DNA from: Epilithonimonas bovis DSM 19482
GTDB taxonomy: Bacteria > Bacteroidota > Bacteroidia > Flavobacteriales > Weeksellaceae
Direction of reading: 5' to 3'
Assembly (NCBI RefSeq): GCF_900108115.1
Contig: NZ_FTPU01000001.1
Coordinates: 62,001 to 126,000 of the forward strand
Length of the DNA: 64,000 nt
Shown in pieces: positions 1 through 64,000 of this stretch. A program made the translations under genes and the position numbers. Every line of letters begins with the position of its first letter. Position 1 is the stretch's first letter. The notes under the pieces were generated by a model. It saw nothing but the letters and a program-made list of their open reading frames with translations, had not been told where the DNA came from and did no database searches.

Positions 1-18
1 TATGTCATCAACTATATT

Positions 19-2421
19 ATGACAGAATTTGAAAATATCAATTTTGAAGAGATACTTGACGAGGGCATAGGAATGCTTGCCGAAGAGATTAATTTTTCTG
101 ACTTCGATACTAAGGAAAGCGATGAATCTCAAAACCTTTTCCCGATCCTTCCGGTGAGAAATATGGTTATGTTCCCAAAAGTGATTATTCCCATAACAGC
201 TGGAAGAGAAAAGTCCAAAACACTGCTGGAAGAAGCACAAAAGGAAAATAAATTCATCGGGATCATCAGCCAGAAAAACCCAAACGAGGAAAATCCAACA
301 GAGAAAGACCTTTATGCTGTCGGAACTTTGGCTAAGATCATCAAAATTATCAAACTCCCTGAAGGTAATATCACAGCCATTACAAGAGGGTTCCAAAGAT
401 TTAAACTCAAAAAAATGGTTTCTCAGGAGCCTTATTTTATTGCCGAAATTATCAGGCTAAAAGATGCTCAGCCTAAGGATAAAGAAGAGTTTTCTGCACT
501 GATGGATAATATCAAAGATCTGGCGGAAAAGATTATTAATATTGATCCCAACATCCCCAATGCGGCTCAGTTTGCTATTAAAAATATTGACGGGCAGGAA
601 GATCTCCTGAATTTTGTTTCTGCCAACGGCAACTTTTCATCAGACAAGAAACAAAGGCTGCTGGACGAGAAATCGTTAACCGGACGTGCAAAAGCATTGT
701 ATGAATTGATGCACGACGACTTCCGCCATTTGGAACTGAAAAACCAGATCCATCAGAAAACAAGCAAAGATCTTGACAAACAGCAACGCGAATATTTTCT
801 GAATCAACAGATCAAAACCATTCAGGAAGAATTGGGTGGTGGCGCTGAATCTGACGCTGATGAATTCCGCCTAAAAGCTGAAAAAATAAAATGGAACTCT
901 GACGTAGAAAATCACTTCCAAAAAGAACTGCAAAGGCTGCAACGCCAGCATCCAAATTCCCCGGATTATAACGTCCAAAGAAATTATCTGGATTTCTTTA
1001 CCGATTTGCCTTGGGAAAAATATTCCAAAGATCATTTTGATCTCAAAAAAGCGGAAAAACTTCTTGATAAAGAACATTTCGGACTGGAAGAAATCAAAAA
1101 AAGAATCCTGGAACATATTGCTGTCCTTAAATTAAAGAACGATATGAAGTCGCCAATTCTTTGTTTGGTTGGTCCTCCGGGAGTTGGAAAAACCTCGCTT
1201 GGAAAATCGATTGCAGATTCTTTAGGAAGAAAATATGTTCGAGTTTCCCTTGGCGGTTTGCACGATGAGAGCGAAATCCGCGGACACCGGAAAACTTACA
1301 TTGGTGCGATGGCCGGCAGGATTATTCAGTCCATCAAAAAATCTGGGACATCCAATCCTGTGATCGTCCTTGATGAGATTGATAAAATCGGGCAAGGCGC
1401 GCACGGCGACCCGAGTTCCGCTTTGTTGGAAGTTCTTGACCCTGAACAAAATAGCAATTTCTATGATAATTTCTTGGAAATGGGTTATGATCTTTCCAAA
1501 GTAATGTTTATTGCAACTGCCAACTCACTTTCTACTATCCAAAGGCCTTTGTTGGACAGAATGGAGATCATCAGCATTGCAGGCTATACGTTGGAAGAAA
1601 AAATTGAAATTGCTAGAAGACACTTAATCAAAAAACAGCTTCAGGAAAATGGTTTGGATGCAAAATCCTTAAAACTGGGAAATCCTGAACTGAAACATAT
1701 TATTGAAGCCCACACTTCGGAAAGCGGCGTAAGAACGCTGGAAAAAAGGATAGCGGCCATTGCCCGTTGGGTAGCACTGCAGCTGGCTATGGAGAATGAC
1801 TATGATCCAAAAATTTCTGTTGAGAAAGTGGATGAGATCCTGGGCGTGCCAAGGCCAAAAACATTAGCAGAAATAACTGATGTACCCGGCGTTGTAACCG
1901 GATTGGCCTGGACAAGCGTTGGCGGTGACATTTTGTTTATAGAAAGTATTTTATCCAAAGGTAAAGGAATACTGACAATGACCGGGAATCTCGGAAATGT
2001 AATGAAGGAATCCGCTACTATTGCATTAGAATTTATCAAAGCGCACCACGAAGATCTGGGCATATCTGAGGAAGATATAGAGAAAAAAAATATCCACGTC
2101 CACGTTCCTGAAGGCGCCACACCAAAAGATGGCCCGTCTGCCGGGATTGCAATGCTGACATCAATGGTGTCCAGCTACAAAAACAAAAAAGTGAAACCCC
2201 ATTTGGCAATGACCGGCGAAATCACACTGCGCGGCAAAGTATTGCCTGTTGGCGGTATTAAAGAAAAACTGTTGGCAGCTACAAGAGCAGGCATCAAAGA
2301 AGTCATCCTTTGTGAGGCCAACAGAAAAGATGTGGAAGAAATCAAAAAAGATTATCTGAAAAACCTAAAAGTCAACTACGTGACCAATATGAGTGAAGTG
2401 GTTGATATTGCACTAAAATAG
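19..2421 (+). CDS. lon: ATP-dependent protease La (Lon)
   Basis: This cytoplasmic AAA+ serine protease unfolds and degrades damaged and regulatory proteins. The 800 residues match the usual Lon length. The order is an N-terminal substrate-binding LON domain, a coiled-coil middle, the AAA+ module with Walker [14 protein letters not shown] near residue 385, and the C-terminal protease domain. The catalytic Ser-Lys dyad is visible: Ser in [11 protein letters not shown] at about residue 707 and Lys in [11 protein letters not shown] at about residue 750, the expected 43-residue spacing. Only 18 nt of upstream sequence lie in the window, so the promoter cannot be judged. A strong hairpin terminator follows, so the gene ends its transcript alone. 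Confidence 0.97.
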
Positions 2422-2442
2422 ATTCCAAATCAATTTTACCAG

Positions 2443-2482
2443 AATCCGTTGTTTTATATTTGTAAAGCAACGGATTTTTTTA
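2443..2482 (+). terminator. Rho-independent terminator after lon
   Basis: A perfect 9-bp stem, aatccgttg (2443-2451) with caacggatt (2468-2476), runs directly into a T tract. It closes the lon transcript before the DoxX-like gene. Confidence 0.85.
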
Positions 2483-2560
2483 TGTCATAAAATTAAAAAT
2501 ATTTGGTTTTTGAATCAAAATTTTAATTAATTTCGAATAATCATCACAAATTTTATAATT

Positions 2561-2938
2561 ATGAAATACGTTAAGTTTATCCTCTGCCTTCTCTTTGGCC
2601 TGATGTTTATCAATGCCGGTCTGGACAAATTTCTGCATTATATGCCAATGCCTACACCAACCGAGGAACAGAAAAAACTGTTTGCCGCTTTTGCAGAAAT
2701 CAGCTGGCTGATGCCATTGGTTGGTACGGTAGAAATCGTAGGTGGTTTACTGTTTATCGCTCCAAAAACAAGGGCGTTGGGAGCTATTGTCATACTTCCT
2801 GTTTTGGTGGGTATTGTCATTCATAATTTCACTAAATTTCCTACCACAGAAGGGATGATCATCGTAACTGTTCTCGCCCTTATCAACTTGTGGATACTCT
2901 ATGACAACCGTGGAAAATATAAAACTTTGATCAGTTAA
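2561..2938 (+). CDS. DoxX-like small integral membrane protein
   Basis: A 125-residue protein made of four hydrophobic segments (roughly residues 5-22, 45-68, 72-92 and 97-115) and short polar loops, with a basic C-terminus. Size and topology fit the DoxX/MauE-like superfamily of inner-membrane proteins, whose roles are mostly undefined and in some cases linked to quinone or thiol redox partners. The ATG follows an AT-rich stretch with only a weak -7-like element (TAATTTCG at 2528-2535). A bidirectional terminator follows, so it appears monocistronic. The family call is firm; the function is unknown. Confidence 0.8.
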   Translation: MKYVKFILCLLFGLMFINAGLDKFLHYMPMPTPTEEQKKLFAAFAEISWLMPLVGTVEIVGGLLFIAPKTRALGAIVILPVLVGIVIHNFTKFPTTEGMIIVTVLALINLWILYDNRGKYKTLIS

Positions 2939-2969
2939 AAAAAGGAAGGTCGTCAGACCTTCCCTTTTA
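2938..2969. terminator. Bidirectional terminator
   Basis: Stem ggaaggtc (2944-2951) pairs with gaccttcc (2956-2963) across a 4-nt loop, with A residues on the left and T residues on the right. It serves the convergent DoxX-like and hydrolase genes. Confidence 0.85.
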
Positions 2970-2971
2970 TA

Positions 2972-3769
2972 TTATAAATTTTCAATTGCTTTCAGAATCC
3001 TATCTTTATCAGCGGTTCGCATTCCATCAATATGCTCTCCGGAAAATTCTAAGAACTGTTTTGGTTCAGGAGCATTCTCGTAAATCAATTGACCTTGTTC
3101 AAAAGGAACGGTAGAATCGCCTTTGCTGTAAATGAATAATTTTGGAAGCCCCGCCAATGCCTTAACATCTTCTTTTGCGGAATAGGGAGATGTGACATAC
3201 TTTTCAATAATTTCTTTCATTTCCGGTTTAAACTTAATGGCAATATCTGTGAAGGAGGACATCCCGCCATCTAAGATCAAACCCGAGATTTTTGACTGAT
3301 TGCCTTTAGCCAGATGTGTCGCAATCTGAGATCCTAATGATGCTCCATAAAGGTAAATTTTAGTATTACTGATGTCTTTTCTGCTTAACACATAGTCAAA
3401 AAATTTCTGACCATCTTCTGCCACGTTAAGGTGCGTGGGTGTCCCGGTTGACTTCCCGTAACCTCTCATATCTACCATTACAACCTGAAACCCTGCATCT
3501 ACTAATGGTTTTGTCATAAACTGGTAAGTTGAAATATTTCCTGCTGCCCCGTGAAAAAACAGAATGGTTTTTTTGATTGATTTTGATTCTGGTTTCAAAA
3601 CAACCGCGGTGATGGTATCATTGTTTACAGGAAGGCTTACCTGTTCGATGTTCTTGAACTCCAGAGCTTTCATTTCTTTTTTAGACTGATAGAACTTGTC
3701 ATCCATCTGCGCTTTTGAAAAAAATGATACTAAAATTAAAAAGATGGTGATAAAGATTGAAGTTTTCAT
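2972..3769 (-). CDS. Secreted alpha/beta hydrolase
   Basis: Alpha/beta-hydrolase-fold protein of 265 residues beginning MKTSIFITIFLILVSFFSKA, a signal peptide that would export it to the periplasm or outer membrane. The oxyanion-hole region FFHGAAGN, the nucleophile elbow GASLGS and a C-terminal GEHIDGM containing the probable catalytic His are all present, as is the VDMRGYGKS segment typical of the fold. The reading frame extends 23 codons further upstream, but the signal peptide fixes the start at 3769. The substrate cannot be told; esterase or peptidase activity is possible. Confidence 0.85.
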   Translation of the reverse strand: MKTSIFITIFLILVSFFSKAQMDDKFYQSKKEMKALEFKNIEQVSLPVNNDTITAVVLKPESKSIKKTILFFHGAAGNISTYQFMTKPLVDAGFQVVMVDMRGYGKSTGTPTHLNVAEDGQKFFDYVLSRKDISNTKIYLYGASLGSQIATHLAKGNQSKISGLILDGGMSSFTDIAIKFKPEMKEIIEKYVTSPYSAKEDVKALAGLPKLFIYSKGDSTVPFEQGQLIYENAPEPKQFLEFSGEHIDGMRTADKDRILKAIENL

Positions 3770-3967
3770 ATGTAGATATTTATTGTTTTTTTTTTTGCTA
3801 TATGTTATCGCAGTATCTTTGATGTTTGAGTTTCTCAATCAAGGCGATTTCATAAGTTTTGTTTTTTTGATACCCCAAAATTAGGCTGGCGCAAAAGAAA
3901 CTCAAAAAAAACACAACCGAACGGTCAAAAATCTTTACTGAGCAGTCATAATAAGATCATAAAAACA

Positions 3968-3993
3968 AAAGACTGCCCTATTGAGCAGTCTTT
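3968..3993. terminator. Terminator downstream of fumC
   Basis: Stem aaagactgc (3968-3976) pairs with gcagtcttt (3985-3993) over an 8-nt loop, flanked by A and T runs. It lies 24 nt past the fumC stop on the minus strand. Confidence 0.8.
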
Positions 3994-4016
3994 ATCTATT
4001 AAAAAAAAGAAAAATC

Positions 4017-5411
4017 TTATTTCAAACTTCCTACCATATCTTCCGGTTTTACCCATTCATCAAACTGCTCAGCAGTCAGAAGGCCAAGATTAACCGCTTC
4101 TTCTTTAAGCGTTGTACCGTTTTTATGTGCAGTTTTTGCGATTTTAGCAGCATTTTCGTATCCGATATGCGTGTTAAGCGCGGTTACCAACATTAGTGAT
4201 TTGTCCACCAATTCTTTGATTCTTGGCAAATTAGGCTCGATACCTACAGCACAATGCTCATTAAACGAGATCATGGCGTCTGCCAATAGTTGCGCAGATT
4301 GCAAAAAGTTGGCAGCCATCACCGGTTTGAAGACATTCAGTTCGTAATTACCTTGTGTTCCTGCGAAAGAAATAGTGGTATCATTCCCGAGAACCTGGGC
4401 GCAAACCATGGTTAAAGCTTCGTTTTGTGTAGGATTTACTTTTCCCGGCATAATAGAAGAACCCGGTTCATTCTCCGGAATGTGGATTTCACCAATTCCT
4501 GATCTAGGACCAGAAGCCAGCAATCTGATATCCTGAGCAATTTTATAAAGTGAGACGGCCAGTTGCTTAAGAGCACCGTGCGTTTCAACAATGCCATCGT
4601 GAGCCGCCAGAGCTTCAAATTTGTTAGGTGCCGTTACAAATGGCAATCCTGTAAAATCTGCGATGTACTTAGCAACCAAAACATCATACCCTTTTGGTGT
4701 ATTAAGACCCGTTCCCACGGCTGTACCGCCTAAAGCCAATTGCTTAAGGTGCTCCAGCGTATTTTCGATCGCTTTTTTCGCATAATCCAATTGCGCCACG
4801 TAACCGGAAAATTCCTGTCCTAGCGTCAACGGTGTTGCATCCATCAGGTGTGTTCTTCCTATTTTCACCACACTCTGGAATTTTTTGGATTTTTCGTCCA
4901 ACGTATTTCTCAATTTTTCCAAAGCCGGCAAAGTTTCTTTCACCACTTTGGTGTAAGCCGCAATGTGCATGGCTGTAGGATAAGTGTCATTAGAAGATTG
5001 CGACTTGTTGACATCATCATTGGGGTGGACATCTGTTTTCTCGCCCAATTTCCCTCCATTGTTAACGTGTGATTTGTTCGCTATCACTTCGTTCACATTC
5101 ATGTTAGACTGTGTCCCGGAGCCTGTTTGCCAGATAACAAGCGGGAACTGGTCATACAGCTCACCTGCAAGAATCTCTTCACAAACTTTGGCAATCATAT
5201 CTCTCTTTTCATTAGAGAGCACACCTAATTCTGCATTGGTATAAGCTGCGGCTTTTTTCAGGTATGCAAATGCATTAATGATCTCATGAGGCATGCTGCC
5301 TTCCGGTCCAATTTTAAAATTGTTCCTGGAACGCTCTGTCTGTGCACCCCAAAACTTGTCTGAAGGCACTTGCACCTCGCCCATTGTGTCTTTTTCAATT
5401 CTGAAACTCAT
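4017..5411 (-). CDS. fumC: Class II fumarate hydratase
   Basis: Fumarase C interconverts fumarate and L-malate in the TCA cycle in the cytoplasm. The 464 residues match the homotetrameric class II enzyme. The superfamily signature [11 protein letters not shown] is intact, as are the substrate-loop region [15 protein letters not shown] and the [10 protein letters not shown] segment carrying the catalytic His. The gene stands alone, between a terminator and a promoter. A -7 element TAAATTTG lies on the minus strand at 5454-5461, giving a leader of about 40 nt. A GC-rich repeat island begins directly upstream of that promoter. Confidence 0.97.
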
Positions 5412-5453
5412 TGTATAATTTTTTTATTTATTAAAATTTTGTAGGTATAAAAC

Positions 5454-5461
5454 CAAATTTA
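5454..5461 (-). promoter_or_regulatory. -7 promoter element of fumC
   Basis: TAAATTTG on the minus strand matches the Bacteroidetes consensus TAnnTTTG. No TTG is seen at the -33 distance because the GC-rich repeat starts there. Confidence 0.5.
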
Positions 5462-5462
5462 T

Positions 5463-5600
5463 TAGGAGCTGATTCCCGCTTTCCGCTCATACGCCTCACG
5501 CCGCTGCATTTTCCAAGGCATGTTCCGGGGTAACCGCTTCAATCGGGGCTAGTTGATAAAGCCTGTTTTCATTCTTTTTCAACCCAATTCCGACTGATTA
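5463..5600. repeat. GC-rich dispersed-repeat-like island
   Basis: About 90-140 nt of GC-rich sequence stands out in an AT-rich 304-nt intergenic gap (5412-5715). On the minus strand it carries agccccgattgaagcgg, later agcggaaagcgggaatcagc, ending in gctcct. This layout resembles dispersed intergenic repeats I recall from Flavobacteria genomes. I find no convincing long stem. The rest of the gap holds the fumC promoter and the promoter for the 90-aa gene. Confidence 0.5.
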
Positions 5601-5665
5601 TTAAACATTACGAATGTACTAAAAACTGAAAATTTATCAAAATGAAAAAAATCAATCCCCAAATT

Positions 5666-5696
5666 TTGTCTGGTAAGATAAAATCGTTTATTTTTG
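5666..5696 (+). promoter_or_regulatory. Promoter for the 90-aa membrane protein
   Basis: TTG (5666-5668), a 20-nt spacer and TATTTTTG (5689-5696) fit the Bacteroidetes -33/-7 pattern and place the transcript start about 15 nt before the ATG at 5716. Confidence 0.6.
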
Positions 5697-5715
5697 CTGT
5701 TAAATATAGATCATT

Positions 5716-5988
5716 ATGATGTTATCAGCATTCTGGCCGTTTTACCAGTTCCTTTGGACAATTTATTTTTTCACAATGTTCCTTTGTGGATTCTGGTGTA
5801 TCTTTATGTTTGCGACATTTATTGTCCCACTTTGGTTGACAGAAGGTGTAGCAGAGTACTTTGGAAAAATCAATAAAAACTTTGATCCAGAACAAGTAAG
5901 ATACAAAAAACTATATGAGCAAGAAGGTGTAGAAGTAATCTACCAAAGACCTGCAGGCGAAAAACCAGCGAACCACGGTCATCATTAA
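5716..5988 (+). CDS. Small membrane protein of unknown function
   Basis: I do not recognise this 90-residue protein. Residues 1-45 are almost wholly hydrophobic and aromatic, rich in Phe and Trp, and could form one long or two short membrane segments. Residues 46-90 are polar and charged and end in a His-rich tail (PANHGHH). It has its own promoter upstream and its own hairpin terminator downstream, which argues for a real gene. Translation could begin at either of two adjacent ATG codons (5716 or 5719). Nothing in the flanking genes fumC and prfA suggests a shared role. Confidence 0.65.
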   Translation: MMLSAFWPFYQFLWTIYFFTMFLCGFWCIFMFATFIVPLWLTEGVAEYFGKINKNFDPEQVRYKKLYEQEGVEVIYQRPAGEKPANHGHH

Positions 5989-6043
5989 TAGGGCAATTTT
6001 CTTTTCGTGAGAGATTGCACTCAAAGCGAAACAATATATATGA

Positions 6044-6075
6044 AATCCATTCTTTCGAGAGTGGATTTTTTATTT
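6044..6075 (+). terminator. Terminator after the small membrane protein
   Basis: Ten-base arms aatccattct (6044-6053) and agagtggatt (6058-6067) with one G-T wobble close a ttcg tetraloop and run into T-rich sequence. Confidence 0.85.
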
Positions 6076-6206
6076 TTTGACATAAAGTCGCATAGGTCCA
6101 ACTAATAATTAGGTGATCATTACTAAAATGTTCTTTGGAAACAGTGTATAAAACTTTATCTCTTTTGTGCTTTTAGATAACAGCATCCTATCAAAACTTC
6201 TGACAT

Positions 6207-6241
6207 CCTACTTCCTACTTCCTACTTCCTACTTCCTACTT
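6207..6241 (+). repeat. Five-copy heptamer tandem repeat (cctactt)
   Basis: Five perfect copies of cctactt occupy 6207-6241. The array ends 14 nt before the -7 element of prfA, so it covers the place where a -33 element would sit. Confidence 0.95.
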
Positions 6242-6255
6242 AAATCTTATTTCCG

Positions 6256-6263
6256 TATCTTTG
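6256..6263 (+). promoter_or_regulatory. -7 promoter element of prfA
   Basis: TATCTTTG matches TAnnTTTG and lies 17 nt before the prfA ATG. No TTG is present at the usual upstream spacing; the heptamer array fills that space. Confidence 0.55.
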
Positions 6264-6280
6264 CCAACTAAAATTTAAGT

Positions 6281-7369
6281 ATGTCTAAGTCATTAATTCC
6301 GAAACTGGAAGCGATAAAACAACGATATAATGAGGTTGCTGACCTGATCATTCAGCCCGATGTGATAATGGATCAGAAACGCTACTCTTCCCTTAATAAA
6401 GAATACAGCGATCTGGGTAAGATTGTAAAGGTTTTTGATGAATACAAAGGCGCCCTTAATACCATAGAAGAATCAGACGAGATTATTGCGGATGGTTCTG
6501 ATAAAGAGTTTACCGAATTGGCCAAAATCGAAAAAATGGAGGCTCAGGACAAACTTCCGGCGTTGGAAGAAGACCTTAAATTTCTCCTGATACCAAAAGA
6601 TCCCGCAGATGATAAAAATATTATTCTGGAGATGCGTGCCGGAACCGGCGGTGATGAAGCGGCTATTTTTGTAGAAGACATGTACAGGATGTACTCGATG
6701 TACTTCAAGACCAAAGGCTGGAAGCATGAGATCACCGATGTCAGCGAGGCATCCAAAGGTTATAAAGAATTGATCATGAAGGTAGAAGGCGAAAGTGTCT
6801 ACGGTATTATGAAATTCGAGTCTGGTGTTCACCGTGTGCAACGTGTCCCAGAAACAGAATCCCAGGGCCGTGTCCATACCTCTGCTATCACAATAGCTGT
6901 TTTGCCTGAGGCTGAAGAAGTAGATGTAGAAATCAACCCGGCTGATATCGAGATGCAGACATCCCGATCTGGCGGTGCTGGTGGACAAAACGTAAACAAA
7001 GTGGAAACTAAGGTGCAGCTGACGCACAAACCTTCGGGATTGGTAGTCGTTTGTCAACAAGCCCGTTCTCAGTTAGCTAACCGGGAATTGGCAATGGAAA
7101 TGTTGAGAGCTAAACTCTATGATATCAAACTTCAGGAAGTGGTGGGTGATATCGCCGCTCAGAGAAAAACCATGGTCTCCACAGGTGACCGTTCTGCGAA
7201 AATTAAAACCTACAATTATCCGCAAGGCCGTGTCACAGATCACAGGATCAATAAGTCAATCTACAACCTGGATGCTTATATGAATGGTGATATTCAGGAG
7301 ATGATGGATGCCGTAATCATGGCGGAAAATGCCGAAAAACTGAAAGGCGAAGAGGAAGGCATCGCATAA
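6281..7369 (+). CDS. prfA: Peptide chain release factor 1
   Basis: RF1 recognises UAA and UAG stop codons on the ribosome and triggers peptide release. The 362 residues match the family. The catalytic GGQ lies at residues 234-236 inside [14 protein letters not shown], and the preceding domain carries the [14 protein letters not shown] segment typical of RF1. The gene has its own -7 element and a shared bidirectional terminator downstream. The upstream heptamer array is the only odd feature. Confidence 0.96.
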
Positions 7370-7375
7370 CAAATA

Positions 7376-7405
7376 AAAAGGAGATTGTAAAAACAATCTC
7401 CTTTT
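7376..7405. terminator. Bidirectional terminator between prfA and the SufT-like gene
   Basis: A 13-bp perfect stem, aaaaggagattgt (7376-7388) with acaatctcctttt (7393-7405), closes a 4-nt A loop. It serves both convergent genes. Confidence 0.92.
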
Positions 7406-7406
7406 T

Positions 7407-7733
7407 TTATAACATACCTAGCTCAAACTTGGCCTCTTCGCTCATCATTTCGCGCGTCCAGGTTGGCTCAAAGGTTAATTCAATTTTGGCAGATTTTACG
7501 CCTTCTACGCCCCTTACCTTGTCTTCTACTTCTACTGGCAGCGTCTCGGCCACCGGACAATTGGGAGACGTTAATGTCATGATGACCAAGACTTCACCTT
7601 CATCAGAAATCTGTACATCATAAACCAATCCTAATTCATAGATATCAACTGGGATCTCAGGATCAAAAACGGTTTTCAGTTCCTTAATTATTTCTTCCCC
7701 AATATCTGCAATCTGGTCGTCTGTATATTTCAT
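7407..7733 (-). CDS. MIP18/SufT-like iron-sulfur assembly protein (DUF59)
   Basis: A 108-residue DUF59/MIP18-type protein of the family that helps mature or transfer Fe-S clusters. The N-terminal region has the family pattern VFDPEIPVDIYELGLVYDV, and the centre has MTLTSPNCPVAETLP with the conserved Cys that can bind a cluster or metal. The gene starts one base after the stop of the upstream exonuclease gene, so the two are co-transcribed. Flavobacteria often keep such a gene in suf clusters, but no suf genes are in view here. The specific partner cannot be stated. Confidence 0.85.
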   Translation of the reverse strand: MKYTDDQIADIGEEIIKELKTVFDPEIPVDIYELGLVYDVQISDEGEVLVIMTLTSPNCPVAETLPVEVEDKVRGVEGVKSAKIELTFEPTWTREMMSEEAKFELGML

Positions 7734-7734
7734 T

Positions 7735-8430
7735 TTAATCTAATCTTTTTAATAAATCTTCTTGCCGCATACGGCGGAAAATATTAGCCAAAGTTAAGAC
7801 ATCTTTTTCACAATAATGAATGATTCTGTCTATATCGCCTTCATTATAATAAATATCGGCTACCATGCTGCCGTCTATATCGTCCTTTGGTGTAGGAACA
7901 CCGAAGAGATGGGCGAGTAACTCCAGGGAAACAAAACTTTTCCAGTCACCAAACTTCCAAAGTTCCATGGTGTCCAAATGCGGGATTTCCCAAGGTTTTT
8001 TACCAAACATCTGAAAAGGAAACGGTGGCTGAATACCATTGATTAACAAACGCCTTGCGATGTAAGGAAAATCAAACTCTTTACCATTGTGGGCACAAAG
8101 GATGACATTGGCCATACGTGGGCTGTTAAAGATCTCGCAGAATTCCAACAACAACTCTTTTTCCTCACCAGAAAACGTTTTGATTTTAAGCCTTCCTGAG
8201 TTGTTATCAATCATTCCTATAGAGATACAAATAATCTTCCCGAATTCGGCCATGATCCCGGCACGCTGCTCATAAAAATCGGAAGCTTCTATCTCATCCT
8301 TCCTTTGCAATCTTGTCTTCTTATCCCATAGATATTGGCTGGTAGTATCCAAATTGTCCCATTTGTCTATCTGTGGAACTGTCTCTATATCCAGAAATAG
8401 AATATTTTCTATCGGAATTTTGTGAATCAT
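7735..8430 (-). CDS. Predicted 3'-5' exonuclease (PolB-type RNase H fold)
   Basis: A 231-residue DEDD-type 3'-5' exonuclease. The first acidic motif is FLDIETVPQ near the N-terminus, a second is LCAHNGKEFDFPYIARRL, and the C-terminal YCEKDVLTLANI provides the last Asp. This arrangement matches the family related to the proofreading domain of family B DNA polymerases. The frame is open to 8472, but that longer start would begin inside the actF terminator hairpin, so the ATG at 8430 is preferred. It overlaps nothing and is followed after one base by the SufT-like gene. The substrate (DNA or RNA) is unknown. Confidence 0.82.
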   Translation of the reverse strand: MIHKIPIENILFLDIETVPQIDKWDNLDTTSQYLWDKKTRLQRKDEIEASDFYEQRAGIMAEFGKIICISIGMIDNNSGRLKIKTFSGEEKELLLEFCEIFNSPRMANVILCAHNGKEFDFPYIARRLLINGIQPPFPFQMFGKKPWEIPHLDTMELWKFGDWKSFVSLELLAHLFGVPTPKDDIDGSMVADIYYNEGDIDRIIHYCEKDVLTLANIFRRMRQEDLLKRLD

Positions 8431-8462
8431 AGGAATCAATCTTTGATTAAAAATAATAAAAA

Positions 8463-8484
8463 AACCCAACATTTCTGTTGGGTT
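8463..8484. terminator. Terminator at the end of the act operon
   Basis: Stem aacccaac (8463-8470) pairs with gttgggtt (8477-8484) over a 6-nt loop, with A and T runs outside. It ends the alternative complex III transcript. Confidence 0.85.
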
Positions 8485-8506
8485 GTATTATAAATTCTAA
8501 ATAAAA

Positions 8507-9841
8507 TTAGAACGGATATTCATAAATCTCTGATTCGTGATAGTATGGATTACCTGTTGGCATCAGTTTAAGTTTGGACAATGCTGTCATTACAGTAAAG
8601 ACAAAAACTCCCACAACAAAAACAAAAGATCCCAAAACTAAGAGAGCCATTGGAAGATTATTCCAATAAGGACCAACTGTACCCGGCATCACCATGTTGA
8701 AGTAATCTACGGCATGACCAAAGATCACTACGCAGGCCATAAAAGTAACAACCTTATAATTTCTCTTGATACTGCTGCTTACCAAAACCAATAATGGTGC
8801 AAGGAAATTAACAATCAGCATTGGTAAGAACGTCGGCCCGTAATACTCAAAACGGCCTAAGAAATAGTTAACCTCTTCCGGAACGTCTGCATACCAATAA
8901 AGCATGAACTGACAGAACCATAAATAAGACCACAACATACTTGTTGCAAAAAGAAACTTACCAAGGTCGTGAAGATGGTTATTATTAAACTGAGGATACA
9001 CACCTTTTTTCTTAAGATAAACACTAATGATAATCATAATGGCAATAGATGTTGACAGGCAACTAACCATAGAATACCAAATATATAATGTTGAATACCA
9101 GTGTGGATCGATAGACATCAACCAATCCCATGCCCATGCGGCAGAAGCAAATCCAAAGAAAGCGATGTAACCAACGTTCCAGCTATACAAACTTGCATAG
9201 ATCTTTCTGTCACCTTTGTTTTCATCCACTTTTTTAGAAAGGCTTTTAAGCTTCCATGCAAAGAAGGACGCGCCTACTACGTAAATGATCGTTCTGATAG
9301 CATAGAAAGGAATATTAAGAAATCTTTTCTTTTCGAATAAAATCACATCGAACTCCGGTGAATTGGGATCCGTTAGATTAGGATCCATCCAGTGGAATAG
9401 ATGCCCCTGATGAGTCACATTCAGTATCATAATGATAACCAATAATGCACCTCCGTAAGGGATAAATGATGCAATAGCTTCCATCACCCTTGTTACAATA
9501 ATAGACCAGCCGGCGTGTGCTGCATGCTGAATACTGTAAAAAAACAAGGCACAACAGCTAATCCCGAAGAAGAACACTGCAAACGTGTGGATGGCAGCCA
9601 ATGGCTGATTATGAACCTGAAGTTTTGCGTGCTCCAGATGCGCATTATGATCTTGTGGGCCAACCAACTCGCTGGAATGCGAAGGCGCATCATGCCCTTT
9701 GGAATGAGCGGTCTCCATCCAATGGGTAATTGTAGCATCATCCAAGCCGTGGTTAAGTGCATAACCAATACCGAACAAAACAACGCCTACAACAATGAGT
9801 ATAATTGAATATAATCTTAATTTAGGTGAAAAACTATACAT
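8507..9841 (-). CDS. actF: Alternative complex III quinol-binding membrane subunit ActF
   Basis: ActF is one of two NrfD-like integral membrane subunits of alternative complex III, which oxidises menaquinol and passes electrons towards a terminal oxidase. The 444 residues hold about ten transmembrane helices, preceded by an N-terminal helix and a His-rich periplasmic segment (residues 45-75). It is the last gene of the operon, starting eight bases after the actE stop and followed by a terminator. Family assignment rests on size, topology and operon position. Confidence 0.9.
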   Translation of the reverse strand: MYSFSPKLRLYSIILIVVGVVLFGIGYALNHGLDDATITHWMETAHSKGHDAPSHSSELVGPQDHNAHLEHAKLQVHNQPLAAIHTFAVFFFGISCCALFFYSIQHAAHAGWSIIVTRVMEAIASFIPYGGALLVIIMILNVTHQGHLFHWMDPNLTDPNSPEFDVILFEKKRFLNIPFYAIRTIIYVVGASFFAWKLKSLSKKVDENKGDRKIYASLYSWNVGYIAFFGFASAAWAWDWLMSIDPHWYSTLYIWYSMVSCLSTSIAIMIIISVYLKKKGVYPQFNNNHLHDLGKFLFATSMLWSYLWFCQFMLYWYADVPEEVNYFLGRFEYYGPTFLPMLIVNFLAPLLVLVSSSIKRNYKVVTFMACVVIFGHAVDYFNMVMPGTVGPYWNNLPMALLVLGSFVFVVGVFVFTVMTALSKLKLMPTGNPYYHESEIYEYPF

Positions 9842-9849
9842 TTTTTTCT

Positions 9850-10545
9850 TTATTTTTTATTAGCATTGGTTTTTTCGTCAGTTGCAGCAGCAGTAGCGGC
9901 TGGCGCAGCATCTGCTTTGGCAAGCGTTGGCGCTTTAAATGTGTTGTAAACATACAATGCCACTCTCCATCTGTCACCTACGTTGAGCTGCCCTGCATAA
10001 GATCCCATCGCATTTCTACCATTCGTTAAAACATAATGGATAGATCCGATTGTGATATCTCTGTCAGCATAATTTGGTACACCGGCATAAGCACCACTCT
10101 GTACGATTGGCCCCTGCCCATCACCTCCTGTACCATGACATGCTGCACACGTATGATCGAACAAAATCTTACCTCTTGCCAAATCTTTCTCAAGGTTTTT
10201 TGGATTAAGAGGAGAAACTGTCACTGTTTTGGAAGCATCATATCCGGCATTATATTCATCTACATTTTTTGGCAATGTTTCCTCGCTTACAATTCCGTCT
10301 TTATTCTGTGGTACTGTACCTTCTACCGGCGTAAGCCCTGTGGCACCATTATTAGCTACAAAAGCAGGAATCTCGTTCTCATGATCAGAATAAGCATCCT
10401 GAGCTTTCATCAATGGATCATAAGCCGTAGGAAAATACATATCCGGGAAATAAACCAATGGTGGATTATCTTTAGGACCACAAGAATTCAATAAAACACT
10501 TGTTAAACCAAAGATTGCTGTAATTTTTAAAATATTATTCTTCAT
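9850..10545 (-). CDS. actE: Alternative complex III cytochrome c subunit ActE
   Basis: A membrane-anchored monohaem cytochrome c that should carry electrons out of the complex. The N-terminus MKNNILKITAIFGLTSVLLN is a lipoprotein signal ending in a Cys (the NSCGP lipobox). One haem site is visible as CAACHGTGGDGQG, with a later Met-containing segment (NAMGSYAG) as probable axial ligand. The C-terminus is Ala- and Lys-rich. The ATG used here lies one base after the actD stop; an alternative ATG nine bases upstream would overlap actD by eight bases. Confidence 0.9.
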   Translation of the reverse strand: MKNNILKITAIFGLTSVLLNSCGPKDNPPLVYFPDMYFPTAYDPLMKAQDAYSDHENEIPAFVANNGATGLTPVEGTVPQNKDGIVSEETLPKNVDEYNAGYDASKTVTVSPLNPKNLEKDLARGKILFDHTCAACHGTGGDGQGPIVQSGAYAGVPNYADRDITIGSIHYVLTNGRNAMGSYAGQLNVGDRWRVALYVYNTFKAPTLAKADAAPAATAAATDEKTNANKK

Positions 10546-10546
10546 T

Positions 10547-11068
10547 TTAAGCATCTTTTACGGTTATTTCTTCAACACCTGTATCTATCAAAACCTGCTT
10601 GATAGTTTCTACATCATCTGAAACAAATTCTATCATAAATTTATCATCAGTTGTTCTTGGATCAGGATTCTGAGGTTTTGCGCCCGGATACATTTTGTTT
10701 CTGAAAAGAAACGTTAACGACATCAGGTGAGCAGAACAGAAAACCATTAGCTCAAATATTGGGTCTACAAATGCAGGCATATTGTGTGCCCAGTCAAATG
10801 ACGGTTTACCACCAATGTTCTGAGGCCAGTCATGGTTCATGACATACCAGGTTAAAATAATTCCGATACATACCCCATAGAGAGCATAGATAAATGCAGC
10901 ATCAGAAATCCTCGTTTTTCTTAAACCCAAGGCTTTATCCAACCCGTGAACCGGGAATGGTGTATAAACCTCGTTTATCTTAATTCCTTTATCATTCAAG
11001 GCTTTAACGCCGTGCATCATATCATCGTCGTCGCCGTAAAGTCCATATATAATCTTAGTGCTGCTCAT
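10547..11068 (-). CDS. actD: Alternative complex III subunit ActD (DUF3341)
   Basis: A 173-residue membrane subunit with two transmembrane helices and the N-terminal fold of DUF3341. The frame is open further upstream, but the ATG at 11068 is preceded by aaggag, a clear Shine-Dalgarno match, and gives the familiar MSSTKIIYGLYGDDDDM start. It overlaps the end of actC by 14 bases, implying translational coupling. ActD helps bridge the membrane subunits of the complex. Confidence is from the size, the start region and operon position. Confidence 0.9.
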   Translation of the reverse strand: MSSTKIIYGLYGDDDDMMHGVKALNDKGIKINEVYTPFPVHGLDKALGLRKTRISDAAFIYALYGVCIGIILTWYVMNHDWPQNIGGKPSFDWAHNMPAFVDPIFELMVFCSAHLMSLTFLFRNKMYPGAKPQNPDPRTTDDKFMIEFVSDDVETIKQVLIDTGVEEITVKDA

Positions 11069-12452
11069 CTCCTTCTTTTGCTTTATAAGTTTCACCGGAA
11101 ATTTTCAAAATACTCTTCAATTCGGCCTGTGCAATAACAGGGAACGTTCTGGCATACAAAAGGAATAATACAGAGAAGAATCCTATTGTTCCAAGATATA
11201 CACCTACATCTATAATCGTTGGTTTAAACATCGTCCAGGATGATGGCAGGTAATCTCTTGACAGGTTGATTACGATGATATCAAAACGCTCAAACCACAT
11301 ACCGATATTGATAATCAATGCAATGATGAATGTCCAGAAGATATTGGTTCTTACTTTTTTGAACCAGAATGCAGCAGGTACAACCAGGTTACAGATAATC
11401 AGCGCCCAAAATGCCCACCAGTATGGTCCAACGGCAGCCCCGGGAGATAGGTAAGTAAAATCTTCAAACCGTGATCCTGAATACCAACCGATAAAATATT
11501 CTGTTGCGTAAGCCACAGTTACCATACCACCGGTTACCACGATTACGATATTCATAATCTCTATGTGGTACATTGTGATGTAGTCCTCCAGGTGACAAAC
11601 TTTTCTTGCGACTAATAATAGTGTCTGTACCATTGCAAATCCTGAGAAGATCGCACCTGCAACAAAGTACGGCGGATATATCGTGGAGTGCCAACCTTTG
11701 ATTACTGAGGTAGCAAAGTCAAAGGATACTGTGGTGTGTACTGAGAATACAAGTGGCGTTGCCAAACCTGCTAACACCAAAGATAACTCTTCAAATCTTT
11801 GCCAGTGCTTTGCTTTCCCACCCCATCCGAAGGCCAGAATGGTATAAATCTTTTTGTTGAATGGCGTTTTTGCGCGGTCTCTGATCATTGCAAAGTCAGG
11901 AATCAATCCCATAAACCAGAATACCACTGATACCGAGAAATAGGTAGAGATCGCAAATACGTCCCAAAGTAATGGTGAGTTGAAGTTAACCCAAAGGGAT
12001 CCAAACTGGTTTGGCAACGGGAATACCCAATATCCAACCCAAACTCTACCCATGTGGATAACCGGGAAGATAGCAGCCTGACAAACCGCGAAGATTGTCA
12101 TCGCCTCTGCAGAACGGTTAACCGACATTCTCCATCTTTGTCTAAATAATAATAGAACGGCAGAGATCAATGTTCCGGCGTGACCAATACCTACCCACCA
12201 TACGAAATTGGTAATATCCCAACCCCAGTTGATGGTTCTGTTAAGTCCCCATGCACCGATACCGGTTCCGATGGTGTAAGCAATACAACCAAATCCGTAA
12301 ACGAACAGTACCAGGGCTGCGTATAAAGATACCCACCATAGTTTGCCTGCACGTTCCTCGATAGGTCTTGCGATATCTTCTGTAATATCGTGATAAGTCT
12401 TATGACCAATAATTAAAGGTTCCCTTATCGGAGCTTCGTAATGTCCTGACAT
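11055..12452 (-). CDS. actC: Alternative complex III NrfD-like membrane subunit ActC
   Basis: A 465-residue polysulfide-reductase/NrfD-type protein with about ten transmembrane helices and the probable quinol-binding site. Motifs such as GIGHAGTLISAVLLL and PPYFVAGAIFSGFAMVQTLL are characteristic of NrfD-family helices. It sits between actB (18 bases upstream) and actD (14-base overlap). Together with ActB it should form the quinol oxidation and electron transfer core. Confidence 0.94.
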   Translation of the reverse strand: MSGHYEAPIREPLIIGHKTYHDITEDIARPIEERAGKLWWVSLYAALVLFVYGFGCIAYTIGTGIGAWGLNRTINWGWDITNFVWWVGIGHAGTLISAVLLLFRQRWRMSVNRSAEAMTIFAVCQAAIFPVIHMGRVWVGYWVFPLPNQFGSLWVNFNSPLLWDVFAISTYFSVSVVFWFMGLIPDFAMIRDRAKTPFNKKIYTILAFGWGGKAKHWQRFEELSLVLAGLATPLVFSVHTTVSFDFATSVIKGWHSTIYPPYFVAGAIFSGFAMVQTLLLVARKVCHLEDYITMYHIEIMNIVIVVTGGMVTVAYATEYFIGWYSGSRFEDFTYLSPGAAVGPYWWAFWALIICNLVVPAAFWFKKVRTNIFWTFIIALIINIGMWFERFDIIVINLSRDYLPSSWTMFKPTIIDVGVYLGTIGFFSVLFLLYARTFPVIAQAELKSILKISGETYKAKEGDEQH

Positions 12453-12470
12453 TTTTTACCTATTTATTAT

Positions 12471-15400
12471 TTAAACGTTTTTCTCTTCTTTTCTGTTTCT
12501 GATTTTTGCATGATAGAATACGTTTGGTTTTGTACCAATCTCTTCAAGCAAAGTATATTTTCTGTTGCCGGTATACAATGATCTCACTTCTGAGTTAACA
12601 TCATTCATATCACCAAACTTCATGGCGCCGGTAGAACAAGCATTGGCACAAGCCGTTTGGAACTCTCCATCCTGAACTTTTCTGCCATCTTTCTTAGCTT
12701 CGAGGATAACATTCTGTGTCATCTGGATACACATAGAACATTTTTCCATCACCCCTCTTGTTCTCGTAACAACATCTGGATTCAATACCATTCTTCCAAG
12801 ATCGTTATTCATATGGAAATCGAACTTATCATTAAGAGCGTAATTGAACCAGTTAAATCTTCTTACTTTATATGGACAGTTGTTCGCACAATATCTTGTA
12901 CCGATACATCTGTTATAAGCCATTTGGTTTTGGCCTTGTTTACCATGGGAAGTTGCGGCAACAGGACAAACAGTCTCACAAGGTGCGTGATTACAGTGCT
13001 GGCACATTACAGGTTGGAAAATTACATCCGGATTATCCGCAGCATTCTCCAATGCGCCTTCTATACCAAGAACAGAGCTCCCATACAGTTCCGGCACAGC
13101 CATCCCTTCTTTCAGCCCTTCATAAACTTCCACTTTTTGTTCTGTAGAATAGTAGCGGTCAATTCTTAACCAGTACATATCCCTAGACATCCTTACTTCT
13201 TCTTTACCTACAACAGGTACGTTGTTTTCTGCCTGACATGCAATAACACAGGCACCACAACCGGTACAAGAGTTAAGGTCAACAGAAAGATTGAAGTGAG
13301 GGCCATCTGTATCATCAAAAGAATCCCAAAGATCTACTTTCCCAATAGGAAGCTCGCCTCCTAAGGTATGCATTTCCAAAGGTTTGTTCCACTCGTCAAC
13401 AGGTTTGTTGATATAATCCTCCAGAGAAACTTCTTTCGCAATCTCATAACGACCCATTAAGGTATTCTGAAGCTGCATACCAGCAAATTCATGGGTTTCA
13501 CCAGTTCTTTCAATTTTTACATTGGAAAGAACTGTGTTATATCCATCAAACAACGGATAAGCGTTGATCCCTGTTTCTGCTACTTTACCAGAATCTTTTT
13601 TACCGTAGCCAAGAGCTAGTCCAAGAGAACCATCTGCCTGACCAGGCTGGATAAACACGGGTACATCTTTCAAAGTAACGCCATTTGCAGTAACGTTTAC
13701 TGTATCTCCATCCAACTGCATTCTAGCATTAAGACTGTTTTCCAATCCTAGACTTTCTGCATCTTTTGGTGAAATAGTAATATAATTATCCCAAGACAAT
13801 CTTGAAATTGGGTCCGGAAGTTCCATCAACCAAGGGTTGTTAGATTGTGTTCCGTCACCAATAGAAGGTTTGGTATAAAGCTGTAACTCTAATTGAGCTG
13901 GTTTGAAAGCTGATAATTCAGCGATAGCCTGAGCAGCATTTCCGCCGGAATAAGATAATCCTGTCGAAAGTCCGCCAGTTGCAAAACCGTTGTATAGATT
14001 CTTGTTGAATGACAATCCTCCGTTAAGCGTCAATGCGTTAGCTTTCAAATAATTATAATAATTATTAGCCGGGTTATCTTTTCCGTTAATCCACACTAAA
14101 AGAGATTCTTCAATCTGTCTCGATTTGTATATCTTCTGGATTGTAGGTTGCATTAAACAATATGCACCTGTTTCCGGTGTGATATCACCCCAAGATTCTA
14201 GCCAATGAGTAAAAGGAATAACTGCCTTTGAAGCTTTATATAATTCGTTTTTCTTATCGGTAATTGCAACAGAATAAGGAACCTTTTCGATTGCAGCCTT
14301 TAGAGATTGACCTTTTGCGTGCGAATAAATCGGGTTTATATTATTCGTAATCAAAACACCAACCTGTCCACCATTCAACCAAGAAAGAAATTCGTTGAAT
14401 CTTGCGTTATCATATTCTTTAAGGAAATTAGCTTTTCCAGTAAATGCGTTAGATGCTAATTTTTGGTTGATTAAGTGCGCCAAAACATAAGCCGCTTTAG
14501 AACCATCAGCAAAAACAACAGCGTTGCTGCCTTTTGACTGAAGTTCTTTCACGATTTCGGAAGCCACTTTATCAGAAGTTCCACCATTTAGTCCGTTATA
14601 AACTTCTACCAAAGTTTTAAAAACTGCACTTGGTTTCAGTTTATATCTGCTATCGGAGTTAGCACCTGTTAAGCTCATATTAGATTCTACCTGGATATGT
14701 CTCAACATATTTTCGCCTGGCTTTCTTGCCGCAGCATAGGAAACTTCAAGGCTTGATGCGTTGTAATCACCTAAGAAATCCGCATTGAAAGAAACCACCA
14801 ACTGAGACTTGCTAAGGTCATAAACCGGCAAAGCTCTTTGTCCGAATACTTCCTGTGCTGCATCCAAAGCTGCCGCGTAAGGAATCGCATCGTAAGTAAT
14901 TAGTTCTGCGGAAGGATATTTCGCCTTAAATTCTGCAAATAATTTTTTGAATGTTGGTGAAGCGTAAGATTGAGATAAAAGAACGATTCTTTTTCCTGAA
15001 GCTTTAGCTTCTTCTAAACCTTTAATAACGAAATCATCTACTTTATCGAAAGTTTCGTCTTTCCCATCAAGCTTTGGTTGCTTTACTTTATCATTATCAT
15101 AAAGTGAAAGTACACTTGCTTGTGCTCTTGCGTTAGTTTTACCTAAATCTCCAGCAACTGGGTTTGGTTCAATTTTAATTGGTCTACCTTCTCTAGTCTT
15201 TACTAAAACACTAGCAAAATCGAACCCATCAAAATAAGTTGAAGCGTAGTAATTAGGAACCCCAGGAATAATGTCGTGTGGTTTTACTACATAAGGTATC
15301 GTTTTGATAACCGGTGCTTCACACGCTGCCAGCGTTACCGCAGCTGTGGAGAATCCTAACAACTTAAGAAAATCTCTTCTGGATGTATTGGCAGAACCTG

Positions 15401-15527
15401 CATTATCATCGCTTAAGAATTCATCAACCGGAATCTCATTCTGAAACTCTTTCTGAGCCAACTTCCCAGTTAAAGTTGGGTCTTTTAGTTCGTGAATACT
15501 TCTGAATTGTATTTTATTTGAAGCCAT
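12471..15527 (-). CDS. actB: Alternative complex III iron-sulfur/molybdopterin-like subunit ActB
   Basis: The 1018 residues fuse a molybdopterin-oxidoreductase-like domain to a C-terminal ferredoxin-type domain. A Tat-like motif RRDFLK lies at residues 50-55 after an unusual 49-residue leader, the variant Tat signal known for this family. Iron-sulfur Cys clusters include CTGCGACVIAC, CQHCNHAPCETVCP, CIGTRYCANNCP and a final set around CSMCIQM and CANACSTGAM. Family knowledge says the molybdopterin domain carries no metal. The gene lies 21 bases after actA. Confidence 0.95.
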   Translation of the reverse strand: MASNKIQFRSIHELKDPTLTGKLAQKEFQNEIPVDEFLSDDNAGSANTSRRDFLKLLGFSTAAVTLAACEAPVIKTIPYVVKPHDIIPGVPNYYASTYFDGFDFASVLVKTREGRPIKIEPNPVAGDLGKTNARAQASVLSLYDNDKVKQPKLDGKDETFDKVDDFVIKGLEEAKASGKRIVLLSQSYASPTFKKLFAEFKAKYPSAELITYDAIPYAAALDAAQEVFGQRALPVYDLSKSQLVVSFNADFLGDYNASSLEVSYAAARKPGENMLRHIQVESNMSLTGANSDSRYKLKPSAVFKTLVEVYNGLNGGTSDKVASEIVKELQSKGSNAVVFADGSKAAYVLAHLINQKLASNAFTGKANFLKEYDNARFNEFLSWLNGGQVGVLITNNINPIYSHAKGQSLKAAIEKVPYSVAITDKKNELYKASKAVIPFTHWLESWGDITPETGAYCLMQPTIQKIYKSRQIEESLLVWINGKDNPANNYYNYLKANALTLNGGLSFNKNLYNGFATGGLSTGLSYSGGNAAQAIAELSAFKPAQLELQLYTKPSIGDGTQSNNPWLMELPDPISRLSWDNYITISPKDAESLGLENSLNARMQLDGDTVNVTANGVTLKDVPVFIQPGQADGSLGLALGYGKKDSGKVAETGINAYPLFDGYNTVLSNVKIERTGETHEFAGMQLQNTLMGRYEIAKEVSLEDYINKPVDEWNKPLEMHTLGGELPIGKVDLWDSFDDTDGPHFNLSVDLNSCTGCGACVIACQAENNVPVVGKEEVRMSRDMYWLRIDRYYSTEQKVEVYEGLKEGMAVPELYGSSVLGIEGALENAADNPDVIFQPVMCQHCNHAPCETVCPVAATSHGKQGQNQMAYNRCIGTRYCANNCPYKVRRFNWFNYALNDKFDFHMNNDLGRMVLNPDVVTRTRGVMEKCSMCIQMTQNVILEAKKDGRKVQDGEFQTACANACSTGAMKFGDMNDVNSEVRSLYTGNRKYTLLEEIGTKPNVFYHAKIRNRKEEKNV

Positions 15528-15548
15528 TTATACTTCTAATTTTTGTTA

Positions 15549-16919
15549 TTAATAATGACATTTACCACACTCAAGACCTCCAATTGCATCTACAGTGATT
15601 TTGCTACCCTCACCATATTGTTTTTTCAACTTGTCATGCAGATTTTTGAAGTATTCTTTATTATAACCGTTGGTCATATCCACTTCTGTTGTTCTGTGAC
15701 AGTCGATACACCATCCCATTGTAAAGTTGTTGGCCATCTGCACCACATTCATCGTATCAATTTTACCGTGACATGCTTTACAAACCACATCGATCTTGTT
15801 GGCAGGATCTTTTTGCTTGGCATTAAATCCGTTTATGATTGCCTGTTCCCCTGCAACTACGTGCTGAGAGTGATTAAAGTAAACAAAATCAGGCATGTTG
15901 TGAATCCTTGTCCACTCTACAGGTTCGGTTTTACCGGTATAAGCCTGTTTAGACTCATCCCAGCCAACATGTTGGTATATCTTTTTGATCTCACCAGTAT
16001 AGAACTCCCTGTCTTTGCCCGGCTCAAGATATTTCCCTTTGTACTCGGAAATAGAACGGTGACAGTTCATACATACGTTAAGAGACGGGATCTCAGAAAC
16101 TTTACCATATTTTGCACCGGAGTGACAAAGCTGACAGTCGATTTTATTTTCGCCTGCGTGGATCTTGTGAGAGAAATAGATGGGTTGTTCCGGCTTATAG
16201 CCTTTATAAACGCCAATCCACATCAGCCAGTTCCAAACACCATACAGCGCAAAGATAGCTAAGAGAGCCACAAGAGCTTTCCCAACATAGCTGTATTTCT
16301 CATACAGTTGAGAGAATGATGTGATCCTGGTAGAATTAAGTTCTGAAAGTTCAGGCGACTGCTGAAGTTTTACCAACTGACGGATTTTCAATAAAAGCCA
16401 AAACAACAGGCCGGCAATAGCAATAAACGCCGCCACCATAATTTTGGAATTAAGCTGATTGGCTTTATCCGCCTGCACAGATTGCATATCAGTAGCAGCA
16501 GCGTCTCCGGCTTTATCCGCCGCAGGTTCTTCCGCAGGAGGATTGGTTGTATAGGCAAGAATGTCGTCTACATCAGCTTCTGTAAGCTTACCTTCAAAAA
16601 CCTGCATAGCCACTTTACCATTCTCCTCATAGACCTGGTTGGCATACTTGTCTCCGGATGCTCTTAGTTTATCATTGTTAATAATCCACTTATGCAGCCA
16701 ATCTGTGTCAAGGTTCTGTTCCTTTTTCAGCTTATCGACGATGCCGCCCAACGCAGGGCCAACAACCTTTTTGTCCAACGCGTGACAAGCGGTACAATTC
16801 GCCTTAAACAGGTCCTGTCCTTTTTTGGGATCGCCTTGTGCATAAACAGAAGCGCCGGTTGACAGCAATAAACTAATTGCTATCAGACCCTTTTTGTAAT
16901 GCTTTCTCCAACTAATCAT
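15549..16919 (-). CDS. actA: Alternative complex III multihaem cytochrome c subunit ActA
   Basis: The first gene of the operon encodes a 456-residue periplasmic multihaem cytochrome. Six CXXCH motifs are visible: CTACH at residues 42-46 in an N-terminal monohaem domain after a signal sequence, then CQLCH, CMNCH, CKACH, CIDCH and CGKCH in the C-terminal half. Two transmembrane helices separate the parts. The pentahaem half is the normal ActA; the N-terminal monohaem domain is an extra. The -7 element TATTTTTG at 16969-16976 on the minus strand lies about 50 nt upstream and probably drives the operon. Confidence 0.93.
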   Translation of the reverse strand: MISWRKHYKKGLIAISLLLSTGASVYAQGDPKKGQDLFKANCTACHALDKKVVGPALGGIVDKLKKEQNLDTDWLHKWIINNDKLRASGDKYANQVYEENGKVAMQVFEGKLTEADVDDILAYTTNPPAEEPAADKAGDAAATDMQSVQADKANQLNSKIMVAAFIAIAGLLFWLLLKIRQLVKLQQSPELSELNSTRITSFSQLYEKYSYVGKALVALLAIFALYGVWNWLMWIGVYKGYKPEQPIYFSHKIHAGENKIDCQLCHSGAKYGKVSEIPSLNVCMNCHRSISEYKGKYLEPGKDREFYTGEIKKIYQHVGWDESKQAYTGKTEPVEWTRIHNMPDFVYFNHSQHVVAGEQAIINGFNAKQKDPANKIDVVCKACHGKIDTMNVVQMANNFTMGWCIDCHRTTEVDMTNGYNKEYFKNLHDKLKKQYGEGSKITVDAIGGLECGKCHY

Positions 16920-16968
16920 TTATATAATCTTGGGTTAGTAAAATTTCTTGAGTTTACTTTCAGTTCCG

Positions 16969-16976
16969 CAAAAATA
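16969..16976 (-). promoter_or_regulatory. -7 promoter element of the act operon
   Basis: TATTTTTG on the minus strand matches TAnnTTTG. No TTG is seen at 18-20 nt upstream. Confidence 0.45.
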
Positions 16977-17059
16977 GCACATTAACAAAAATTAAGAAGA
17001 CCTTCGCCCATGGTTTTTGTCAATTCTGATTAATTTGTAACAGTTCTAAATAACAAGTT

Positions 17060-17089
17060 TTGCGTTTCTTCCTTTTTATATTAAATTTG
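17060..17089 (+). promoter_or_regulatory. Promoter of the SPOR protein gene
   Basis: TTG (17060-17062), exactly 19 nt, then TAAATTTG (17082-17089): a full match to the Bacteroidetes promoter consensus, 16 nt before the ATG. Confidence 0.75.
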
Positions 17090-17105
17090 CATAAAATAAA
17101 ATTAA

Positions 17106-17615
17106 ATGAATAATCTTCTGAAGTTTTTCATCATCTGTAGCTTTTTCTGCTTCTACCAACTTGACGCACAATATATTGTTAAAAAAGATACTTTGTCAGG
17201 AACCGAACTTTCTTTTTCTCTGGACGAGCGTATCAATGATGCGCTGGAGAAGGTAGAAAACAACTGCAACCGCTCTGCAAGCATCCCTGTAAAAGCGCCA
17301 TCACGTGTCCTTGTACCCAACAGAGAGCTTACCAACGCTGAGATTTGCCGCAAGAACCCAAAAATTATGGGTTATAAAATCCAGGTAGTGATTGTTAAAA
17401 ATAATGACGACGCCAGAAAAATTGCTACCGAATTCCGCAATAGCTTTAGAAACCTTAAAGTTGAAACCGATGCCTCCTTAAGGCCTAATTACAAAATATT
17501 GGCTGGCAGCTATTTTACCAAACAGGGCGCTGCAGAAGATCTTAAAAATATCCGCAGACAGTACCCATCCGCTATCATAATTCCGTACGCGGTTTTTTGT
17601 GTAGAAGCCAAATAA
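17106..17615 (+). CDS. Secreted SPOR-domain protein
   Basis: A 169-residue exported protein. It has an N-terminal signal (hydrophobic run ending at about residue 21, LDAQ), a linker, and a C-terminal SPOR-type domain of about 75 residues beginning near KIMGYKIQVVIVKNNDDARK and ending PYAVFCVEAK. SPOR domains bind denuded glycan strands of peptidoglycan, often at the division site. The gene is transcribed alone from a consensus promoter and ends at a hairpin terminator. Confidence 0.85.
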   Translation: MNNLLKFFIICSFFCFYQLDAQYIVKKDTLSGTELSFSLDERINDALEKVENNCNRSASIPVKAPSRVLVPNRELTNAEICRKNPKIMGYKIQVVIVKNNDDARKIATEFRNSFRNLKVETDASLRPNYKILAGSYFTKQGAAEDLKNIRRQYPSAIIIPYAVFCVEAK

Positions 17616-17645
17616 TTGCCTGATAGAAACCAAAAAATTATATAC

Positions 17646-17670
17646 AATCCGCATTTTTGCGGATTTTTTA
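17646..17670 (+). terminator. Terminator after the SPOR gene
   Basis: Stem aatccgc (17646-17652) and gcggatt (17659-17665) with a 6-nt loop, followed by T residues. It overlaps the stop region of the convergent membrane protein gene. Confidence 0.82.
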
Positions 17671-18942
17671 TTGGTAATAAGTTTCCAAGAACTGGTAAAA
17701 CTCTTCTAATCGATAAATGTTATTAAAACCAAGATAAACCGTTAAGATCAGGAGCAACCCATATACCAGGCTTACCAAATTTTGTCTATCCTTCAAACTA
17801 TAAAACAGCCATCCAATCAATAAAGGATAGACAAAAACAAAATGCCCCCCGTAGATATAAGATGTATGAAGGCCAAACTTAAGAACGCAGTGGATCAAAA
17901 TATCCACTGAAAACGAAATCACAAGAATCCAGATCAGTTTGTTTTTATAATTATTTAAAATGCTCCAGATTATAAGGCCAAGCACAAGGCCGACAAAAAT
18001 ATAAGATGCAGCTGATGTATAAACATCCATAAAGAGAGCCTTGTAAAAGAAGCCCTGCTTATTATGATAATCTCTGATGACAAAACCAGGAAAAAGAATA
18101 TTGCCTCCGAAAAACCATGAACTTATCATGTCCCAAAGCGGTGTTACTTTTGGCTGAGAAAACTTGTCATATTGTTCGCCGGTTTTATTGAAGAAATTCT
18201 GAAAGTTAAAATCCAGCCTCAATAAAAAAAGCAACATAAAAACACCTGCAGAAACAATAATTTTTGATATTGCAAGACCCATTTTTTTCCAGCTCCGGAA
18301 TATATTTTTCTCAAACAGAAACGGAATATAAACCTTGACAATATTGGTAATGGTCAAACCACCTACTACAACAGAACCCAAAACGGTTGCACCAAAAGAA
18401 ATGGGTTTTTCACTCCGAATTTTAATCGCTGAATAATAATTGAATACCGAAAGAACAAGCAATGTATAGGTATAGGTTTCCGGCGTGAAAGACAGTAAAA
18501 TATTGGTAACAAACAGGCCATAAAAAGCCAATATTACAAGACTTATTTTTAGCGGGATACCAATAATATTATTGAGATATTTAAAAATCTGAACATTGGC
18601 TAATGCGACCGTAAGCGTGGAAAAAAGCGCTAAGACCAGCCTAAAAACGGCGTTGTAACGATTCCCGGAAAGCCACAACGCAAAATCCCTGACGTTATTG
18701 AAAAAGTAATTGGAAAGCGGATGCCTCTCAAACCCGCCGCCAGTCTGGATAATAGCCCGGTTATCAAAGCTAAAATATGCGTCCCAGGGAATTCGGTCGT
18801 CATAAACAATCCTGAAATTCTCTGCAATAAACCATGCATTGGCACCATACAGAATAACAAAAAACAAGAAAATCAGGATTTCTGTTCTAGTAGCTGGAAA
18901 AATAACCTTCAGGAAGGAAAACAATTTGTTGAGAATTTTCAA
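17668..18942 (-). CDS. Polytopic membrane protein, DUF6080/GT-C-like
   Basis: A 424-residue protein with ten or more predicted transmembrane segments. The first periplasmic loop contains YDDRIPWDAYFSFDNRA followed by FERHPL, a layout reminiscent of GT-C glycosyltransferases with an acidic first loop, and I recall similar Bacteroidetes proteins labelled DUF6080. No donor or acceptor can be assigned. The only plausible start is TTG at 18942; no in-frame ATG exists nearby upstream, and a -7 element TACTTTTG lies at 18959-18966. The gene is alone between convergent SPOR and the selO region. Confidence 0.7.
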   Translation of the reverse strand: MKILNKLFSFLKVIFPATRTEILIFLFFVILYGANAWFIAENFRIVYDDRIPWDAYFSFDNRAIIQTGGGFERHPLSNYFFNNVRDFALWLSGNRYNAVFRLVLALFSTLTVALANVQIFKYLNNIIGIPLKISLVILAFYGLFVTNILLSFTPETYTYTLLVLSVFNYYSAIKIRSEKPISFGATVLGSVVVGGLTITNIVKVYIPFLFEKNIFRSWKKMGLAISKIIVSAGVFMLLFLLRLDFNFQNFFNKTGEQYDKFSQPKVTPLWDMISSWFFGGNILFPGFVIRDYHNKQGFFYKALFMDVYTSAASYIFVGLVLGLIIWSILNNYKNKLIWILVISFSVDILIHCVLKFGLHTSYIYGGHFVFVYPLLIGWLFYSLKDRQNLVSLVYGLLLILTVYLGFNNIYRLEEFYQFLETYYQ

Positions 18943-18958
18943 GTTTTGATATTTTGTG

Positions 18959-18966
18959 CAAAAGTA
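18959..18966 (-). promoter_or_regulatory. -7 promoter element of the membrane protein gene
   Basis: TACTTTTG on the minus strand fits TAnnTTTG and places the transcript start about 12 nt before the TTG start codon. Confidence 0.45.
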
Positions 18967-19111
18967 AAGAATGATTTTTTTATTCTTTATGGGATGTTAG
19001 TATATTTGATTTATTAAACAATAAAATATTCTATACTAGAGAAGACCTCACAGTTTTTGAAAACCTGTGAGGTCTGTATAATTAAGAAATAAAGATTATA
19101 TTAAAAAATAA

Positions 19112-20647
19112 TCACGAACTGCAGGACAATTGGCTGCAACCCGTTTGGTCATCATATTTGGATGGCCGTTTTTGATTAAATTCCGGGAAGAGGTTTTTGT
19201 AAGGATTTTGCAAAGCTTCTTTTAATTTAAAAAACATGGCGTAATCACCTTTTTCTGCATCCTGAATTGCTTCGAACAGGAGATAATTCCTGAGGGTAAA
19301 TTTGGGATTTGATTTTGACATTAATGCAAGGGATTCACTCTCCAGAATACTATTTTTTATTCGTCTTGCCTTGTATTTTTCTATAAATTCAGACAGCCGG
19401 CTCAGCTCTTTCTGACTCAGATCTCTGTAAAATGCATTAGAAAAAAATTCGATATCAATCTCTGCAATCGGCTTTTCCAGATTTTGGAAAAATATGGTAT
19501 AATCAAGACCCAGATCCTGCATCATCTGCTGCCATTCTGTAAAAAAACGTTCATCTTCTTGCAGCACCTCGTCCAGGCCAAATTTGTCAGCTAACATTTT
19601 ATCATGCTCGATCCAGAACTGTTTGCCATACCGGTCCAAAATATTTCCCAAAGCCTCCGAATCCTCAATCAATGGAAAAACAGCATTGGCCAATGCTGCC
19701 AGATTCCAATGGGAAATTTGCCCCTGCTTCCCAAAGGCATACCGTTTACCGGGCAAATCTGTTGTATTGGGTGTAAACTCAAGATCATAACCATCCATCA
19801 TAGCATAGGGGCCATAATCAATCGTTAAGCCAAGAATTGACATGTTGTCAGTGTTCATAACACCATGTACAAAGCCTACACGGTACCAATCGATTATCAT
19901 TTTTAAAGTTCGATCACAAATAGCCTGAAACCATTGGAGGTATTTTTCAGGATTATTATCGTGATTAATTTCCGGGAAAAAATTCTCGATGGTGTAATCT
20001 GCCAGTTGCTTCAACAGATCGTTTTGTTTTCTGGCAGACAGCAGTTCAAAATGCCCAAATCTAAGGAATGATTCCGCAGTCCTTACTACAACAGCACCCG
20101 GTTCTCTCTGCGGATGCCCGGAATACTGTATATCCCTGACAACTTCTTCGCCGGTAAGCGATATGCTGAGAGCCCTAGTCGTGGGCACACCCAAATGGTA
20201 CATTGCTTCGCTCATCAGATATTCGCGGATAGATGAGCGCAGAACGGCTCTGCCATCTGCATGCCTGGAATACGGCGTTGCTCCTGCGCCTTTCCATTGG
20301 ATTTCGGTTTGTTTCTTGCCATCCGAGATTTCACCGGCATAGATCGCCCGGCCATCTCCCAGTTGCCCGGCCCAATTACCAAACTGGTGCCCGGCATAGG
20401 CTGTTGCAAAAGTGGTTACATTTTTGGGCAAGTCCTGCGCTGCCAAAAAACGCTGATCACCTTCCAATTTACCAAGACCTATTTCCTCTGAAAGATTTTC
20501 ATTAAAATCAATCAGTTTATTTTTTTCAAATTCAGCTGGTTGTACAGTGCAAAATAAGGCGTCGGGTGTTTGGCGCTGGATCCTATTCCCGGAAAAATCT
20601 CCCGGAAAAATTTTGGTGAAGTGCTGACTAATTTTGTTTATGTTCAT
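19112..20647 (-). CDS. selO: Protein adenylyltransferase SelO (YdiU)
   Basis: A 511-residue SelO pseudokinase, which transfers AMP from ATP to Ser, Thr or Tyr on redox-related proteins. Conserved regions include YAGHQFGNWAGQLGDGRA, TPYSRHADGRAVLRSS and VHGVMNTDNMSILG with the metal-binding Asn and Asp. The C-terminus ends in SQLSCSS; this is where many homologues carry a Cys-x-x-selenocysteine pair, and here the Sec is replaced, leaving a CSS end. It is separated by 41 nt from the PBP1A gene upstream and may share its transcript. Confidence 0.93.
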   Translation of the reverse strand: MNINKISQHFTKIFPGDFSGNRIQRQTPDALFCTVQPAEFEKNKLIDFNENLSEEIGLGKLEGDQRFLAAQDLPKNVTTFATAYAGHQFGNWAGQLGDGRAIYAGEISDGKKQTEIQWKGAGATPYSRHADGRAVLRSSIREYLMSEAMYHLGVPTTRALSISLTGEEVVRDIQYSGHPQREPGAVVVRTAESFLRFGHFELLSARKQNDLLKQLADYTIENFFPEINHDNNPEKYLQWFQAICDRTLKMIIDWYRVGFVHGVMNTDNMSILGLTIDYGPYAMMDGYDLEFTPNTTDLPGKRYAFGKQGQISHWNLAALANAVFPLIEDSEALGNILDRYGKQFWIEHDKMLADKFGLDEVLQEDERFFTEWQQMMQDLGLDYTIFFQNLEKPIAEIDIEFFSNAFYRDLSQKELSRLSEFIEKYKARRIKNSILESESLALMSKSNPKFTLRNYLLFEAIQDAEKGDYAMFFKLKEALQNPYKNLFPEFNQKRPSKYDDQTGCSQLSCSS

Positions 20648-20688
20648 CTATCAAAAATCCCGTCTCGCTAAAAGCGGACGGGAAATGT

Positions 20689-23046
20689 TTATTTGTTAAA
20701 ATCTATATCTTCAGAAGAATTAATGGCTTCATTAGAATGATCATCTTTTTTTGCTGGCTTATCCGGGACTATCTGTGTTGGATTTTTGAGTTCATCAATT
20801 GTTTGCAAGTCTCCTTGATCTCCGTAGCCATTTCTTAGATTATTGAGATCCGAGCAGCTTCCTGTCCAATTGGCTGGTTTTATGAATTTTTCATCCGGAT
20901 TGATATTCAGAGATTTGTCTGCAAAGACTTTTTTCATAAAAATTGCCCAAATCGGAAGTCCCATTTTAGCGCCTTGTCCTTCACCAGTGCTCCAGAAGTG
21001 TGTTGCCCTGTCTTCCCAGCCAACCCAGACTCCTGTTGCCAGCTTGGGAACAATACCTATAAACCAACCATCGGAATTATTTTGTGTGGTTCCGGTTTTA
21101 CCTGCGATTTCAACAGTTGCAGGAATTCCCTGTCTTCTCAGTTCTCCGGAAGCCGTTCCAAACTCTGCAACGCCTTTCATCAAATCAATCATGGTATAAG
21201 CATACATCTCATTCATCACTTCTTTAACGACAGGTTTTACTTCTTTGATGACACGTCCATTGGCATCTTCAATTCTCCAGATCATCTCTGGTTTGGTATA
21301 ATTCCCGAAATTGGCAAATGTGCTGTAGGCGCCTAACATTTCATAAATGGTAATATCGGACGTTCCCAGCGCCATCGGTAAACTGGTAGAAATATCTTCT
21401 GTAACGCCTAGATCCCTGGCTGTTTGGATTATATTTTTTGTACCTACCATTTCTGCCAAACGCAAGGCTACAGGGTTTTGAGATTGTGCTAACGCATTTT
21501 TGAGTGTCAGCATTCCGCCTTTTCCTGGTACGTGATAACTTCCTTTGTTAAAACTGGCATTGGAAACTGTGGAACAAGGTGTCATCCCCAGATGCATAAT
21601 AGCGGTAGCGTATACAAAAGGCTTAAAGGTTGATCCAACTTGTCGTTTTCCTTGCTTCACGTGGTCATACTGAAAATGCTGCCAATTGATTCCTCCTACC
21701 CAGGCTTTGATATCGCCAGTTGCTGGTTCCATAGACATTAGCCCGGCTTGTGCAATTTGTTTATGATAACGGATGGAATCCCAAGGCGACATTTCTACTT
21801 CCTCCTCGCCTTGCCAAGTAAATCTGGTCATTTTAACTGGCTGGTGAAACTCCATCATAATAGAGTCTTCCGGCATTCCTTCGGCTTTAAGTTGTTTATA
21901 TCGTCCGGTTCTTTTAACGGCTGACATCATTAGGCTATTGATCTGTGACTTCGAAAGATTGTAATAAGGACGGTTCGGGTTACGCTTCATTTCACTGTCA
22001 AAGTTTCTCTGAAGGTTGGTTAAATGTTCCTTAATTGCTTCCTCTGCATATTTCTGCATTCTGGAGTCCAGCGTAACATAGATTTTTAAACCGTTTTTAT
22101 ACAGACTCAACTGTTTTCCGGTTTCTTTTTCATAGGCGTCCAGATACTGCTGAATTTCTTTTCTTAGATAAAATTTATAATAAGCGGAATAGCCTTCTTC
22201 AACTGTTTTTACCTCATGGTAATCTACAGCAACAGGCGTGCTGACCGCTTTTTCGTAAGTAGAATTATCAATATAACCTGTATCCAGCATCTGCTTAAGA
22301 ACAACATCCCTTCTTTGTTTTGATTTCTCAGGATTTCTGTAAGGATTATTTCTTCTTGGTGCTTCCAGCATTGCAACAAATGTTGCTGCTTCCGGCAGGG
22401 TTAACTGGTTTGTAGATTTATTAAAATAAACCCTGGAGGCCATCTCAATCCCTTTTGCATTGAAAAGGAAATCCATTTTATTAAAATAAAGTGCTACAAT
22501 CTCCTCTTTGGTATACCGTTTTTCCAGACTTACGGCAACACACCATTCCTTAAGCTTCTGCAAAGCACGTTCGATTTTGTTTTGAGACGCATTACCCGTG
22601 AAAAGCAATTTGGCAAGCTGCTGAGTAATAGTAGAACCACCGCCACGCTCGCCACGGAAAAACACGGCTCTGGCAATAGACTTAAGATCTATCCCCGAAT
22701 GTTCTTTAAAACGCTCATCCTCTTTAGCCTGCAGAGCATAGACCAGGTATGGCGGGAGCTGTTTATAAGTAACGGGCATGGTCTTCTCTTTCTCAAATTT
22801 CCCCAACAGGACATTGTCTGACGAGTAAATCTCTGAGGCCACAAAAATATCGGGGTTTTCCAGTTCCTTGACATCCGGCATATCACCAAGAAAGCCTTGG
22901 GAAACTGCGAAAAACAATGCCGAAATCCCTAATACCAACGCAAAGAAACCGATCCAGATAATCTTAATCCATTTCTTGACCGTTGTTTTGGGTTTTTTCT
23001 TTTCCGGAAGAGGAAAAGTTTTTTGTTCAGGTTTTTTATTTTCCAT
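20689..23046 (-). CDS. Bifunctional penicillin-binding protein 1A
   Basis: A 785-residue class A PBP. A short cytoplasmic tail rich in Lys and Pro leads to one transmembrane helix near residues 28-50, then a GT51 transglycosylase domain with EDERFKEHSGID and GGSTITQQLAKLLF, and a transpeptidase domain with the active-site STFKPF, the SQN motif (ALAQSQN) and AGKTGTTQ. It polymerises and crosslinks peptidoglycan in the periplasm. It starts 13 bases after gldH, giving the ricT-gldH-PBP1A order known from other flavobacteria. The C-terminal tail is acidic and low complexity. Confidence 0.95.
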   Translation of the reverse strand: MENKKPEQKTFPLPEKKKPKTTVKKWIKIIWIGFFALVLGISALFFAVSQGFLGDMPDVKELENPDIFVASEIYSSDNVLLGKFEKEKTMPVTYKQLPPYLVYALQAKEDERFKEHSGIDLKSIARAVFFRGERGGGSTITQQLAKLLFTGNASQNKIERALQKLKEWCVAVSLEKRYTKEEIVALYFNKMDFLFNAKGIEMASRVYFNKSTNQLTLPEAATFVAMLEAPRRNNPYRNPEKSKQRRDVVLKQMLDTGYIDNSTYEKAVSTPVAVDYHEVKTVEEGYSAYYKFYLRKEIQQYLDAYEKETGKQLSLYKNGLKIYVTLDSRMQKYAEEAIKEHLTNLQRNFDSEMKRNPNRPYYNLSKSQINSLMMSAVKRTGRYKQLKAEGMPEDSIMMEFHQPVKMTRFTWQGEEEVEMSPWDSIRYHKQIAQAGLMSMEPATGDIKAWVGGINWQHFQYDHVKQGKRQVGSTFKPFVYATAIMHLGMTPCSTVSNASFNKGSYHVPGKGGMLTLKNALAQSQNPVALRLAEMVGTKNIIQTARDLGVTEDISTSLPMALGTSDITIYEMLGAYSTFANFGNYTKPEMIWRIEDANGRVIKEVKPVVKEVMNEMYAYTMIDLMKGVAEFGTASGELRRQGIPATVEIAGKTGTTQNNSDGWFIGIVPKLATGVWVGWEDRATHFWSTGEGQGAKMGLPIWAIFMKKVFADKSLNINPDEKFIKPANWTGSCSDLNNLRNGYGDQGDLQTIDELKNPTQIVPDKPAKKDDHSNEAINSSEDIDFNK

Positions 23047-23059
23047 TAATATCGATCTA

Positions 23060-23533
23060 TTAATTAGGCTTAATATTTTGAATTTTTACTCCTATATCTT
23101 CTATCCCTGGCAGAACATTTCTCCGCATAGCCTGTATCACTTTCAGAGAATATTGGCCATCCTGAGGAAAATTGTAATTGAGTTTATACTGGAACAAGGC
23201 TTCCTTTGTATCGCCAAAACCAGTTCCCAGCCACTCGCCATTCGGTTTTGCAAGAACATAATTAAGCGTATCCTGGGAAACAATCTTCTTATTATGCTCC
23301 AGTATCGCTATAAGCCTCAGGTTACTGTAGGGGTAATCATTATTATTTCTGACAATAAAAATAATATTTTTTTGCTTTTGAAAGTCATTAATACTGAAAT
23401 CAAACTTATGACTGGTCTTTTTATCCCACTTGCTATCTACATTTTGCATTACCACAGTCTCATCGGGATTATTACAGGACAGGCAAAAGAGAACAAGACA
23501 CAACAATGATGTTATTCTAAGCATTACCTTCAT
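23060..23533 (-). CDS. gldH: Gliding motility lipoprotein GldH
   Basis: A 157-residue lipoprotein. The start MKVMLRITSLLC and lipobox LFCLSC place the acylated Cys near residue 20. In Flavobacterium, GldH is needed for gliding and for stability of the type IX secretion/gliding apparatus. The start overlaps the end of ricT by 17 bases (an alternative ATG at 23524 overlaps by eight). A long open frame continues upstream to 23815 but overlaps coding sequence of ricT and encodes basic low-complexity sequence, so it is rejected as an extension. The gene lies between ricT and PBP1A. Confidence 0.9.
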   Translation of the reverse strand: MKVMLRITSLLCLVLFCLSCNNPDETVVMQNVDSKWDKKTSHKFDFSINDFQKQKNIIFIVRNNNDYPYSNLRLIAILEHNKKIVSQDTLNYVLAKPNGEWLGTGFGDTKEALFQYKLNYNFPQDGQYSLKVIQAMRRNVLPGIEDIGVKIQNIKPN

Positions 23534-24890
23534 CTTTAGGCGGCGTTTTCTTTTTTGGTTTTTTGAACGGCTTTTTATAATTTTTATTTTCCTGTGGCTG
23601 TCCCTGGCTTTGAGGCTGACTTTCAGGTTTATTTTTAGGAGCAGGTTTTCTGTTGTCCTGAGACTTTTGTTCCGTATTACGGTTTCTGTTTTCAGGCATT
23701 TTTTGTTCGGCATTTCGATTCCTGTTCTCCCTTTGGTTTGGATTTTTGTTATCCTGGTTTTTGGGTGATCTATCCCGGTTGTTATTAGGTCTTGGCTTTC
23801 TGTTTTTCTTTTCAAAACGGTCTACGCTGTTTTCCTGAATAAGGTCAGACGTTACCAAAGGGTTCTCAACCACTTTAAGATCTTCCAAGGCCGGCGCTTT
23901 TTCACCTTTTTTGTTAATGGCAATCAGCTTTTTGACCTCAGCGATATCCAGGTCATACCAAGCCATGGAATTTTCTACATAAGCAAACCACATTTTCTTT
24001 TTGAAAACATCAATTTTAATGCAAAAAGCCCTGCCCTTTTCTGTATTCAGCACGGTATTGGATGAAGGGAAATCTTTAAGCACATCCAGGTAACTGTCCA
24101 GCTCGTAATTGAGACAGCATTTCAGTTTTCCACATTGCCCTGCCAACTTTTGGGGATTAATACTCAACTGCTGATATCTTGCCGCATTGGTATTGACAGA
24201 CCTGAAATCTGTGAGCCATGTAGAACAGCACAACTCCCTGCCGCAGGATCCTATCCCGCCCACTTTCGCAGACTCCTGGCGGAAACCGATCTGCTTCATA
24301 TCAATTTTTGTACGGAAGGCTCCGGCATATTCTTTTATCAGCTGGCGAAAATCTACCCGATTATCTGCTGTATAATAGAACGTAATTTTGGAACCATCGC
24401 CCTGATACTCAACATCGGTAATTTTCATCTCCAGATGAAGGCCATAAGCAATTTTACGAGCCTCGATCTTGATGCTATTTTCTTTCTTTCTCAGCTCCTG
24501 CCATGTTTCCACGTCTTTTTGATTAGCAAGACGGTAAACCTTAAGAGGATTATCCAGCGTGGCATGTTTCTTTTTCATCTGGATTTTTACCAGCTCGCCA
24601 GCCAGGCTTACTACACCTATATCATGTCCCGGACTAGATTCTACCGCAATGATGCTACCAATATGTAAAGGAAGGTTGTTGACATTTTTATAATAGAGCT
24701 TCCGGTCGTTTTTAAAACGGACCTCAACATATTCAGAGCTTTTTGATTTTGATGAATCAATATCAGAAAGCCAGTCAAAAACACTTAATTTATAACTATT
24801 ACCACAGGTATCTACACTACTGCACCCACTGGCACTTTTTGTACCACAAGAATGGGAAGAATCGCCGGATGTTTTGCATCCACAACTCAT
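23517..24890 (-). CDS. ricT: PSP1-domain protein RicT/YaaT-like
   Basis: A 457-residue protein with a PSP1 core, whose Bacillus homologue RicT (YaaT) binds an iron-sulfur cluster and supports RNase Y. The core has the CGRELCCSTWLTDF and KLAGQCGKLKCCLNYEL Cys clusters. Two additions stand out: an N-terminal Cys-rich stretch starting MSCGCKTSGDSSHSCG, and about 100 C-terminal residues rich in Asn, Arg, Gln, Lys and Pro. The ATG at 24890 is chosen because an earlier TTG at 24917 overlaps the -7 element TAACTTTG (24915-24922). Confidence 0.9.
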   Translation of the reverse strand: MSCGCKTSGDSSHSCGTKSASGCSSVDTCGNSYKLSVFDWLSDIDSSKSKSSEYVEVRFKNDRKLYYKNVNNLPLHIGSIIAVESSPGHDIGVVSLAGELVKIQMKKKHATLDNPLKVYRLANQKDVETWQELRKKENSIKIEARKIAYGLHLEMKITDVEYQGDGSKITFYYTADNRVDFRQLIKEYAGAFRTKIDMKQIGFRQESAKVGGIGSCGRELCCSTWLTDFRSVNTNAARYQQLSINPQKLAGQCGKLKCCLNYELDSYLDVLKDFPSSNTVLNTEKGRAFCIKIDVFKKKMWFAYVENSMAWYDLDIAEVKKLIAINKKGEKAPALEDLKVVENPLVTSDLIQENSVDRFEKKNRKPRPNNNRDRSPKNQDNKNPNQRENRNRNAEQKMPENRNRNTEQKSQDNRKPAPKNKPESQPQSQGQPQENKNYKKPFKKPKKKTPPKDEGNA

Positions 24891-24914
24891 ATTTTGATTT
24901 TTATATACTGTTTG

Positions 24915-24922
24915 CAAAGTTA
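24915..24922 (-). promoter_or_regulatory. -7 promoter element for ricT-gldH-PBP1A
   Basis: TAACTTTG on the minus strand fits TAnnTTTG and would start transcription about 20 nt before the ricT ATG. Confidence 0.5.
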
Positions 24923-25258
24923 ATATAATTTTTGTTTCAGCTTTAGGAATATGCTTTTTAAAAAAACAATTTTATTAATTTTAAGTTAATATTATATTAA
25001 TATTGATAAATTGACATTTAAAATTATGATTATTTAACTATTATGTAAAATATCATGAGCGTTTTTACTATGGTTTACATTATAATGTTTAAAACTAAAC
25101 TAAAACTAAATACAAAACCTAAACAATACATTATCAATATATTAAATACAATTTTACATTAAACAATTATTCAATAAATAGCAATGTTTAACTTTTTTAT
25201 GAAATATTTATAATTGTTATTAAAATAATTATAAATTTGGAACATTAATAATAATTAT
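24923..25258. other. AT-rich intergenic region
   Basis: About 335 nt of very AT-rich sequence between the divergent ricT and OmpP1 genes. It holds the ricT -7 element at one edge and TAAATTTG (25232-25239) before the OmpP1 gene at the other. A run of aaaactaaac-like units occupies about 25087-25130. No hairpin, small ORF or structured RNA is evident. Confidence 0.6.
25232..25239 (+). promoter_or_regulatory. -7 promoter element of the OmpP1 gene
   Basis: TAAATTTG, 20 nt before the ATG. A TTG at 25214-25216 gives only a 15-nt spacer, so the -33 element is uncertain. Confidence 0.5.
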
Positions 25259-26485
25259 ATGAGAAAAATTTTTGTTACCATGGCTTTGGCTGCCGGTGTA
25301 GTAGCATACGCAGGAGGATTCCGGGTATCGCTTCAGGGTGTTAAGCAGTTAGCAATGGCGCATACCAGTGCCCATGCAGAAGATGCAAGTGTCGCTTTTT
25401 ATAACCCGGCGGGTATCTCATTTATCCCTGCAAAATTAAGCGTTGCTGCAGGAGGATTTGGTGTTTCTAATAAAATTACTTACCAAAATACCAGCACATT
25501 GCAACAGACTGAAACCGATAACCCGCTGGGAACACCGATTTATGCAGCAATTGCTTATAAGGTGATGGACAATGTTTCCGTTGGTTTTAGTTTTTCTACA
25601 CCTTTCGGAAGCACCATAGAGTGGCCAAGCGCTTGGGAAGGGAAAGAAATAGTTCAGAAACTGGAACTGAAAAGTTATTTCTTCCAACCGATGATTTCAG
25701 TTAAACTGGCACCTTGGGCTTCTTTTGGAGCAAGTTACATCTATGCCAAAGGAAAAGTGGACTGGACAAAAGCTCTGACTCAATACGGCGGACAGCTCAA
25801 TCTTTTAGATGACACCGCTTCAGGACATGGTTTCGGTTTTGGTTTTTATTTCCAGCCAAATAACAATTTGGACGTCAGCGTAGCATACAGATCACCAGTA
25901 GATATGAAGGCAAAAGAAGGTAAGGCAACTTTTACGGTGCCATCTTCTCTGCTATCTAATTTTAATGGTGGTTCGGACAATTTCAAGGCTACACTTCCTC
26001 TTGTGGACGAATACACTGTTGGTGTTACATACAAGGTTACACCTAAATGGTTAATTTCTGCGGACTATAATTACCACGGCTGGGAAAGATACAGCAAGCT
26101 GACACTTGACTTCAGTACAGTTGCAGCAGGCAATCAGCCGAATGATCCAACCATCTCCGTATCACCTAAAAATTTTAAGAGTACTTCCAGTGTAAGAATT
26201 GGAACACAGTATGCGTTCAATGAGATGATTGCCGGTAGATTGGGTTGGTACTATGATCAGTCACCTTATGCAGACAAAGATTTTATCCCTGAAACACCTT
26301 CTTTTGACAATTATGTTATAACAGGTGGTGTAGGATTTAAGTTCAACAAACTTGGAGTTGATCTTTCCGGAGCGTATGCAATGCCAGAGAGCAGAACATT
26401 TAACAATCCTAACCTGAATTTTGCGGGTCAGGCAAAAGCTGATGTATTCTATTTTGGTCTTGGATTATCTTATAACGCATTCTAA
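25259..26485 (+). CDS. OmpP1/FadL/TodX family outer-membrane transporter
   Basis: A 408-residue outer-membrane beta-barrel of the FadL family, which takes up long-chain fatty acids or hydrophobic compounds. The signal peptide ends near residue 19 (AYAGG), followed by the typical N-terminal hatch region with SLQGVKQLAMAHTSAHAEDA and FYNPAGISFIP, then alternating strands, and a C-terminal strand ending FGLGLSYNAF with the terminal Phe expected for BAM recognition. It is followed after 14 bases by the SGNH lipoprotein gene, a pairing common in Bacteroidetes. The substrate is unknown. Confidence 0.92.
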   Translation: MRKIFVTMALAAGVVAYAGGFRVSLQGVKQLAMAHTSAHAEDASVAFYNPAGISFIPAKLSVAAGGFGVSNKITYQNTSTLQQTETDNPLGTPIYAAIAYKVMDNVSVGFSFSTPFGSTIEWPSAWEGKEIVQKLELKSYFFQPMISVKLAPWASFGASYIYAKGKVDWTKALTQYGGQLNLLDDTASGHGFGFGFYFQPNNNLDVSVAYRSPVDMKAKEGKATFTVPSSLLSNFNGGSDNFKATLPLVDEYTVGVTYKVTPKWLISADYNYHGWERYSKLTLDFSTVAAGNQPNDPTISVSPKNFKSTSSVRIGTQYAFNEMIAGRLGWYYDQSPYADKDFIPETPSFDNYVITGGVGFKFNKLGVDLSGAYAMPESRTFNNPNLNFAGQAKADVFYFGLGLSYNAF

Positions 26486-26499
26486 AATTTGAATTAATT

Positions 26500-28053
26500 A
26501 TGAAAAAATTATATATATCAACAGTAGCTGCAACGCTTTTATTAGCTGCGAGCTGTAAGACAGATTTCGAAAACAGCACGGAAGATGTGGTGGTAACATC
26601 GGGCGAAGCCAATTTTTCAAAGTATATCGCTTTAGGAAATTCTCTTACATCTGGTTACAGAGACGGAGCACTTTATTCAAGTGGGCAAGCTGAATCATAT
26701 CCAAGTATGCTTGCAATGCAAATGAAATTAGCAGGTGGTGGAGAATTCACACAGCCTTTGATGCCAAATAATGTGGGAGGTTTCATCGGAATTCCAGGAT
26801 TTGGAGGCAAGTATAATCTAGCTCTTGTAGATGTAAAAGACTATACCGGGGCTGTTACTGGAAAAACATTATCACCTGTGCAAGCAAATCCTGCGGCTCA
26901 ACTAGATGTTATAGGCGGTGCTGGAAAATATTTTGGAAATATGGGTGTTCCCGGTGCAAAATCTTTTCATTTGGTAACACCAGGCTATGGAAGCGCTGCT
27001 AACTTAGCGATTGGCGCTGCAAATCCTTACTTTGTACGCTTTGCAACATCTGCAACAACTACAGTTTTGGCAGATGCAATGGCTCAAAACCCTACTTTCT
27101 TCTCATTGTGGATTGGAGCTAACGATGTACTATCATACTCTACATCTGGTGGTACCAATTCTACAACCATAGGCGGAGTGACAACTTATACCACAGCGAC
27201 CGATCAAACAGGGAATACAAATCCAGCGACATACAAATCAAACGACATCTCAGATCCGAATGTAGTGGCAGGATCAATCAAAGCAGTTTTAGATGGACTA
27301 AAAAGTAAAGGTGCTACAAAAGGCGTGATTTCAAATATACCATATGTAACTTCTATACCTTATTTTACTAGAGTTCCGTATAATCCTATTCCTCTTTCAG
27401 CTGCATCTGCCTCTGCACTCAATGCGAATTTTGGACAACTTAATACAGCATTAACCAGCCTAGGGCAAGCAAAAAGATTTGTAACATTATCTTCTGCTTC
27501 TAGCAACCCCGTTTTAATAATTGATAAAAGTCTTTTCGATATCGCTCCTTATTTACCAGCAAATCTGAAAATGTACGGACAGGCAAGACATGCCACATCA
27601 GAAGATTTAATTTTATTAACAGCATCTGGCGTTATAGGAATCGACCCAACAACAGGTCTTCCTCCAGCACCAACTTCTCAAACTATTGGTGGCGTTACAA
27701 TTCCTTTAGCAGATCAATTGGTTTTGACAAAAACAGAAGCAGCGAAGGTAAAAACGGCAACAGATGCCTATAATACAGCCATCTCCAATTTAGCATCTCA
27801 ATATGGTTTAGCTCTTGTAGATGCTAACGCAAAAATGAGAGAACTAAACTCAGCCTCAGGGATTTTGTGGGATGGTGTGAAGTATACCGCTACTTTTGTA
27901 ACAGGAGGAGCATTCTCCCTAGACGGTGTTCACCCGACAGGAAGAGGTTATGCTATTATTGCTAATGAATTCCTTAAAGCTATCAATACTAAATACAAAT
28001 CTAATCTACCAATGATTAGTCCAAATTCTTATTCTGGAGTTACATTTCCATAA
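26500..28053 (+). CDS. SGNH/GDSL-family lipoprotein
   Basis: A 517-residue lipoprotein with signal MKKLYISTVAATLLLAASC (acylated Cys 19). The hydrolase block I is GNSLTSG at residues 46-52, with Ser 48 as the probable nucleophile, and the C-terminal block V is DGVHPTGRGYAIIANEF with Asp and His. A long insert lies between. Placement next to the FadL-type porin suggests release of fatty acids at the outer membrane for uptake, an inference from context. A hairpin terminator follows. Confidence 0.88.
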   Translation: MKKLYISTVAATLLLAASCKTDFENSTEDVVVTSGEANFSKYIALGNSLTSGYRDGALYSSGQAESYPSMLAMQMKLAGGGEFTQPLMPNNVGGFIGIPGFGGKYNLALVDVKDYTGAVTGKTLSPVQANPAAQLDVIGGAGKYFGNMGVPGAKSFHLVTPGYGSAANLAIGAANPYFVRFATSATTTVLADAMAQNPTFFSLWIGANDVLSYSTSGGTNSTTIGGVTTYTTATDQTGNTNPATYKSNDISDPNVVAGSIKAVLDGLKSKGATKGVISNIPYVTSIPYFTRVPYNPIPLSAASASALNANFGQLNTALTSLGQAKRFVTLSSASSNPVLIIDKSLFDIAPYLPANLKMYGQARHATSEDLILLTASGVIGIDPTTGLPPAPTSQTIGGVTIPLADQLVLTKTEAAKVKTATDAYNTAISNLASQYGLALVDANAKMRELNSASGILWDGVKYTATFVTGGAFSLDGVHPTGRGYAIIANEFLKAINTKYKSNLPMISPNSYSGVTFP

Positions 28054-28075
28054 AGATTAAATAATATTTGTAAAG

Positions 28076-28105
28076 CCGCTTCACTTTTGAAGCGGTTTTT
28101 TATTT
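28076..28105 (+). terminator. Terminator after the SGNH lipoprotein
   Basis: Stem ccgcttca (28076-28083) with tgaagcgg (28088-28095) over a 4-nt loop, followed by a T run. Confidence 0.88.
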
Positions 28106-28167
28106 GTAATTAATAATATTCTTAAAATGTAATTTTTTGATTATTTTTACATCCACAAGATTAATCA

Positions 28168-28593
28168 ATGCTTTCAAAAAGAGTAAAATACGCGATTAAA
28201 ACATTGCTTTTCCTCAACAGAAAAGACAATGCATCTCTCTATTCTGCAAAAAAAATTTCGGAGAGCGAACGTATTCCGCTCAAATTTCTGGAGCAGATCC
28301 TGAGGGAACTGAAACAAAATAAAATCCTCAAAAGCGAACGAGGCGCAGAAGGTGGTTATACCTTTATGAAAAATCCTTCTGACATAAAAGTACTGGATGT
28401 CATCCGAATTGTAGACGGCCCGGTGGCTATGCTCCCGTGTGCTTCTCTCAATTTTTATGAAAAATGTGATGACTGTACAGACGAAGCCACCTGCAGCATC
28501 AGAAAGCTTCTCATTAACGTTCGGGACAATATGCTGCCAATATTGGATACCAGTATTGCGGACATGACCAACTCAGAGCAATATCCTATTTAA
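28168..28593 (+). CDS. Rrf2-family transcriptional regulator
   Basis: A 141-residue Rrf2 protein with an N-terminal winged helix (LSKRVKYAIKTLLFL through the RGAEGGY wing) and a Cys-containing C-terminal half: Cys at about residues 91, 100, 103 and 109. Family members such as IscR and NsrR use three such Cys to bind an iron-sulfur cluster, so redox or iron sensing is plausible. The divergence from IscR and the lack of neighbouring isc genes leave the regulon open. It lies 21 bases before an outer-membrane protein gene and may be co-transcribed with it. Confidence 0.88.
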   Translation: MLSKRVKYAIKTLLFLNRKDNASLYSAKKISESERIPLKFLEQILRELKQNKILKSERGAEGGYTFMKNPSDIKVLDVIRIVDGPVAMLPCASLNFYEKCDDCTDEATCSIRKLLINVRDNMLPILDTSIADMTNSEQYPI

Positions 28594-28614
28594 AAAACAA
28601 TTATCAAAATAACC

Positions 28615-29175
28615 ATGAAAAAAACAATTTTACTTCTTACTATTGCCGCACTCTGCAATGTTGCGAAGGCTCAGACGTCATCGGAAACGCCAACATCCGA
28701 CAGAAAAAACGATATAATGATCAGCCCGATTGAGCTGATTGCCTCGCCACTGCTCAACATTTCTTATGAAAGGCTCATCAGCGCCCAGTCCGGAGTAGGG
28801 ATCAACGGGATGTTTTATTTCGGTGACAAAAATGAAGACACAACAGGATTCACCCAGGTATCGCCTTACTACAGAATGTATTTTGGGAAAAAATATGGTG
28901 GAGGCTTTTTCGTAGAGGGATTCGTGCCCATTACATCTACAAAAGACAGATACTATACTTACAACTACTACAACAATTATGCAGGGCCTGACTATCATGA
29001 AGAAACCAGAACAACAGTCGGGATAGGCGTAGGATTTGGCGGAAAGTGGATCACCAGGAATAATATCATTTTTGAAGCCAGCATGGGTGTGGGCAGAAGG
29101 TTTGGTGATAATGACAAGTACGACGACTCCAACCTAACAGGAAAAGGGATGTTGGGAATTGGGTATCGATTTTAA
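28615..29175 (+). CDS. Outer-membrane beta-barrel protein of unknown function
   Basis: A 186-residue exported protein with signal MKKTILLLTIAALCNVAKAQ, followed by alternating hydrophobic and polar strands and a C-terminal KGMLGIGYRF ending in Phe, typical of a small outer-membrane beta-barrel. The segment YYTYNYYNNYAGPDYHEE is a Tyr- and Asn-rich loop. It starts 21 bases after the Rrf2 gene. I do not recognise a specific family beyond the DUF3575-like barrels. Confidence 0.75.
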   Translation: MKKTILLLTIAALCNVAKAQTSSETPTSDRKNDIMISPIELIASPLLNISYERLISAQSGVGINGMFYFGDKNEDTTGFTQVSPYYRMYFGKKYGGGFFVEGFVPITSTKDRYYTYNYYNNYAGPDYHEETRTTVGIGVGFGGKWITRNNIIFEASMGVGRRFGDNDKYDDSNLTGKGMLGIGYRF

Positions 29176-29201
29176 CAAGCTTGTTTCAGATAAGAAAAAT
29201 T

Positions 29202-29231
29202 AAAAGTTTAGTTTTGTGCTAAACTTTTTTT
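29202..29231 (+). terminator. Terminator overlapping the tadA upstream region
   Basis: Ten-base arms aaaagtttag (29202-29211) and ctaaactttt (29219-29228), then T residues. Its left arm and loop contain TAGTTTTG (29209-29216), a match to TAnnTTTG, so the terminator and a tadA promoter may share sequence. Confidence 0.8.
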
Positions 29232-29237
29232 GTTATT

Positions 29238-29669
29238 ATGTTTACCGACGAATATTTTATGAAAATGGCTTTTCAGGAGGCAGAAAAAGCACTTGAGAAA
29301 GACGAAGTTCCTATTGGCTGTATCATAGTCTCTAATGACAGGATTATTGCGAAAGCTCATAATTTAACAGAAACCCTTAATGATGTTACGGCTCATGCAG
29401 AAATGCAGGCCATCACTTCAGCCGCTAATTTCCTTGGCGGAAAATACCTGCAGAACTGCACACTGTATGTAACCCTGGAACCTTGTGTGATGTGTGCCGG
29501 TGCACTGGCATGGTCACAGATTTCTAAAGTCGTAATTGGTGCCAGAGATGAGCAACGCGGCTTTATCAACAAAGGTTTAGCACTTCATCCGAAAACCCAG
29601 ATTGTTACCGGAATTATGGAAAACGAATGTTCTGCAATTGTAAAAGATTTTTTCCGGAATAAAAGATAA
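29238..29669 (+). CDS. tadA: tRNA-specific adenosine deaminase
   Basis: A 143-residue zinc deaminase that converts A34 to inosine in the tRNA-Arg(ACG) anticodon. The zinc site is complete: HAE at residues 53-55 with the catalytic Glu, and PCVMC with Cys 83 and Cys 86. The length fits TadA. The ATG is only seven nt beyond the tail of the preceding terminator, so the transcript must start within or very near that hairpin. Confidence 0.93.
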   Translation: MFTDEYFMKMAFQEAEKALEKDEVPIGCIIVSNDRIIAKAHNLTETLNDVTAHAEMQAITSAANFLGGKYLQNCTLYVTLEPCVMCAGALAWSQISKVVIGARDEQRGFINKGLALHPKTQIVTGIMENECSAIVKDFFRNKR

Positions 29670-29713
29670 ATCTTGCTGAAAGTCTCCCAAAATCTGACTT
29701 CCACCAAATCACT

Positions 29714-30472
29714 TTACAAATCCTTTCCCAGAAAGTACAGCCCTTTCAGTGTATGGAGGCGATCCCCGATATTGATCTTATCTGTCAAAGGTTTATAAAC
29801 ATGGCTCACACCTCCGGTTGCAATCACAAAGCAGTTGTCATCAACCTCATCATTAATCCTGTCGATAAAACCCTCTACCATCCCCAAAAAACCGTAAACC
29901 ATCCCACTCTGCATACAGCTGATAGTGTCCAATCCTAAAACTGATTTTGGTTTTACCAACTCTATCTCAGGCAGCTGAGCCGTTCCTTTTATGAGGCTAT
30001 TCAGCGAAGTTACTATTCCAGGAGCAATGATAACACCCAGGGTTTCTCCTTTTTCATCAATACAGCTCGCCGTAAGCGCCGTCCCAAAATCTAGAACAAT
30101 TTTCTTTTGCCCGGGATATAGATTATGCGCCGCTACGAGATTAGCATAGATATCGGTACCCATTTGTCTGGATTTGGGAACCACGCCGGATGGTGTACCC
30201 CTGTCCACAACAATTGGATTTCTCTGATGGATTTTTTTGATCGCACTGCTTACCACTTTAGTAAGCTGGGGAACAACAGAGCCAATAATCACTTTATCAA
30301 TTTTCTCAATATCAATTTTGTAAGTCTGATAGAGCATCAGAAATTGAACAAAAAGCTCATCCGTTGTTTTGTACGGTTTTGTATTGATAACCCACGAAAG
30401 ATCGCAGTTATCATCATCAAAGAGACCGAAGCGGATATTGGTATTTCCTATATTGATTACAATAGAATTCAT
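29714..30472 (-). CDS. coaX: Type III pantothenate kinase
   Basis: CoaX phosphorylates pantothenate in the first committed step of CoA synthesis. The 252 residues match the family. The presumed catalytic base is in MGTDIYANLVAAH (Asp 107), and the second ATP/phosphate region LDFGTALTASCID is present. The N-terminal motif reads INIGNT where many CoaX proteins have DxGNT, so the first Asp is Asn 7 here. It is downstream of the M1 peptidase gene on the same strand, separated by a heptamer-type inverted repeat. Confidence 0.92.
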   Translation of the reverse strand: MNSIVINIGNTNIRFGLFDDDNCDLSWVINTKPYKTTDELFVQFLMLYQTYKIDIEKIDKVIIGSVVPQLTKVVSSAIKKIHQRNPIVVDRGTPSGVVPKSRQMGTDIYANLVAAHNLYPGQKKIVLDFGTALTASCIDEKGETLGVIIAPGIVTSLNSLIKGTAQLPEIELVKPKSVLGLDTISCMQSGMVYGFLGMVEGFIDRINDEVDDNCFVIATGGVSHVYKPLTDKINIGDRLHTLKGLYFLGKDL

Positions 30473-30483
30473 TTTCTAATCTT

Positions 30484-30580
30484 GTCGGAAGTCGGAAGGC
30501 CGATGTCCGAAGTTTTAATTATTGTGTTTTAATTTTAATTGTTTCCGAATTGAAATCTTCTGACTTCCGACATCCAGCTT
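30484..30580. repeat. Heptamer-period inverted repeat after the M1 peptidase gene
   Basis: The left arm (30484-30512) reads gtcggaa, gtcggaa, ggccgat, gtccgaa; the right arm (30555-30580) has cttctgacttccgacatcc in the inverse sense. The period is 7 nt, and the right arm ends four bases from the M1 peptidase stop codon. Confidence 0.85.
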
Positions 30581-30583
30581 TCG

Positions 30584-32443
30584 TTATTTTACCTCCAGAT
30601 AATTATCTTCAGGATTCACATCCCCAAGCCTTTTGGAAAAATCGATTCCCAGTGCAGATAACTGAGACTTGGTATAAGGAATGGTAAAACTATATTCCTG
30701 CTGTGTCCATGGCCAATAAGGCAAACTCCGGATATTCCCGTAGATATCCTTTGTTTTCCAAACTCTGGTCAGATTCAACGGGATGTTATAATTGATGACT
30801 TTTTTATCTTTAGTCAAAATACTGAAATCAATCGGCATGGGAACACCGCCTTTGTTCACCAAGGTAATTGTTGTAGACTGCGGGTCATATTTCACAGTTT
30901 TTATACCGTAATCAATAGTTTTTGTCGTATTAATCCAGTAATGCTGAAACCACTTGAGATCCATCCCGGATACCAACTGTGCAATATGAATAAAATCCCT
31001 TTCGGTAGGATGCTTCATCGCCCATTCGTCATAATACCTCAGCATAATTTTACTAAGATTTTCTTCACCCACAATATATCCTAATTCTACCAAAAATGTT
31101 TCACCCTTGATGTAACTGGCATAAGTGTAAGCCGTTCCGTTATCATGATGGTCACCCAACCAAACCGCTGGTTCTTCTTTACCAGATTTGGTAAAATTGA
31201 TGTACGCTTTGATGGCATCTGTAAAAGGATTGGGTTGCGATTCCTTTGGCGGGAAAAGGCGGTACATTGTATAATCTTCCGCGTATTGCGTAAAACCTTC
31301 ATCCATCCATGGCCTTACACTTTCGTTGGTCGCCAGCATCTGCTGGAACCAAGAGTGGGATCCTTCGTGAAACATCAGTCCGCAAAGGCCTTCCAGGGTT
31401 GTCGCTTCTCCCAAAACCATGGTACACATACCGTATTCCATTCCGCCGTCACCACCTTGGATGAAGGAATAACTTGGCCATTTGTAACGACCGAAAGTGG
31501 CGTTCATCAGTTGATAATACTTGGTGATATAAGGTTTGAGATCAGACCAATATTTTGTTTTTTCAGATTTCTGATAGACTAAGTAAACTTTTGGCCCGTC
31601 CAAAATCGGAAAACTCTCCACCGAATAATCTCTGTCAGCTGCCCAGGCAAAATCAAGGATATTTTTTGCCGTCCATTTCCAGGTTATTTTGCCCGAAATA
31701 TCCGGTTTGATAGCTGCATTGCTGTCATAACCCTTTACATCGGTTGGATTTTCCAATGTTCCGCCGGCACCAATAACATAATCTTTATCAATCTTAATAT
31801 TAACCTCGAAGTCGGAAAATGGTGCATGAAATTCACGGCCTACATAATCAAAAGCTGCCCAGCCATCATAATCGTATTCGGCGATTTTTGGGTACCATTG
31901 CGTCATTGTCATATCAACACCTTCGCGGTTGTTGCGCCCGGCTCTTCGGATTTGCATTGGGATATTGGCATCCCACTCCATTGTAAAAGTTGTGGAAGAA
32001 TTAGGTTTTATAGATTCATTCAAAAAAACCTTCATGACCGTCCCCTGAATCTCAAACTTCAAATCTTTGCCATTCTGTTTGATCCAACGGATATTCTGTG
32101 CGCCTTCCTGATCTTTCGGAATTTCGGACAGTCTGGAAACTACAGTATTCCCCACTTTTTTTGCCAATCTTCCGTCTGCATTGATACCCTGAGACTGCAC
32201 ACGCTGGTCCATCATAGAACCTGCTTTGAAAGCGTTCCAATACAAATGGAAATACACCACTTTCAACTCATCCGGCGAATTGTTTCTATAATCCAGAGTC
32301 TGTTTTCCTTGATAGGTGAAATTGGCAGCATCTACATCAATATCCATTTTATACTTGGCATATTGCTGATAATAAGGATTTTGCTGAGCCGATAAGATGA
32401 GAGGAAAAAGAATTGAGAATAGAGAGAATTTCAGTTTTTTCAT
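30584..32443 (-). CDS. Secreted M1-family metallopeptidase
   Basis: A 619-residue gluzincin aminopeptidase with signal MKKLKFSLFSILFPLILSA. The zinc motif HEGSH lies at residues 359-363 with the third ligand in MDEGFTQY (Glu 382), 19 residues after the second His, the exact M1 spacing. An upstream GGDGGMEYG is the exopeptidase-type substrate loop. It is exported to the periplasm or surface. Transcription starts from a consensus promoter at 32488-32517 and probably runs into coaX. Confidence 0.92.
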   Translation of the reverse strand: MKKLKFSLFSILFPLILSAQQNPYYQQYAKYKMDIDVDAANFTYQGKQTLDYRNNSPDELKVVYFHLYWNAFKAGSMMDQRVQSQGINADGRLAKKVGNTVVSRLSEIPKDQEGAQNIRWIKQNGKDLKFEIQGTVMKVFLNESIKPNSSTTFTMEWDANIPMQIRRAGRNNREGVDMTMTQWYPKIAEYDYDGWAAFDYVGREFHAPFSDFEVNIKIDKDYVIGAGGTLENPTDVKGYDSNAAIKPDISGKITWKWTAKNILDFAWAADRDYSVESFPILDGPKVYLVYQKSEKTKYWSDLKPYITKYYQLMNATFGRYKWPSYSFIQGGDGGMEYGMCTMVLGEATTLEGLCGLMFHEGSHSWFQQMLATNESVRPWMDEGFTQYAEDYTMYRLFPPKESQPNPFTDAIKAYINFTKSGKEEPAVWLGDHHDNGTAYTYASYIKGETFLVELGYIVGEENLSKIMLRYYDEWAMKHPTERDFIHIAQLVSGMDLKWFQHYWINTTKTIDYGIKTVKYDPQSTTITLVNKGGVPMPIDFSILTKDKKVINYNIPLNLTRVWKTKDIYGNIRSLPYWPWTQQEYSFTIPYTKSQLSALGIDFSKRLGDVNPEDNYLEVK

Positions 32444-32487
32444 AGATTTATGATTAAACCTAAAAGGTTTGTTTATAATAATTTCCT

Positions 32488-32517
32488 CAAAAATAGGAAG
32501 TTTTTGTTGATTGACAA
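32488..32517 (-). promoter_or_regulatory. Promoter of the M1 peptidase gene
   Basis: On the minus strand TTG (32515-32517), 19 nt, then TATTTTTG (32488-32495): a complete Bacteroidetes consensus, 45 nt before the ATG. Confidence 0.7.
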
Positions 32518-32592
32518 GTGGAAGGGCGTGGAAGGTTGAGTTAATAGTTATAAAACTTTAAAAGTAAAAAATTCATCTTCAATTCAATTTTG

Positions 32593-32600
32593 TAATTTTG
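32593..32600 (+). promoter_or_regulatory. -7 element next to the DUF488 cassette start
   Basis: TAATTTTG fits TAnnTTTG, but only four bases separate it from the ATG at 32605. Either the mRNA is leaderless or translation begins at the internal ATG at 32635. Confidence 0.5.
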
Positions 32601-32604
32601 CGGA

Positions 32605-33489
32605 ATGTTTTATAGAAGAAAAATTATATTAGGAATGTTAGAGGTTTTTGGAAATGAATTAGAAAAAATTCGTTTACAGAAACTACTGTTTTTGTTAAGT
32701 AAAAATCAGATTAAACCTGAATACGATTTTATCCCATATAAATACGGATGTTATTCTTTTTCAGCTAATGCAGACTTAACCGCAATGGTAAGACAAGGAA
32801 TATTACTAGAATCAGAGGCTAATTTTGCTAAAAATGATGAAGTTGAATATTTTAAAGCTTTAAAGCTTAGTGACCAAAAAAAAATCCAAGAATTAAAAGA
32901 ATCATATGGGAAAATGAATGCAAATTCTCTTATGAAACATACTTATATTAATTTTCCTTTCTGGGCAATCAAAAGCTTAAAAGCAAAAGAAATATTAGAT
33001 GAAAAATATTACGAAAAAGTTTTAAATGCAATTCCCAAATCTGAGAAAACCACCTTATTCACAATTGGTTATGAAGGAATATCTTTGGAAGAATATTTAA
33101 CACGATTAGTTAGAAATGATGTAAAAATTCTAATTGATGTTAGGAGGAATCCGCTAAGTATGAAATTCGGATTTAGCAAAACTTTACTTCAAAGATATTG
33201 TAATGCTTTAGATATTGAATATTTACATTTTCCAGAAGTAGGAATTGAATCTGATAAAAGGCAAGAGCTGAATAATCAATCAGACTATGACAAATTATTT
33301 GAAAATTACAAAGAATGCAATATTCCAAATACTTTAGAAACTCAAAATAAAATTTTAGATTTGTTAAAATCAAAAAAAAGAATTGCGTTAACTTGTTTTG
33401 AAGCAGATATTTGTCAATGTCATCGTAAACATTTAGCAGAAGCACTACATTCAAACCAAAGCTTTTCTTTTGATGTAAAACACATTTGA
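32605..33489 (+). CDS. SocA/Panacea-like N-terminus fused to DUF488
   Basis: A 294-residue protein with two parts. Residues 11-140 resemble the SocA/Panacea (DUF4065) fold seen in antitoxins and proteolysis adaptors: RLQKLLFLLSK, then IPYKYGCYSFSANADL. Residues 148-294 are DUF488: TIGYEGISLEEYL, ILIDVRRNPLS, then CFEADICQCHRKHLAEAL with the family's Cys/His-Arg ending. DUF488 has no firmly known reaction. An internal ATG at 32635 is preceded by agga and may be the true start. Base composition is far more AT-rich than neighbouring genes (12-17 G+C in sampled 60-nt lines), pointing to transfer. Confidence 0.75.
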   Translation: MFYRRKIILGMLEVFGNELEKIRLQKLLFLLSKNQIKPEYDFIPYKYGCYSFSANADLTAMVRQGILLESEANFAKNDEVEYFKALKLSDQKKIQELKESYGKMNANSLMKHTYINFPFWAIKSLKAKEILDEKYYEKVLNAIPKSEKTTLFTIGYEGISLEEYLTRLVRNDVKILIDVRRNPLSMKFGFSKTLLQRYCNALDIEYLHFPEVGIESDKRQELNNQSDYDKLFENYKECNIPNTLETQNKILDLLKSKKRIALTCFEADICQCHRKHLAEALHSNQSFSFDVKHI

Positions 33490-33491
33490 AA

Positions 33492-34313
33492 ATGCCAAAA
33501 ACTAAAGTACTAATAACCGTTAAAACATATCCTGCAATTTCAACTAAATATGACGAATTAGTTTGCACTGCAGGTTTCTTAGAAGATGGAACCTGGATAA
33601 GAATTTATCCTATTCAATTTAGAAAAAAGTCTTTTGAAGAACAATACAAAAAATATGATTGGATAGAAATTGACCTCATTAAGAATAAAGAGGATAAAAG
33701 AAAGGAAAGCTATAGACCTATTTCCTACGATACGGAAATAAAAATTTTGGAACATTTAGACACCAAAAGTAATTGGTTGCTTAGAAAACAAATTGTTCTT
33801 AAAAATAAAATTTATACTGATTTAAAAGAATTAATTTCCGAAGCGAAAGATACAACAGTAATGACTTCCCTAGCAGTTTTCAAACCAACAGAAATTATTG
33901 ATTTTACTATTGAACCTGTAGAAAGAGAATGGAACAAAAATAAACTTGAATCTCTTAGAGTCCAAAGAAGTAGTCTGTTTGAACAAGAAGATGAGGATTT
34001 ATTTGAAGTTGTAAAAAAATTACCTTACAAATTCTCATACAAACTACTAGATTCTAAGGGTCAGCAAAGTAAAATGATGATTGAAGATTGGGAGATTGGA
34101 GCACTTTTTTGGAAAAGACTTGCTCACTTTGAAGGCGATGAAAAAGCAGCAACTGAATACGTTAAAAAAGTATACTTTGAAGATTTTGCAAAAACTAAAG
34201 ATTTATATTTATTTTTAGGAACATCAAAACTTCGTCATTTTACAAGTAAAAATCCATTTATGATTATTGGAACTTTTCATCCAAAAATTGAACATCAACT
34301 TAGACTTTTTTAA
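33492..34313 (+). CDS. Unrecognised protein paired with DUF488
   Basis: I do not recognise this 273-residue protein. It starts at ATG 33492, two bases after the DUF488 stop (an in-frame TTG lies six bases earlier). Notable blocks are KVLITVKTYP at the start, CTAGFLEDGTWIRIYPIQFR near residue 27, a charged middle, and DLYLFLGTSKLRHF followed by NPFMIIGTFHP at the C-terminus. No signal peptide or membrane helix is present, so it is cytoplasmic. Tight spacing and the same low G+C as the DUF488 gene mark the two as one transferred operon. Function unknown; a nucleic-acid or nucleotide role is only a guess. Confidence 0.7.
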   Translation: MPKTKVLITVKTYPAISTKYDELVCTAGFLEDGTWIRIYPIQFRKKSFEEQYKKYDWIEIDLIKNKEDKRKESYRPISYDTEIKILEHLDTKSNWLLRKQIVLKNKIYTDLKELISEAKDTTVMTSLAVFKPTEIIDFTIEPVEREWNKNKLESLRVQRSSLFEQEDEDLFEVVKKLPYKFSYKLLDSKGQQSKMMIEDWEIGALFWKRLAHFEGDEKAATEYVKKVYFEDFAKTKDLYLFLGTSKLRHFTSKNPFMIIGTFHPKIEHQLRLF

Positions 34314-34323
34314 GAAGTAAATT

Positions 34324-36036
34324 CTAATTTATCCTAAAAACCGGATAAAGCCGGTGCGTTTTTTCGTAATAGTCAGAATGTTTGTAAACCCAATCCAACT
34401 GCGCTTGTCCGTCTTCTGCAAATTTTGGATTGATGGCTTTTTCCATTTCGAAAGCGGCTTTTAAAGATTTGTTGTCTTTCAGAAGTTTGCTCGCTGTATC
34501 TTCGAAAACATACGCCGAATAATATTCTTTCTGACCGAGAATCGCATCAAAGAAATTCCAGTTGAAGTAAGAATCCACCGCTTCCGGCTCCAAAGTTTCC
34601 AAGAGAAATTTCACGCCGTCTTGATTGAGCGGAACCAGAAAATCTCCAGCTCGGAATTTGGTTTTTCCGGATTCTTTGGTCACAAATGTGTCGTAATGCA
34701 GATAATGACCTTCGTAAGGATTCGGAACAGTTTTGAAATCTTTGATTCGGTATTGTTCAACTGTAATCGTAGAATCTTGTTTTATCTGCATCATTTTTAT
34801 TTGGTTGAGTTTCAGCAAATCGATGACTTTCCATTCGGATTGAGGAATGACATAATATTTCGGAATCGTGATGTCTTTTGCCGGAACGTAAGTATTATAA
34901 AACTTGACAGGCTTTGAAAACTTGGAATTTCTGTCATACCAAAGTCTGGTTTTTCCGGAAACGTCGCTCGGTTTATATTTCGCTTCAAAACCTTTGAAAT
35001 CGATATTTTCGTATTTCGTAGAATCGAGTTTCCAGGCCAAAGCATATCGGTTTCCGACTTTGTATTGTTTCAGGTTTTCGGCTCTTTTCTGCTGAATGGT
35101 TTTATAATTTTCATCGATATAATTCAGATTGTCAACCATATAATCGTAAGTCACTTTCACACGGTCTTTGTAAGGTTTCAGCATATGCGTTTCCACAACC
35201 GTCCCGATGGAATTGAACAAAGTCGTATAACCTGTCGCATATCTCGGTGAGTCAACAAAAGCAGGAAAACCGCCATCTGGAACATCGCCGTGAATGTTGA
35301 CATAAGGAACAGAAATCACGCCTTTTTCCGCCATATTTTTCAGAAGCGTTTTCTGCATTTCGTCATTGAAATAATTGCCGAGAATACTTCCCAATCGTTC
35401 TTTATTCGTTGAAATATATGTGAAAGTATATTGATAATCGGCACCGTTACTCACGTGATTATCAATGAAAATATCGGGTTTCAGCCATTGGAAGATCTGC
35501 TGAAAACTTCTGGAATTCTTGGAATCTGTTTTGATGAAATCCCGGTTCAAATCATAATTCCTAGCGTTTCCTCGGAAACCATATTCTTCCGGACCATTTT
35601 GGTTAGCTCTGGAGAAACTTCCTCGGTTCATCATTCCGCTGATGTTGTAACTGGCGATTGCTGTGAAAATGACATTTTTCGGTGCTTTGATTTTTCCAGT
35701 TGCTAAATCTCTCATTAACATCATCGTTGCGTCAATTCCGTCCGGTTCGCCGGGATGAATGCCGTTATTAACCAACAAAACCGATTTTCCTTTTCTCGCT
35801 TCTTCGAAACTTAATTTCGTCGGATTGAAAATCACCACATCGATTGGAGCGCCGTTGTCATCTTCGCCTTTTGTTTCGTAACTGATTGATGGATATTGTT
35901 TTGATAATTCCTGATAGAATTTTCGCATTTCATCAAAAGTTGTGGTTTGATTGCCGTTGCCTTTTTCGTAAGGTGTGAGAATTTGAGAATAACCAAAAAC
36001 AGAAATGAGGATGAATAAGATGGAGAGATTTTTCAT
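34324..36036 (-). CDS. Secreted M14-family zinc carboxypeptidase
   Basis: A 570-residue metallopeptidase with signal MKNLSILFILISVFGYSQ. The first zinc-ligand motif HxxE is in NNGIHPGEPDGID, with the third His probably in FIDNHVSNGADYQY; an Arg-rich substrate region NRGSFSRANQNGPEEYGFR follows the family pattern. It should act in the periplasm or at the surface. The -7 element TACATTTG (36041-36048) leaves almost no leader. It converges on the DUF488 cassette with only ten bases between the stops and no terminator. Confidence 0.88.
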   Translation of the reverse strand: MKNLSILFILISVFGYSQILTPYEKGNGNQTTTFDEMRKFYQELSKQYPSISYETKGEDDNGAPIDVVIFNPTKLSFEEARKGKSVLLVNNGIHPGEPDGIDATMMLMRDLATGKIKAPKNVIFTAIASYNISGMMNRGSFSRANQNGPEEYGFRGNARNYDLNRDFIKTDSKNSRSFQQIFQWLKPDIFIDNHVSNGADYQYTFTYISTNKERLGSILGNYFNDEMQKTLLKNMAEKGVISVPYVNIHGDVPDGGFPAFVDSPRYATGYTTLFNSIGTVVETHMLKPYKDRVKVTYDYMVDNLNYIDENYKTIQQKRAENLKQYKVGNRYALAWKLDSTKYENIDFKGFEAKYKPSDVSGKTRLWYDRNSKFSKPVKFYNTYVPAKDITIPKYYVIPQSEWKVIDLLKLNQIKMMQIKQDSTITVEQYRIKDFKTVPNPYEGHYLHYDTFVTKESGKTKFRAGDFLVPLNQDGVKFLLETLEPEAVDSYFNWNFFDAILGQKEYYSAYVFEDTASKLLKDNKSLKAAFEMEKAINPKFAEDGQAQLDWVYKHSDYYEKTHRLYPVFRIN

Positions 36037-36040
36037 AGTA

Positions 36041-36048
36041 CAAATGTA
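36041..36048 (-). promoter_or_regulatory. -7 promoter element of the M14 peptidase gene
   Basis: TACATTTG on the minus strand fits TAnnTTTG and is four bases from the ATG at 36036, implying a leaderless or near-leaderless transcript. Confidence 0.5.
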
Positions 36049-36074
36049 GAGAACTCAATTTTTATGAAATAAAA

Positions 36075-36098
36075 AATCCACAGAAAAAACTGTGGATT
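36075..36098 (-). terminator. lepA terminator
   Basis: Arms aatccaca (36075-36082) and tgtggatt (36091-36098) with an 8-nt loop, followed on the minus strand by a T tract. It lies 26 nt past the lepA stop. Confidence 0.88.
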
Positions 36099-36123
36099 AT
36101 ATTTATTAAAAATTGAGTTAGTT

Positions 36124-37920
36124 CTAATCGTTAAGCTTCAAAACAGCCATAAACGCTGATTGTGGAACTTCTACACGACCAATTTGCTTCATTTTCTTTT
36201 TACCTTCTTTCTGTTTCTCCAAAAGTTTACGTTTTCTGGAAATATCACCTCCGTAACATTTTGCAGTAACGTCTTTTCTTAAAGCTTTGATGGTTTCTCT
36301 TGCAATAACTTTCGTTCCTAAAGCGGCCTGAACTGCAATATCAAACTGTTGTCTCGGAATCAGTTCACGAAGTTTTTCACACATTTTTTTACCAATGTGA
36401 TAAGCGTTAGAATCGTGAATCAATGAAGATAAAGCATCTACCATATCTCCGTTGATCAAGATATCCATTTTTACCAATTTAGAAGCCCTGAAACCAGTCG
36501 GGTGATAATCAAAAGAGGCGTAACCTTTAGAAATAGATTTTAATCGGTCATAAAAATCGAAAACAACCTCAGCTAAAGGCATATTGAAAACCAGCTCAAC
36601 TCTGTCGGATGTCAGATAACTCTGGTTCACAATCTCGCCTCGTTTCTCGATACAAAGTGTCATCACAGCACCTACGAAATCAGATTTTGTAATGATAGAT
36701 GCCTTGATATAAGGTTCTTCTACACGGTCCATTGTGGTTGGATCCATCATCTCTGACGGATTATTAATTAAGATAACCGTTTCGGGATCTTTTTTGGTAA
36801 AACCGTGGTAGGATACGTTGGGAACTGTCGTTATGACATTCATATTGAATTCCCTATCAAGGCGTTCCTGAACGATTTCCATATGCAGCATACCCAGGAA
36901 TCCACAACGGAAACCAAAGCCCAATGCAGCAGAACTCTCCGGTTCAAAAACCAAAGAAGCGTCATTTAACCTCAATTTTTCTAATGAAAATCTCAATTCT
37001 TCAAAATCTTCTGATTCTATAGGATAAATACCTGCAAAAACCATTGGTTTCACTTCCTCAAATCCTTCGATAGGTGCTGCCGCAGGTTTTTCAAAAGATG
37101 TAATCGTATCGCCAACTTTGACTTCACGCGCATCCTTGATCCCCGAAATCAGATAACCAACATCGCCACAGCTAATCTTGGTCTTGGGAACCTGCTTTAG
37201 TTTCAGTGTCCCAACTTCATCGGCACCATATTCTTTACCGGTTGCAAAAAATTTAATTTTTTCGTTTTTGGAAATACTTCCGTTAACGACTTTAAAATAA
37301 GCTTCGATCCCGCGGAAAGGATTGTAAACCGAATCAAAAATCAATGCTTGAAGCGGTGCTTCAGGATCGCCCACCGGAGCCGGGATCCTCTCTACGATCT
37401 GTTCTAATAGTTGATGAACACCTTCACCTGTTTTTCCGGAAACCCTTAAAACATCATCATACTCGCAGCCGATGAGATTCATAATTTCGTCGGTCACTTC
37501 TTCCGGATTGGCGGATGGCAAATCAATTTTATTAAGGATTGGGATAATGGTCAAATCATTCTCCAACGCCAGGTAAAGATTGGAAATCGTTTGCGCCTGG
37601 ATGCTTTGTGCAGCATCAACAATCAAAAGCGCACCTTCGCAGGCAGCAATAGAGCGGGAAACTTCGTAAGAAAAATCTACGTGTCCCGGTGTATCGATTA
37701 AGTTGAGAACAAATTTCTCACCTTTATATTCATAATCCATCTGGATCGCATGGGACTTGATGGTAATCCCGCGTTCTTTTTCCAGATCCATATCATCCAG
37801 TGTCTGAGACTGCAGTTCGCGCTGCGTTACAGTGTTTGTATATTCTAAAAGACGATCTGCCAACGTACTCTTACCGTGATCGATATGGGCAATAATGCAG
37901 AAGTTCCTGATATTCTTCAT
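36124..37920 (-). CDS. lepA: Elongation factor 4 (LepA)
   Basis: A translational GTPase of 598 residues, the usual LepA length. It acts on ribosomes during initiation or stalled elongation. The G-domain motifs are [15 protein letters not shown] (G1), the DTPGH Walker B-type motif, and NKIDLPSA (G4). The C-terminal LepA-specific domain with [20 protein letters not shown] is intact. A promoter with TTG-18-TATTTTTG lies just upstream. Confidence 0.97.
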
Positions 37921-37939
37921 TTATAATTCTTGTAATTTG

Positions 37940-37968
37940 CAAAAATACGTTTTTTATTGACACAACAA
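37940..37968 (-). promoter_or_regulatory. lepA promoter
   Basis: On the minus strand TTG (37966-37968), an 18-nt spacer and TATTTTTG (37940-37947), 20 nt before the ATG. Confidence 0.6.
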
Positions 37969-37978
37969 ACCTTATGAA

Positions 37979-38122
37979 TTGATCTTGCAGCATGTTTGGT
38001 TGCCTCAACTGCGGCCGGGATGGGAAGTGCGCGAGCGGAGCGAGCGGTCTTATAAAAACAAGGCCGGGCGTGGATGGCTTTTATAAGACGGGACCACTGG
38101 AACAGCCCGAATTGCCGCCCCA
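37979..38122. repeat. GC-rich structured repeat element
   Basis: About 140 nt of GC-rich sequence lie between the divergent lepA and bamD genes. It contains an 11-bp perfect stem, gtcttataaaa (38047-38057) with ttttataagac (38079-38089), around a 21-nt GC-rich loop, and the direct repeat gcgagcggagcgagcgg just before it. Base composition is unlike the AT-rich flanks. It looks like a dispersed structured intergenic repeat; nothing coding is seen. Confidence 0.6.
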
Positions 38123-38178
38123 TTGATTATAAAAACGTTAATCTTTCATAAAAGTAACAGATTGAGTAAAAAAGTTTT

Positions 38179-38186
38179 ATTTTTGC
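38179..38186 (+). promoter_or_regulatory. -7 promoter element of bamD
   Basis: TATTTTTG, 38 nt before the bamD ATG. No well-spaced -33 TTG is seen. Confidence 0.45.
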
Positions 38187-38224
38187 AGATTATTAATAAT
38201 ATTCAGAATATTCTGAGGACCGTT

Positions 38225-39217
38225 ATGAAGAAATATATTAGTTTGCTGATGCTGTCGGCGGTATTGCTTTCCTGCAAAACTGAAATGGACAGAGCGATGA
38301 AGAGTGCGGATAAAGATTTTATCCTGAAAGTGGCTAACGAAAAGTTTGCCAATAAGAAGTGGAGTGATGCATTGGCGTTATACGACAGATTGCCGAACCT
38401 GGTTGCAGGGACGGACGATGCACCTAATGTGGTTTTTAACTCGGCTTATGCTAATTATTATGATAAAAACTACCGTTTGGCGGCCAACCAGTTTAAGAAT
38501 TTCGCAATAAGTTTCCCTCAGGATTCCAGAAAAGAAGAAGCATCTTATCTATCTGCCCTGTGCTATTATGAAGGATCTTTGGATTATAACCTGGATCAGA
38601 GTAATACGGAATCTGCCATTACAGAATTACAGAACTTCCTGAATGACTATCCCGATTCTGAAAGATCCAAAAATATCAGCCAGCTGATCGACGAGCTGAG
38701 CTATAAACTGGAGTTCAAAGCTTTTGAAAATGCTAAGCAATATTACAAAATGGCCGAATACAAGGCTGCATCCGTAGCATTTGAAAATGTGTTGGAAGAC
38801 TTCCCGGCTACTAAACTAAAACCTCAGATTTACGATATTCTTGTGAAATCTAAATATGAGCTGGCAGTTAACTCGGTCTACGATCTCAAAAAAGAAAGGC
38901 TGGACGCTGCCTCTGCCTACGCCAAACGTGTTGCAGCAGAGATGCCCAATACCGATGTGGCAAAAACAGCCAATGACCTCTACACAAAACTGGAAGCTGA
39001 GAAAGTAAAATTTGCTAAAGTTCAGGTAGAAGTAGAAAAGCGAAAAGCTGAATATGAAGCCAAAGTTAAAAATGCTGAAGCCAAAGAAAGTGAGAAAAAA
39101 GAAATAGCACTGGAGAAAAACCAGCTAGACCTGCAGAAAGCCGCTGAACAGACCAGACGCGACAGCGCAAAGATCAGTTCTCCTGAGCCACAGGCAACTT
39201 TTAAATTTAAAAGATAA
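38225..39217 (+). CDS. bamD: Outer-membrane assembly lipoprotein BamD
   Basis: A 330-residue TPR lipoprotein of the BAM complex that inserts beta-barrels into the outer membrane. The ATG at 38225 gives signal MKKYISLLMLSAVLLSC with an acylated Cys at residue 17; the frame is open 34 codons further upstream, but that would bury the signal. TPR-like helices follow (KWSDALALYDRLP and repeats), and a C-terminal coiled-coil rich in Lys and Glu starts near residue 260. The rpoZ-like gene follows after 35 bases. Confidence 0.92.
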   Translation: MKKYISLLMLSAVLLSCKTEMDRAMKSADKDFILKVANEKFANKKWSDALALYDRLPNLVAGTDDAPNVVFNSAYANYYDKNYRLAANQFKNFAISFPQDSRKEEASYLSALCYYEGSLDYNLDQSNTESAITELQNFLNDYPDSERSKNISQLIDELSYKLEFKAFENAKQYYKMAEYKAASVAFENVLEDFPATKLKPQIYDILVKSKYELAVNSVYDLKKERLDAASAYAKRVAAEMPNTDVAKTANDLYTKLEAEKVKFAKVQVEVEKRKAEYEAKVKNAEAKESEKKEIALEKNQLDLQKAAEQTRRDSAKISSPEPQATFKFKR

Positions 39218-39231
39218 TTCATATATTTGCA

Positions 39232-39239
39232 TTCTCAAA
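39232..39239 (+). promoter_or_regulatory. -7 promoter element of the omega-subunit gene
   Basis: TATATTTG, 13 nt before the ATG at 39253, so the gene may have its own promoter as well as read-through from bamD. Confidence 0.45.
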
Positions 39240-39252
39240 CAAAATTCGCGCA

Positions 39253-39576
39253 ATGAGTGTTAAAGATACAAAAGCAGAAGTAAATACAATTACTTACGAC
39301 AAAGATAAAATCGAAGAAAAAGTTGGCAGCATCTATGAAGCTATCGTGATCATGGGTAAAAGAGCCGAACAGATCAATGCTGAAATCCGTTCGGAATTGC
39401 ACAGTAAATTGGATGAATTTGCTGTCCACAACTCTACTTTGGAAGAAGTTTTCGAAAACAGAGAGCAAATAGAAATCTCTAAACATTACGAAAAACTTCC
39501 TAAGCCAACATCTATTGCGATAAAAGAATGGCTGGATGATGAAATCTATTTCAGAAAGACAGAAGACAGAAATTAA
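39253..39576 (+). CDS. rpoZ: RNA polymerase omega subunit-like protein
   Basis: A 107-residue protein matching the Bacteroidetes version of RpoZ, which helps assemble RNA polymerase. The core region KVGSIYEAIVIMGKRAEQIN corresponds to the omega helix that contacts the beta-prime subunit. It sits between bamD and coaBC, as in other Flavobacteriia. A strong terminator follows. Confidence 0.82.
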   Translation: MSVKDTKAEVNTITYDKDKIEEKVGSIYEAIVIMGKRAEQINAEIRSELHSKLDEFAVHNSTLEEVFENREQIEISKHYEKLPKPTSIAIKEWLDDEIYFRKTEDRN

Positions 39577-39597
39577 TTTTTTTTCTGAAGAATATAT

Positions 39598-39633
39598 AAC
39601 CGCCTCATTATTACAAAAGAGGCGGTTTTTTTA
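39598..39633 (+). terminator. Terminator after rpoZ
   Basis: Nine-base arms aaccgcctc (39598-39606) and gaggcggtt (39619-39627), 12-nt loop, then a T run. Confidence 0.88.
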
Positions 39634-39677
39634 TTCCTGAAATTATTAATACTTTAGTTGACAAAAAATCACAGCAA

Positions 39678-40871
39678 ATGAGCTTGCAAGGCAAAAAAAT
39701 CATTGTAGCAATTACCGGCGGCATTGCTGCTTATAAAATCAATTATCTTGTACGCGACCTTATAAAATCTGGCGCAGAAACCAAGGTAATTCTTACAAAA
39801 GCTGCAGAAGATTTTGTATCACCACTTACACTGGCAGCACTTTCCAAAAACAAAGCTTTTACCGATTTTTCTGATGATAACAGATCCTGGAACAATCACG
39901 TAGAACTGGCTCTGTGGGCAGACCTGATCGTCGTGGCACCCTGCACGGCCAACACTCTGGCAAAAATAGCCAACGGCATCTGCGACAACTTTCTAATGGC
40001 CGTATATATGTCAGCGAAATGCCCCGTGATTATAGCGCCGGCAATGGATCTTGATATGTATCAGCACCCCGCGGTTGTCAAAAACCTGCAGACGGCGGCA
40101 GAATATGGGCACTATATCATACCAGCAGAATCCGGGGAACTTGCCAGCGGACTTATAGGACAAGGCAGGCTTGCCGAGCCCAAAACCATCTACAAAGTGA
40201 TAGAAAGCCATTTGTCTGAAAACAAGCGAGACTTTGAAGGAAAAAAATTCCTGATTACTGCAGGACCAACTTATGAGAATATAGACCCGGTAAGATTTAT
40301 AGGCAATCATTCATCCGGCAAAATGGGTTTTGATTTGGCCAGGGAAGCAGCAAAAAGAGGCGCAGAAGTCATCCTGATCTCGGGGCCGTCGTCTCAGCGA
40401 GTTGATGACAAAAACATAAGGATTTACCGTGTCAGCTCAGCTCAGGAAATGTTTGATGAAGTTTTCAAACATTACGAAAATACGGATGTTGCCATCATGA
40501 GTGCCGCCGTCGCAGATTACACACCAAAAGTAAAAGCAACAGAAAAAATCAAAAAGAATGAGAACGAGCTGGTAATCGAACTTGTTAAAAACAAAGATAT
40601 CCTGAGAACAATGGGCGAACACAAAACCCATCAGTTTTTGGTAGGTTTTGCCCTGGAAACCCAGAATGAGGAAGAAAATGCCAAAATGAAACTCAAAAAG
40701 AAAAATCTGGATATGATTGTGCTCAACTCACTGCGGGATGAGGGTGCCGGTTTTGCAAACGACACCAATAAGATCAAAATCTTTACCCCGACCGAAGAGC
40801 AAACTTTTTCATTAAAATCAAAAGAGGAGGTTGCGGAAGATATCCTTAATTTTATACAGGCCAAATTGTAA
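39678..40871 (+). CDS. coaBC: Bifunctional CoaBC
   Basis: The 397-residue CoaBC joins 4'-phosphopantothenate to cysteine and then decarboxylates the product, two steps of CoA synthesis. The N-terminal flavin-dependent decarboxylase has ITGGIAAYK and the substrate clamp APAMDLDMYQHP, where the usual Asn-x-x-Met-Trp reads Asp-x-x-Met-Tyr. The C-terminal synthetase has AGPTYENIDPVRFIGNHSSG and AAVADYTPK. It lies after the rpoZ terminator and about 100 nt before porD. Confidence 0.95.
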   Translation: MSLQGKKIIVAITGGIAAYKINYLVRDLIKSGAETKVILTKAAEDFVSPLTLAALSKNKAFTDFSDDNRSWNNHVELALWADLIVVAPCTANTLAKIANGICDNFLMAVYMSAKCPVIIAPAMDLDMYQHPAVVKNLQTAAEYGHYIIPAESGELASGLIGQGRLAEPKTIYKVIESHLSENKRDFEGKKFLITAGPTYENIDPVRFIGNHSSGKMGFDLAREAAKRGAEVILISGPSSQRVDDKNIRIYRVSSAQEMFDEVFKHYENTDVAIMSAAVADYTPKVKATEKIKKNENELVIELVKNKDILRTMGEHKTHQFLVGFALETQNEEENAKMKLKKKNLDMIVLNSLRDEGAGFANDTNKIKIFTPTEEQTFSLKSKEEVAEDILNFIQAKL

Positions 40872-40975
40872 CAAAAGCCCGTCTTTCACGTTCTAATTTG
40901 AGATCCTGTTTCGGTTACGTCGATATGGTAAGTATTGATAAAGTTTTACTTAAATTTACAGACATTTTTATCAGA

Positions 40976-41881
40976 ATGAAAAAACTACTTTATATAATTT
41001 GTACGCTTCTTTTTGCACAGACGGCTTTTTCACAGGAGTTGCTGGCCAATGTGCAGATCAACAGCCAGCAGATTGCCGGCAGTAATACGCAAGTTTTCCG
41101 GACGCTGGAGAAATCGCTGAGGGATTTTATCAACAATACCAGCTGGACGGGCAAAAAACTTCAGAATTTCGAAAAAATCAAATCGAATTTTGCCATCGTC
41201 ATCTCAGAGCGTAACGGCAACAACAGCTTCAAGGGTACGCTGGTAGTGCAGGCCACAAGGCCGGTTTTCAACTCGCAGTACGAGTCGCCACTGATGAACA
41301 TCAATGATACCAATTTCTCTTTTGAATATAATGAAAACGAAAATCTGGTTTTTAACGAGCGGCAGTTCTCCGGCAAAAACCTTATTGATGTCATTAGCTT
41401 CTACATCTATGTCATCCTGGGTTATGACGGTGACAGTTTCCAGCTGAAGGGCGGACAGCCTTGGTTTGATAAAGCCTTGAAAATAGCTCAGAATGCCCAA
41501 AACCAAAACTACAGTGGCTGGAACCAAATCGAAAGCCAAAGAAACCGCGGCGCACTTATCAACGGACTACAGAACGAGAACGCTTCTACATTGCGCACGG
41601 TCTACTACAGCTATCACAGATCAGGGCTTGATAACCTGTCTAAACAGGACCAGAACCCGGCGAAGAAAATTATTGCAGAATCACTTTTGCAGCTCAAGTT
41701 TTATGAGAATAATTTCCAGATGAATTATCCTTTTAATGTCTTTATAGAAACCAAAAGTAACGAGATCTTCAATATATTCAATACCGGGAACAACGCATCA
41801 GTTAATATCAGTGAGCTGAAAACGATGATGAGCACCTTTTCTCCCAAAGATATTGATACAAAATGGGACAAGTGGAAGTAG
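40976..41881 (+). CDS. porD: Type IX secretion accessory protein PorD (DUF4835)
   Basis: A 301-residue exported DUF4835 protein. The ATG at 40976 gives signal MKKLLYIICTLLFAQTAFSQ; the frame extends 26 codons upstream but without a signal. PorD is needed for the type IX secretion machinery in Bacteroidetes, though its exact role is unsettled. The order coaBC-porD-recN is familiar from other Flavobacteriia. Together with gldH in this window it indicates a type IX secreting and perhaps gliding organism. Confidence 0.88.
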   Translation: MKKLLYIICTLLFAQTAFSQELLANVQINSQQIAGSNTQVFRTLEKSLRDFINNTSWTGKKLQNFEKIKSNFAIVISERNGNNSFKGTLVVQATRPVFNSQYESPLMNINDTNFSFEYNENENLVFNERQFSGKNLIDVISFYIYVILGYDGDSFQLKGGQPWFDKALKIAQNAQNQNYSGWNQIESQRNRGALINGLQNENASTLRTVYYSYHRSGLDNLSKQDQNPAKKIIAESLLQLKFYENNFQMNYPFNVFIETKSNEIFNIFNTGNNASVNISELKTMMSTFSPKDIDTKWDKWK

Positions 41882-41968
41882 CCAATACTCAAATAACCTC
41901 CATATATAACTGACAACCAGGCAACAAACCTTATATTTCATATCTGAGTTTCGCTCTATTTAATAGTC

Positions 41969-43618
41969 ATGCTTTCAAGAATATTTATACAGAATTTTGC
42001 ACTTATCGATAAACTCGAGATTGATCTCAAGAATGGCCTACAAGTCATCACAGGGGAAACAGGTGCCGGAAAATCCATCATCCTTGGTGCATTGCGCCTG
42101 ATTATGGGTGAGCGGGCAGATGCTAAATCTTTTGCTAAAGCAGATGCTAAAAGTGTTGTAGAAAGTGAGTTTGTCATTAGTGACAATATGCGCCTGTTTT
42201 TTGATGCTCACGACCTGGATTTTGAACCACAAACCATCATCCGGCGCGAGATACAACCTGGTGGCAAGTCCCGGGCATTTATCAATGATGTGCCGGTGAC
42301 ACTGGATATTCTTAAGCAATTGGCTTCTCAGCTGATTGACATCCATTCTCAGTTTGAGACCTCCAATCTTTTTACCGAAGAATTCCAATTCGGGATCCTG
42401 GACGGTATGGCAAAAAATGCTGATATCCTGAATGCTTATCAGGCAACATACAATGACTACCAGCGGACTCGGAAAGAGATTGTTGACCTGCAAGCTTCGC
42501 TTCTTGACATTAACCGCGAAGCTGATTATAAAAACTTTCTGCTTGCGGAGCTGACAGAAGCGGATCTTGACAACCTGGATTTCGAAAATCTCCAGCAACA
42601 GCTCAAGACACAGGAAAATGCCGATCAAATCAGCGAATTACTAGCACAGTCCATTTCAAAATTAACGGCGGAAGAGTTTGGCATCCTTACGAATCTGTCT
42701 GATGTAAAAAGTAAGATTGCTAAGCTCCAGGAACTTTCCCCGGAATATGAAGAGCTCAGTCGCCGCCTGGAAACTGCCTATCTGGAAATTAAAGATATCA
42801 GCACAGACCTGGAAAGCCAATCCGAAAATATCGAGATTAATCCTACTGCTTTGCAAGAGTTATTGATGGTTATCAATAGAGTTAATGCACTTTTTCTGAA
42901 ACATCAGGTAGATGATGTCCCTTCTCTGATTGCCATACGCGATGATCTATCTGCCAGCCAACATTCTGTAGAAAATATTGAAAATCAAATATCAGAAAAA
43001 GAAAAACAGGTAGTATCTCTGGCCTCTGACCTGGAATCTTACAGCCAAAAGTTAACAAAAAAGAGAGCGCAATTTTCCGAAAAGCTGGAAAGTAAAGCCC
43101 GCGAAATATTCCAAAAACTTGGGCTTGAGAAGGCTATTCTAAAAATCGATCTTTCGGATTCATCGTCCTACAACCAGTTTGGCAAGAATCATATTCAGAT
43201 CTTGTTTCAAGCTAATGCCGGCTTCCCGTTAAAACCCATCCAGAGTGCTGTTTCGGGTGGAGAAAGATCCAGGGTGATGCTGGCCATCAAAAAAATAATG
43301 GCGGAGAATAATGCCTTGCCAACGTTGATCCTGGATGAGATAGACACTGGTGTCTCCGGAAGAATTGCGGAAGAAATGGGAAAACTGATGCAGGAGATGG
43401 CACAAGACTTACAGTTAATTGTCATCACACACCTGGCGCAGGTTGCAGCAAAAGGCAATGACAACTACAAGGTCGTAAAATATGATGAAAATGCCATTAC
43501 CAAGACGACCATTATCAAGCTTTCCGACGCTGAAAAACTTAACGAGATTGCCCAGCTGATTTCCGGATCCAAAATTACCGATGCCGCCATTTCTCAGGCG
43601 AAGGAATTAATTGGATAG
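41969..43618 (+). CDS. recN: DNA repair ATPase RecN
   Basis: A 549-residue SMC-like protein that holds and aligns DNA ends in double-strand break repair. Walker A GETGAGKSIILGAL lies near residues 28-41, a long coiled coil fills the middle, and the ABC signature VSGGERSRVMLA with Walker B LILDEIDTGVSGR follows in the C-terminal third. It follows porD by 87 nt and ends at a hairpin terminator. Confidence 0.96.
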   Translation: MLSRIFIQNFALIDKLEIDLKNGLQVITGETGAGKSIILGALRLIMGERADAKSFAKADAKSVVESEFVISDNMRLFFDAHDLDFEPQTIIRREIQPGGKSRAFINDVPVTLDILKQLASQLIDIHSQFETSNLFTEEFQFGILDGMAKNADILNAYQATYNDYQRTRKEIVDLQASLLDINREADYKNFLLAELTEADLDNLDFENLQQQLKTQENADQISELLAQSISKLTAEEFGILTNLSDVKSKIAKLQELSPEYEELSRRLETAYLEIKDISTDLESQSENIEINPTALQELLMVINRVNALFLKHQVDDVPSLIAIRDDLSASQHSVENIENQISEKEKQVVSLASDLESYSQKLTKKRAQFSEKLESKAREIFQKLGLEKAILKIDLSDSSSYNQFGKNHIQILFQANAGFPLKPIQSAVSGGERSRVMLAIKKIMAENNALPTLILDEIDTGVSGRIAEEMGKLMQEMAQDLQLIVITHLAQVAAKGNDNYKVVKYDENAITKTTIIKLSDAEKLNEIAQLISGSKITDAAISQAKELIG

Positions 43619-43658
43619 ATCAGCGATTAGACTTTTCTCCTGATAATTTCAAATAAGA

Positions 43659-43680
43659 AAAACGGGCTAAAGCCCGTTTC
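43659..43680. terminator. Bidirectional terminator after recN
   Basis: A nine-base stem, aaacgggct with agcccgttt, around a tiny loop. It serves recN and the convergent thioredoxin-like gene. Confidence 0.88.
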
Positions 43681-43702
43681 TATTAATCTCTAGAACATTT
43701 TC

Positions 43703-44866
43703 TTATTTCAGGCCGTCCAAAAGTTTTTGGGTATCTTCATAATCCTGCCCAGACTTTTTTGCCAGTTCGATCGATTTTTGTGCCCAAACTTTAGCCTCAT
43801 TCTTCTTCCCCAACTTATTGTAAAGATTTGCCAATGTATCGGTATTGGCATAATGTTCATCTTTCTTCACGGATTCCTGTGCCCAAAGTACGGCCGTTTC
43901 CAAAGAGGTTTTTGTATTGACATTTTCAAAAAAGTTCCATGCTGCTGAATTAAGCGTAACAGAAGATGCCGATGTGTAATCTTTGTAGAGCTCCAGCATC
44001 AGCTTCTCATAGGTTGCCATGTCTTTTCTTTTAAAAGCTGAATTTACTTTCTGAGAAAGAAGGTATTTTTGAGCTTCCTCTTTGCCTGTAACCTTTTCTG
44101 CTTCGGTGAGAAAGTAATTGTCATTATAACTATCTGTCTCTTTATTGTAAGCCTTTACGGCAATACTATTTAGTTTGAGACTTTTGTCTATCTTACTATA
44201 ACCTGCTTCTGTAAAAGCTTTTACAATATCATTTTTTTTATCGACAAAGACACTATACAGTGGCGAATCTGAGTTTTTAAGTACAGATAACAGCAAATCA
44301 ACATCTTCATTATCCAGATTTGATTTTTGCGGAAAGTATTGCTCTAATACCTTAACTGTATAGTCGGGCTCCGTATAAACGGTAAGACTTGCCAGGTTTT
44401 TTAGAAAATCAGGATTATTCTCACCTTCTTCAAACTGTTTTTTCAGCGCACCCAGCCTTCTGTTGGGATCTTCTGCATCCTTTGCAAACTGCAGAAAATC
44501 TTTTTCTTCAACATAGCCTATTGTCCTGTGAACCACCTCACCATTGCCGTCTATAAATAAATAGGTTGGATAAACTTTAACATTGAATTTCTTTGCCAAC
44601 TCAATCCCTTCGCCTTTCTCCATGTCGATTTTGGCATTTACAAAATGGCTGTTGTAAAATTCGCCGACGGCCGGCTTTGTAAAAATATTTTTAGCCATCA
44701 GTTTACATGGCCCGCACCAGGATGTAAAAGCATCCAGGAAGATCAATTTTTTTTCTGCTTTTGCCTTGGCAAGCGTCGTCTTGAAATCAGAGTTTTCAAA
44801 AGTGATTCCCTGAGAAAAGGATAACAAGGAAACCAAAAGAAGCAGTGCAGGAAGTATTTTTTTCAT
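43703..44866 (-). CDS. Secreted thioredoxin-fold protein with TPR-like tail
   Basis: A 387-residue exported protein with signal MKKILPALLLLVSLLSFSQG. The N-terminal thioredoxin fold has WCGPCKLM with Cys 51 and Cys 54, followed by VYPTYLFIDGNG carrying the cis-Pro. The remaining 250 residues are helical and resemble TPR-type repeats, including an ALWAQESVKKDEHYANTDT region. It probably acts as a periplasmic thiol-disulfide protein. It is transcribed 22 bases after the GH3-like gene. Confidence 0.85.
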   Translation of the reverse strand: MKKILPALLLLVSLLSFSQGITFENSDFKTTLAKAKAEKKLIFLDAFTSWCGPCKLMAKNIFTKPAVGEFYNSHFVNAKIDMEKGEGIELAKKFNVKVYPTYLFIDGNGEVVHRTIGYVEEKDFLQFAKDAEDPNRRLGALKKQFEEGENNPDFLKNLASLTVYTEPDYTVKVLEQYFPQKSNLDNEDVDLLLSVLKNSDSPLYSVFVDKKNDIVKAFTEAGYSKIDKSLKLNSIAVKAYNKETDSYNDNYFLTEAEKVTGKEEAQKYLLSQKVNSAFKRKDMATYEKLMLELYKDYTSASSVTLNSAAWNFFENVNTKTSLETAVLWAQESVKKDEHYANTDTLANLYNKLGKKNEAKVWAQKSIELAKKSGQDYEDTQKLLDGLK

Positions 44867-44888
44867 TATAATTAATTCTGTAATTTGA

Positions 44889-46406
44889 TTATGGTCTATT
44901 AAGTTCTAGCAACGGATCAATATACTGGCGGTCGTTGCTTAGGCGAGGCACTTTATTTTGCCCGCCCAATTTACCGCGGCTTGCCATCCACTCATAGAAA
45001 AGGTTGGGTTTTGCCACATGCACAACAGGCCGGCGAAGCGTAATATCATTGTATCGTTTGGCTTCGTAATCGGAATTAAGGCACTTAAGTGCTGTATCAA
45101 ATATATCCGTAAACTCCTCAATATTGGCAGGCTTGCGGGTAAACTCGAAAATCCACTCGTGGCAACCTTTTTTGTCACTGGTCATAAAAACCGGCGCTCC
45201 GGTATAGTCAGAGATATTGGCATTCAGCTTCTCGCAGGTCTGCTTAAGAGCTGTCTCTACATTGTCGATCATCAGTTCTTCGCCAAAGGCATTGATGTAA
45301 TGCTTGGTCCTGCCGGTAATTTTTATCCGGAAAGGATTAATGGATGTAAACTTGACCGTATCACCCACAAGATAGCGCCACAAACCGCCATTGGTAGTGA
45401 TGACCACGGCATAATTTTTATCTAGCTCAACTTCGGAAATCGGGATGGCCTCCTGCACGCCAGAGAAGAACTTATCCATCGGAATAAATTCGTAAAAAAT
45501 ACCATAATCCAACATCAAGAGCATCTCATCGCTCCCCGACTGATCCTGTATCCCAAAAAAGCCTTCTGAGGCGTTGTAAATCTCGTAATAGCGGATCTCT
45601 TTGCCGATGAGCTCTTTGTACTGGTTTTTATAAGGTTTAAAACTGATCCCGCCATGGAAGAATACTTCCAGATTAGGCCACAGTTCCGCAATATTGCTTC
45701 TGCCGGTCTCCTGCAGTGTACGCTGCAATAGCACCATCATCCAGCTGGGAACACCTGTAAGGCTGCCTACATCATCATGCCGCACTTCGGAGATAATAGC
45801 TCTCATTTTACTTTCCCATTCGGACATTAGAGAGATTTTTTTATTCGGTGTATTGATAATCTCTACCCAGAACGGCAAATTCTCTATCAAAATGGCCGAC
45901 AGATCTCCAAATTTTGTATTGAAGTCCTGATACATCTCAGCGCTGCCGCCCAATCTGAGGTTTTTATGCTGAAAAAGCTCGCTCTCGGGATGATTATTGA
46001 CATAGATAGACACCATGTCTTTACCGGCCTTGTAATGGCAATCTTCTAGGCTTTCTGCACTGATTGGGATAAATTTGCTTTTGGCATTTGTAGTACCGGA
46101 TGATTTTGCAAATTGCTTAATCAGCCCCGGCCAGAAGACATCTTTACAACCCTGCCTGGCCTTTTCTATGTACGGCTCAAAATCTTCGTAACAGACGATA
46201 GGTACTTTTTTTTGAAAGTCGCGGTAATTGGATATGGCGCTGAAGCCGTACTTCTGCCCATATTCGGTCTCTTCTGCGTGGAAGAGCTGTGAGAACAAAA
46301 GCCCTTCCTGGGTCTCGACAGGATATTTTATAAAATGTTCTATCTGATCTATGCGCTGACGTATAAACCAATTGACCAATGTATTAAAAAGTGCTTTTGT
46401 TGCCAT
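44889..46406 (-). CDS. GH3-family acyl-adenylate/amido synthetase-like protein
   Basis: A 505-residue protein of the GH3 (auxin-responsive promoter) family, ANL-type adenylating enzymes that join acyl groups to amino acids in plants. The ATP motif region SSGTTNAKSKFIPIS and the adenine-binding YNASEGFFGIQD are visible, as is the TNGGLWRYLVGDTVKF block. The bacterial substrate is unknown. The ATG at 46406 is chosen because the earlier ATG at 46424 lies in the -7 element TATATTTG (46413-46420). Confidence 0.88.
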   Translation of the reverse strand: MATKALFNTLVNWFIRQRIDQIEHFIKYPVETQEGLLFSQLFHAEETEYGQKYGFSAISNYRDFQKKVPIVCYEDFEPYIEKARQGCKDVFWPGLIKQFAKSSGTTNAKSKFIPISAESLEDCHYKAGKDMVSIYVNNHPESELFQHKNLRLGGSAEMYQDFNTKFGDLSAILIENLPFWVEIINTPNKKISLMSEWESKMRAIISEVRHDDVGSLTGVPSWMMVLLQRTLQETGRSNIAELWPNLEVFFHGGISFKPYKNQYKELIGKEIRYYEIYNASEGFFGIQDQSGSDEMLLMLDYGIFYEFIPMDKFFSGVQEAIPISEVELDKNYAVVITTNGGLWRYLVGDTVKFTSINPFRIKITGRTKHYINAFGEELMIDNVETALKQTCEKLNANISDYTGAPVFMTSDKKGCHEWIFEFTRKPANIEEFTDIFDTALKCLNSDYEAKRYNDITLRRPVVHVAKPNLFYEWMASRGKLGGQNKVPRLSNDRQYIDPLLELNRP

Positions 46407-46412
46407 TATGCA

Positions 46413-46420
46413 CAAATATA
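46413..46420 (-). promoter_or_regulatory. -7 promoter element of the GH3-like gene
   Basis: TATATTTG on the minus strand is six bases from the ATG at 46406, so the leader is at most a few nucleotides. It rules out the upstream ATG. Confidence 0.55.
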
Positions 46421-46446
46421 ACAAATTTTGCGTTGCAGAATAAAAA

Positions 46447-46471
46447 AAGACATTTCGAAATGAAATGTCTT
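46447..46471 (-). terminator. Terminator after rplY
   Basis: Ten-base arms aagacatttc (46447-46456) and gaaatgtctt (46462-46471), 5-nt loop, with a T run on the minus strand. Confidence 0.88.
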
Positions 46472-46495
46472 ATATAGTACTTAAGTTAAGTTTGA

Positions 46496-47119
46496 TTATT
46501 CAGCTGAAGCCTCTTCAGAAGCGTGTTCTGTGTGCTCTTCATCATCATCGTCTGCAGCAGCACCGCCTTTCATTGCATTTCTAGACATCTTAACAGCTGC
46601 AACAACAGCATTATCAGGATGCATAAAAATGTAAGAGTCATTTTTAAGAGCCTCTACATAAAGTTTGTTTCCAATTTTAAGAGGTGTAACATCCACAACG
46701 ATCTCATCCGGCAAGTTTGCAGGAATTGCTTTAACTTTCAGTTTTCTGAATGATTGTCTAAGAACACCACCGGCAACAACACCTTTTGCACGACCAATGA
46801 TTCTTACAGGAACTTCCATAATTACCGGTTTGTCTTCTGATAATTGATAGAAATCCACGTGCAGGATTCTGTCTGTAATTGGGTGAAACTGGATATCCTG
46901 AAGAACAGCAGGAATGGTTTGTCCGTCAACCTCAATAGATACCGTGTGTGCTTCAGGAGTGTAAACCAAATTTTTGAAAGATTTTTCTTCTGTAGAAAAA
47001 CTCAATGGTTCTGCACCTCCGTAAACAACACAAGGAACTAATTCAGCATCACGTAAAGCTTTTGTAGACTTTTTGCCCACGCTTTCTCTTTTTGTACCTT
47101 GAATTGTAATAGATTTCAT
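46496..47119 (-). CDS. rplY: 50S ribosomal protein L25 (CTC/TL5 type)
   Basis: A 207-residue L25 with the long C-terminal TL5 domain ([19 protein letters not shown]) that E. coli L25 lacks. It binds 5S rRNA in the central protuberance. The acidic C-terminus [18 protein letters not shown] is typical of this type. A -7 element TATCTTTG (47148-47155) precedes it, while prs ends only 46 nt upstream. Confidence 0.95.
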
Positions 47120-47147
47120 TTTATTATAAAATATAAATTTGAGGCTG

Positions 47148-47155
47148 CAAAGATA
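47148..47155 (-). promoter_or_regulatory. -7 promoter element of rplY
   Basis: TATCTTTG on the minus strand, about 28 nt before the ATG, in the short gap after prs. Confidence 0.5.
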
Positions 47156-47165
47156 TTAATTTTTT

Positions 47166-48104
47166 TTAAATAATAAACTTCTCGCTGATAGATTTGTGCT
47201 CATGAACCATTTTCATCACATCAGAGAACAACCTTGCGCATGATAAAACTTTGATTTTAGAAGACAAACCTTCTTTTAACGGGATAGAATCAGTAACAAT
47301 TACTTCCAACAACTGGGATTTTTCTATATTCTCATAGGCTTTGCCGGATAATACACCGTGTGTGGCCATGGCTCTTACAGATTTGGCCCCTTTTTCCATC
47401 AGGATATCTGCCGCTTTGCAAAGTGTTCCTGCGGTGTCTATCATATCATCTATCAGTATCACGTTTTTATCTGTAACATCTCCTATCAGAAACATCTCCT
47501 CTACCACGTTGGCTTTTTTCCTTTCCTTGTAGGCAATTACAACGTCTGCGCCCAAGTGGCCGGCATAATTTTTTGCCCGTTTTGCACCGCCCATATCCGG
47601 GGAAGCAATGGTAAGGTTATCCAGATGTAGCGAGCGGATATAATCGATAAATATAGTGGAGGCATAAAGATGATCTACCGGAATCTCGAAGAAGCCCTGA
47701 ATCTGATCTGCGTGCAAATCCATGGTCATAATCCTGGTTGCACCGGCTGCAGTAAGGAGGTTGGCAACCAATTTGGCACCAATTGGCGCTCTTGGTTTGT
47801 CTTTCCTGTCCTGTCTTGCCAATCCGTAGTAAGGGATAACTACGGTAATGTTTTTTGCTGATGCCCTTTTGGCAGCATCAATCATTAGTAGCAGCTCCAA
47901 CAGGTTATCAGCTGGCGGAAACGTAGATGCAATGAGAAAAACCCTTGCTCCTCTTACAGACTGCTCCAGTACGGGCTCAAACTCACCGTCGCTGAAATGC
48001 TGAAAATTAATTTTCCCTAATGGCTGCCCATAATGCTGAGCAATTTTTTCGGCCAACTCGTGGCTGGTTCTGGTAGAAAACAAATAACTTGCTTGATCTG
48101 ACAT
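47166..48104 (-). CDS. prs: Ribose-phosphate pyrophosphokinase
   Basis: A 312-residue PRPP synthase, supplying PRPP for nucleotide, histidine and tryptophan synthesis. The PRPP loop VILIDDMIDTAGTL, the flexible YYGLARQDRKDKPRAPIG segment and the N-terminal SDGEFEP region are intact. A -7 element TAAATTTG (48118-48125) lies just upstream. No terminator separates it from rplY, so read-through is likely. Confidence 0.96.
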   Translation of the reverse strand: MSDQASYLFSTRTSHELAEKIAQHYGQPLGKINFQHFSDGEFEPVLEQSVRGARVFLIASTFPPADNLLELLLMIDAAKRASAKNITVVIPYYGLARQDRKDKPRAPIGAKLVANLLTAAGATRIMTMDLHADQIQGFFEIPVDHLYASTIFIDYIRSLHLDNLTIASPDMGGAKRAKNYAGHLGADVVIAYKERKKANVVEEMFLIGDVTDKNVILIDDMIDTAGTLCKAADILMEKGAKSVRAMATHGVLSGKAYENIEKSQLLEVIVTDSIPLKEGLSSKIKVLSCARLFSDVMKMVHEHKSISEKFII

Positions 48105-48117
48105 TTTTACTTTTTTG

Positions 48118-48125
48118 CAAATTTA
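48118..48125 (-). promoter_or_regulatory. -7 promoter element of prs
   Basis: TAAATTTG on the minus strand, about 13 nt before the prs ATG. Confidence 0.5.
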
Positions 48126-48174
48126 AAAAATAATGAAAAATCTGAAAATTGATTTTCAGGTTTATAGATAAAAA

Positions 48175-48200
48175 AAACCAAAATAAAATTATTTTGGTTT
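48175..48200. terminator. Terminator after the bacilliredoxin gene
   Basis: Ten-base arms aaaccaaaat (48175-48184) and attttggttt (48191-48200) around a 6-nt loop, with A and T flanks. Confidence 0.85.
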
Positions 48201-48208
48201 AGTTCTGT

Positions 48209-48619
48209 TTAACAGTATTCGTCGTAAGCGGCCTGTAGGTTTGCAGCAATGGCACCAGCCGGGTTGCCCTCTATGTGGTGTCTCTCCAACATGTGAACCA
48301 ACTCACCATCCTTAAAAAGTGCCACACATGGCGAGCTTGGCGGGAATGGAGCCAACAACCTTCTTGCCTCGGCAACGGCATCTGTGTCAAAACCTGCAAA
48401 CGCAGTTACCAGATGATCCGGTTTTTTGTCGCCCGTCAAAGAATAGACAACTCCCGGTCTCGCTGCACCGGCAGCACATCCGCATACGGAATTGATAACC
48501 AATAATGTTGTGCCGCTCTGCTTAAGAGCTTCATCCACCTGTGCCGGTGTTGTAAGATCTTCAAAGCCTTTATCTGTAAGTTCTGCCTTCATTGGCAATA
48601 CTAAATCTGCTGGATACAT
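48209..48619 (-). CDS. BrxA/BrxB-family bacilliredoxin
   Basis: A 136-residue thioredoxin-like protein of the YphP/YqiW family, which removes bacillithiol from protein thiols in Firmicutes. The Cys-Gly-Cys active site lies at residues 46-48 (NSVCGCAAGAARPG). Bacteroidetes carry this family with or without bacillithiol, so the in vivo thiol is not certain. A consensus promoter (48660-48689) and a terminator bound it. Confidence 0.9.
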   Translation of the reverse strand: MYPADLVLPMKAELTDKGFEDLTTPAQVDEALKQSGTTLLVINSVCGCAAGAARPGVVYSLTGDKKPDHLVTAFAGFDTDAVAEARRLLAPFPPSSPCVALFKDGELVHMLERHHIEGNPAGAIAANLQAAYDEYC

Positions 48620-48659
48620 ATTAATGTGTTTATAAAATGTTATACTTTATGTTGAGATG

Positions 48660-48689
48660 CAAATTTACTAAATAAAAATTTTGTCTCAA
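48660..48689 (-). promoter_or_regulatory. Promoter of the bacilliredoxin gene
   Basis: On the minus strand TTG (48687-48689), exactly 19 nt, then TAAATTTG (48660-48667), a full consensus, 41 nt before the ATG. Confidence 0.75.
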
Positions 48690-48743
48690 CGATAAATCAT
48701 TCTATTAAAATCATTCCGAAAATCTATGATGCAACTTCACAAA

Positions 48744-48775
48744 AAAACTCCGGGTCCGAAGATCCAGAGTCTTAA
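48744..48775 (-). terminator. Distal terminator of the dcw/yqeY transcript
   Basis: On the minus strand actctggatc and gacccggagt pair (one mismatch, one G-T) around a UUCG tetraloop and run into seven T residues. It lies about 130 nt beyond the yqeY stop, past a heptamer-type inverted repeat. Confidence 0.8.
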
Positions 48776-48814
48776 TCAAATCGATATGCAAATAGAGTAT
48801 ATCCTTTTTTTGAG

Positions 48815-48898
48815 GTCAGAAGTTGGGTGATAAATGCGGGAAGTTTAAAAATAGTGCGCCATAATTTAACTTCCGTCATCTGACTTCCCACTTCTGAC
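48815..48898. repeat. Heptamer-period inverted repeat after yqeY
   Basis: Arms gtcagaagttggg (48815-48827) and cccacttctgac (48887-48898) pair with one extra base. The right part reads aacttcc, gtcatct, gacttcc, cacttct, a 7-nt period. It ends four bases from the yqeY stop. Confidence 0.85.
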
Positions 48899-48901
48899 AA
48901 T

Positions 48902-49348
48902 TTAGGAAAGCAACTGTTTAACCATGGCGGAAATACTCTTTCCGTCTGATTTGCCAGCGAGTGCTTTGGAAGCTACGCCCATTACTTTTCCGAGGTCTTT
49001 AATAGATTCTGCTTTAACTTCAGAAATGATTTTTTTGACTTCTGATTCCAGTTCTTCAGCAGAAAGTTGTTTTGGCAAAAACTGCTCTATGACTTTCATC
49101 TGAGCTTCTTCTACCTCAGCAAGATCAGTTCTCCCCTGAGCGGTAAACTGCTCAAAAGAGTCTTTTCTCTGCTTGATCATTCTTTGCAGAATAGCAATCT
49201 CCTGTTCTGCAGAAACTTCTGCGCCTTTTGCTTCGGTTTTCAGCAAAAGGATCTGTGATTTCACAGCTCGGAGAGAATCCAGAGCCACTCTGTCTTTTTC
49301 ACGCATTGCGGTTTTTATCGCATCGCTTATTGTATTTTCTAAACTCAT
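48902..49348 (-). CDS. GatB/YqeY-domain protein
   Basis: A 148-residue YqeY-type protein: the C-terminal helical domain shared with GatB but without the amidotransferase body. GatB-type tails bind the tRNA elbow; the free-standing protein's role is not established. Regions DRVALDSLRAVKSQIL and LGKVMGVASKALAGKSDG are typical. It follows ftsZ by about 70 nt that contain a heptamer-type repeat. Confidence 0.88.
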   Translation of the reverse strand: MSLENTISDAIKTAMREKDRVALDSLRAVKSQILLLKTEAKGAEVSAEQEIAILQRMIKQRKDSFEQFTAQGRTDLAEVEEAQMKVIEQFLPKQLSAEELESEVKKIISEVKAESIKDLGKVMGVASKALAGKSDGKSISAMVKQLLS

Positions 49349-49361
49349 TTTTTTATTTTAA

Positions 49362-49418
49362 TAGTTGATGGTTGATGGTTGTTAGTGCAAAACTCTATCA
49401 ACCTAAAACTATCAACTA
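49362..49418. repeat. Heptamer-period inverted repeat after ftsZ
   Basis: Left arm (49362-49384) reads tagttgatggttgatggtt; right arm (49395-49418) reads ctatcaacctaaaactatca and on to acta. Unit length is 7 nt. It ends three bases from the ftsZ stop. Confidence 0.85.
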
Positions 49419-49420
49419 GA

Positions 49421-51304
49421 TTAATCTACATCTTTATTAAGAAAACGGTTTTCCCTTAGCTGCATACTCCCATTATTATCAGACAGATAGGTGTTGATGT
49501 TCTGGTCGGATGCATTGGAGCCGTCGATATTGATATTTTTTCTCTTGAAAGCCGGAACTGTCTCGAAAACATTCTCATTATCCAACTGCTGGTAACGGGA
49601 ATTGAATTCTTTCAGCTTGTTTCTTCTTTCCATCGCTTTTGAGGCATCTGGTGTTTTGTTAAAGAAAGTGAATCCGCTTTCTGTTTCCTGAGCCGGTTCT
49701 GACTGCTTCTCTTCTACAACTTCTTCTTTAGTTTCTGCAGCGAAAGAAAATCTGCGAGGCTCTTCCAATTTTTCTTCGGCAATCTCGTGACTGATTTCTT
49801 CACGCGGCGTTGGGATGTCGGCAATAACCTGCTTTTCGATTACAGGGAATTCTTCTTCCACAACCGGTTCATTGATGGTAAAAGTTACTTCCAAAGGTTT
49901 TTCTTCTACTTCTTCTTTGAAGGAAACTTTGGGTTTATCCTCTACCTCAAAAGTAAAAGATTGCGCTTCCAGATCAACATCATCATAGCTCTCTTCTTCG
50001 AAATTGAAAAGATTGTATTCGTGCTTTTCGTTTTTTGAATTATAATCATTTGAGAAATCCTGGATTTCTTCATTTTCGATAATTTTGATCTCGGTTTTTG
50101 GCTCTTCTACAAGGCTCTCAGCAACAGAATTAGTGGGGAAATTAGAAGTCCCGAAGTCATCCTCATCCTCTAAGCGAAAAAAATTTTTCCCGCCTGTCGC
50201 TTCCGGTTTTGATTCTTCCTGAATCCTGCTTTTGAATGGTGACTCTCTATGCGAGGATGGGCTTGGCCTGTCATCTAAAGAATACTTGATGGTTTCTGTT
50301 ATGCCAGAATGTTTTTTATTATCATTGGAAAAACCGGTAGCAATTACCAAAACGCTAACTGCATCGCCCAGTTCTTCATCTGTTCCAACTCCAAAAATAA
50401 TATCAGCTGTATTCCCGGCTTCTTTCTGGATATAGTCCATAATGACGCCGATTTCGTCCATCGTAACTTCGGAAACACCACTTCTGATGAGCAAAAGAAC
50501 ATTCTTGGCACCAGTGATTTTGTTGTCATTCAACAATGGAGAATCCAATGCTTTTTTCACAGCTTCTTCCGCTTTTTTCTCGCCAGTTGCCACACCGGTT
50601 GACATCAACGCTGTTCCGGAATTTGCCAAAACAGATTTGGCATCACGGAAGTCAATATTAACATCAAAATAACCGGTAATTACCTCTGCCATCCCTTTTG
50701 CAGCATTGGTCAAAACTTCATCAGCTTTGGAAAATCCCTGCTTGAAACCTAGATTCCCAAACTGCTGTCTCAGCTTATCATTGTTGATAACAATAAGCGA
50801 GTCCACGTTATTTCTTAATTTATCTAATCCTAATTCTGCCTGGTCCAATCTTCTTTTACCTTCAAAACTAAAAGGTACGGTTACAATCCCAACTGTTAGA
50901 ATGCCCATTTCTTTTGCCACCTTAGCAATTACAGGCGCAGCACCGGTACCGGTTCCACCGCCCATCCCGGCAGTGATAAAAACCATTTTGGTATTCTGTC
51001 CCATGGCCGCTTTGATATCATCAATGCTTTCGATGGCCGCTTTCTCGCCCACTTCAGGATCAGCGCCGGCACCCAAACCTTCGGTCATGGAGATGCCCAA
51101 CTGGACTTTGTTGGAAACAGGGTTGTTGTCTAATGTTTGCGCATCGGTATTGCAAATAACGAAGTCTACTCCATAAATCCCTTTCTCGTACATGTGCTTC
51201 AAGGCGTTGTTACCGCCGCCGCCAACACCAATTACTTTGATGATGGCAGAATTCCCTTTTGGTAGGTCAAAGGAAAATCCTTGTGTATTAGTTATATTGT
51301 CCAT
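49421..51304 (-). CDS. ftsZ: Cell division GTPase FtsZ
   Basis: The tubulin-like protein that forms the division ring. The signature GGGTGTGAAPVIA and the N-terminal VIGVGGGGNNALKHM are intact, and NVDFRDAKSVLANSG-type T7 sequence (here DVNIDFRDAK) is present. The core ends near residue 330; an acidic disordered linker of about 290 residues follows, ending ENRFLNKDVD. Total length is 627 residues against 380-400 in E. coli or B. subtilis; long tails are usual in Flavobacteriia. It lies last of the fts genes. Confidence 0.97.
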   Translation of the reverse strand: MDNITNTQGFSFDLPKGNSAIIKVIGVGGGGNNALKHMYEKGIYGVDFVICNTDAQTLDNNPVSNKVQLGISMTEGLGAGADPEVGEKAAIESIDDIKAAMGQNTKMVFITAGMGGGTGTGAAPVIAKVAKEMGILTVGIVTVPFSFEGKRRLDQAELGLDKLRNNVDSLIVINNDKLRQQFGNLGFKQGFSKADEVLTNAAKGMAEVITGYFDVNIDFRDAKSVLANSGTALMSTGVATGEKKAEEAVKKALDSPLLNDNKITGAKNVLLLIRSGVSEVTMDEIGVIMDYIQKEAGNTADIIFGVGTDEELGDAVSVLVIATGFSNDNKKHSGITETIKYSLDDRPSPSSHRESPFKSRIQEESKPEATGGKNFFRLEDEDDFGTSNFPTNSVAESLVEEPKTEIKIIENEEIQDFSNDYNSKNEKHEYNLFNFEEESYDDVDLEAQSFTFEVEDKPKVSFKEEVEEKPLEVTFTINEPVVEEEFPVIEKQVIADIPTPREEISHEIAEEKLEEPRRFSFAAETKEEVVEEKQSEPAQETESGFTFFNKTPDASKAMERRNKLKEFNSRYQQLDNENVFETVPAFKRKNINIDGSNASDQNINTYLSDNNGSMQLRENRFLNKDVD

Positions 51305-51331
51305 ACTGGTATGTTTTTTTGTTTTATTGAT

Positions 51332-51378
51332 TCGTTAATTTGTAAAATTGCTAATTATTAAGTTTTACAGTTCAACGA
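51332..51378. repeat. Heptamer-type inverted repeat between ftsA and ftsZ
   Basis: Arms tcgttaatttgtaaaa (51332-51347) and ttttacagttcaacga (51363-51378) pair at 13 of 16 positions, with a 7-nt internal period. They lie 22 bases past the ftsA stop. Confidence 0.7.
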
Positions 51379-51400
51379 TTTAACAATTAATCATTGATAT

Positions 51401-52777
51401 TTACTCTTCTACTTCTTCAAAAAATTTCTTCACTTTATCTAAAATCGATTGCCCAAAAGTTGGTTTGTTTCTTCTGGCAACTTCTTTTGGCTTTACCACT
51501 TCTTCGGTTGCCTGAGGCTGGCTAGGTTCTGCTTCTGCAGCAGGTTTCTCTGTTTTTTCAGCCTTGGCAACTGCCTGCTCTATAACCTCCTCTTCTGTGG
51601 GAAGAATTTTTTTATCCCTGATCTTAAGGCTTTCCATTAACAATCCAATGGATGTCGCAAATTCCGGCCCTTTAAGATACTGATTTTTATCGTTGGCCAC
51701 GTATTCGTTTGCGAAACCAATTCTGCTGTCAAAACCAGTTGTATAATTGGCCAACTGACGAAGGTTTCTCAAATTGGAACCGCCACCTGTCAATACAATA
51801 CCGGCGATCAGTTTTTTCTTTTGTTCGAAAGCACCATAAGCTTTCAGCTCTGTATTCACCATTTCCAGGATTTCTTCAACCCTTGCATTGATGATCTGAG
51901 CCAAAACTTTCAACGAAATCTCTTTGTCCGGACGGCCGTGTAACCCCGGGATTGTCACGTAAGTGCTGTCTTTTTCCAATTCCGGAACAGAGGAACCGAA
52001 CTTCACTTTCAGTTGTTCTGCATGTTTCTCGATGATGGAACATCCTTCCTTAATATCATCGGTGATAATCCCGCCACCGTAAGGAATCACGCAAGTATGA
52101 CGAATGATGTTGTCTTTGAAAATTGCGATATCTGTAGTCCCGCCACCTATATCAACAATTGCAACACCAGCTTCTTTTTCTTCTTTTGTAAGAACCGCTT
52201 CAGACGATGCCAAAGGTTCCAATGTCAAAGCTTCCATCTCAAGACCTGCTTCTCGAACGCATCTTGCAATATTTCTGATAGAACCCATCTGTCCCACAAC
52301 AACGTGGAAATTGGCTTCTAACCGTTTGCCGTGCATCCCGACTGGTTCCTGGATTTCGCCTTCGGAATCTACTTTGTATTCCTGCGGCAAAACGTGGATA
52401 ATTTCTTCTCCTGGCAACATTACCAATTTCTTTACCTGGTCTTTTAGTTTTTCGATATCATCTTCTGTGATGTATCTATCCGGATGCTCTCTCATTATAT
52501 AATCCGAATGTTGGAGAGAACGGATATGTTTTCCTGCAATTCCTACAGTTACCTTGTGAATAGGAACGCCCGCGCTGGATTGCGCTTCTGCAACTGCAGT
52601 TTTGATGGAATTGATGGTTTGGGAAATGTTGTTCACGATTCCTTTGTGAACACCAAGACTTTTAGCCTTCCCAACGCCCAGGATTTCTATTTTACCGTGA
52701 GCGTTACGTCTGCCGACAATGGCGACAATCTTAGTCGTCCCAATGTCCAGACCTACTGAATACTCTTGATTTTCCAT
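51401..52777 (-). CDS. ftsA: Cell division protein FtsA
   Basis: The actin-like ATPase that tethers FtsZ to the membrane. The 458 residues contain the phosphate-1 motif GLDIGTTKIVAIVG, phosphate-2 VDIGGGTTDIAIF and the adenosine motif GIVLTGGGSNL. An extended Lys/Glu-rich linker precedes a C-terminal helix ILDKVKKFFEEVEE, the probable membrane-targeting amphipathic helix. It starts 20 nt after ftsQ. Confidence 0.96.
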   Translation of the reverse strand: MENQEYSVGLDIGTTKIVAIVGRRNAHGKIEILGVGKAKSLGVHKGIVNNISQTINSIKTAVAEAQSSAGVPIHKVTVGIAGKHIRSLQHSDYIMREHPDRYITEDDIEKLKDQVKKLVMLPGEEIIHVLPQEYKVDSEGEIQEPVGMHGKRLEANFHVVVGQMGSIRNIARCVREAGLEMEALTLEPLASSEAVLTKEEKEAGVAIVDIGGGTTDIAIFKDNIIRHTCVIPYGGGIITDDIKEGCSIIEKHAEQLKVKFGSSVPELEKDSTYVTIPGLHGRPDKEISLKVLAQIINARVEEILEMVNTELKAYGAFEQKKKLIAGIVLTGGGSNLRNLRQLANYTTGFDSRIGFANEYVANDKNQYLKGPEFATSIGLLMESLKIRDKKILPTEEEVIEQAVAKAEKTEKPAAEAEPSQPQATEEVVKPKEVARRNKPTFGQSILDKVKKFFEEVEE

Positions 52778-52797
52778 TATATGCTCGATTTGATTTT

Positions 52798-53796
52798 TTA
52801 TTCTACTATTACTTTTGCTTTTTTCTTTTTATCAGAAGACGGTTTGGAAGAGGTTTCCTTTTTCTTTTCCGTAGATTTTTTTGGCGGAGACTTCTTTTCT
52901 GTTGTTTTTGGCTTTGTAGATTCCTTTTTCACGTCCGCTTTTTTCGCTTCTTTCTTCGGTTCCGGTGTTGCTTCCGTTTTTACCGGTGTTGCCGCCAGCA
53001 GTTGCACGGGTTTCTCCTCCGTTTTTACAATTTCGATCTTTGGTGCATTGCGGAGCATGCTGTCATTATCTTTGAAATAAGGATTCAGCGTGGTAACAAT
53101 CTGATTGTTATATTTTACCGAAACCTTTTTGTACTTCTGCGGATTCTGGTAAACCAGGTATTTTTCTACAAAGGTCTTGAATCCCTGTACCTTAAAATCA
53201 ATATTTTCCAGATCTCCCAATTCTACTTTGAAATGCCCGTCGCTGGTCAAAAGGTTGTAGCCTCCTTTTTCTTTCTTAATCCCGATGAAATATTTTTTGC
53301 AAAAGTCATCTTTATCGATTTTCTCAATCAACCGCCCCAGTTCCTGATATTCCGAAGCTTCAACATCACCCATTACCAGCATGCACGGATAAGAGAAATT
53401 CTTCGAGATTGGAAATTCTACACCTTTCTCATCCACATAAAAATCTTTCCCTTTTTTGCTCAATCTGAAAACCGGCACACGCTGTTTGATATCAATATTA
53501 AGGTTTCCATTGAGGTTCATAAAAACATTAGCACTGTCTACAAATGGATTTTCGTTTATTTTCGTCTCCAGTTCCGGGATTTTCACATCCCCGATTTTCT
53601 TGGTTGGGTTGTATTGCTTCACCAGATCCTTGATGTCTTTTTCATCAATGAAGTAAACCGGTGTTTTGCCCTGGTTCATATTGATAGACACGTTCTCCAT
53701 CCTGGCGTTGTTGAAACGCTTCAACGAGAAACTGAGCAGAAACCCAAAAAGGATGACTGTTACGAGTATCTTCAATATTCTCCACTTGTTTTTCAT
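52798..53796 (-). CDS. ftsQ: Cell division protein FtsQ/DivIB
   Basis: A bitopic division protein of 332 residues: one N-terminal membrane helix (ILKILVTVILFGFLLSF), a POTRA domain (residues 35-110) and the beta domain. The last 60 residues are an unusually basic Lys/Glu/Pro/Ser-rich tail, probably disordered. Its ATG abuts copy A of the repeat that brackets the GxxExxY nuclease gene. Confidence 0.93.
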   Translation of the reverse strand: MKNKWRILKILVTVILFGFLLSFSLKRFNNARMENVSINMNQGKTPVYFIDEKDIKDLVKQYNPTKKIGDVKIPELETKINENPFVDSANVFMNLNGNLNIDIKQRVPVFRLSKKGKDFYVDEKGVEFPISKNFSYPCMLVMGDVEASEYQELGRLIEKIDKDDFCKKYFIGIKKEKGGYNLLTSDGHFKVELGDLENIDFKVQGFKTFVEKYLVYQNPQKYKKVSVKYNNQIVTTLNPYFKDNDSMLRNAPKIEIVKTEEKPVQLLAATPVKTEATPEPKKEAKKADVKKESTKPKTTEKKSPPKKSTEKKKETSSKPSSDKKKKAKVIVE

Positions 53797-53804
53797 TACT
53801 TTTA

Positions 53805-53880
53805 TTTTTAACGCAACGGACGCTAAGATTTTTTTACATTAATGCTGGTTATTCTCGTTTGCAAAGGCGCTTTGCTCAGC
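53805..53880. repeat. Repeat copy A of the GxxExxY unit
   Basis: A 76-nt repeat starting tttttaacgcaacggacgct and ending gctcagc. Copy B (54273-54347) matches it with about 10 mismatches and one gap (roughly 86% by hand). Copy C is inverted and more diverged. Copy A lies just upstream of the ftsQ start codon. Confidence 0.9.
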
Positions 53881-53886
53881 TAATAT

Positions 53887-54264
53887 TTATAACTTATTTA
53901 CAACTCTCTTTACTCCATTTTTGAATAATGCTGAATGGAAGTTTAAAATCATTCCTAACCTTAATTCTGTTAATCTCAAATAATTTAATATCTGGAAAAA
54001 ATGATAATCATTAATTTCTGGAACTGCTTTTATTTCTATAATTAATTTGTTTTCAATTAGTAAATCAACTCTAAATGCTTTTTCTATTATCAAATTTTCA
54101 TACTTAATTTTAATATCTTTTTGTCTTTCGACAATCAATCCTCTTTCTTTTAGTTCGTAAGCCAAACATTCTTCATAAACATTTTCGTAAAGACCAACTC
54201 CAAGCTTGCGATGAATTTTCATTCCTACATCAAATACAATACTTGAAATTTCATTTTCTGTCAT
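53887..54264 (-). CDS. GxxExxY protein (PD-(D/E)XK nuclease fold)
   Basis: A 125-residue protein of the GxxExxY family. The name motif is at residues 24-30 (GLYENVY). The nuclease core residues fit Asp 67 in FRVDLLIENKLIIEIKAV with Glu 77 and Lys 79 as the E-x-K pair. Such proteins are predicted PD-(D/E)XK nucleases; I know of no proven target. It lies between murC and ftsQ on the same strand and is flanked by repeats A and B (direct) and C (inverted). The gene is absent from usual dcw clusters, so it is an insertion. Confidence 0.88.
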   Translation of the reverse strand: MTENEISSIVFDVGMKIHRKLGVGLYENVYEECLAYELKERGLIVERQKDIKIKYENLIIEKAFRVDLLIENKLIIEIKAVPEINDYHFFQILNYLRLTELRLGMILNFHSALFKNGVKRVVNKL

Positions 54265-54272
54265 TATTACTT

Positions 54273-54347
54273 TTTTTAACGCAACGGACGCTTAGGGTTT
54301 TTACATCATTACTGGATATTTTCGTTCGCAAAGGCGCATTGCTCAGC
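54273..54347. repeat. Repeat copy B of the GxxExxY unit
   Basis: A 75-nt direct copy of repeat A. It starts nine bases upstream of the GxxExxY start codon, as copy A lies nine bases upstream of the ftsQ start, so the unit reads repeat plus gene. Confidence 0.9.
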
Positions 54348-54438
54348 AAATGATTCCCTGTTTTATAATTCGATATGTCTTTTTATTAATTATTAAAAGT
54401 TTAAATAATCTAATTTCAATTTTTTTCAATTTTCACTT

Positions 54439-54512
54439 GCTGAGTGAAACGCCTCTGCGTTCTATAAATATTTTCAATATTTATAAATTTTTCTTGCGAA
54501 CCTAGCGTTAAA
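54439..54512. repeat. Inverted repeat copy C with hairpin, next to murC
   Basis: Begins gctgagtgaaacgcctctgc and ends cctagcgttaaaa, matching the inverse of copies A and B at both ends. Inside is a perfect 10-bp hairpin, tataaatatt (54463-54472) with aatatttata (54476-54485). It touches the murC stop codon. Confidence 0.8.
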
Positions 54513-54513
54513 A

Positions 54514-55872
54514 CTAAACACTCGGCAGCCATTCCATAATCGGGTCGTACAATGTATCGATGTTTCCGGCGCCTACCGTTAATACAATGTCAAAATCTTT
54601 TTCTTTTATCTTTTCGAAAGCCTGTTGCAATGTGCAGACTTCTTTATTTTCGAGATTAATTTTCTCTGCCAACCAAGCGGATGTAATGCCCGGAAAATTC
54701 TCCTGAAGTTCTCTTGCAGGGTAAATATCCAATAACAGCAGTTCATCTGCTTTTTCTAAACTTCTGGCAAAATCCTCAGCAAAATCCCTTGTTCTGCTGA
54801 ACAAATGCGGCTGGAAAACAACCAACAGCTTCTTGTTCGGGTAAAATGTTTTTACCGATCCGATAACGGCATTCAGTTCCGTAGGATGGTGCGCATAATC
54901 ATCGATATAGATTTTCCCGTTATCGAAAAAATGCTTTGTATATCTTCTCTTAATGCCCTTGAAACTGGCAATTCCCTTTTTCAGAGTATCGAAATCAACT
55001 CCCAGATTGCTTAGGATTGCCAGCGCTACCGTTGCATTCTCCACATTATGGATCCCCGGGATTTCCCAGACAAAATCATCAACTTCCTGTGTGGGCGTAT
55101 GAAAGTCAAAATAGATTTTATCGTGATCCATCCTAAGATTATCGGAATAATAATTTGCTTCTTCATTCACTGCATAAGTTCTGTGCTCTCTTCCTATCGC
55201 AATCCCTTTTCTTACAAATAAGTGGTTATCAACAGGAACCAAAGCCGCAAACTGGCGGAAACCTTCTTCTATATGCAACCTGTCTCCGTAAATATCCAAA
55301 TGGTCGGCATCAATAGAAGTTACAACTGCCCAATCCGGCGAAAGATTGAGGAAACTTCTGTCATATTCATCCGCTTCTACCACAGAATACTGATTGCCAT
55401 TGTAATCAAAATTAGATTTGAAATTCTCCGAAATCCCACCTAAAAATGCAGACGAAGGAAGATTAGCTTCTTTGCACAGATGCGCTATCAAAGTTGAAGT
55501 TGTGGTTTTCCCGTGCGTTCCTGCAACAGCGATACAATCTGTATGTTCTGTGATGAGGCCAAGGACTTTAGCTCGTTTCAGGATTTCAAAACTTTCGCTG
55601 GCGAAGTAATCCAGGATTCCTAATTTTTTGATGGCCGGCGTATAAATCACCAATGTTGACTCTTTGTCCAGTGCCACAATTTTTTCATCAATGACATCTT
55701 CAAACGAAATATCAAGACCTTCAAAACCAAGCTGGGCTGTCAGTTTTGTAGGTGTCCTGTCATATCCCAAAACATTTTTGCCATTGGCGTGAAAATATCT
55801 CGCCAGCGCACTCATCCCAATCCCGCCGATTCCGACGAAGTAGAAGTTTTGATATTTATTTAAGATGCTCAT
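54514..55872 (-). CDS. murC: UDP-N-acetylmuramate--L-alanine ligase
   Basis: MurC adds L-Ala to UDP-MurNAc. The 452 residues carry the N-terminal GIGGIGMSALARYF Rossmann loop, the P-loop AGTHGKTTTSTLIAHL, EADEYDRSFLNLSP and the DYAHHPTELNAV motif. It is flanked on both sides by nuclease units: GIY-YIG upstream and GxxExxY downstream. Both lie outside its coding sequence. Confidence 0.96.
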   Translation of the reverse strand: MSILNKYQNFYFVGIGGIGMSALARYFHANGKNVLGYDRTPTKLTAQLGFEGLDISFEDVIDEKIVALDKESTLVIYTPAIKKLGILDYFASESFEILKRAKVLGLITEHTDCIAVAGTHGKTTTSTLIAHLCKEANLPSSAFLGGISENFKSNFDYNGNQYSVVEADEYDRSFLNLSPDWAVVTSIDADHLDIYGDRLHIEEGFRQFAALVPVDNHLFVRKGIAIGREHRTYAVNEEANYYSDNLRMDHDKIYFDFHTPTQEVDDFVWEIPGIHNVENATVALAILSNLGVDFDTLKKGIASFKGIKRRYTKHFFDNGKIYIDDYAHHPTELNAVIGSVKTFYPNKKLLVVFQPHLFSRTRDFAEDFARSLEKADELLLLDIYPARELQENFPGITSAWLAEKINLENKEVCTLQQAFEKIKEKDFDIVLTVGAGNIDTLYDPIMEWLPSV

Positions 55873-55943
55873 TTTCTTTATTGTATAAATCCTTTCTCAA
55901 GTTCAGGATAACATTTCTAATACTAAATTTTAATCTGGACGTT

Positions 55944-55970
55944 GTCAGGCTGAGCTTGTCGAAGCCCTTC
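55944..55970. repeat. Left terminal inverted repeat of the GIY-YIG unit
   Basis: A 27-nt sequence starting gtcaggctgagcttgtcgaa. Its inverse matches 56269-56294 with one mismatch and one extra base. The GIY-YIG stop codon overlaps its inner end. Confidence 0.92.
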
Positions 55971-56262
55971 AATCTTTCATTTCATTTTTTGATAATCCTG
56001 GCAACAAATCCCATTTATCATTAATGATTGCTTCTTTCTTTTTTCTACTCCATCCTTTCACTTGTTTTTCAAAATCAATTGCTTGATTAATATCATTAAA
56101 CTCATAATGAAAAACTAATTCTACTGGTCTTCTCTTATATGTATAACTTTCTGGATTTAATCCGTCATTATGCTCATTAATTCTACTTTCCAAGTCATTA
56201 GTAACTCCTGTATAATAGGAATTGTCCGAACATTTTACAATATATACATAGTATAATTTCAT
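55969..56262 (-). CDS. GIY-YIG nuclease-family protein
   Basis: A 97-residue stand-alone GIY-YIG domain: YVYIVKCSDNSYYTGV at residues 5-20 holds the two Tyr motifs, Arg 27 lies in ESRINEH, and the C-terminal half has FEKQVKGWSRKKKEAI, typical of the small YhbQ/UPF0213-like group. The core is complete, so activity on DNA is plausible. It lies between murG and murC, exactly filling the space between two 26-27-nt inverted repeats. It is absent from standard dcw clusters. Confidence 0.9.
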   Translation of the reverse strand: MKLYYVYIVKCSDNSYYTGVTNDLESRINEHNDGLNPESYTYKRRPVELVFHYEFNDINQAIDFEKQVKGWSRKKKEAIINDKWDLLPGLSKNEMKD

Positions 56263-56268
56263 TATTAC

Positions 56269-56294
56269 GAAGGCTTCGACAGGCTCAGCCTGAC
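56269..56294. repeat. Right terminal inverted repeat of the GIY-YIG unit
   Basis: A 26-nt sequence starting gaaggcttcgacaggctcag, the inverse partner of 55944-55970. It begins seven bases upstream of the GIY-YIG ATG. Confidence 0.92.
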
Positions 56295-56317
56295 ACCGCT
56301 CTACTTATTTTTCACTT

Positions 56318-57457
56318 TTATTTCTTGATCACTTTAAAAATCTCATCCACAATCATTTCCGCCGCTTTTGGTTTTGCAAAAAACTCGATATTGGCGGACA
56401 TTTCTTTTCTTAATCCTTCGTTCTCGCAGATTTCTGAAAGCGTGTTCCAGAATTTATCCTTCATCTCAGAATCTTTCACCATTCTCGCTGCATTTTTATC
56501 AACCAGAGTCAATGCATTTTTGGTCTGATGATCTTCTGCCGCAAAAGGAAACGGAACCAGCAAAACCGGTTTTTTCGCAACCGCCAATTCAGAAATAGCA
56601 ATCGCACCGGCTCTGGACACAATCACATCCGCCGCCGAATATGCCAATGCCATATCGCTGATAAATTCTCTAATGAGAATTTGGTTGTTAGTTGTTGGTT
56701 GTTGGTTGCCGGCATTTCCATCAACTGACAACTGACAACTATCAACTATAGTTTTATAATCTGTTTTCCCAGTCTGCCAGATTAACTGATAACCTTTCTC
56801 TATCAGTTTATCAAAATTATCTTTCCAGCCGTTGTTCAGAGTTCTGGAACCGAGTGAACCACCCACGGAAAGAATCGTTAATTTATGTTTATCTAAGCCT
56901 AATTTTTCTTTTGCGGAATCTTTATCAATTAAGTCCGTAATGATATTCTGACGAATCGGATTCCCCAGGAAAAAAGTTTTTGTCCCGGCGAAATAATTTT
57001 CCATGTCCGGATAAGCCGTGAAAACTGCTTTTGCTTTTTTCGCATTGAAAACATTCGTTTTCCCAGGCAAAGAATTCTGCTCCTGGATAAATGTTGGAAT
57101 CCCCATTTTCGCTGCAATATATAATGCTGGCCCGCTTGCAAAACCACCAGTTCCTACCGCAAAATCCGGTTTGAAATCTTTGATGATTTTCTTAGCTTTC
57201 ATCAAACTGGAAATGATTTTGAAAGGTAGCCCGATATTCTTCATAAGATTGCCTCTGTCGAATCCGGCGATATTCAAACCTTCGATTTTGAATCCCGCCT
57301 GCGGGACTTTTTCCATTTCCATTTTTCCGTTGGCACCAATGAACAAAAACTCTGCATCAGGATATCTTTTCTGGATCTCCTGCGCAATTGCAACCGCCGG
57401 GAAGATGTGCCCTCCTGTTCCGCCGCCGCTCATTAATATTTTTAGTTTATTGCTCAT
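56318..57457 (-). CDS. murG: Lipid II glycosyltransferase MurG
   Basis: MurG transfers GlcNAc to lipid I, giving lipid II. The 379 residues (start MSNKLKILMSGGGTGGHIFP; the frame is open 14 codons further) include the GGTGGH motif, IQEQNSLPG, SVGGSLGSRTLN and the donor-site EFISDMALAYSAADVIVSRA. Between TGK (about residue 228) and REFISDM is a stretch of about 23 residues, DSCQLSVDGNAGNQQPTTNN, encoded by a heptamer-type inverted repeat (56681-56748). It is extra compared with the E. coli protein. Confidence 0.95.
   Translation of the reverse strand: MSNKLKILMSGGGTGGHIFPAVAIAQEIQKRYPDAEFLFIGANGKMEMEKVPQAGFKIEGLNIAGFDRGNLMKNIGLPFKIISSLMKAKKIIKDFKPDFAVGTGGFASGPALYIAAKMGIPTFIQEQNSLPGKTNVFNAKKAKAVFTAYPDMENYFAGTKTFFLGNPIRQNIITDLIDKDSAKEKLGLDKHKLTILSVGGSLGSRTLNNGWKDNFDKLIEKGYQLIWQTGKTDYKTIVDSCQLSVDGNAGNQQPTTNNQILIREFISDMALAYSAADVIVSRAGAIAISELAVAKKPVLLVPFPFAAEDHQTKNALTLVDKNAARMVKDSEMKDKFWNTLSEICENEGLRKEMSANIEFFAKPKAAEMIVDEIFKVIKK
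56681..56748. repeat. Heptamer-period inverted repeat inside murG
   Basis: Left arm 56681-56708 (ttggttgttagttgttggtt onwards) and right arm 56720-56748 (atcaactgacaactgacaac onwards) are imperfect inverted copies with 7-nt units of caacNNa type. The intervening spacer is 11 nt. The frame stays open throughout. Confidence 0.88.
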
Positions 57458-57571
57458 TCTTATATTATATGTTTTAGCTAAAGCCAATTCAATTTTCATT
57501 TTTAGAATGGTCTAAAGCCCAATCCTATTGATATTTGTAATTCAAATTTTAAAATATTCTTTATTTCGTAA

Positions 57572-57601
57572 ACTTCCATCTTCGGACTTCCGTCCTACAA
57601 C
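57572..57601. repeat. Single heptamer-period arm after ftsW
   Basis: Reads aacttcc, atcttcg, gacttcc, gtcctac, aac, one arm of the type seen after yqeY, lying directly against the ftsW stop. No opposite arm is seen in 57460-57560. Confidence 0.7.
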
Positions 57602-57602
57602 T

Positions 57603-58838
57603 TTATGCTATATCATTGATCTCCTCCAAACTTTGTCTTTTGCCCAAACCTTCTTCATCATAAACCTGAATCCGTGAACTGACATTGAGGATAATCCCCA
57701 ACTGGATATAAGTTACCAGCATAGATGTTCCCCCATAACTTATCAGTGGCAAAGGCTGCCCAGTGACCGGAATCAGATTCACAGCAACCGCAATATTCAC
57801 AGATAATTGAATGAATATCATTAATCCGATTGCCAGCACCAGCAGCGACCCAAAAAAAGCGGGCATTTTACTGGCAATGATGACGATCCGGATAATCATT
57901 ATCATATAAAGGCTTACCAGTACAAAAGCACCAATCCAGCCGTATTCTTCTACTATGATGGCAAAAATAAAATCGGAAACCGACTGCGGCAAAGTTTGTT
58001 TCAGTGCACTTTTCCCTGGCCCAATACCATTGAACCCACCGTGAACAATCGCGGCTTTTGCCTGCATGACCTGATAATTTTTGGCCTTGATACTTTCGTC
58101 CTCTACATCGGTTGTTTTCTTAGAATTGGTAAAGGTCTCAATACGGCTCATCCAGGTATGGACCCGGTTCCCGCCTAACATATTGGTATTGAGCGCAATG
58201 ACCAAAAACATAATAACAAACACGACCGATAATGAGATAAATCCGGCAACATATTGCCATGCTAACTGCCCTATAATCAGCACAATAATGGACACCATCA
58301 GGATCATCAAGGCCGTAGACCCATTGTCTTTGGCAACCAGCCCGAAAACAACGAGGATTGGCCCGAATATGTAAATGATGTTTTCCAGTGGTAACCTTTC
58401 TCTTTTGATTTTTTTTGTCAGATATCTGCACAGATAGATAATCAGCATCAGGTAAGCGAAAGACGACGGCTGAAAAGAGATCGGCGTTCCCGGGATCTTT
58501 AGCCACCGTGATGCACTGGCACCTTCTATCTTTTGACCCGTAAAAGTGGTAATCAGTAGCAAACCGATGGTTATCAACAATAAAATTGAACTCAGTTTAC
58601 CAATATATTCGTACTTAACGGTACCTACAAAACGCATAATGCCCAAACCAATCAGCACAAAAAGGATATGCTTGATAACGTGACCTGTTGTAGTCCCGTT
58701 ATTCACAATGTACTCCAGATTCGAGCTTGCAGAATATACCGGAAACACGGACAGGAAGGAAATCAAAATGATGACCGACCAAAGGACCTTGTCTCCTTTC
58801 AGCAATTCGAATTTGTTTTCTGTAGTTGGGTTTTCCAT
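57603..58838 (-). CDS. ftsW: Cell division peptidoglycan polymerase FtsW
   Basis: A 411-residue SEDS-family polymerase that makes septal peptidoglycan with the cognate class B PBP. About ten transmembrane helices are visible. Family blocks include PSSFAYLMLIIYLCRYL, GIGPGKSALKQTLPQSVSDF and the conserved TGQPLPLISYGGTSMLV. It starts 13 bases after murD. Confidence 0.95.
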   Translation of the reverse strand: MENPTTENKFELLKGDKVLWSVIILISFLSVFPVYSASSNLEYIVNNGTTTGHVIKHILFVLIGLGIMRFVGTVKYEYIGKLSSILLLITIGLLLITTFTGQKIEGASASRWLKIPGTPISFQPSSFAYLMLIIYLCRYLTKKIKRERLPLENIIYIFGPILVVFGLVAKDNGSTALMILMVSIIVLIIGQLAWQYVAGFISLSVVFVIMFLVIALNTNMLGGNRVHTWMSRIETFTNSKKTTDVEDESIKAKNYQVMQAKAAIVHGGFNGIGPGKSALKQTLPQSVSDFIFAIIVEEYGWIGAFVLVSLYMIMIIRIVIIASKMPAFFGSLLVLAIGLMIFIQLSVNIAVAVNLIPVTGQPLPLISYGGTSMLVTYIQLGIILNVSSRIQVYDEEGLGKRQSLEEINDIA

Positions 58839-58846
58839 TTATTTTC

Positions 58847-58878
58847 TGCTATTAGCTGTTAGCCAATGGCTTTTCGCT
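58847..58878. repeat. Heptamer-period sequence at the end of murD
   Basis: Reads tattagc, tgttagc, caatggc, ttttcgc with a 7-nt period. It includes the murD stop codon and the last codons, so the KPLANS ending is repeat-derived. Confidence 0.6.
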
Positions 58879-60201
58879 CTTTAAAACTTCTTTTTTAAAC
58901 TGATTGCCGCGATCTTCGTAACCGCTAAACAAATCAAAACTTGCGCAGCAAGGTGACAGCAATACCACATCGCCTTTCTCAGCAACAGATTTACAAACTT
59001 CTACAGCCTTTGCCATACTGGATGTGTCATATATCTGTGTTTTCTTGTCTTTGAAAAAGTCTATAATTTTTTGATTATCAATCCCTAAACAGACAATTGC
59101 TTTCACTTTTTTCTTCACAAGATCTTCTATCTCTGTATAATCGTTTCCTTTGTCTTTTCCGCCAACAATCCAGACAACCGGCTGCTTCATACTTTCCAGC
59201 GCAAAATAGGTGGCATTGACATTGGTAGCCTTGCTATCGTTGATGAATTTTACACCACCGATTTCTGCAACAGTCTCTAACCTGTGCTCCACGGCCTGAA
59301 AAGTCATTAATGAATGCCTGATGCTTTCGTTACTGATTTCCAATAATTTACCCGCTATACTTGCTGCTAAGCTATTGGCAACATTATGCTTACCAACCAG
59401 TGATAAGTCATTAATATTCATTGTAAAACCATCATTGATATTCACTACGAAATTATCATCGATGGAGTAAGCGCCTTTATCCAACTTTTCGGTTAATGAA
59501 AAAGGAACTTTAGTCACTTTCAGATCCAGTTTCCCAAGTATCGATTTGCTCATCTCGTCATCTTTGTTATAAATGAAGAAATTATCAACTTCCTGGTTTT
59601 CCGCAATCCTGAATTTTGCCAAAGCATATTCTTCATAATTGTAATTGTACTGATCCAGATGGTCTTTGGACAAATTCAACAATAATGAAATATAGGGTCT
59701 GAAATTCTGAATATCATCTAACTGGAAACTGCTTACTTCCAGTACATAATAATCAAAATGTTCTTCGGCGACCTGCTTTGCAAAGCTTTTCCCGATGTTG
59801 CCACCCAAGCCGACATTGAAGCCGTCTTCTTTCAGAATATAGTAGATCAAAGACGTGGTGGTTGTTTTCCCGTTACTTCCTGTTATGGCAATAATTTTGG
59901 CATTGGTAAACTCAGACGCAAACTCAATCTCAGAAGATAATCTGATTCCTTTTTCCTGAATCTTCAGCACCATTTCTGCCTTTTTCGGGATTCCAGGGCT
60001 TTTGATAACCCAATCGGCATTCAGTATCTTTTCCTCAGAATGTTTCCCGTCTTCATAATCTACCCCAAGCTCATCCAGTTCTTTTTTGTAATTCTCACGG
60101 ATAGTTCCCATATCTGATAGAAAGACATCAAAGCCTTTGGCTTTTGCCAGGTATGCAGCACCTACGCCGCTTTCACCGCCTCCAAGTATGACTACTCTCA
60201 T
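58852..60201 (-). CDS. murD: UDP-N-acetylmuramoylalanine--D-glutamate ligase
   Basis: MurD adds D-Glu to UDP-MurNAc-L-Ala. The 449 residues have an N-terminal GGGESGVGAAYLAK Rossmann motif, the P-loop TGSNGKTTTTSLIYYI, the SSFQLDDIQNFRP region and NDSKATNVNATYFAL of the C-terminal domain. The tail KSEKPLANS seems to be encoded by a heptamer repeat. It is separated from mraY by about 130 nt containing another heptamer-type inverted repeat. Confidence 0.96.
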   Translation of the reverse strand: MRVVILGGGESGVGAAYLAKAKGFDVFLSDMGTIRENYKKELDELGVDYEDGKHSEEKILNADWVIKSPGIPKKAEMVLKIQEKGIRLSSEIEFASEFTNAKIIAITGSNGKTTTTSLIYYILKEDGFNVGLGGNIGKSFAKQVAEEHFDYYVLEVSSFQLDDIQNFRPYISLLLNLSKDHLDQYNYNYEEYALAKFRIAENQEVDNFFIYNKDDEMSKSILGKLDLKVTKVPFSLTEKLDKGAYSIDDNFVVNINDGFTMNINDLSLVGKHNVANSLAASIAGKLLEISNESIRHSLMTFQAVEHRLETVAEIGGVKFINDSKATNVNATYFALESMKQPVVWIVGGKDKGNDYTEIEDLVKKKVKAIVCLGIDNQKIIDFFKDKKTQIYDTSSMAKAVEVCKSVAEKGDVVLLSPCCASFDLFSGYEDRGNQFKKEVLKSEKPLANS

Positions 60202-60211
60202 ATTCTTTTGA

Positions 60212-60325
60212 AAAATGTATGATGTACAAAGTAAAATGACTTATCTATTGTACATTTTTTTATTATTAATTTTTAATTTATTCTGTAAAAAATACATTGT
60301 ACATTATACTTTTTACATTTTACAA
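60212..60325. repeat. Heptamer-period inverted repeat after mraY
   Basis: Left arm 60212-60240 (units gtatgat, gtacaaa, gtaaaat) and right arm 60293-60325 (units attgtac, attatac, tttttac, attttac) are inverse to each other, around a 52-nt AT-rich spacer. The right arm ends five bases from the mraY stop. Confidence 0.82.
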
Positions 60326-60329
60326 CTCT

Positions 60330-61571
60330 CTATCTCACCTTCAGTGTGATCAGACAGATAATCGCTAACATCACACCCAGAATGATCATCCGGTTGACGA
60401 TCTTGCTCTCGTGAAAACCTTCTTTCTGATAATGGTGATGAAGGGGCGACATCTTGAACAGTCTGTGGTTTTGAGCATACTCCAAACCGTATTTCCTTTT
60501 TCTATACTTGAACACCCACACCTGTAGGATCACAGACACCAACTCGATCAGGAATACACCACATAATACCGGGATCAATAATTCTTTCCTTAAGATAATG
60601 GCCAAAACGGCAATGACGCCACCCAGCATCAGACTTCCCGTATCTCCCATAAAAACCTGCGCCGGATAAGTATTGTACCAGAAAAACCCGATAACGGCGC
60701 CTACCAGAGCCAAAGCAAAGATGGTAGTCTCACCCATATGAGGCAGGAACATAATATTGAGGTAATCTGCAAAAATGATGTTCCCGGAAACGTAGGCAAA
60801 AAAGGCCAGCGTTAACAAAATCACGACACTTGTACCTGCTGTTAATCCGTCAATCCCGTCTGCAATGTTGGCGCCGTTGGATACGGCTGTTACAATGAAA
60901 ATCACGATGGGGATAAAAACAACCCAGGCCCATTCGTGCGCTTTCTCGTTGTCCATCCAGAATAATATGCCGCTGTAATCAAATTCGTTATTTTTGGTGA
61001 AAGGCACTGTGGATACAGGGATTTTCTCTTCCGGCATAAAGTTTTTTTCCACATTATTCCGGTTGAGAATGGTGGCATCCGCATACTTCCTCTTCACGGT
61101 AATGTCCGGATGGAAATACATGGTAATGCCTACAATCAGCCCCAGGCCAACTTGCCCAATGACTTTGAATTTTCCACTCAGCCCGTCTTTATTTTTCTTA
61201 ACTTTTTTAAGATAATCATCCAAAAAGCCGATTGCGCCCATCCACAATACAGAGATGATCAAAAGAACAATATAAACATTGGTAATCCGCGTAAAGAGTA
61301 AAACCGGAATCAACGTGGCCAGAATAATGATCAAGCCACCCATTGTAGGTGTTCCTTCTTTCTGCTTTTGCCCTTCCAGACCAAGATCTCTTACCAGTTC
61401 TCCCATCTGTTTTTTTCTGAGATATTTGATAATTTTTTTTCCATAAGCCATCGCAATAATCAGAGACAGCAAAACGGCCATCGCTGCACGGAACGAAATG
61501 TATTTGAACAAATTCATTCCAGGAATGTGAATCCCGTGGCTGGAAAGATATTCGTAGAGATAGTAAAGCAT
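60330..61571 (-). CDS. mraY: Phospho-MurNAc-pentapeptide transferase
   Basis: MraY forms lipid I on undecaprenyl phosphate in the inner membrane. The 413 residues are longer than the usual 360 because of an extra loop of about 55 residues ([17 protein letters not shown] and onward), common in Bacteroidetes. The catalytic blocks are [26 protein letters not shown] and [11 protein letters not shown]. About ten transmembrane helices. It starts six bases after murE. Confidence 0.95.
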
Positions 61572-61577
61572 AATTTT

Positions 61578-63038
61578 TTATTTTCCCATTAATTGTAGCA
61601 ACTGTCTAATCGTCTCTTTGTCATCAAAATGATGCTTCACACCACCAATATCCTGATAGGTCTCGTGGCCTTTACCTGCAACCAAAACAATATCATTTGG
61701 TTCTGCAAATTTGATCGCCATTTTTATCGCTTCTTTTCTGTCGGGGATAGAAGTGTATTTGCTGTAATTCTGAGGTTGTACGCCGGCTTCTATTTCTTTG
61801 ATAATTTCCAGAGGGTCTTCCGTCCTCGGATTGTCAGAAGTGATAATGGCCAAAGTCGATTTTTTTGTCGCAATATCTCCCATCTCCGGGCGTTTGGTTT
61901 TATCGCGGTCACCGCCACAACCGAAAACACAAATCAATCTCTCGTTCTTCGTTCTGATCTCGTTGATGCTGTCCAGCACATTTTCCAGGGCATCCGGCGT
62001 ATGCGAATAGTCCACTACGAAGAAAATGCCGCTGTCGGACTTGATCGTTTCAAAACGCCCGTTAACTCTGTGAAGTTTGGAAATAGCCTGAAGCACCTCT
62101 GTTTCATCCATTCCTAATTCCAAAGCAATTCCGTACGCCAGAAGGAGATTGTAAGCATTGAATTTCCCAGTGAGCGTGGTCCAGAATTCTTTGTTATTAA
62201 AATTCAGCAACATCCCATTGAAGTCCAGTTCCAAGACTTTCCCATGGAAATCTGCCATGGTTTTCAGCGCAAAAGTTTTCTTTTTGGCTTTGGTATTTTG
62301 CAACATCACCAGTCCATTTTTATCATCGGCATTAGTAATGGCAATCGCAGAATCTTCCAGCTCGTCAAAGAATCTTTTTTTGGCATTCAGATAATTCTGG
62401 AATGTTTTATGAAAATCAAGATGATCATGTGTAAGATTGGTAAACCCAGCAATTTTGAAATGCAAACCTTCTATCCTGTTTTGCACAATCCCGTGAGAAC
62501 TCACTTCCATAAAAGCATATTCGCAACCGATTTCTACTGCTTTCGCCAACATTTGATTCAGTCTAATGACATCCGGCGTTGTGTGTGTAGAAGGGATAAT
62601 CTCGTCACCGATCCTATACTCCACGGTCGAAATTAATGCAGACTGATGCCCCAGATTTCTAAAAATATCATATAAAAGCGTCGTCACCGTGGTTTTCCCA
62701 TTAGTGCCGGTAACGCCAATCAGTTTGAGTTTCTTTGACGGATTTCCGTAGAAATTAGAAGCCAGATGTCCCAAAGCTTTGGAAGAATCTGCCACTCTCA
62801 GATAAGTCACCTCAGCAATAATTTCTGCAGGCAATACTTCGCAAACAATCACTTTGGCCCCTTTTTCTATAGCTGAATTGATGAAAGAATGCCCATCAGC
62901 AACCGTTCCTCTCAGTGCAACATACAAAGACCCTTCAACCGCTTTTCTGCTGTCAAAAACAATCTCGGAAACCTTTTTTTCCAGTGTTCCGACGGTTTCT
63001 AAAACCGGGATTCTTTGTAATATTATTTCTAAATTCAT
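61578..63038 (-). CDS. murE: UDP-MurNAc-tripeptide synthetase (meso-DAP type)
   Basis: MurE adds the third amino acid to the stem peptide. The 486 residues have the P-loop VTGTNGKTTVTTLLYD near residue 110 and the specificity motif DNPR at residues 402-405, which in this family indicates meso-diaminopimelate rather than lysine. The carbamylated-Lys region and EVSSHGIVQNRIEG are intact. It follows the PBP gene by about 40 nt of heptamer-type sequence. Confidence 0.96.
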   Translation of the reverse strand: MNLEIILQRIPVLETVGTLEKKVSEIVFDSRKAVEGSLYVALRGTVADGHSFINSAIEKGAKVIVCEVLPAEIIAEVTYLRVADSSKALGHLASNFYGNPSKKLKLIGVTGTNGKTTVTTLLYDIFRNLGHQSALISTVEYRIGDEIIPSTHTTPDVIRLNQMLAKAVEIGCEYAFMEVSSHGIVQNRIEGLHFKIAGFTNLTHDHLDFHKTFQNYLNAKKRFFDELEDSAIAITNADDKNGLVMLQNTKAKKKTFALKTMADFHGKVLELDFNGMLLNFNNKEFWTTLTGKFNAYNLLLAYGIALELGMDETEVLQAISKLHRVNGRFETIKSDSGIFFVVDYSHTPDALENVLDSINEIRTKNERLICVFGCGGDRDKTKRPEMGDIATKKSTLAIITSDNPRTEDPLEIIKEIEAGVQPQNYSKYTSIPDRKEAIKMAIKFAEPNDIVLVAGKGHETYQDIGGVKHHFDDKETIRQLLQLMGK

Positions 63039-63039
63039 A

Positions 63040-63075
63040 TTTTGCTTTTAGCTTCTGGCAAATTGCTTTTGTATT
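63040..63075. repeat. Heptamer-period arm after the ftsI-like gene
   Basis: Reads ttttgct, tttagct, tctggca, aattgct, tttg, a 7-nt period lying four bases from the ftsI-like stop. Confidence 0.6.
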
Positions 63076-63078
63076 ATA

Positions 63079-64000
63079 TTAATTCTGCAGGTTCAGGTAT
63101 ATCTTTTGGTTTTTTCCAATGCTGGCTCCTTCCGCAGGAAACTGTCCTGTGATTTTACCCACACCTTTATAATCAACGCGGTAGCCCAAATTTTCGAGCT
63201 GCGGAATCACATTTTTGCCAATCAAACCAACAAGATTTGGCATAGAATCTTTTCTAACATTGACTTTGACATTAGGAGGCGTCATTTTGTTAAGATCTAC
63301 CTTATGTTCCACCAGCAGGTCTTTTTCAACGTTCAAAGGTGTTTTCAAAAATGTTTTGCCGGCAATTTCTTTAAAAACCGGTGCGGAAACCGTTCCGCCA
63401 TAAAATCCTTTTGAAGTATCGGGCTGATTAACCACCACAATACAGGTGTACTTGGGATTATCTGCCGGGTAAAAACCCGCAAAAGATGCCTGATATTTCA
63501 TGGGGCCGGCCTTCCAGTACTCGAACCTGGCGGTACCGGTTTTGCCGGCAATCTTAAGGTTCGGAGTGTAGATACTTTTGGCCGTCCCTTTCTCAACCGC
63601 TTTGGTTAACGCATCTGTCATCATCTGTATGGCTTTGTCAGAAGCCATTTTATTCACCATTACTTCCGGCTTTGCTTCGTAAAGAAGTTTACCGTCTTTC
63701 ATAATTTTATCAATAAACAGCGGCTTCACCATTTTACCTTTGTTAGCAATGCCATTATAAAATGTTACCATTTGCAAGAGTGGGAAACTGGATGCGTAAC
63801 CATAGGCCAGAGATGCTAAAGTTGCTCTGTTCCAGCGTTTGCTCTGAGGTGTTTGGATAGACGGCTTGGCAATCCCCGGCAACTCGATCTTCATCTTATC
63901 AAACATCTTCCATTTTTTAAGATGATCAATAAAAACTTCCGGCTTATCTGCATAATGGGAAGTAATGAGTTTTGCTGCCCCCACGTTGCTCGATTTGGCC
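63079..64000 (-). CDS. Class B penicillin-binding protein (FtsI-like), C-terminal part
   Basis: The gene runs off the right edge; about 307 C-terminal residues are present. The edge contains SSNVGAAKL, the SxN motif of the transpeptidase, and AGKTGTARFEYW gives the KTGT motif. The active-site Ser lies beyond the window. A single PASTA domain of about 65 residues closes the protein (MPNLVGLIGKNVIPQLENLG). Position first before murE points to the division-specific FtsI rather than PBP2. Confidence 0.9.
   Translation of the reverse strand, partial: AKSSNVGAAKLITSHYADKPEVFIDHLKKWKMFDKMKIELPGIAKPSIQTPQSKRWNRATLASLAYGYASSFPLLQMVTFYNGIANKGKMVKPLFIDKIMKDGKLLYEAKPEVMVNKMASDKAIQMMTDALTKAVEKGTAKSIYTPNLKIAGKTGTARFEYWKAGPMKYQASFAGFYPADNPKYTCIVVVNQPDTSKGFYGGTVSAPVFKEIAGKTFLKTPLNVEKDLLVEHKVDLNKMTPPNVKVNVRKDSMPNLVGLIGKNVIPQLENLGYRVDYKGVGKITGQFPAEGASIGKNQKIYLNLQN

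Follow-up and report, generated by a model that had tools for sequence, protein, structure and literature searches.

The 717-nt gap between murC and ftsQ in a 3.35-Mb Epilithonimonas genome raises the question of what a small GxxExxY nuclease gene, bracketed by repeats, is doing in the dcw cluster. We addressed this in a 64,000-nucleotide stretch of Epilithonimonas bovis DSM 19482 (contig NZ_FTPU01000001.1, positions 62,001 to 126,000), referred to here as the window. The gap extends from 53797 to 54513, with the ftsQ start at 53796 (minus strand) and the murC stop at 54514 (minus strand), and the unit, previously described as running from the murC stop to the ftsQ start, coincides with it exactly. 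The GxxExxY gene is on the same strand as both of its neighbours, and the features of the unit are as follows.

53797-54513, minus strand: whole element, filling the murC-ftsQ gap
53803-53884, minus strand: repeat A, the right end, with an inner box at about 53860-53884 (end-model match E = 6.7e-19)
53812-53818 and 53821-53827: words of repeat A, CGCAACG and CGCTAAG, 9 bp apart
53887-54264, minus strand: GxxExxY gene (PF13366/TIGR04256), encoding a 125-aa single-domain PD-(D/E)XK nuclease (Cas4/RecB-like)
54270-54351, minus strand: repeat B, an extra right end upstream of the gene, 85% identical to A
54280-54286 and 54289-54295: words of repeat B, CGCAACG and CGCTTAG, 9 bp apart
54439-54513, minus strand: repeat C, the left end, inverted relative to A and B and abutting the murC stop codon; assigned from orthologous left ends

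Repeats A (model match at G000:C80:115805-115881) and B are direct copies at a spacing of 467-468, and the approximately 86% identity given for them in the preliminary description is closely reproduced, at 85% over 54 nt and 80% over 49 nt; local alignment over the whole repeat length scores 99, compared with a maximum of 22 among 500 shuffles. The proposed inverted copy C is near chance level in the window alone (A-C scores 20 versus a shuffle maximum of 26, and B-C 23 versus 22), but a similar left end is plain in the orthologues of G017, G018, G004, and G013 and in Chryseobacterium (orthologue left-end scores are 29.5 for L018 and 16 for L016), and for this reason we count C as real despite its weak score. 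With A and B of the right-end type and C of the left-end type, B is an extra right end; read along transcription, C comes first, followed by B, the gene, and A. Repeat B is absent from G017, G018, G004, and G013; in G013, right ends instead follow the gene in a tandem series at murC-ftsQ. The C-B-gene-A order recurs in a Chryseobacterium murC-ftsQ gap (L188) and between ftsQ and ftsA in E. caeni (L131).

The protein matches PF13366 with an E value of 8.8e-39 (132.9 bits; curated cut-off 22) and TIGR04256 with an E value of 3.8e-39 (133.7 bits; curated cut-off 35). Its PD-(D/E)XK core, earlier suggested to comprise Asp 67, Glu 77, and Lys 79, is well supported, with D67, E77, and K79 being invariant across 40 diverse family members, as are G24, E27, Y30, Q91, and Y95 (numbering +1). 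The AlphaFold2 model is a confident single domain (pLDDT 94.4), and its nearest solved fold is that of SSO0001 (Foldseek E = 6.4e-4; Z 9.4, rmsd 3.6 over 100 residues), which we take to be a Cas4 protein; Z values of 7-8 are reached by other PD-(D/E)XK folds, and a sequence search for solved-structure relatives of the nuclease returned none. The D, ExK, and QxxxY residues are shared with Cas4/RecB-family nucleases, the QxxxY pattern being typical of the RecB/Cas4 branch, and the PADLOC Cas4 profile gives a weak match (E = 3.2e-4). Unlike Cas4, however, the protein is a single 125-aa domain lacking a four-cysteine cluster, and the unit contains no cas genes. It has a single cysteine (C34), with no cysteine invariant across the family alignment, and because four cysteines are required for the iron-sulfur cluster, it is not a Cas4 protein of that type. 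With a 125-aa core and no additional DNA-binding domain, the nuclease may perhaps need a host partner. Transposases of the DDE, HUH, serine, or tyrosine type are absent, and PDDEXK_3 is the only family that the unit's sole gene matches. At murC-ftsQ the nuclease gene is under purifying selection (median dN/dS about 0.11), and its mean synonymous difference (0.50) is lower than those of ftsA (0.61), murC (0.68), and ftsQ (0.70), which could result either from same-site spread between species or from composition only.

The association of gene and repeats is not peculiar to this locus. GxxExxY genes are present in 61 of 103 sampled Bacteroidota genera, and in a set of 81 genes from Epilithonimonas together with a few further families in the same order, the inverted repeat between upstream and downstream flanks beats 99% of shuffles for 66; phylum-wide, the inverted ends do so at 49 of 70 genes. 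The end sequences vary by element, and include AACGCAA..CGCAAAG, CACAAAAG, CACATAG, CACAGAG, CACGGAG, CGCAGAT, CATATAAG, and others, with the two ends of each element being matched to one another: across 89 elements the own-pair end score is 18.1, compared with 9.9 for permuted partners (SD 0.23, maximum 10.9, 5000 permutations), and the own partner end ranks first in 44 to 46 of the 89. A directly repeated 7-mer (at least 6/7 matching at 8-11 bp) occurs in 73% of strong arms versus 12% of shuffles. Word spacing agrees between both ends in 35 of 41 cases, which is not independent evidence because the arms were picked through their alignment. Gene and ends thus belong together as one unit whose ends are specific to the element, and the 7-bp words, spaced at about a helical turn and inverted between ends, look like protein-binding DNA sites. 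One gene between two flanking repeats is only part of the picture: the ends are arrays of short words, and most end copies have no adjacent gene.

Ends are indeed abundant beyond this locus, as had been anticipated. The window genome has 13 blast matches to the repeats and at least 53 end-model matches, and counting of copies with and without an adjacent GxxExxY gene gives at least 23 to 77 ends in each Epilithonimonas genome, compared with 0 to 8 GxxExxY genes; these counts are lower bounds, as 150 of thousands of candidate ends were scored per genome. Among the 30 best end loci, 29 lack a nearby nuclease gene. Genome G014 has no GxxExxY matches and at least 38 end matches, showing that ends persist in the absence of the gene. 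Of 36 single ends, 32 have their outer edge pointing toward the start of a gene, often within 25 nt, and such ends may have been left behind, or kept, as a harmless leader of the next gene. Full elements also have a preferred setting: both neighbours are co-directional with the nuclease gene in 54 of 67 phylum-wide elements, and nearly always in Epilithonimonas. We note two tandem arrays, one of about 18 AACGC-type ends repeating every 97 bp or so, in which no nuclease gene was seen (L360:820-2595; G013:C1, about 53.8-55.6 kb), and one of closely similar units of about 360-625 bp with one AACGC-type end each (G000:C60:116814-117873; L129).

Comparison with relatives shows that empty sites exist, as do several intermediate states. 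The 22 Epilithonimonas murC-ftsQ gaps contain the gene in 5, a short spacer in 8, and an unrelated small ORF in 9, and beyond these, G002 has a nuclease gene of one lineage (lineage F, below) beside ftsQ at a contig end; about one-quarter of 80 named Weeksellaceae murC-ftsQ loci carry the gene. At this site a scar consisting of a 30-nt left end is present in L162, L163, L175, and L178, left and right ends flank no gene in L154, and the genes of L161 and L192 are internally deleted. The ftsQ-ftsA gap is an empty 20 nt in L143, has a lone right end in eight loci, an element without its gene in L136, and full elements in L131 and L138. Full, deleted, and empty states occur at the bshA gap, where in four species an TCTCGCAGAT mini-element is nested within an CACAAAAG element, and full, gene-less, and empty states occur at the flavin-reductase gap, where the left end of gene-less elements provides the last codons and stop of the upstream gene (PAI* becomes PAILPQ*). 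No target sequence common to the empty gaps is evident among the murC-ftsQ and bshA/flavin-reductase gaps compared. Likewise, no target-site duplication was identified at the ftsQ-ftsA and flavin-reductase junctions, and because the flanks are AT-rich, neither a duplication nor an exact junction is definable.

Other inserts occupy the same gaps. Nuclease-free murC-ftsQ gaps (L046-L049, L054, L055, L058-L060) contain an unrelated small ORF, secreted- or lipoprotein-like, and bshA and flavin-reductase gaps without the nuclease often hold such an ORF too, as though operon gaps of this sort tolerated inserts of many types. Short murC-ftsQ gaps (L132, L140, L149, L148, L166, and others) are built from further repeat families such as TTAATACATTTTACATTAATAC and TACATTGTACTTT, and the ftsQ-ftsA gaps of L133, L135, and L141 have one or two copies of another family, AAAAAGTCCCATCGGGACGACAAATAT..GGATAGGGTTTCAACCCTATC.

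The nuclease protein tree clusters by site, with 17 label changes compared with the least possible 14 and a shuffled mean of 69; this near site-specificity indicates that elements are mostly inherited in place and that movement is rare. The closest GxxExxY paralogue within the window genome is 56% identical, and no near-identical recent copies were seen inside one genome. With the mostly vertical inheritance and rare moves seen in the tree, the element in Epilithonimonas is not an actively hopping transposon. Distinct nuclease lineages nonetheless share one gap at murC-ftsQ, at fecD-fecE, and at sufB-sufC, and lineage F (L023, L043, L136, L075) is present at both ftsQ-ftsA and murC-ftsQ, retaining its own ends, TTGAACACnAAGCGCACnAAG. 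Scored on trimmed arms, lineage F ends match between sites at 21.4, compared with 8.0 between different lineages within one site and a shuffle mean of 6.8. A second case (fecDE/thiolase) has the same direction and is weak (11.6 versus 9.9); arms reaching the neighbouring genes gave a misleading same-site signal for fecDE. In one clear case, then, the end type evidently follows its nuclease lineage to another site. A phage or plasmid gene was also considered, and is rejected from the finding of 0 matches among 50,697 phage records, GxxExxY genes in 7 of 72,556 plasmid records, and one IMG/VR contig.

A second gap in the window has a similar arrangement. On the other side of murC, the murG-murC gap (55943-56296) contains a nuclease gene of another type inside its own inverted repeats, CTTCGACARGCTCAGCCTGACA.

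55969-56262, minus strand: GIY-YIG nuclease gene (PF01541, E = 5e-18)

In another copy (L283) both ends are changed together, GAGCGGAGTCGAAG ... CTTCGACTCCGCTC, and a second, unrelated nuclease family therefore has the same pattern. We also note a G+C-rich contig of a viral collection (L280:1920-2430) with a GxxExxY gene flanked by a matched pair of ends, CACCACAATGGTCACAAAGAGCAC / CTTTGTGTTCTTTGTGGTG; the pattern is thus possibly not confined to Bacteroidota.

We consider it reasonably probable that we are dealing with a compact, selfish mobile element, with two inverted word-array ends around a gene for a minimal Cas4/RecB-like PD-(D/E)XK nuclease, and we weighed this against other explanations. 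One is that such units act at the RNA level, as 23S rRNA intervening sequences (IVSs) do, with the ends pairing in the polycistronic mRNA and RNase III cutting the stem, thereby removing the nuclease segment or separating the murC and ftsQ messages. The sense orientation of the elements between operon genes is as expected of this, the window unit has a more stable predicted fold than its shuffles (z = -3.2), in which the left and right ends pair, and the Coxiella IVS, a selfish element carrying an ORF, is excised by RNase III (PMC4990558). However, mismatches between arms have no excess of changes that are G-U-compatible on the sense strand (80 versus 91); RNA pairing thus does not explain end matching, and with the G-U and A-C mismatch counts unbiased, we reject it as the main cause. 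Single unpaired ends are abundant, and the direct word repeats within an end have the helical spacing that protein-DNA sites would show. An Rfam search of the unit returned nothing at E values up to 1, on which basis a known structured RNA is rejected, and we regard this explanation overall as unlikely. We give equally little weight to the explanation that the ends are REP-like or MITE-like sequences moved by an unrelated transposase, with the GxxExxY gene as captured cargo. It would account for ends far outnumbering genes, forming tandem arrays, and persisting where the gene is absent (G014); it does not sit well with one protein family having element-specific matched ends across about 60 genera, with an end type that tracks the nuclease lineage in one clear case, or with the lack of any other transposase gene seen in the units.

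The preliminary description had raised both a homing and a transposon-like module, and it is partly supported: the transposon-like part stands, in that ends and nuclease behave as one unit and that both observations set to refute it (no empty site in related strains, repeats confined to this locus) turned out otherwise, whereas homing is improbable. A homing-like process, in which the nuclease cuts a relative's element-free gap and is copied in by repair guided by the flanking genes, the end repeats being mere by-products, would fit the patchy and nearly site-specific lineages, and also the lower synonymous difference in the nuclease gene than in murC, ftsQ, and ftsA, although this may reflect composition. 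It does not predict matched inverted word-repeat ends, gene-less mini-elements, or nested insertions, and the empty gaps have no evident common target, making this explanation improbable. That the gene is a domesticated regulatory or defence gene with the repeats as its operators is scarcely credible: purifying selection, the Cas4-like fold with its weak PADLOC match, and the frequent placement of ends directly before start codons are compatible with it, but frequent loss and decay, gene-less and multi-site copies, neighbours belonging to the dcw cluster rather than to defence genes, and the rarity on plasmids and absence from phage records argue against it.

The mobile-element reading places the unit near several known systems without equating it to any of them. 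REP/RAYT systems, which include REPtrons and TIRtrons (PMC3733652), similarly place repeats on either side of an endonuclease gene, have numerous free intergenic copies of those ends, and have end families that differ between genomes; however, the nuclease here is of the PD-(D/E)XK type rather than an HUH tyrosine (Y1) transposase, and the ends are 7-bp word arrays rather than GTAG-tagged palindromes. The 23S rRNA IVS with its S23 ORF (PMC4990558) is likewise a short, selfish, patchily distributed unit with paired ends and one small ORF, vertical after acquisition, but the present unit is in an operon gap (murC-ftsQ) rather than in rRNA, encodes a PDDEXK_3 nuclease rather than the S23 four-helix protein, and lacks a signal of selection for RNA pairing. 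With MITEs and small insertion sequences it shares element-specific terminal inverted repeats, autonomous-looking and gene-less forms, nested copies, and empty sites; unlike them, it has no DDE or HUH transposase and no target duplication found, and its ends diverge fast but in step. The open-access papers searched, by repeat sequence and by topic, contain no description of such units, and those that mention GxxExxY concern other matters, although absence from open-access papers does not in itself establish novelty.

If the unit is such an element, the ends are probably the DNA sites of its own Cas4/RecB-like nuclease. The nuclease would bind its end words and cut at or near the ends, and this cut would start transfer or copying of the element through host repair. 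New copies would survive chiefly between co-directional genes and in the transcribed orientation, where they would do little harm, and would be inherited long-term until deletion removes them, in many cases with one right end remaining immediately before the following gene. The copy in the window would then be an old resident of the murC-ftsQ gap in which one right end has been duplicated.

The gene-plus-repeats unit is widespread in Bacteroidota and has the appearance of a small mobile element of a class not yet described. A further and more tentative reading, which we think possible although less than even in probability, is that autonomous mobile elements of a new class are defined by GxxExxY nucleases and present in about half of sampled Bacteroidota genomes, in which the free-standing Cas4-like nuclease is the sole encoded protein and the words at both ends co-diverge with each other and with it, constituting a natural code between nuclease and word. 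GxxExxY proteins are encoded in a large share of Bacteroidota genomes and have no known function, and their flanking repeats fill gaps in essential operons. How a lone Cas4-like nuclease might move DNA without a known integrase is a question that this reading would raise. If the nuclease reads its own words, every lineage would provide a nuclease naturally paired with its site, and the variety of word types would amount to a recognition code; and if the reading as a whole is true, a large class of flavobacterial repeats would be the ends and leftovers of one element family.
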